Notes under the pieces: generated by a model | The model's input: the letters and a program-made list of their open reading frames with translations, nothing else | Databases searched by the model: none | What the model was told of the DNA's origin: nothing | Made by a program: the position numbers and the translations under genes | Part shown: positions 1 through 13,110 of the stretch, in pieces | Numbering within the stretch: position 1 is the stretch's first letter | Layout: each line of letters starts with the position of its first letter | Assembly (NCBI RefSeq): GCF_000278725.1 | Contig: NZ_ALCA01000129.1 | Span: 1-13,110, forward strand | Source of the DNA: Actinomyces sp. ICM47 | Lineage (GTDB): Bacteria; Actinomycetota; Actinomycetes; Actinomycetales; Actinomycetaceae | Reading direction: 5' to 3' | Length of the DNA: 13,110 bases

Positions 1-19
1 CCGCAAGGGTGTCAGATGG

Positions 20-1024
20 TTACTTCTGGGCTGCTTCGAAAGCGTCCGCGAGGGAGTTGAAGATCTCCGTGTAGGTGATGATCGACTCGTTGGTGTAGGT
101 GTCGTTCGGCGCGTACACGACCTGCTTGTTCTGGAGGGCAGTCACGTTCTGCAGGGCAGCGTTGTCGTTGATGACGGTCTCAGCCGGGGTGTTAGAGCCG
201 TCCTTGGTGATCGCGGCGTCGCGGTCGAGCACGAGGATCCAGGCGGGGTTGGCCTGCGCGATAGCCTCGACGGAAATGTCGTCACCGGTGTGAGAGTCGG
301 TCGAACCTTCGACCTCAAGGGCGGGCTTGAGGCCGAGCAGGTCGAAGACCGGACCCCACGTGCGGCCCTTGCCGGGCGCCACGTAGCCGATGTTTCCGCC
401 GGAGACGTCAACCGCCATGACGGTGGAAGAGCCGTCGTAGGCCTTCTTCGCACGCTCGATCGAGGCGTTGAAGTCGTCAACCAGCTTCTTGGCCTCGTCC
501 TGCTTGCCGAAGATCTCGCCGAGGTCCGTGACCTCGCGGATGAGTTCCTGATCGAAGGGCTGCCCCTCGCGCGGCTCGAGGTTGATGAGCGGGACGTCGG
601 GGGCCAGTTCCTTGATCTGGGCGTCGTACTTGGAGAAGCGCTGACCGGAGATGATCAGGTCGGGTTCGGCGGCGACCAGGGCCTCGAGGTTGGGGTCGCG
701 GTGCATGCCCACGTCGGCGATGTCATCGCCGTTGTACGCGGTGATGGTCGAGGGGATCAGCTTCTTGGGGGCAGCGACGAGCGGCACGTTCCACTGCGCG
801 AGGACCTCGAAGGTGCGGTTGTCGAGGGATGCTGCGCGGGTGACGGGCAGCTTGATGTCGACCGTGCCATCGTTTGCCTCGATAGACACGGACGAGGCCT
901 GGGTGGCCTCGGACGCGGAGGATGTGGTGGACTGCGAGGAGGAAGTGGCACCCGAGGAGCAGGCGGCGAGGCCGAGTGCCGCGATGGCGGCGATGGCGGC
1001 CAGGGACGTGGTCGTGCGAGACAT
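20..1024 (-). CDS. iron-siderophore ABC transporter substrate-binding lipoprotein
   Basis: This is a 334-residue extracellular solute-binding protein that should capture a ferric siderophore and pass it to an ABC permease. The N-terminus is a lipoprotein signal: a few polar residues, an Ala/Leu-rich stretch and a lipobox ending LAAC at about residue 22. A Ser/Thr/Ala linker follows, typical of surface lipoproteins. The rest reads like the helical-backbone binding proteins of the FepB/CeuE/FatB type, with the PDLIISGQRF segment and the DLLGL and ISVEAIAQANPAWILVL segments. I chose the ATG at 1024 because a GGAG lies a few bases upstream and the signal peptide starts there; the longer open frame to 1210 has no such support. 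An iron-box candidate lies 40-60 bp upstream, so iron repression by a DtxR/IdeR protein is likely. The partner permease and ATPase would lie beyond the left edge. The exact siderophore cannot be told. Confidence 0.88.
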   Translation of the reverse strand: MSRTTTSLAAIAAIAALGLAACSSGATSSSQSTTSSASEATQASSVSIEANDGTVDIKLPVTRAASLDNRTFEVLAQWNVPLVAAPKKLIPSTITAYNGDDIADVGMHRDPNLEALVAAEPDLIISGQRFSKYDAQIKELAPDVPLINLEPREGQPFDQELIREVTDLGEIFGKQDEAKKLVDDFNASIERAKKAYDGSSTVMAVDVSGGNIGYVAPGKGRTWGPVFDLLGLKPALEVEGSTDSHTGDDISVEAIAQANPAWILVLDRDAAITKDGSNTPAETVINDNAALQNVTALQNKQVVYAPNDTYTNESIITYTEIFNSLADAFEAAQK

Positions 1025-1065
1025 TATTTCTCCGTCATAGTTACTTGCGATGGGGCTGAAATAGG

Positions 1066-1084
1066 AAAAGCTAGGCTTACCTAA
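1066..1084 (-). promoter_or_regulatory. candidate DtxR/IdeR iron box
   Basis: Read on the minus strand this is TTAGGTAAGCCTAGCTTTT. It matches the 19-bp DtxR/IdeR consensus TTAGGTTAGGCTAACCTAA at 13 of 19 positions, with the TTAGGT half intact and the other half weak. It lies between a possible -35 (TTGGCA, 1091-1086) and the start of the siderophore-binding protein gene, where a bound repressor would block transcription. The family consensus is established knowledge; binding here is inferred. Confidence 0.7.
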
Positions 1085-1186
1085 CTGCCAAAAGCAACCA
1101 TACCGATATTTTGGGCTTTGTGCGTGTGAATGCTGGCATAGTCTCGCGGTCTGATGCGTTCCCTGGCGCGCATTGACAAGAAACAT

Positions 1187-1218
1187 GTGGGGCGGTGCTC
1201 GCGTGAGCACCGCCCCAC
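1187..1218 (-). terminator. terminator downstream of nadE
   Basis: A perfect 14-bp inverted repeat (GTGGGGCGGTGCTC and its complement) closes on a 4-base loop, GCGT. On the minus strand it begins 35 bp after the nadE stop and is followed by a modestly T-rich stretch (CATGTTTCTTG). It should separate nadE from the iron-regulated gene downstream. Confidence 0.85.
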
Positions 1219-1252
1219 GGCAGCTTGCGACCGGGCGTGAGCGAATGTCAGG

Positions 1253-3334
1253 TCAGTCGACCAGGCCCTTCACGGCCTCGTCAAGTTCGGCGACCCAATC
1301 CGCGCCCGACACGTCCGAGGGCATGCGCCAATCCCCGCGCGGGGACAGGGAGCCGCCGGCCATGACCTTCGGGCCGTTGGGCAGGGCGCTGCGCTTAAAC
1401 TGCTGGCTGAAGAAACGCCACAGGAACAGGCGCTCCCACGTCACGATCTCCTCCAGCGAGTACGCGACCTTGTCCTCCTCGGGGAAGCCGACCGGCCAGG
1501 AACCCACGGATGCATCCGACCAGGCCTTTTCTGCCAGGAATGCGATCTTCGAGGGGCGCGCGCCGCGGCGCAGCACGTGGTACAGCGTGAAGTCCTGCAG
1601 GTTGTAGGGGCCAATCTTGTCCTGCGTGGACTGCATCTTCTCGCCCGGCTTGGCGGGAACCAGCTCGGGGGAGATCTCCGTGTTGAGGATCGACAGGAGT
1701 ACCTCGCCGACGCGCTCGTCGAACTGCTTGGAGGCCACGACCCAGCGGATCAGGTGCTGCATGAGGGTCTTCGGCACACCCGTGTTGACCGCGTAGTGGC
1801 TCATCTGGTCGCCCACACCGTACGTGCACCAGCCCAGCGCCAGCTCGGACAGGTCGCCCGTGCCCAGCACGATGCCGCCCAGGTGGTTGGCCAGGCGGAA
1901 CAGGTAGTCGGTGCGCAGGCCCGCCTGGACGTTCTCGAAGGTGACGTCGTAGGTGGCCTCGCCCTCGCCGTAGGGGTGGCCGATGTCGGCCAGCATCTGC
2001 GTGGCCGCCGGGCGGATGTCGATCTCCTGGAAGGACGTGCCCAGGTACTGGCACAGCAGGGTCGCGTTCGTCTTCGTGCGCTCGGACGTGGCGAAACCAG
2101 GCAGCGTGTAGCACAGAATGTCCGTGCGCGGTCGTCCCAGCAGGTCCATCGCGCGGGAGGCCACGACCAGCGCGTGCGTCGAATCCAGGCCGCCCGAGAC
2201 GCCGATGACGATCTTCGGGTTGCCGATCGCGCGCAGGCGCTGGACCAGGCCGGCGACCTGAATGTTGTAGGCCTCGTAGCAGTCCTGCTCCAGGCGTGTG
2301 GGGTCGTTGGGGACGAAGGGGAAGCGGTTGACCGCTCGCTCCAGGCCCAGGTCGGTGCGCGGCGGATCGAGCGTGATCTCGACCTCCTGGGGGGACAAGC
2401 GCTCATCCCCCGCGAAGTAGCGCTGCGCATTGTCCGTGAACGAATTCTGGCGCTTGCGCTCGGTGCGCAGGCGCTCCAGGTCCACGTCGGCGATCGTGAT
2501 GTGCGCGCCCTCCTGGAAGCGCTCGCCAATCGCCAGGCGTTCCCCGGCCTCGTAAATCATGGTCTCGCCGTCCCAGGCCAGATCCGTGCTGGACTCGCCC
2601 ATGCCGGCCGCCGTGTAGATGTAGGCCGCCGAGCAGCGCGCGGACACCGAGCGCACCATGAGTTCGCGGTCCGCGCCGCGTCCGACCGTGATCGGGGACG
2701 CCGACAGGTTTGCCAGGACGGTCGCGCCTGCGAGCGCCAGTTCGGTGGCGGGGGTGACGGGCACCCACATGTCCTCGCAGATCTCGATGCCGACGGTCAG
2801 GCCGGGCACATCGTCGGCGGAAATGAGGACCTGGCCGAAGGGAACCCACACGGGGCCGCCGGTGAATTCTTCGATGCCGCCCCACGGGACCTCGATGCGC
2901 TCGCAGGCGCGCGGGGGCATGGTGACGAAGTAGCGCTTCTCGTAGAACTCGCGGTAGTTGGGCAGGTGCGACTTGGGGATGATCGCGAGCACGCGCCCGC
3001 GGTGGATGGCGACCGCGCAGTTGTACAGGGCGTTGTCCTTGCGCAGCGGTGCGCCGACGATGAGGAGGGGGAGCAGGTCGGCGCTGGCCTCGACAATGGA
3101 TCCCAGGGCTTTCTCGACGGTATCGAGCAGGACGTCCTGCAGGAGGAGGTCGTCGATGGCGTATCCGGAGACGCACAGCTCCGGGTAGACGCCGACGGCG
3201 ACGCCGCGCGCGTCAAGCTCGCGTGCGGTGTCAATGATCTCGCGCGCGTTCTCGAAGGGGCGCGCGGGGTGCACGGGCAGGGTCACGGCGGCGACGCGCG
3301 CGAAGCCCTGGTCGTAGAGGGAATGGAAGTTCAT
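1253..3334 (-). CDS. nadE: glutamine-dependent NAD(+) synthetase
   Basis: This 693-residue cytoplasmic enzyme makes NAD from nicotinic acid adenine dinucleotide, ATP and glutamine-derived ammonia, the last step of NAD synthesis. The N-terminal nitrilase-type amidase (about 10-310) shows the Glu-Lys-Cys triad: E52 in YPELCVSGY, K121 in PKSHLPNYREFYEKRYF and C186 in EICEDMW. The C-terminal synthetase (about 345-690) has the PP-loop SGGLDST at 380-386. Length and layout match the long, glutamine-using NadE of actinobacteria, which carries its own ammonia source. The ATG is preceded by AAAGGAG at 5-base spacing. It begins 21 bp after the stop of the NrtR gene on the same strand, so the two are very probably co-transcribed and NrtR controls its own target. 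No disruption was seen. Confidence 0.97.
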   Translation of the reverse strand: MNFHSLYDQGFARVAAVTLPVHPARPFENAREIIDTARELDARGVAVGVYPELCVSGYAIDDLLLQDVLLDTVEKALGSIVEASADLLPLLIVGAPLRKDNALYNCAVAIHRGRVLAIIPKSHLPNYREFYEKRYFVTMPPRACERIEVPWGGIEEFTGGPVWVPFGQVLISADDVPGLTVGIEICEDMWVPVTPATELALAGATVLANLSASPITVGRGADRELMVRSVSARCSAAYIYTAAGMGESSTDLAWDGETMIYEAGERLAIGERFQEGAHITIADVDLERLRTERKRQNSFTDNAQRYFAGDERLSPQEVEITLDPPRTDLGLERAVNRFPFVPNDPTRLEQDCYEAYNIQVAGLVQRLRAIGNPKIVIGVSGGLDSTHALVVASRAMDLLGRPRTDILCYTLPGFATSERTKTNATLLCQYLGTSFQEIDIRPAATQMLADIGHPYGEGEATYDVTFENVQAGLRTDYLFRLANHLGGIVLGTGDLSELALGWCTYGVGDQMSHYAVNTGVPKTLMQHLIRWVVASKQFDERVGEVLLSILNTEISPELVPAKPGEKMQSTQDKIGPYNLQDFTLYHVLRRGARPSKIAFLAEKAWSDASVGSWPVGFPEEDKVAYSLEEIVTWERLFLWRFFSQQFKRSALPNGPKVMAGGSLSPRGDWRMPSDVSGADWVAELDEAVKGLVD

Positions 3335-3355
3335 GGTTCTCCTTTGGTACGGGGC

Positions 3356-4111
3356 TTATTCTCGCGTACTCCGCGCGCTTGCGCTCTTCATTGACGAGGC
3401 CGGGGTTGGGGTGGGCGGTCGGCGCAGGGGAGGATCGAGGACGAAGGCCGTTGCGTCGACACCGGGGACGAGGCGGTACAGGGTTGCGGGGCGTCCTGCT
3501 CCCTCGCGGACGGTGCCTCCTGTCGGCTCGATGAAGGAGGCTGTTTTCGTTGCTTTCCGGTGGAAATTGCGAGGGTCGAGGGTTGATCCCCAGATGGCCT
3601 CGTAGGTGGTGCGCAGCTGGGTGATCGTGAACTCGGGGCCGCAGAAGGAGGTGGCCAGGGGCGAGTATTCGATCTTGGAGCGTGCGCGCTCGATGCCGTC
3701 CGCCAGGATTGTCGCGTGGTCGAAGGCGAGTGGGGAGGTGGGTGCGAGGAGGTCATCGACGGGGTGCCAGAGTGCTCCGGCGGCGTCGCCTCCCGCGCGG
3801 GCGGGGGAGAAGGAGGGGGCCAAGAGTAGGTAGGCGACGGAGAGAATGGGGCCGCGGGGGTCTCGTCCCTGCGGTCCGTAGGTGCGCAGCTGCTCGAGGT
3901 AACCCGGGGGAGTGATACCGGTTTCCTCCTCAAGCTCGCGCGCAGCCGCCTCTTCGGTCTGCTCGCCGTCGCGCAGGAATCCGCCGGGGAGGGCCAGGTG
4001 ATCCTTGAAGGGTTCGATGCCTCGGCGTACGACGAGGGCGTGGAGGGTGTGGTCGATGACGGTCAGGGCGACGATGTCGACCGCGATCGGGATGGTGAGG
4101 GGTTCAGTCAT
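3356..4111 (-). CDS. nrtR: NrtR family regulator of NAD metabolism (Nudix plus winged helix)
   Basis: This 251-residue protein combines an N-terminal Nudix domain with a C-terminal winged helix, the design of NrtR, a repressor that senses ADP-ribose derived from NAD breakdown. The Nudix box is complete and canonical at residues 44-66 (G-x5-E-x7-REUxEExGU, read as G44, E50, R58, E59, E62, E63, G65), so the domain could still hydrolyse as well as bind ligand. The C-terminal 160-216 region has FTITQLRTTYEAIWG and ends with GRPATLYRL, which is characteristic of NrtR rather than of plain ADP-ribose pyrophosphatases. It leads an operon with nadE and lies divergent to the SPFH/NAD-kinase-like pair. 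There is no ribosome binding site before the ATG, but a TATGCT element ends 6 bases upstream, so the message may be leaderless. A plain Nudix hydrolase is the less likely alternative. Confidence 0.88.
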   Translation of the reverse strand: MTEPLTIPIAVDIVALTVIDHTLHALVVRRGIEPFKDHLALPGGFLRDGEQTEEAAARELEEETGITPPGYLEQLRTYGPQGRDPRGPILSVAYLLLAPSFSPARAGGDAAGALWHPVDDLLAPTSPLAFDHATILADGIERARSKIEYSPLATSFCGPEFTITQLRTTYEAIWGSTLDPRNFHRKATKTASFIEPTGGTVREGAGRPATLYRLVPGVDATAFVLDPPLRRPPTPTPASSMKSASARSTRE

Positions 4112-4117
4112 GGTGCC

Positions 4118-4146
4118 AGCATAACTTATTTGTGTCGAGTTGACAT
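4118..4146 (-). promoter_or_regulatory. candidate nrtR-nadE promoter (leaderless)
   Basis: On the minus strand ATGTCA (4146-4141, 4 of 6 to the -35 consensus) is followed after 17 bp by TATGCT (4123-4118). The -10 ends six bases before the ATG of nrtR, so transcription should begin at or next to the start codon. The -35 overlaps the -35 of the opposite promoter and one of the two NrtR-type boxes. Confidence 0.5.
4133..4145. promoter_or_regulatory. candidate NrtR operator, box A
   Basis: TGTCGAGTTGACA carries the TGTC-N5-GACA arrangement and therefore the GT-N7-AC core described for NrtR sites. It covers the -35 elements of both divergent promoters, so one occupied box could silence both operons. 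Its centre is 34 bp from that of box B. Confidence 0.65.
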
Positions 4147-4169
4147 TAAATGTGAGGTGGGATTATTGT
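4140..4169 (+). promoter_or_regulatory. candidate promoter of the SPFH/NAD-kinase-like operon
   Basis: TTGACA at 4140-4145 is a perfect -35. TATTGT at 4164-4169 (18-bp spacer) is the best -10, matching TATAAT at 4 of 6. NrtR-type box A overlaps the -35 and box B overlaps the -10. Confidence 0.5.
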
Positions 4170-4179
4170 CATCATGACA
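4167..4179. promoter_or_regulatory. candidate NrtR operator, box B
   Basis: TGTCATCATGACA is a perfect 6-1-6 palindrome with the GT-N7-AC core. It overlaps the -10 of the rightward promoter. Box A shares its TGTC and GACA ends, which supports the pair as binding sites of one protein, most simply the adjacent NrtR. Confidence 0.72.
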
Positions 4180-4215
4180 TAAACAAGTGGGAGACCACCC
4201 GACCAAGGAGCCATC

Positions 4216-5226
4216 ATGGGAACCCTCCACCACCACCCCTTCCTCATCCGCTACCAGGGCGGAGCCGGCGACCACGTCGTCCAAATCCGCGCCGGACGCA
4301 CCATCCGATCCGGAGTCGGCCAGTCCTTCTGGCTGCGAGCCGGGCGCTGCGCGCTCGCGGAAGTGCCCACCGCGAACCGCGCCCACAGCTTCCTCGTACA
4401 GGTCCCGTCCGCCGACCAGCAAAACGTCAGCGCCCAGGTCGCCATCACCTACCGCATCGAGGACGCCGAGGCGGCCGCTTCGCACTACGACTTCGACCTG
4501 TACCCGCGCGATGCAAGCAACGACGCGCAAGGCCTGTGGCAGATCGACGAAACCGTCACCCGAATCGCTCACTCGGCCCTGGCCTCGTCCATCGGCGCGA
4601 TGCCTCTGTCTGACGCCATTTCCGGCTCCCTCGAACGGGTCGGCAGCCTGCTCGCCCAGACTTTTGCCGCCGACGAACAGCTGCGCGCAACCGGCGTCAC
4701 CGTCGTCGACGTGCGCCTCATGAGCCTGCGCCCTGACGAGGGCGTCGAATCCTCGCTGCGAGCCCCGCTCCTCGAGCAGCTCCAGGCCGAGGCTGATCGC
4801 GCCCTCTACGAACGTCGCGCCCTCGCCGTCGAACGCGAATCCCAGATCTCCGAAAATGAAATGCAGTCCAAGCTCGACCTGGCCCGCAAGCGTGCCGACC
4901 TGGTTGACCAGGAAGGACACAATGCCAGGCGTGAAGCTGAGGAGAAAGCCGCTGCCGACGCGATCGCCGTCGAGGCGGAAGCACGACGCATCGTCGAAAA
5001 AGCCAAAGCCTACGAAGCGGACTGGAAGACCGCCGGTGCCGCGCGGACTGCGACCGATGCGTCCTACGTCAGGGCCCTCGGCGAGGCCGGGCCAGAGGTG
5101 GCGCGCGCCGTCGCCCTCAAGGAATTGGCCAAGAACATGCCGTCCTTCGGCGACATCACCATCACCGCCGACGTGCTCAGTGACCTCGTCTCCGCATTCA
5201 CCGGCTCCAAGAAGGCAGGCAAGTAG
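4216..5226 (+). CDS. SPFH/Band-7 domain protein
   Basis: This 336-residue protein has a prohibitin/Band-7 type core followed by a long charged helix. Residues about 10-175 form the SPFH-like part, including VQVPSADQQNVSAQVAITYRI and GVTVVDVRLMSL. Residues about 184-268 are rich in E, K, R and A and should form a coiled coil. The tail ALKELAKNMPSFGDITI followed by a short hydrophobic end is typical of the family. Unlike stomatins and flotillins it has no clear N-terminal membrane segment, so it may be a soluble or peripheral oligomer. AAGGAG lies 5 bases before the ATG. The next gene starts 2 bp after the stop, so the two are surely co-translated. Divergence from nrtR across two NrtR-type boxes links it to NAD status. 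SPFH proteins usually scaffold membrane-associated complexes; the role here is not known. Confidence 0.82.
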   Translation: MGTLHHHPFLIRYQGGAGDHVVQIRAGRTIRSGVGQSFWLRAGRCALAEVPTANRAHSFLVQVPSADQQNVSAQVAITYRIEDAEAAASHYDFDLYPRDASNDAQGLWQIDETVTRIAHSALASSIGAMPLSDAISGSLERVGSLLAQTFAADEQLRATGVTVVDVRLMSLRPDEGVESSLRAPLLEQLQAEADRALYERRALAVERESQISENEMQSKLDLARKRADLVDQEGHNARREAEEKAAADAIAVEAEARRIVEKAKAYEADWKTAGAARTATDASYVRALGEAGPEVARAVALKELAKNMPSFGDITITADVLSDLVSAFTGSKKAGK

Positions 5227-5228
5227 CC

Positions 5229-6128
5229 ATGCGACGACGCGCCGTCATCGTCCGACGCCCCACCGAGTATGACGAACTCATGGACCGCTACTCCACCCGC
5301 GGCCAGGTCGAATTCGTCCTGCGGTCACGCGGGCGCAGCCTCGAAGCCGTCGAGCGAGCGCACGAGTCCCACCTGGCAGCCCTGGCCCGAGTGCGCGCAG
5401 GCATCCCGGACGGGTGGGCGAGCGCCGACGTCGAACGCGACTCCCTCTCGCGCTTCCTCTTCGCCCCCGAGGACGTCATCGTCGTCGTCGGACCCGACGG
5501 CCTGGTCGCCAACGTTGCCAAATACGCTGGTGACCAGGTCGTGGTCGGCATCAACTCGGTACCCCAGTCCAACGCGGGTGTCCTCGTGCGCTGCACGCCC
5601 GACCAAGGCGTAGGGGCGCTGCGCCGCCTTGAATCAGGCGCGGACCTGCGCGTCGATCACCTGACAATGGTGCGCGCGGCAGCCGACGACTCGCGCTCCC
5701 TGACCGCCCTCAACGAGGTGTTCATCGGGCACCCGAGCCACCAGAGCGCCCGCTACGAACTCTCCCTTGGGTCCAGCGTCGAACGCCAATCCTCATCGGG
5801 CGTCGTCGTCTCCACCGGGACCGGCGCAACCGGGTGGGGGGCCTCCCTCAAGCGTGGGCGTGCGATGGGGGAGATGCCCGCCCCGACCTCGCCCTCACTC
5901 GCATGGTTTGTGCGCGAGGCCTGGCCCTCCCCCTATACCGGCATCGAGCACACCGAGGGCATCCTGGACGAGGACGAAGAGCTGAGCCTCGTCGTCGGCT
6001 CCGAATCCCTCGTCCTCTTCGGCGACGGCATGGAATCTGATCGGCTCACCCTTACGTGGGGCCAAAGCGTGCGCGTCTCGCGCGCCCCGCGAGCGCTCTC
6101 CCTCGTGGACCCCGCGGGCTTGGGGTAG
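5229..6128 (+). CDS. NAD-kinase-like protein with altered GGDGT motif
   Basis: This 299-residue protein has the order of motifs of the ATP-NAD kinase fold. VIVVVGPDGLVANVAKY (about 83-99) stands where NAD kinases have GGDGT, followed by VVVGINSVP, then LNEVFIG (161-167, the NE motif), then VVSTGTGATGWGASL (192-206, in place of GTGSTAY). Two expected residues differ: GGDGT reads GPDGL, so the second Gly and the Thr are lost while the Asp is kept. The segment after it lacks the usual leucine-rich helix. It may be a diverged kinase with another substrate, or a sensor that binds NAD(P) without phosphorylating it. It begins 2 bp after the SPFH gene with no strong ribosome site of its own, suggesting translational coupling. 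It is unlikely to be the only NAD kinase of the cell. Confidence 0.75.
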   Translation: MRRRAVIVRRPTEYDELMDRYSTRGQVEFVLRSRGRSLEAVERAHESHLAALARVRAGIPDGWASADVERDSLSRFLFAPEDVIVVVGPDGLVANVAKYAGDQVVVGINSVPQSNAGVLVRCTPDQGVGALRRLESGADLRVDHLTMVRAAADDSRSLTALNEVFIGHPSHQSARYELSLGSSVERQSSSGVVVSTGTGATGWGASLKRGRAMGEMPAPTSPSLAWFVREAWPSPYTGIEHTEGILDEDEELSLVVGSESLVLFGDGMESDRLTLTWGQSVRVSRAPRALSLVDPAGLG

Positions 6129-6164
6129 GGGTGATCTTGACATGAGCAGACTCTGAGGAACTGC

Positions 6165-6194
6165 TGGACAGCAAGCAGCCTGTGAAGGTAGCAT
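6165..6194 (+). promoter_or_regulatory. promoter of leader RNA copy 1
   Basis: TGGACA (6165-6170) and TAGCAT (6189-6194) are separated by 18 bp. Seven bases after the -10 the conserved GGTAACG of the leader begins at 6202. Copy 2 has the same 18-bp spacer and the same 7-base offset, which supports both as true promoters and fixes the likely RNA 5' end. Confidence 0.65.
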
Positions 6195-6201
6195 TGGAAT
6201 C

Positions 6202-6288
6202 GGTAACGGGGCTAGTGCTCAGAGTGCCACATCGAAAACCCACGCCCTCGCGGTGTGGGTTTCCGTCTATCTAGCCGAAGGAGGCCAG
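6202..6288 (+). ncRNA. structured leader RNA, copy 1 (upstream of DUF3800 remnant)
   Basis: Two hairpins precede a ribosome site and an ATG. Hairpin 1 (6202-6228) pairs GGTA with TGCC outside and GGGC with GCTC inside, leaving an asymmetric internal loop (ACG opposite AGAG). Hairpin 2 is an 11-bp stem, 6236-6246 with 6252-6262, closed on CTCGC. Copy 2 keeps GGTAACG, AGAGTGCC and the CCCAC/GTGGG stem ends, while the inner stem sequences differ yet still pair. That is what a conserved RNA structure shows. GAAGGAGG (6279-6284 region) then precedes ATG at 6289. Structured RNAs upstream of DUF3800 genes are known from comparative work (the DUF3800 RNA motifs); which of them this belongs to, if any, I cannot tell. 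The hairpin could also act as a terminator, but the tail is not T-rich. Confidence 0.72.
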
Positions 6289-6399
6289 ATGCTGGTTGCT
6301 TATCTCGACGAAGTTGCCGAGGCAGGAGCGACTGAGCCCCGAGGACCGGACCCGGATGGAAGAAGCGAAGGCTGGAATACTTGCAGTTGCTCGCGCTAG
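6289..6399 (+). pseudogene. N-terminal remnant of a DUF3800 gene
   Basis: The ATG follows a good ribosome site and the structured leader. The first codons read MLVAYLDEVAEAGA, matching the Y-x-DE start of DUF3800 proteins, usually well over 200 residues long. After about 14 codons the resemblance ends, and a stop follows at codon 37. From about 6332 another frame reads LSPEDRTRMEEAKAGILAV and so on, which looks like a piece of a different protein. The gene therefore seems to have been cut by a deletion or rearrangement just after its start. DUF3800 proteins have no well-settled function; an RNase H-like fold has been suggested. Confidence 0.55.
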
Positions 6400-6409
6400 T
6401 GGGCTATGA
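6332..6409 (+). pseudogene. fragment resembling the start of a helix-turn-helix protein
   Basis: This frame reads LSPEDRTRMEEAKAGILAV followed by ARASGL and a stop. It resembles the lead-in to a small helix-turn-helix domain (an acidic helix, then a VARxSGLS-type turn), but it ends before the recognition helix. It overlaps the end of the DUF3800 remnant in another frame, and I see no start or ribosome site of its own except the internal ATG at 6356. It is best read as a relic; the family assignment is weak. Confidence 0.25.
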
Positions 6410-6430
6410 CGCAGTAGTTCTCCGGTTCTC

Positions 6431-6546
6431 GGATAGGTTGCGAGTATGCGGATAGGTTACGAACATCCGGATAGGTTGCGAGCATACGGATAGCTTATTT
6501 TCCTATCCGCATGTGCATAACCTATCCATATGCGCACAACCTATCC
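6431..6546. repeat. symmetrical 19-bp repeat array (four direct, three inverted)
   Basis: GGATAGG occurs at 6431, 6450 and 6469, with the variant GGATAGC at 6488. The complement CCTATCC occurs at 6502, 6521 and 6540. Every step is exactly 19 bp, and opposite copies are mirror images about one point, 6498. The unit is GGATAGGTTGCGAGTATGC with changes mainly in its second half, where C-A-T is still kept. The two 45-bp arms (6450-6494 and 6502-6546) could form one long imperfect hairpin with an AT-rich tip. It lies 28 bp downstream of the sirtuin stop. It could be an operator array, an iteron-like site or a large terminator hairpin. Confidence 0.92.
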
Positions 6547-6574
6547 GCGTGTGAAGACTCGCGCGCGGCAACGC

Positions 6575-7330
6575 CTACGCGGGTACGACGCCCTCCGCGC
6601 GCAGCTCGTCCATGACGCGGTCGAGGGTCGCGCCCACGGGGTCGCGGACGATCAGGTCTGCGTGCGCGTCGGCCGAGGTCGGGGTGGCGTTCATGAGCAC
6701 CAGGTGATCCCCGGAAAAGTAGTTGATGAGGCCCGCGGCCGGGTAGACGACGAGGGATGTGCCGGCCACGATCAGCGTGGATGCCCGCGCAATGGCGGAC
6801 ACGGCGGCCTCGATGACTCCCTGGTCGAGGGATTCGCCGTACATGACGATGTCCGGGCGCATCTGCCCTCCGCACGACGGACACGCGGGCACTGGATCCC
6901 CGTCAACCTTGACAGCATCAATGAGCGCGACGACGGTCCCGCAGCGCGTGCACACGAGCCGTTCCCAGTTGCCGTGCAGCTCCCACACAGCGCGCGACCC
7001 GGCCCGCTGGTGCAGGCCGTCGATGTTCTGCGTAACGACGGCGTCGAGGCGACCCGCGGCTTCCAGAGCGGCCAGGGCCTTGTGTGCGCCGTTGGGTTCT
7101 ACCGGGCGGTACACCTCGCGGAACCACTCCCAGTACGCTTCGGGGTGCTTGGTGAAGAAGTCAATGCTCAGGACCGTCTCGAGGGGAATCTCGCGCTCCT
7201 GAAAGTAGAAGCCGTTCGCCCCGCGAAAATCGGGGATACCCGACTCGGTGGAGACGCCCGCGCCCCCGAAAAACACGGTGGACGGTGACTCCGCAATCCA
7301 ATCCGCCAGGGTCGAAACGTCGCTGTTCAT
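6575..7330 (-). CDS. Sir2 family NAD-dependent protein deacylase (sirtuin)
   Basis: This 251-residue cytoplasmic enzyme should remove acyl groups from lysines while consuming NAD and releasing nicotinamide and O-acyl-ADP-ribose. Visible signatures are GGAGVSTESGIPDFRG (22-37, NAD binding), TQNIDGLH (100-107), the catalytic His in HGN (H119), two zinc pairs C127/C130 and C150/C153, and GTSLVVYPAAGL (190-201). The GAGVSTESGIPDF form and the short length fit bacterial class U or related sirtuins. The ATG is preceded by GAGGAGG at 5-base spacing, and a possible -10, TATCCT, lies at 7365-7360. It sits between the NAD operons and the acetate operon; acetyl-phosphate from the latter is a known source of lysine acetylation, so the position fits its chemistry. 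No sign of damage. Confidence 0.95.
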   Translation of the reverse strand: MNSDVSTLADWIAESPSTVFFGGAGVSTESGIPDFRGANGFYFQEREIPLETVLSIDFFTKHPEAYWEWFREVYRPVEPNGAHKALAALEAAGRLDAVVTQNIDGLHQRAGSRAVWELHGNWERLVCTRCGTVVALIDAVKVDGDPVPACPSCGGQMRPDIVMYGESLDQGVIEAAVSAIARASTLIVAGTSLVVYPAAGLINYFSGDHLVLMNATPTSADAHADLIVRDPVGATLDRVMDELRAEGVVPA

Positions 7331-7361
7331 GAGGACCTCCTCGCTCGCGCTACCCTCCCAG

Positions 7362-7459
7362 GATACGCCCGAGGCCGGGGCACCACGTGGGGACCCCGGC
7401 CTCGTTGGCGCGAAAGAATCAGGCGAAGGTCAGCGCCTGGCGGGCGATCGCCAGCTCCT
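7362..7459. repeat. 98-bp direct repeat, copy A (displaced ackA tail plus terminator)
   Basis: This segment matches 8281-8378 at 89 of 98 positions without any gap. It contains, on the minus strand, the last dozen codons of ackA, its stop codon and the following hairpin (7371-7380 with 7394-7403), but no ackA body. Most mismatches lie in the few bases between stop codon and hairpin and in the loop. It marks the far end of the inserted DUF3800 unit. It is not a gene. Confidence 0.92.
7371..7403 (-). terminator. duplicate of the ackA terminator hairpin
   Basis: GAGGCCGGGG pairs perfectly with CCCCGGCCTC across a 13-base loop. It is the copy-A version of the ackA terminator and now lies downstream of the DUF3800 pseudogene and just upstream of the sirtuin promoter region. 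Confidence 0.6.
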
Positions 7460-7496
7460 GGGGCAAGCCTGCACGCGGCGAATGCACCGTCGGGCC

Positions 7497-8137
7497 TCAT
7501 GTTGCCGGTTTGCCTGTAGTGGGTGCACTTGCGCGGGCATGTACGAGCTGGAGGAGGGAGAGATTCTGGGGAGACATACCGGTTAGGGAATCGAGGTGGG
7601 GGCGTGCCCTGTCGAGAATCCGGATGTGGTGGATATTGCCGATGCTGCGTCGATAAAACTGGAGGGTGGATTCATACGTGAAACCTCCACGAAGATCAGC
7701 GAAAAAACTGTCTGCTACCCATCTGTACGAGCTGTTGAGTACCAACTGATAGTCACATGCTCTGCCGATGAGGGCTGCGACCCAGTCTGCGCACTGGATG
7801 TTTGTGGAGAGCTCCGAGTCAATATATGCGGGAGCTTCAAGGATGCGCAGCATCTCCTGATGTTCCTTGATGCGACTGTAGATGTGGGCATAGCTGCGTT
7901 TCACCTGGTGAAAGCGCTGCTTCTCATTGATCATGTCCTGAAAGAGGAGGATGTTCTGGTCCTCGTGTTCGGCATACCTGCAGAGTCGGTTGATCGCCTC
8001 ACTCAAACATTCAAGAGTTCTTTCCTCGCGTTTATTTTCCCAGTTGTTGTCGGTGTTCTTGCCCCACACCTGGCCTGGGGAGCCGATGGGTTTTTCACGT
8101 ACGAAGTAGAAGAGCTTTCCGCCGTACCTGTGAGCAT
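7497..8137 (-). pseudogene. DUF3800 family gene, N-terminally deleted and out of frame with its start
   Basis: The open frame ending at 7497 encodes a DUF3800-like C-terminal body. It starts with YGGKLFYFVREKPIG, contains ILLFQDMINEKQRFHQVKR and the family's acidic signature IDSELSTNIQCADWVAALI, and ends with a basic tail. The start that follows the leader RNA and its ribosome site (GAGGAG, then ATG at 8137) is not in this frame. Only ATGCT of the expected beginning remains, and the sequence then joins directly to the middle of the gene, so roughly 100 N-terminal codons including the Y-x-DE motif have been lost with a frameshift. The frame does stay open upstream to 8207, but those residues are simply the leader RNA read as protein. 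It is flanked by a 98-bp direct repeat. The body is otherwise free of stops, so the loss may be recent. Confidence 0.68.
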
Positions 8138-8233
8138 GTTTCTCCTCACTGAGAGACGCAAAGACCCACGGCGCAACGTGTGCGCCCGTGGGCCCGCGGA
8201 TTGGCACTCTGCGAGGACCTGCTCGCCGTTACC
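8138..8233 (-). ncRNA. structured leader RNA, copy 2 (upstream of DUF3800 pseudogene)
   Basis: On the minus strand hairpin 1 (8233-8203) again begins GGTAACG and ends AGAGTGCC. GGTA pairs with TGCC outside, while the inner stem is GCGAG with CTCGC, different in sequence from copy 1 but still paired. Hairpin 2 (8192-8165) pairs CCCACGG plus CGCA with TGCGCCGTGGG, with one bulged G. A GCGTCTCTC stretch, GAGGAG and ATG (8137) follow. Order, spacing and the conserved unpaired bases match copy 1. The 5' end is placed by a promoter 7 bases upstream. Confidence 0.72.
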
Positions 8234-8240
8234 ACTTCTG

Positions 8241-8270
8241 ATCGTAGTCGGTGTGTGGGTGGGAAGTCAA
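8241..8270 (-). promoter_or_regulatory. promoter of leader RNA copy 2
   Basis: TTGACT (8270-8265) and TACGAT (8246-8241) are 18 bp apart, and GGTAACG begins 7 bases after the -10. This repeats exactly the geometry seen at copy 1. The promoter lies just inside the flanking direct repeat, 11 bp from it. Confidence 0.68.
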
Positions 8271-8280
8271 CTACGCGACG

Positions 8281-8378
8281 GATACGCCCGAGGCCGGGGC
8301 TCCACGCGGGAACCCCGGCCTCGTGATGGCCTAAGAATCAGGCGAAGGTCAGCGCCTGGCGGGCGATCGCCAGCTCCT
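8281..8378. repeat. 98-bp direct repeat, copy B (functional ackA tail plus terminator)
   Basis: This is the partner of 7362-7459, 919 bp away. It covers the last codons of ackA, its stop and its terminator. Together the two copies bracket an 821-bp unit that holds only the promoter, leader RNA and DUF3800 pseudogene. Confidence 0.92.
8289..8323 (-). terminator. ackA terminator hairpin
   Basis: An 11-bp perfect stem (8289-8299 with 8313-8323, core GAGGCCGGGG) begins 14 bp after the ackA stop. There is no T tract, as is common for terminators in high-GC actinobacteria. Confidence 0.75.
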
Positions 8379-9537
8379 CATTGGTCGGGAAGACGTAGAT
8401 TGTCACCGTCGAGTCGGGGGCGGAAATGACGCGGGGTTCGCCGGAGCGAACATTGTTCGCCTCGACGTCGATCTTCACGCCGAAGGGGGCGAGGGCCTCG
8501 GCCAGCTCGCGACGCACTGCTGCGTCGTTCTCGCCGATGCCAGCGGTGAAGGTGATGACGTCCAGGCCGCCCAGCTCGGCGGTGTAGGACCCCACGTACT
8601 TCAGGAGGCGGTTAATGTAGACGTCCATGGCGACGCGGGCACGCTGCTGAGCCTCGGGGTCCTCATCGTTGTGGATCATGTCCCACACTGAACGCATGTC
8701 GGACTCGCCGGTCATGCCCTTCATGCCGGACTTCTTGTTGAAGAGGGTGTCGACCTCGTCGACGCTCATGCCGGCGACGCGCTGCAGATGGAACACGACG
8801 GCGGGATCGATGTCGCCGGTGCGGGTGCCCATCATGAGGCCCTCGAGGGGGGTCAGGCCCATGGACGTGTCGATCGGCTTGCCGTTCTTGACGGCCGACA
8901 CGGACGCGCCGTTGCCCAGGTGCAGGACGATCTGCTTGAGGTCGTCGCGGCCTTCCAGCTTCGCGATCTCCTGGGAGACGAACTGGTGGGAGGTGCCGTG
9001 GGCGCCGTAGCGACGCACCGAATACTTTTCGGCGGTCTCAGTCTCCAGGGCGTACAGAGCCGAGCGAGCGGGCAGCTGCTGGAAGAATGCGGTGTCGAAG
9101 ACGGCGACGTGGGGGACGTCGGGCATGAGTTCGCGCGCCACGTCGATGCCCTTGAGGTGGGCGGGGTTGTGCAGGGGAGCCAGCGGGCACAGCTCCTCGA
9201 TGAGGTTGCGGACCTCGTCGGTGATCAGTGCCGGGCCGTCGAAGTAGCGGCCGCCCTGAACGACGCGGTGGCCGACGGCGAGGATCCCGGCTTCGGCCAG
9301 GGTCGGACCCTCGGTGTCAAAGAGGCGCAGAACTTCACGCATGCCGACTGTGTGGTCGGGAACCGGCAGTTCTTCCTCGGTGACGGCGTCGCCGTGCGCG
9401 TGCTTAATGAAGCCCATCGGGTCACCGATGCGCTCAACGAGGCCCTTGGCGATCGCGTCGCCGGTCTCGGGATCGACGAGCTGGTACTTGATGGAGGAGG
9501 AACCGGAGTTAATGACGAGAACGGAGGACGAGGTCAC
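8338..9537 (-). CDS. ackA: acetate kinase
   Basis: This 399-residue cytoplasmic enzyme converts acetyl-phosphate and ADP to acetate and ATP, the energy-yielding second step of the Pta-AckA route. Typical signatures are LVINSGSSSIKYQL at the N-terminus, VGHRVVQGGRYF, HLGNGASVSAVKNGKPIDT followed by MGLTPLEGLMMGTRTGDIDP, and TFTAGIGEND near the C-terminus. Length is normal for the family. I chose the GTG at 9537 (VTSSSVLVINSG) because an AAAGGCG lies upstream at suitable spacing and the protein starts there in its relatives; the open frame extends to 9603 without support. It follows pta by 97 bp on the same strand with hairpins in the gap. Its last codons are duplicated 919 bp downstream by the insertion of a DUF3800 unit, but the gene itself is intact. 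Confidence 0.97.
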   Translation of the reverse strand: MTSSSVLVINSGSSSIKYQLVDPETGDAIAKGLVERIGDPMGFIKHAHGDAVTEEELPVPDHTVGMREVLRLFDTEGPTLAEAGILAVGHRVVQGGRYFDGPALITDEVRNLIEELCPLAPLHNPAHLKGIDVARELMPDVPHVAVFDTAFFQQLPARSALYALETETAEKYSVRRYGAHGTSHQFVSQEIAKLEGRDDLKQIVLHLGNGASVSAVKNGKPIDTSMGLTPLEGLMMGTRTGDIDPAVVFHLQRVAGMSVDEVDTLFNKKSGMKGMTGESDMRSVWDMIHNDEDPEAQQRARVAMDVYINRLLKYVGSYTAELGGLDVITFTAGIGENDAAVRRELAEALAPFGVKIDVEANNVRSGEPRVISAPDSTVTIYVFPTNEELAIARQALTFA

Positions 9538-9584
9538 GCGTTCGCCTTTCGTGTTGGTGAGATGGAAGAGAGTTGTACGAGGCC

Positions 9585-9632
9585 GGGGTCCGGTCAGCGA
9601 CAATAGTAACCGGACCCCGGGACCTGGGTCCC
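9585..9632 (-). terminator. hairpins between pta and ackA
   Basis: GGGGTCCGGT (9585-9594) pairs perfectly with ACCGGACCCC (9609-9618) across a 14-base loop. A second small palindrome, GGGACCTGGGTCCC (9619-9632), sits next to it, close to the pta stop. Neither is followed by a clear T tract. The position between two genes of one operon suggests a partial terminator or an mRNA-processing or stability element rather than a full stop. Confidence 0.5.
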
Positions 9633-9634
9633 GC

Positions 9635-11113
9635 TCAGCCCTGGGCCTGGACGGCGGTCAGGGCGACGGTGTTGACGATGTCTTCGACGAGGGCGCCGCG
9701 CGACAGGTCGTTGACGGGCTTGTTGAGGCCCTGCAGGACCGGGCCGACGGCGAGCGCGCCGGAGGAGCGCTGAACGGCCTTGTAGCCGATGTTTCCGGCT
9801 TCCAGCGAGGGGAAGACAAAAACGGTTGCCTTACCAGCGACGTCGGAGCCCGGCAGCTTCTTGGAGGCGACGGCCGCATCGACGGCCGCGTCGAACTGGA
9901 TGGGGCCTTCGATGGCCAGCTCGGGGGCTTTCTCGCGGGCGAGGCGGGTGGCCTCGACGACGGCGTCAACGTCCGGTCCGGCCCCGGAGGTGCCGGTCGA
10001 GTAGGACAGCATCGCGACGCGCGGGGTGACGCCGAACTGGGCGGCTGTGCGCGCGGAGGTCACGGCGATGTCGGCGAGCTGCTCGGGCGTCGGGTTGGGG
10101 TTGACGGCGCAGTCGCCGAACGCCCACACGCGGTCCTTCATCGCCATGAGGAAGATGGAGGAGACGACGGAGACGCCGGGGGCGGTCTTGATGATCTGGA
10201 AGGAGGGGACGATCGTGTGCGCGGTCGTGTGGGCGGCACCCGAGACCATGCCGTCGGCGTCGCCCATGTGGACCATCATGGTGCCGAAGTAGGACACGTC
10301 GGTGACCTTCTTGCGGGCCTGCTCGAGGGTGACGCCCTTCTTGGCGCGCAGGCGCGCGAACTCCTCGGCGTAGCGCTCGAGGTAGGCGGGGTCGTCCACG
10401 GAGACGACCTGGGCGGCGCTCAGGTCGAGGCCGAGCTCGCCGGAGCGCTTGGCGACGTAGTCGGCGTCGCCCACGAAGGTGATGTCGGCGATGCCGGCGG
10501 CGAGGACCTGGGCGGCGGCCTGGAGGACGCGGTCGTCGTCGGGTTCGGGCAGGACGATACGCTTGCGGTCGGCGCGGGCGCGTTCGATGAGGTCGGCCTG
10601 GAAGGCGAGCGGGGTGACGGCCGTGGGGGTGGCTGCGGCGTGCAGCGTGGCGGCGGCGTCCTCACCCAGGGGCAGGGTCAGGACGGGCACGTCGACCTCG
10701 AGTGAGGGGGTACCACCGGTCAGGATCACGGCGACGACGGAGGCGGCAGCGGCCTCGGCGCGCAGGCGGGCGGTGGCGATTTCCTCGGTGAGCAGCTCGG
10801 CGCTGGCGCCCTCGGCGTCGAAGGCGAGGACGACGCCCGCGCGGGTGGAGGCAGCGAGGTTCAGGTTCCAGGCCACGTGATCGAAGGCGCGGTTCGAGGC
10901 CTCGCGGGCGGGGGTGATGAGCGCGTCCTCGCCGGCTGCACGGACGGCTTCGACCGCTGCGGGCAGTGCAGAGGCGGGGCGCAGGGCCGCGTCGGTGGCG
11001 GTCGTGCCGGCCAGGGCGTTGACGGTGGCGACACCGAGAACGCGGGCCAGCTCGTCAGTGGCGAGGACAGCTGCCTCCGACGAACCGGGGGCGACGACGA
11101 TGAAACGAGACAC
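9635..11113 (-). CDS. pta: phosphate acetyltransferase
   Basis: This 492-residue enzyme exchanges the CoA of acetyl-CoA for phosphate, giving acetyl-phosphate for AckA. The C-terminal catalytic PTA/PTB domain (about 168-490) starts with LIERARADRKRIVLPEPDDDRVL and contains VSYFGTMMVHMGDADGMVSGA, APGVSVVSSIFLMAM, AFGDCAVNPNPT, SYSTGTSG and KATVFVFPSLEAGNIGYKAVQR. The N-terminal part (1-165) is a shortened regulatory region, much smaller than the BioD-like plus DRTGG module of the roughly 700-residue enzymes. Translation should start at GTG 11113 (VSRFIVVAPGSSE), preceded by AAAGGAG at 7-base spacing; the open frame to 11374 runs through the promoter region and is not protein. A TAGGAT element about 50 bp upstream of the start is a possible -10. 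It leads the pta-ackA operon. Confidence 0.96.
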   Translation of the reverse strand: MSRFIVVAPGSSEAAVLATDELARVLGVATVNALAGTTATDAALRPASALPAAVEAVRAAGEDALITPAREASNRAFDHVAWNLNLAASTRAGVVLAFDAEGASAELLTEEIATARLRAEAAAASVVAVILTGGTPSLEVDVPVLTLPLGEDAAATLHAAATPTAVTPLAFQADLIERARADRKRIVLPEPDDDRVLQAAAQVLAAGIADITFVGDADYVAKRSGELGLDLSAAQVVSVDDPAYLERYAEEFARLRAKKGVTLEQARKKVTDVSYFGTMMVHMGDADGMVSGAAHTTAHTIVPSFQIIKTAPGVSVVSSIFLMAMKDRVWAFGDCAVNPNPTPEQLADIAVTSARTAAQFGVTPRVAMLSYSTGTSGAGPDVDAVVEATRLAREKAPELAIEGPIQFDAAVDAAVASKKLPGSDVAGKATVFVFPSLEAGNIGYKAVQRSSGALAVGPVLQGLNKPVNDLSRGALVEDIVNTVALTAVQAQG

Positions 11114-11309
11114 TCGAATACTCCTTTGGGACGAGAAAATATGGTGTGGCCGGAAAGCCTTTAGTCCTATCCTAAACCCGCTTGCCGTCATTTTGTGGCA
11201 CTCTTTCGGCTCGAGGCCGGGGCCGTGGATGCGGGAACAAGGGCAATCGCTGACCGATTGTGTCGGATCGTACGCTAGGGTAGGGGGCGTGGAAAACGAG
11301 GAGACAACC

Positions 11310-11579
11310 GTGCGCGCACGACTGGGTGCGTTTCTCGGCGCTACCCTGAGCGCGGGCGGTGTCCTCGGCGTCATCGCTCTGGCTGTGACAGATCACCGAC
11401 ATCGGGCGGTCATGCTGCTGGTCGCAGTCCTTGTCGGAATGGGGATCGTGCGTCTGTGGACGCCCGGGCGACCCTGGTTTGCCTCACGCGGGCGCCTCGC
11501 CGACGCGATTGTGTACGTGATTCTCGCCGCGATTATCTGGTATCTAGCTCCCTTTGTGTCGACGATGGCGGTGCGCTGA
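11310..11579 (+). CDS. DUF3017 family small membrane protein
   Basis: This 89-residue protein has three hydrophobic helices and little else, beginning with RLGAFLGATLSAGGVLGVIAL. The middle RAVMLLVAVLVGMGIVRLW and the later SRGRLADAIVYVILAAIIWYL, joined by a basic loop, have the look of DUF3017, a short actinobacterial family with an R-L-(V/W)-x-P element and an (S)R-(G)R-x-x-D turn before the last helix. I prefer GTG 11310, with GAGGAG six bases upstream; GTG 11289 with AGGGGG one base upstream would add seven residues. It is divergent from pta and lies 168 bp before the symporter gene on the same strand. Function of the family is unknown. Confidence 0.65.
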   Translation: MRARLGAFLGATLSAGGVLGVIALAVTDHRHRAVMLLVAVLVGMGIVRLWTPGRPWFASRGRLADAIVYVILAAIIWYLAPFVSTMAVR

Positions 11580-11747
11580 AAGCCTGGGGATCGTTGAATC
11601 CACGCAGGAAACCACGGCCTCGTCAACAGTGAGTGGGGCGGAGGAGATGCGTGGCGCATATCCCGTATCGTGGTTTCGGATTCAAGAATTCGTAAAGGTC
11701 GGGCATTCTATGGGTGACCCATCGTCCCTAATCTCAAGGTGAAACAC
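11580..11747 (+). other. intergenic region before the symporter gene
   Basis: A short palindrome, ATGCG-TGG-CGCAT (11647-11659), and a weak -10-like TTCTAT (11706-11711) are the only marks seen. I could not find a convincing -35 or a terminator. The symporter may use its own promoter here or be read through from the gene upstream. Confidence 0.3.
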
Positions 11748-13079
11748 ATGCGCGCGTTCCTGCGTAAGTCCGGAATTCTTGTGTGGGTGATCGCTGCGAT
11801 CATCCTTGCGACTATCCTTGGATCGATCCGTGTCGGCGGCAACCATTTGGTCCCCGTGGAGATCGGTCGTATCTTCGCGACGTTCTCGGCTATTTTCAGC
11901 CAGTTCCTGTCCTTCTCTATTCCGCTGATCATCATCGGCCTCGTGACCCCCGCTATCGCGGACCTGGGCCGCGGTGCCGGCAAGTGGCTGGGCATTACGA
12001 CGGCGATCGCCTACGGCTCGACGCTCTTCTCGGGCTTCCTGACCTTCCTGGTGTGCGCCTCCCTGTTCCCGCGTCTGCTCGCCTCCACGCAGCTGGCCTC
12101 GGTGGCAGAACCCGGTAGCGCGCTGGATTCCTACTTCACTATCGAGATGCCCGCGCCGCTGCAGGTTATGACGGCCCTGCTGTTGTCCTTCGTGGTGGGC
12201 CTGGGCCTGTCGATGGTCCCGCGCGGCGTCCTGCGCAAGGGCTTCATCGAGTTCCGCGCCATTATTACGCGCCTCATCGAGACGATCATCATTCCGCTGC
12301 TGCCCCTGCACATCTTCGGTATCTTCCTGAACCTGACCTACACGGGCGAGGCCGCCTCCATCATCCGTACCCTGCTGCGTGTCGTGGTCGTGGTCCTGGT
12401 CCTCGAGGTCGTCATCCTGCTGACCCAGTTCTGCTTCGCCGGCGTGGTGGCTCGCCGCAACCCCATCAAGGCGCTGCTGACGATGATGCCCGCCTACCTG
12501 ACGGCGCTGGGCACCTCCTCCTCCGCTGCGACCATCCCCGTGACGCTGCGCCAGACCAAGAAGAATGGCGTGTCCGACGCGGTTGCTTCCTTCACCATTC
12601 CGCTGTGCGCCACGATCCACCTGGCTGGCTCAACCTCGAAGATCTTCTCCTTCGCGTTCGCGATTGTCCTGACCCAGGGCCTGACGGTGTCCACCCTCCA
12701 GTGGGTCGGCTTCATCTTCATGCTCGGCATCACGATGGTCGCCGCCCCCGGTGTCCCCGGCGGTGCCATCATGGCGGCCACCGGTCTGCTCAGCTCCATG
12801 CTGGGCTTCGATGACGCGCAGGTCGCCCTCATGATCGCGACCTACATCGCCTTGGATTCCTTCGGCACCGCCACGAATGTGACGGGCGACGGCGCGATCG
12901 CGCTCATTATTGATCGCATGGCGCACGGCTCGATCGGTAACGAGGGCGACCCGGAGAACGCCCGCGAGCTGGCGTTTGACGGCATGGCCTACCTGGACCG
13001 CGTGTCGGTCGAGGGCGTTGTCAGCCCCGAGGATCTGGCCGATTCTGCTGCCCGTAACGGTGCGGAAGTCAGCGCGTAA
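11748..13079 (+). CDS. DAACS-family dicarboxylate/amino acid:cation symporter
   Basis: This 443-residue integral membrane protein belongs to the GltP/DctA/SstT superfamily (sodium- or proton-coupled uptake of amino acids or dicarboxylates). Eight or so hydrophobic segments are seen. The hallmark re-entrant loops are present: the serine-rich LGTSSSAATIPVTL (about 254-267) and the second loop VPGGAIMAATGLLSSMLGF. The last helix carries the substrate/cation site in the form ALDSFGTATNVTGDGAIALI. The NMDGT motif of characterised members reads HLAGST here (CATIHLAGSTSKI), so it belongs to a divergent subgroup and the substrate should not be assumed. The ATG at 11748 has AAGGTG seven bases upstream; GTG 11739 has no such site. 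The C-terminal tail is acidic. Confidence 0.88.
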   Translation: MRAFLRKSGILVWVIAAIILATILGSIRVGGNHLVPVEIGRIFATFSAIFSQFLSFSIPLIIIGLVTPAIADLGRGAGKWLGITTAIAYGSTLFSGFLTFLVCASLFPRLLASTQLASVAEPGSALDSYFTIEMPAPLQVMTALLLSFVVGLGLSMVPRGVLRKGFIEFRAIITRLIETIIIPLLPLHIFGIFLNLTYTGEAASIIRTLLRVVVVVLVLEVVILLTQFCFAGVVARRNPIKALLTMMPAYLTALGTSSSAATIPVTLRQTKKNGVSDAVASFTIPLCATIHLAGSTSKIFSFAFAIVLTQGLTVSTLQWVGFIFMLGITMVAAPGVPGGAIMAATGLLSSMLGFDDAQVALMIATYIALDSFGTATNVTGDGAIALIIDRMAHGSIGNEGDPENARELAFDGMAYLDRVSVEGVVSPEDLADSAARNGAEVSA

Positions 13080-13110
13080 GTCCTGCTCGACGCCCTGTGC
13101 GCGCCCGCCG

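What the first reader, a model, noticed from the sequence alone, without database searches (positions are those of the whole stretch)
6202..8233. Two copies of a structured leader RNA, each with its own promoter, before broken DUF3800 genes
Copies at 6202-6288 (+) and 8233-8138 (-) share GGTAACG, then a hairpin whose stem differs but still pairs (GGGC/GCTC against GCGAG/CTCGC), then AGAGTGCC, then a second hairpin with CCCAC/GTGGG ends, then a GTCT stretch, a ribosome site and ATGCT. Each has a -35/-10 pair with an 18-bp spacer and a -10 ending exactly 7 bases before GGTAACG. Paired differences within conserved unpaired bases are evidence of a real RNA fold. Structured RNAs near DUF3800 genes have been reported as DUF3800 RNA motifs; whether this is one of those, and what it senses, is open. 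The fixed 5' end and fixed place before the gene suggest a cis-acting control element or an RNA that the DUF3800 protein itself recognises.
Basis: partly seen in the sequence, partly recalled or inferred. Interest (0 to 1): 0.85.

Follow-up and report, generated by a model that had tools for sequence, protein, structure and literature searches.

The report
Small RNA partnered with DUF3800 nuclease
Two copies of a folded ~70-letter RNA sit in front of wrecked nuclease genes here, and related RNAs stand before the same kind of gene in many other bacteria and a few phages, often with separate start signals for RNA and gene, which hints at an RNA that works with or against the nuclease rather than a simple switch.

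Summary
Window 6202-6267(+) and 8233-8155(-) belong to a conserved RNA family of about 72 nt. A model built from 28 other loci ranks them first and second in the window. Its stems covary: 80 double-changed cells against 20 in shuffles. The RNA lies just before DUF3800 in 40 of 44 loci found through the protein (28 of the 40 trained the model). A search with the RNA alone gave 15 loci: 10 before DUF3800, 1 before a remnant, 4 without. No Rfam family reached its gathering score on the RNA where scanned.

The cis-leader reading is weakened. A -10 box ends 6-8 nt before the RNA in 38 of 40 loci, and another 5-7 nt before the start codon in 27 of 40, but in only 5 of 13 further loci. There, RNA and gene look like separate transcription units; the window's clade has ribosome sites instead. 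Some genomes keep the RNA without the gene. DUF3800 models like RNase HII. Best reading: a trans-acting partner RNA, perhaps antitoxin-like; both window nucleases look dead. Nothing was measured.

The parts
6165..6170 (+). -35 box TGGACA of RNA copy 1
   Evidence: 18-bp spacer
6189..6194 (+). -10 box TAGCAT of RNA copy 1, 7 nt before its 5' end
   Evidence: a -10 box ends 6-8 nt before the RNA in 38 of 40 homologous loci
6202..6267 (+). RNA copy 1 (66-nt type): P1 GGUAAC/GAGUGCC, P2 GGGC/GCUC, P3 AAACCCAC..GUGGGUUU
   Evidence: R1 32.1 bits, E 1.5e-6; fold z -2.88; counterpart with gene fragments in L109 2855-2920(-)
6277..6284 (+). Shine-Dalgarno-like GAAGGAGG of copy 1
6289..6399 (+). remnant of the DUF3800 start (MLVAYLDEVAEAG, then unrelated, stop after 36 aa)
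   Evidence: intact homologues start M-L-[IL]-A-Y-[IL]-D-E
7497..8130 (-). DUF3800 gene of copy 2, lacking about 314 bp after codon 2; rest out of frame with its ATG (8137-8135)
   Evidence: PF12686 E 8.6e-9; 97% identical to a 317-aa protein; break at 8130/8131 against L002; frame from the ATG stops
8142..8147 (-). Shine-Dalgarno-like GAGGAG of copy 2
8155..8233 (-). RNA copy 2 (79-nt type): P1, P2 GCGAG/CUCGC, P3
   Evidence: R1 22.0 bits, E 3.7e-4; fold z -2.69; close relatives in L099, L105, L107
8241..8246 (-). -10 box TACGAT of RNA copy 2
8265..8270 (-). -35 box TTGACT of RNA copy 2
7361..7459 (.). second copy of the ackA 3' end plus terminator, flanking the unit
   Evidence: 91% identical to 8280-8378
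8280..8378 (.). ackA 3' end plus terminator next to ackA; one copy in relatives without the unit

Best explanation
The two elements belong to a widespread family of short structured RNAs (hits of about 63-84 nt) that no Rfam model matched at gathering score in the loci scanned. They start at GGUA[G/A]C a fixed distance after a promoter, end in a terminator-like hairpin, and lie directly upstream of a DUF3800 gene. In over half of the loci scored, RNA and gene look like separate transcription units: a promoter that mostly has a recognisable -35 for the RNA, and a -10-only promoter placed for a leaderless DUF3800 mRNA. I infer that the RNA acts in trans as the partner of the RNase HII-like DUF3800 protein; the version I hold most likely is antitoxin-like (the RNA restrains the nuclease), next an RNP cofactor. 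In the window both genes look dead while RNAs and promoters survive. Shown from sequence: fold and covariation, association with DUF3800, promoter-box positions, model fold, broken genes, RNAs without a gene. Inferred: transcription, RNA-protein binding, inhibition or activation, biological role.
Against: No transcript, binding or toxicity data. 13 of the 40 loci lack the gene -10 box, 10 of these have an SD-like site; of 13 further loci only 5 have the gene box, so a shared transcript is likely in many, the window's clade included. Gene boxes lack a -35 and may be weak or unused. Of 7 orphans, L135 and L137 have poor -10 boxes and L137 a damaged P3 (read by eye), so some look like relics. Most genes are not broken: 37 of 44 frames reach 250 aa, one (L001) without its start; 6 are short, 1 runs off its contig. 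A 72-bp RNA is also a smaller target for mutation than a 900-bp gene. Foldseek alone was weak (best E 8.6e-3), and the aligner's notes give 7-8 as a typical best Z for models without a clear match.
Confidence: 0.6

Rival explanations
1. RNP cofactor: the RNA is a required scaffold or activator of the DUF3800 nuclease, which then acts on invading nucleic acid as a small RNA-loaded RNase HII-like effector.
For: Close pairing with the gene; a 3' hairpin whose sequence and flanks are alike in Actinomycetota and Pseudomonadota; DUF3800 is called an RNase H-fold protein and occurs in some CRISPR loci (PMC10910872, PMC12669027, passages); one example lies beside TIR and caspase genes on a plasmid.
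Against: No variable guide-like stretch seen inside the RNA; RNAs in six genomes with no match to the DUF3800 profile.
Confidence: 0.25
2. Cis-acting leader or attenuator: the RNA controls DUF3800 read-through or translation, perhaps by binding DUF3800 itself.
For: Fixed place before the gene; terminator-like P3; SD-like sites in 10 of 13 loci without a gene -10 box, the window's clade included; only 5 of 13 further loci have the gene box.
Against: 27 of 40 loci have a -10 box 5-7 nt before the start codon, so that mRNA would lack the RNA; RNAs without a gene.
Confidence: 0.2
3. Ordinary conserved terminator plus promoter around a mobile gene, with no function of the RNA itself.
For: P3 resembles an intrinsic terminator; at a lax threshold an actinobacterial P3 draws weak hits to hairpins of other RNAs; the unit comes and goes at the ackA locus.
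Against: P1 and P2 covary, and the unpaired UGAAAYAG loop and AAUUCG linker are conserved; 5' end fixed to the promoter in 38 of 40; hairpin flanks conserved across phyla.
Confidence: 0.08

Closest known systems
DUF3800 RNA motifs of Rfam (RF02969 DUF3800-I and RF02968 DUF3800-IX named in PMC11701678, passages; the rest recalled)
   Same: Structured RNA beside DUF3800 genes, role unknown (recalled)
   Different: No Rfam DUF3800 model matched in the window or in the 54 other loci scanned; gene -10 box in part of the loci and orphan copies seen here; I could not compare these features in the Rfam families
Type III toxin-antitoxin loci such as ToxIN (recalled)
   Same: Structured RNA, terminator-like hairpin, then a nuclease gene; RNA may restrain the protein
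   Different: Single unit with no tandem repeats, in many loci a separate gene promoter box, RNase HII-like protein model; inhibition untested
Transposon-encoded RNA-guided nucleases such as IscB/TnpB with omega RNA (recalled)
   Same: RNase H-superfamily nuclease gene with an adjacent noncoding RNA
   Different: Fixed RNA 5' end and no variable guide stretch seen in the RNA; the best-scoring solved folds are RNase HII-like
DUF3800 accessory proteins of some class 2 CRISPR loci, V-A2 and VI-F (PMC12669027, PMC10910872, passages read)
   Same: DUF3800 with an RNase H fold and a link to RNA
   Different: No Cas gene among the annotated neighbours listed for the plasmid and phage loci (two of them, L088 and L093, carry no annotation in the stretch); CRISPR arrays and the genome loci were not searched for this

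Membership tests
PF12686 DUF3800 (protein) | Profile match above gathering score | tested here: met
   Window fragment 36.7 bits against cutoff 21; P0001, L066 and L068 proteins 53.8-64.2 bits
Rfam DUF3800 RNA motifs | Match to an Rfam covariance model | tested here: not met
   None in the window at E<=1, in 34 of the 44 genome loci at gathering score, in one leader at E<=5, or in 20 plasmid, phage and viral-contig loci at E<=0.5
Rfam DUF3800 RNA motifs | Conserved RNA fold next to a DUF3800 gene | tested here: met
Cis-regulatory leader / riboswitch | RNA is part of the 5' UTR of the regulated gene | tested here: inconclusive
   Gene -10 box 5-7 nt before the start codon in 27 of 40 and 5 of 13 further loci speaks against it there; SD-like sites in 10 of the other 13 of 40, the window clade included; no transcripts
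Cis-regulatory leader / riboswitch | Ligand or protein binding changes expression | not testable with these tools
   Needs the bench
Type III toxin-antitoxin | RNA antitoxin of tandem repeats | tested here: not met
   One non-repetitive unit in each leader of the alignments, read by eye
Type III toxin-antitoxin | RNA neutralises a toxic nuclease | not testable with these tools
   Needs the bench
RNA-guided nuclease with omega RNA | Variable guide segment in the RNA | tested here: inconclusive
   Within the aligned 72-nt RNA the variable columns are mainly paired P2 and P3 and the P3 loop; true RNA ends are unmapped and sequence beyond P3 was not studied as a guide
RNase HII-like nuclease | RNase HII fold | tested here: met
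RNase HII-like nuclease | Catalytic D, E, D, D residues and activity | tested here: inconclusive
   D7 and E8 at least 90% conserved, D172 and D222 invariant in 40 sequences; equivalence to RNase HII residues is recalled and was not superposed; activity not testable

The most novel reading that the evidence does not exclude
A two-component system, shared by Actinomycetota, Pseudomonadota, their plasmids and some phages, in which a ~70-nt structured RNA, in many loci transcribed apart from the gene, restrains (or arms) an RNase HII-like DUF3800 nuclease; cells that lose the nuclease sometimes keep the RNA, as an antidote would be kept.
Probability: 0.4. Interest if true: 0.9.

Novelty: new variant of a known kind. 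Interest (0 to 1): 0.72.

Why it matters
RNAs beside DUF3800 genes have been reported without a known role (recalled; a passage of PMC10910872, calls them putative ncRNAs). Separate promoter boxes in many loci, RNAs without a gene and an RNase HII-like model turn 'unknown leader' into a directly testable question: does a small RNA control a nuclease in trans? Relatives occur in two phyla and on plasmids and phages, so an answer could add a new kind of RNA-controlled nuclease to plasmid and phage biology.

Tried and rejected
Rfam hits MIR4380 and mir-5918 at 6448-6558 are sub-threshold matches to a palindromic array. At E<=5 one leader (L012) drew six weak hits of other families, all below gathering score, most over the P3 hairpin. 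Rfam hits above threshold elsewhere in the loci (tRNA, tmRNA, SAM-IV, C4, isrK) do not overlap the RNA. DNA searches of plasmids and phages with the window unit: no match. A motif pattern in viral contigs: none. PADLOC: none for P0001 and L038, one weak hit (E 0.011) for L030. NCBIfam: one hit far below cutoff for P0001, none for L038. No PDB sequence match. RNA-model hits L058, L059 and L061 were judged false on reading (terminator-like, tRNA); L060 is the reverse strand of L050; L086 is doubtful, L141 judged false. A class sample gave 2 of 296 genomes with a hit, one the centre itself, one false. The genome search scores only some candidates and R1 missed G001 and G002, which hold the RNA, so rates are lower bounds. 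The guide-RNA reading was set aside for want of a variable stretch. Papers: 11 hold 'DUF3800', 10 listed; passages of four were seen. The 2017 motif paper is not held; what I say of it is recalled. That this RNA is undescribed rests and on Rfam 15 only.
Full report
WHAT IS THERE. The window holds two copies of one RNA element, at 6202-6267(+) and 8233-8155(-). Each starts GGTAACG seven bases after a -10 box with an 18-bp spacer to a -35 box: TGGACA/TAGCAT and TTGACT/TACGAT. Each folds better than dinucleotide shuffles, z -2.88 and -2.69. The gene behind the minus copy is DUF3800 (PF12686, 36.7 bits), 97% identical to a 317-aa homologue. It lacks about 314 bp after codon 2 against L002, whose own gene keeps the N-terminus but stops after 175 codons, and the rest is out of frame with its ATG. 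The gene behind the plus copy is reduced to about 13 recognisable codons.

FAMILY. I aligned 15 homologous proteins and scanned a genome collection: 44 loci. Upstream of nearly all stands a recognisable relative of the window RNA. A MAFFT alignment of 28 of these leaders, leaving out the window, its relatives L002-L004 and the more divergent ones, supports P1 (GGU.GC./.GCGCC with a bulged A), P2 (variable stem, UGAAAYAGU loop) and P3 (12-bp hairpin plus two outer pairs). On it 93.5% of cells pair (83.4% shuffled), 16 of 25 pairs show double changes and there are 80 double-changed cells (19.9 shuffled); slid versions fall to 37-57% paired. P1 also differs in step between clades, GGUAGC/GAGCGCC against GGUAAC/GAGUGCC in the window (by eye; the energy fold of the window copies pairs the neighbouring A instead). 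Model R1 ranks the window copies first and second in the window. It finds the RNA starting within 170 nt of the gene in 40 of 44 loci; 28 of these trained the model, so the fair count is 12 of 16. The four misses: L001 and L039 have it further upstream with other DNA between RNA and gene, L042 has a weak match (24.9 bits), L044 (a 39-residue fragment) none.

RNA-ONLY SEARCHES. In the family of G001, 15 of 151 genomes hit: 10 loci have DUF3800 directly downstream (two partial), L085 keeps a few N-terminal codons (by eye), L075, L076, L081 and the doubtful L086 have none. I then searched three genera chosen because they held an orphan RNA, so their orphan share is not a fair rate: 11 of 41, 3 of 9 and 3 of 11 genomes hit. 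All four searches together give 30 distinct loci: 19 with DUF3800 (some partial or broken), 2 remnants seen by eye (L085, L134), 7 without (L057, L075, L076, L081, L132, L135, L137), L086 doubtful, L141 false. Of the seven orphan genomes six gave no match to the DUF3800 profile; the seventh, G005, has one at another locus. L132 shares about 1.1 kb upstream of the RNA (88%) with L133, whose gene is intact: one of them lost or gained the gene there. L135 and L137 have poor -10 boxes and L137 a damaged P3 (by eye).

PROMOTERS. Over the 40 loci with the RNA in place, using a recalled -10 weight table and my cut-off, the best hexamer in the 20 nt before the RNA ends 6-8 nt from it in 38 (26 at exactly 7). 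Before the DUF3800 start codon it ends 5-7 nt away in 27; no other offset from 0 to 39 exceeds 3 of 40. The distance from RNA end to start codon varies from 11 to 86 nt, so the second box is tied to the start codon. This is the layout of leaderless transcripts (recalled). Of the other 13 loci, ten have an SD-like site (L002, L003, L004, L006, L012, L013, L016, L031, L032, L033) and three neither (L028, L036, L037). Against this: of 13 further loci scored only five have the gene box (L062, L063, L071, L074, L079), eight not; at least three of the 13 (L071, L077, L078) look like repeats of loci in the first set. RNA promoters in that second set: 15 of 17 have a box. A -35 with at least 4 of 6 matches to TTGACA stands before 27 of 40 RNA promoters but 1 of 28 gene promoters; background 9.6%. 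So in 32 of 53 scored loci RNA and gene look like separate units. The window's clade looks like the one-transcript type, and many Pseudomonadota examples do too by eye.

BEYOND ACTINOBACTERIA. Two actinobacterial plasmids carry the RNA at 71-74 bits. DUF3800 loci of Pseudomonadota plasmids, Aeromonas phage phiO18P and uncultured phages show a related upstream RNA: R1 scores 18-35 bits just before the gene in 13 loci (L064-L066, L068, L069, L072, L073, L087-L089, L091, L093, L094). Two are repeats: L073 is the phage of L068, and L093 has the same leader as L066. In three Pseudomonas loci (L067, L090, L092) R1 gave no upstream hit, but the sequence shows the same hairpin. In an alignment of 16 (with L042, without L073) the shared part is UUCCGAGGCCC..GGGCUUUCGUGUU; 8 of its 12 predicted pairs have double changes, and no common 5' stem was predicted.

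LOCUS HISTORY. In the window's genus (34 of 35 genomes matched the ackA query; 30 loci fetched) the RNA sits after ackA in six: L099, L105, L107, L109, L110, L127. In at least seven (L100-L104, L106, L108) ackA and its terminator are followed directly by the sirtuin gene. In L099, as in the window, a 98-99-bp copy of the ackA end flanks the unit on both sides. L109 holds two convergent RNAs of the window's two types, with DUF3800 fragments. L108 lacks the first unit but has a DUF3800 match beyond the sirtuin, where the window has its plus copy. So the unit comes or goes as a block there, and the plus copy is probably an older second unit.

MECHANISM. Most likely, as inference: a trans-acting RNA partner of a DUF3800 nuclease. 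I lean to an antitoxin-like RNA because the RNA has the better-looking promoter, some genes are broken beside an RNA (6 of 44 frames short, L001 cut from its start; more), and orphans exist. Against the lean: most genes are intact, an RNA is a small target, some orphans are decaying. An RNP cofactor is the main rival. A pure cis leader fits the window's clade but not the 27 of 40.

KNOWN OR NEW. No Rfam 15 family reached threshold on the RNA in the window, in 34 of the 44 genome loci or in 20 plasmid, phage and viral-contig loci; one leader at a lax threshold drew only weak hits of other families. DUF3800 RNA motifs are a known kind (PMC11701678 lists RF02968 and RF02969; passages); this one is a separate variant with a two-box layout in many loci. 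I could not compare that layout in the Rfam families.

Noticed in passing
window 6430-6550: Palindromic array of about 19-bp units (CGGATAGGTTRCGA three times, then inverted), with relatives beside the sirtuin gene in L001 and L002; function unknown.
   Followed up: partly
window 7361-7459 and 8280-8378: 99-bp direct repeat of the ackA 3' end and terminator brackets the minus unit; relatives without the unit have one copy.
   Followed up: partly
L066 721-3331: On a Sphingomonas plasmid the RNA-DUF3800 pair follows a Thoeris-type TIR gene and a caspase-domain gene, a defence-like setting.
   Followed up: partly
L067 478-4567: DUF3800 with its hairpin lies between ParA/ParB and KfrB/KfrC genes of a Pseudomonas plasmid.
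   Followed up: no
L109 2110-2920: Two convergent RNA units with DUF3800 fragments, the same two RNA types as in the window; no sirtuin match in the fetched stretch.
   Followed up: partly
L139 and L140 (genome G517): Two RNA-DUF3800 units with identical RNAs about 37 kb apart in one genome, with a third DUF3800 match upstream of one of them.
   Followed up: no
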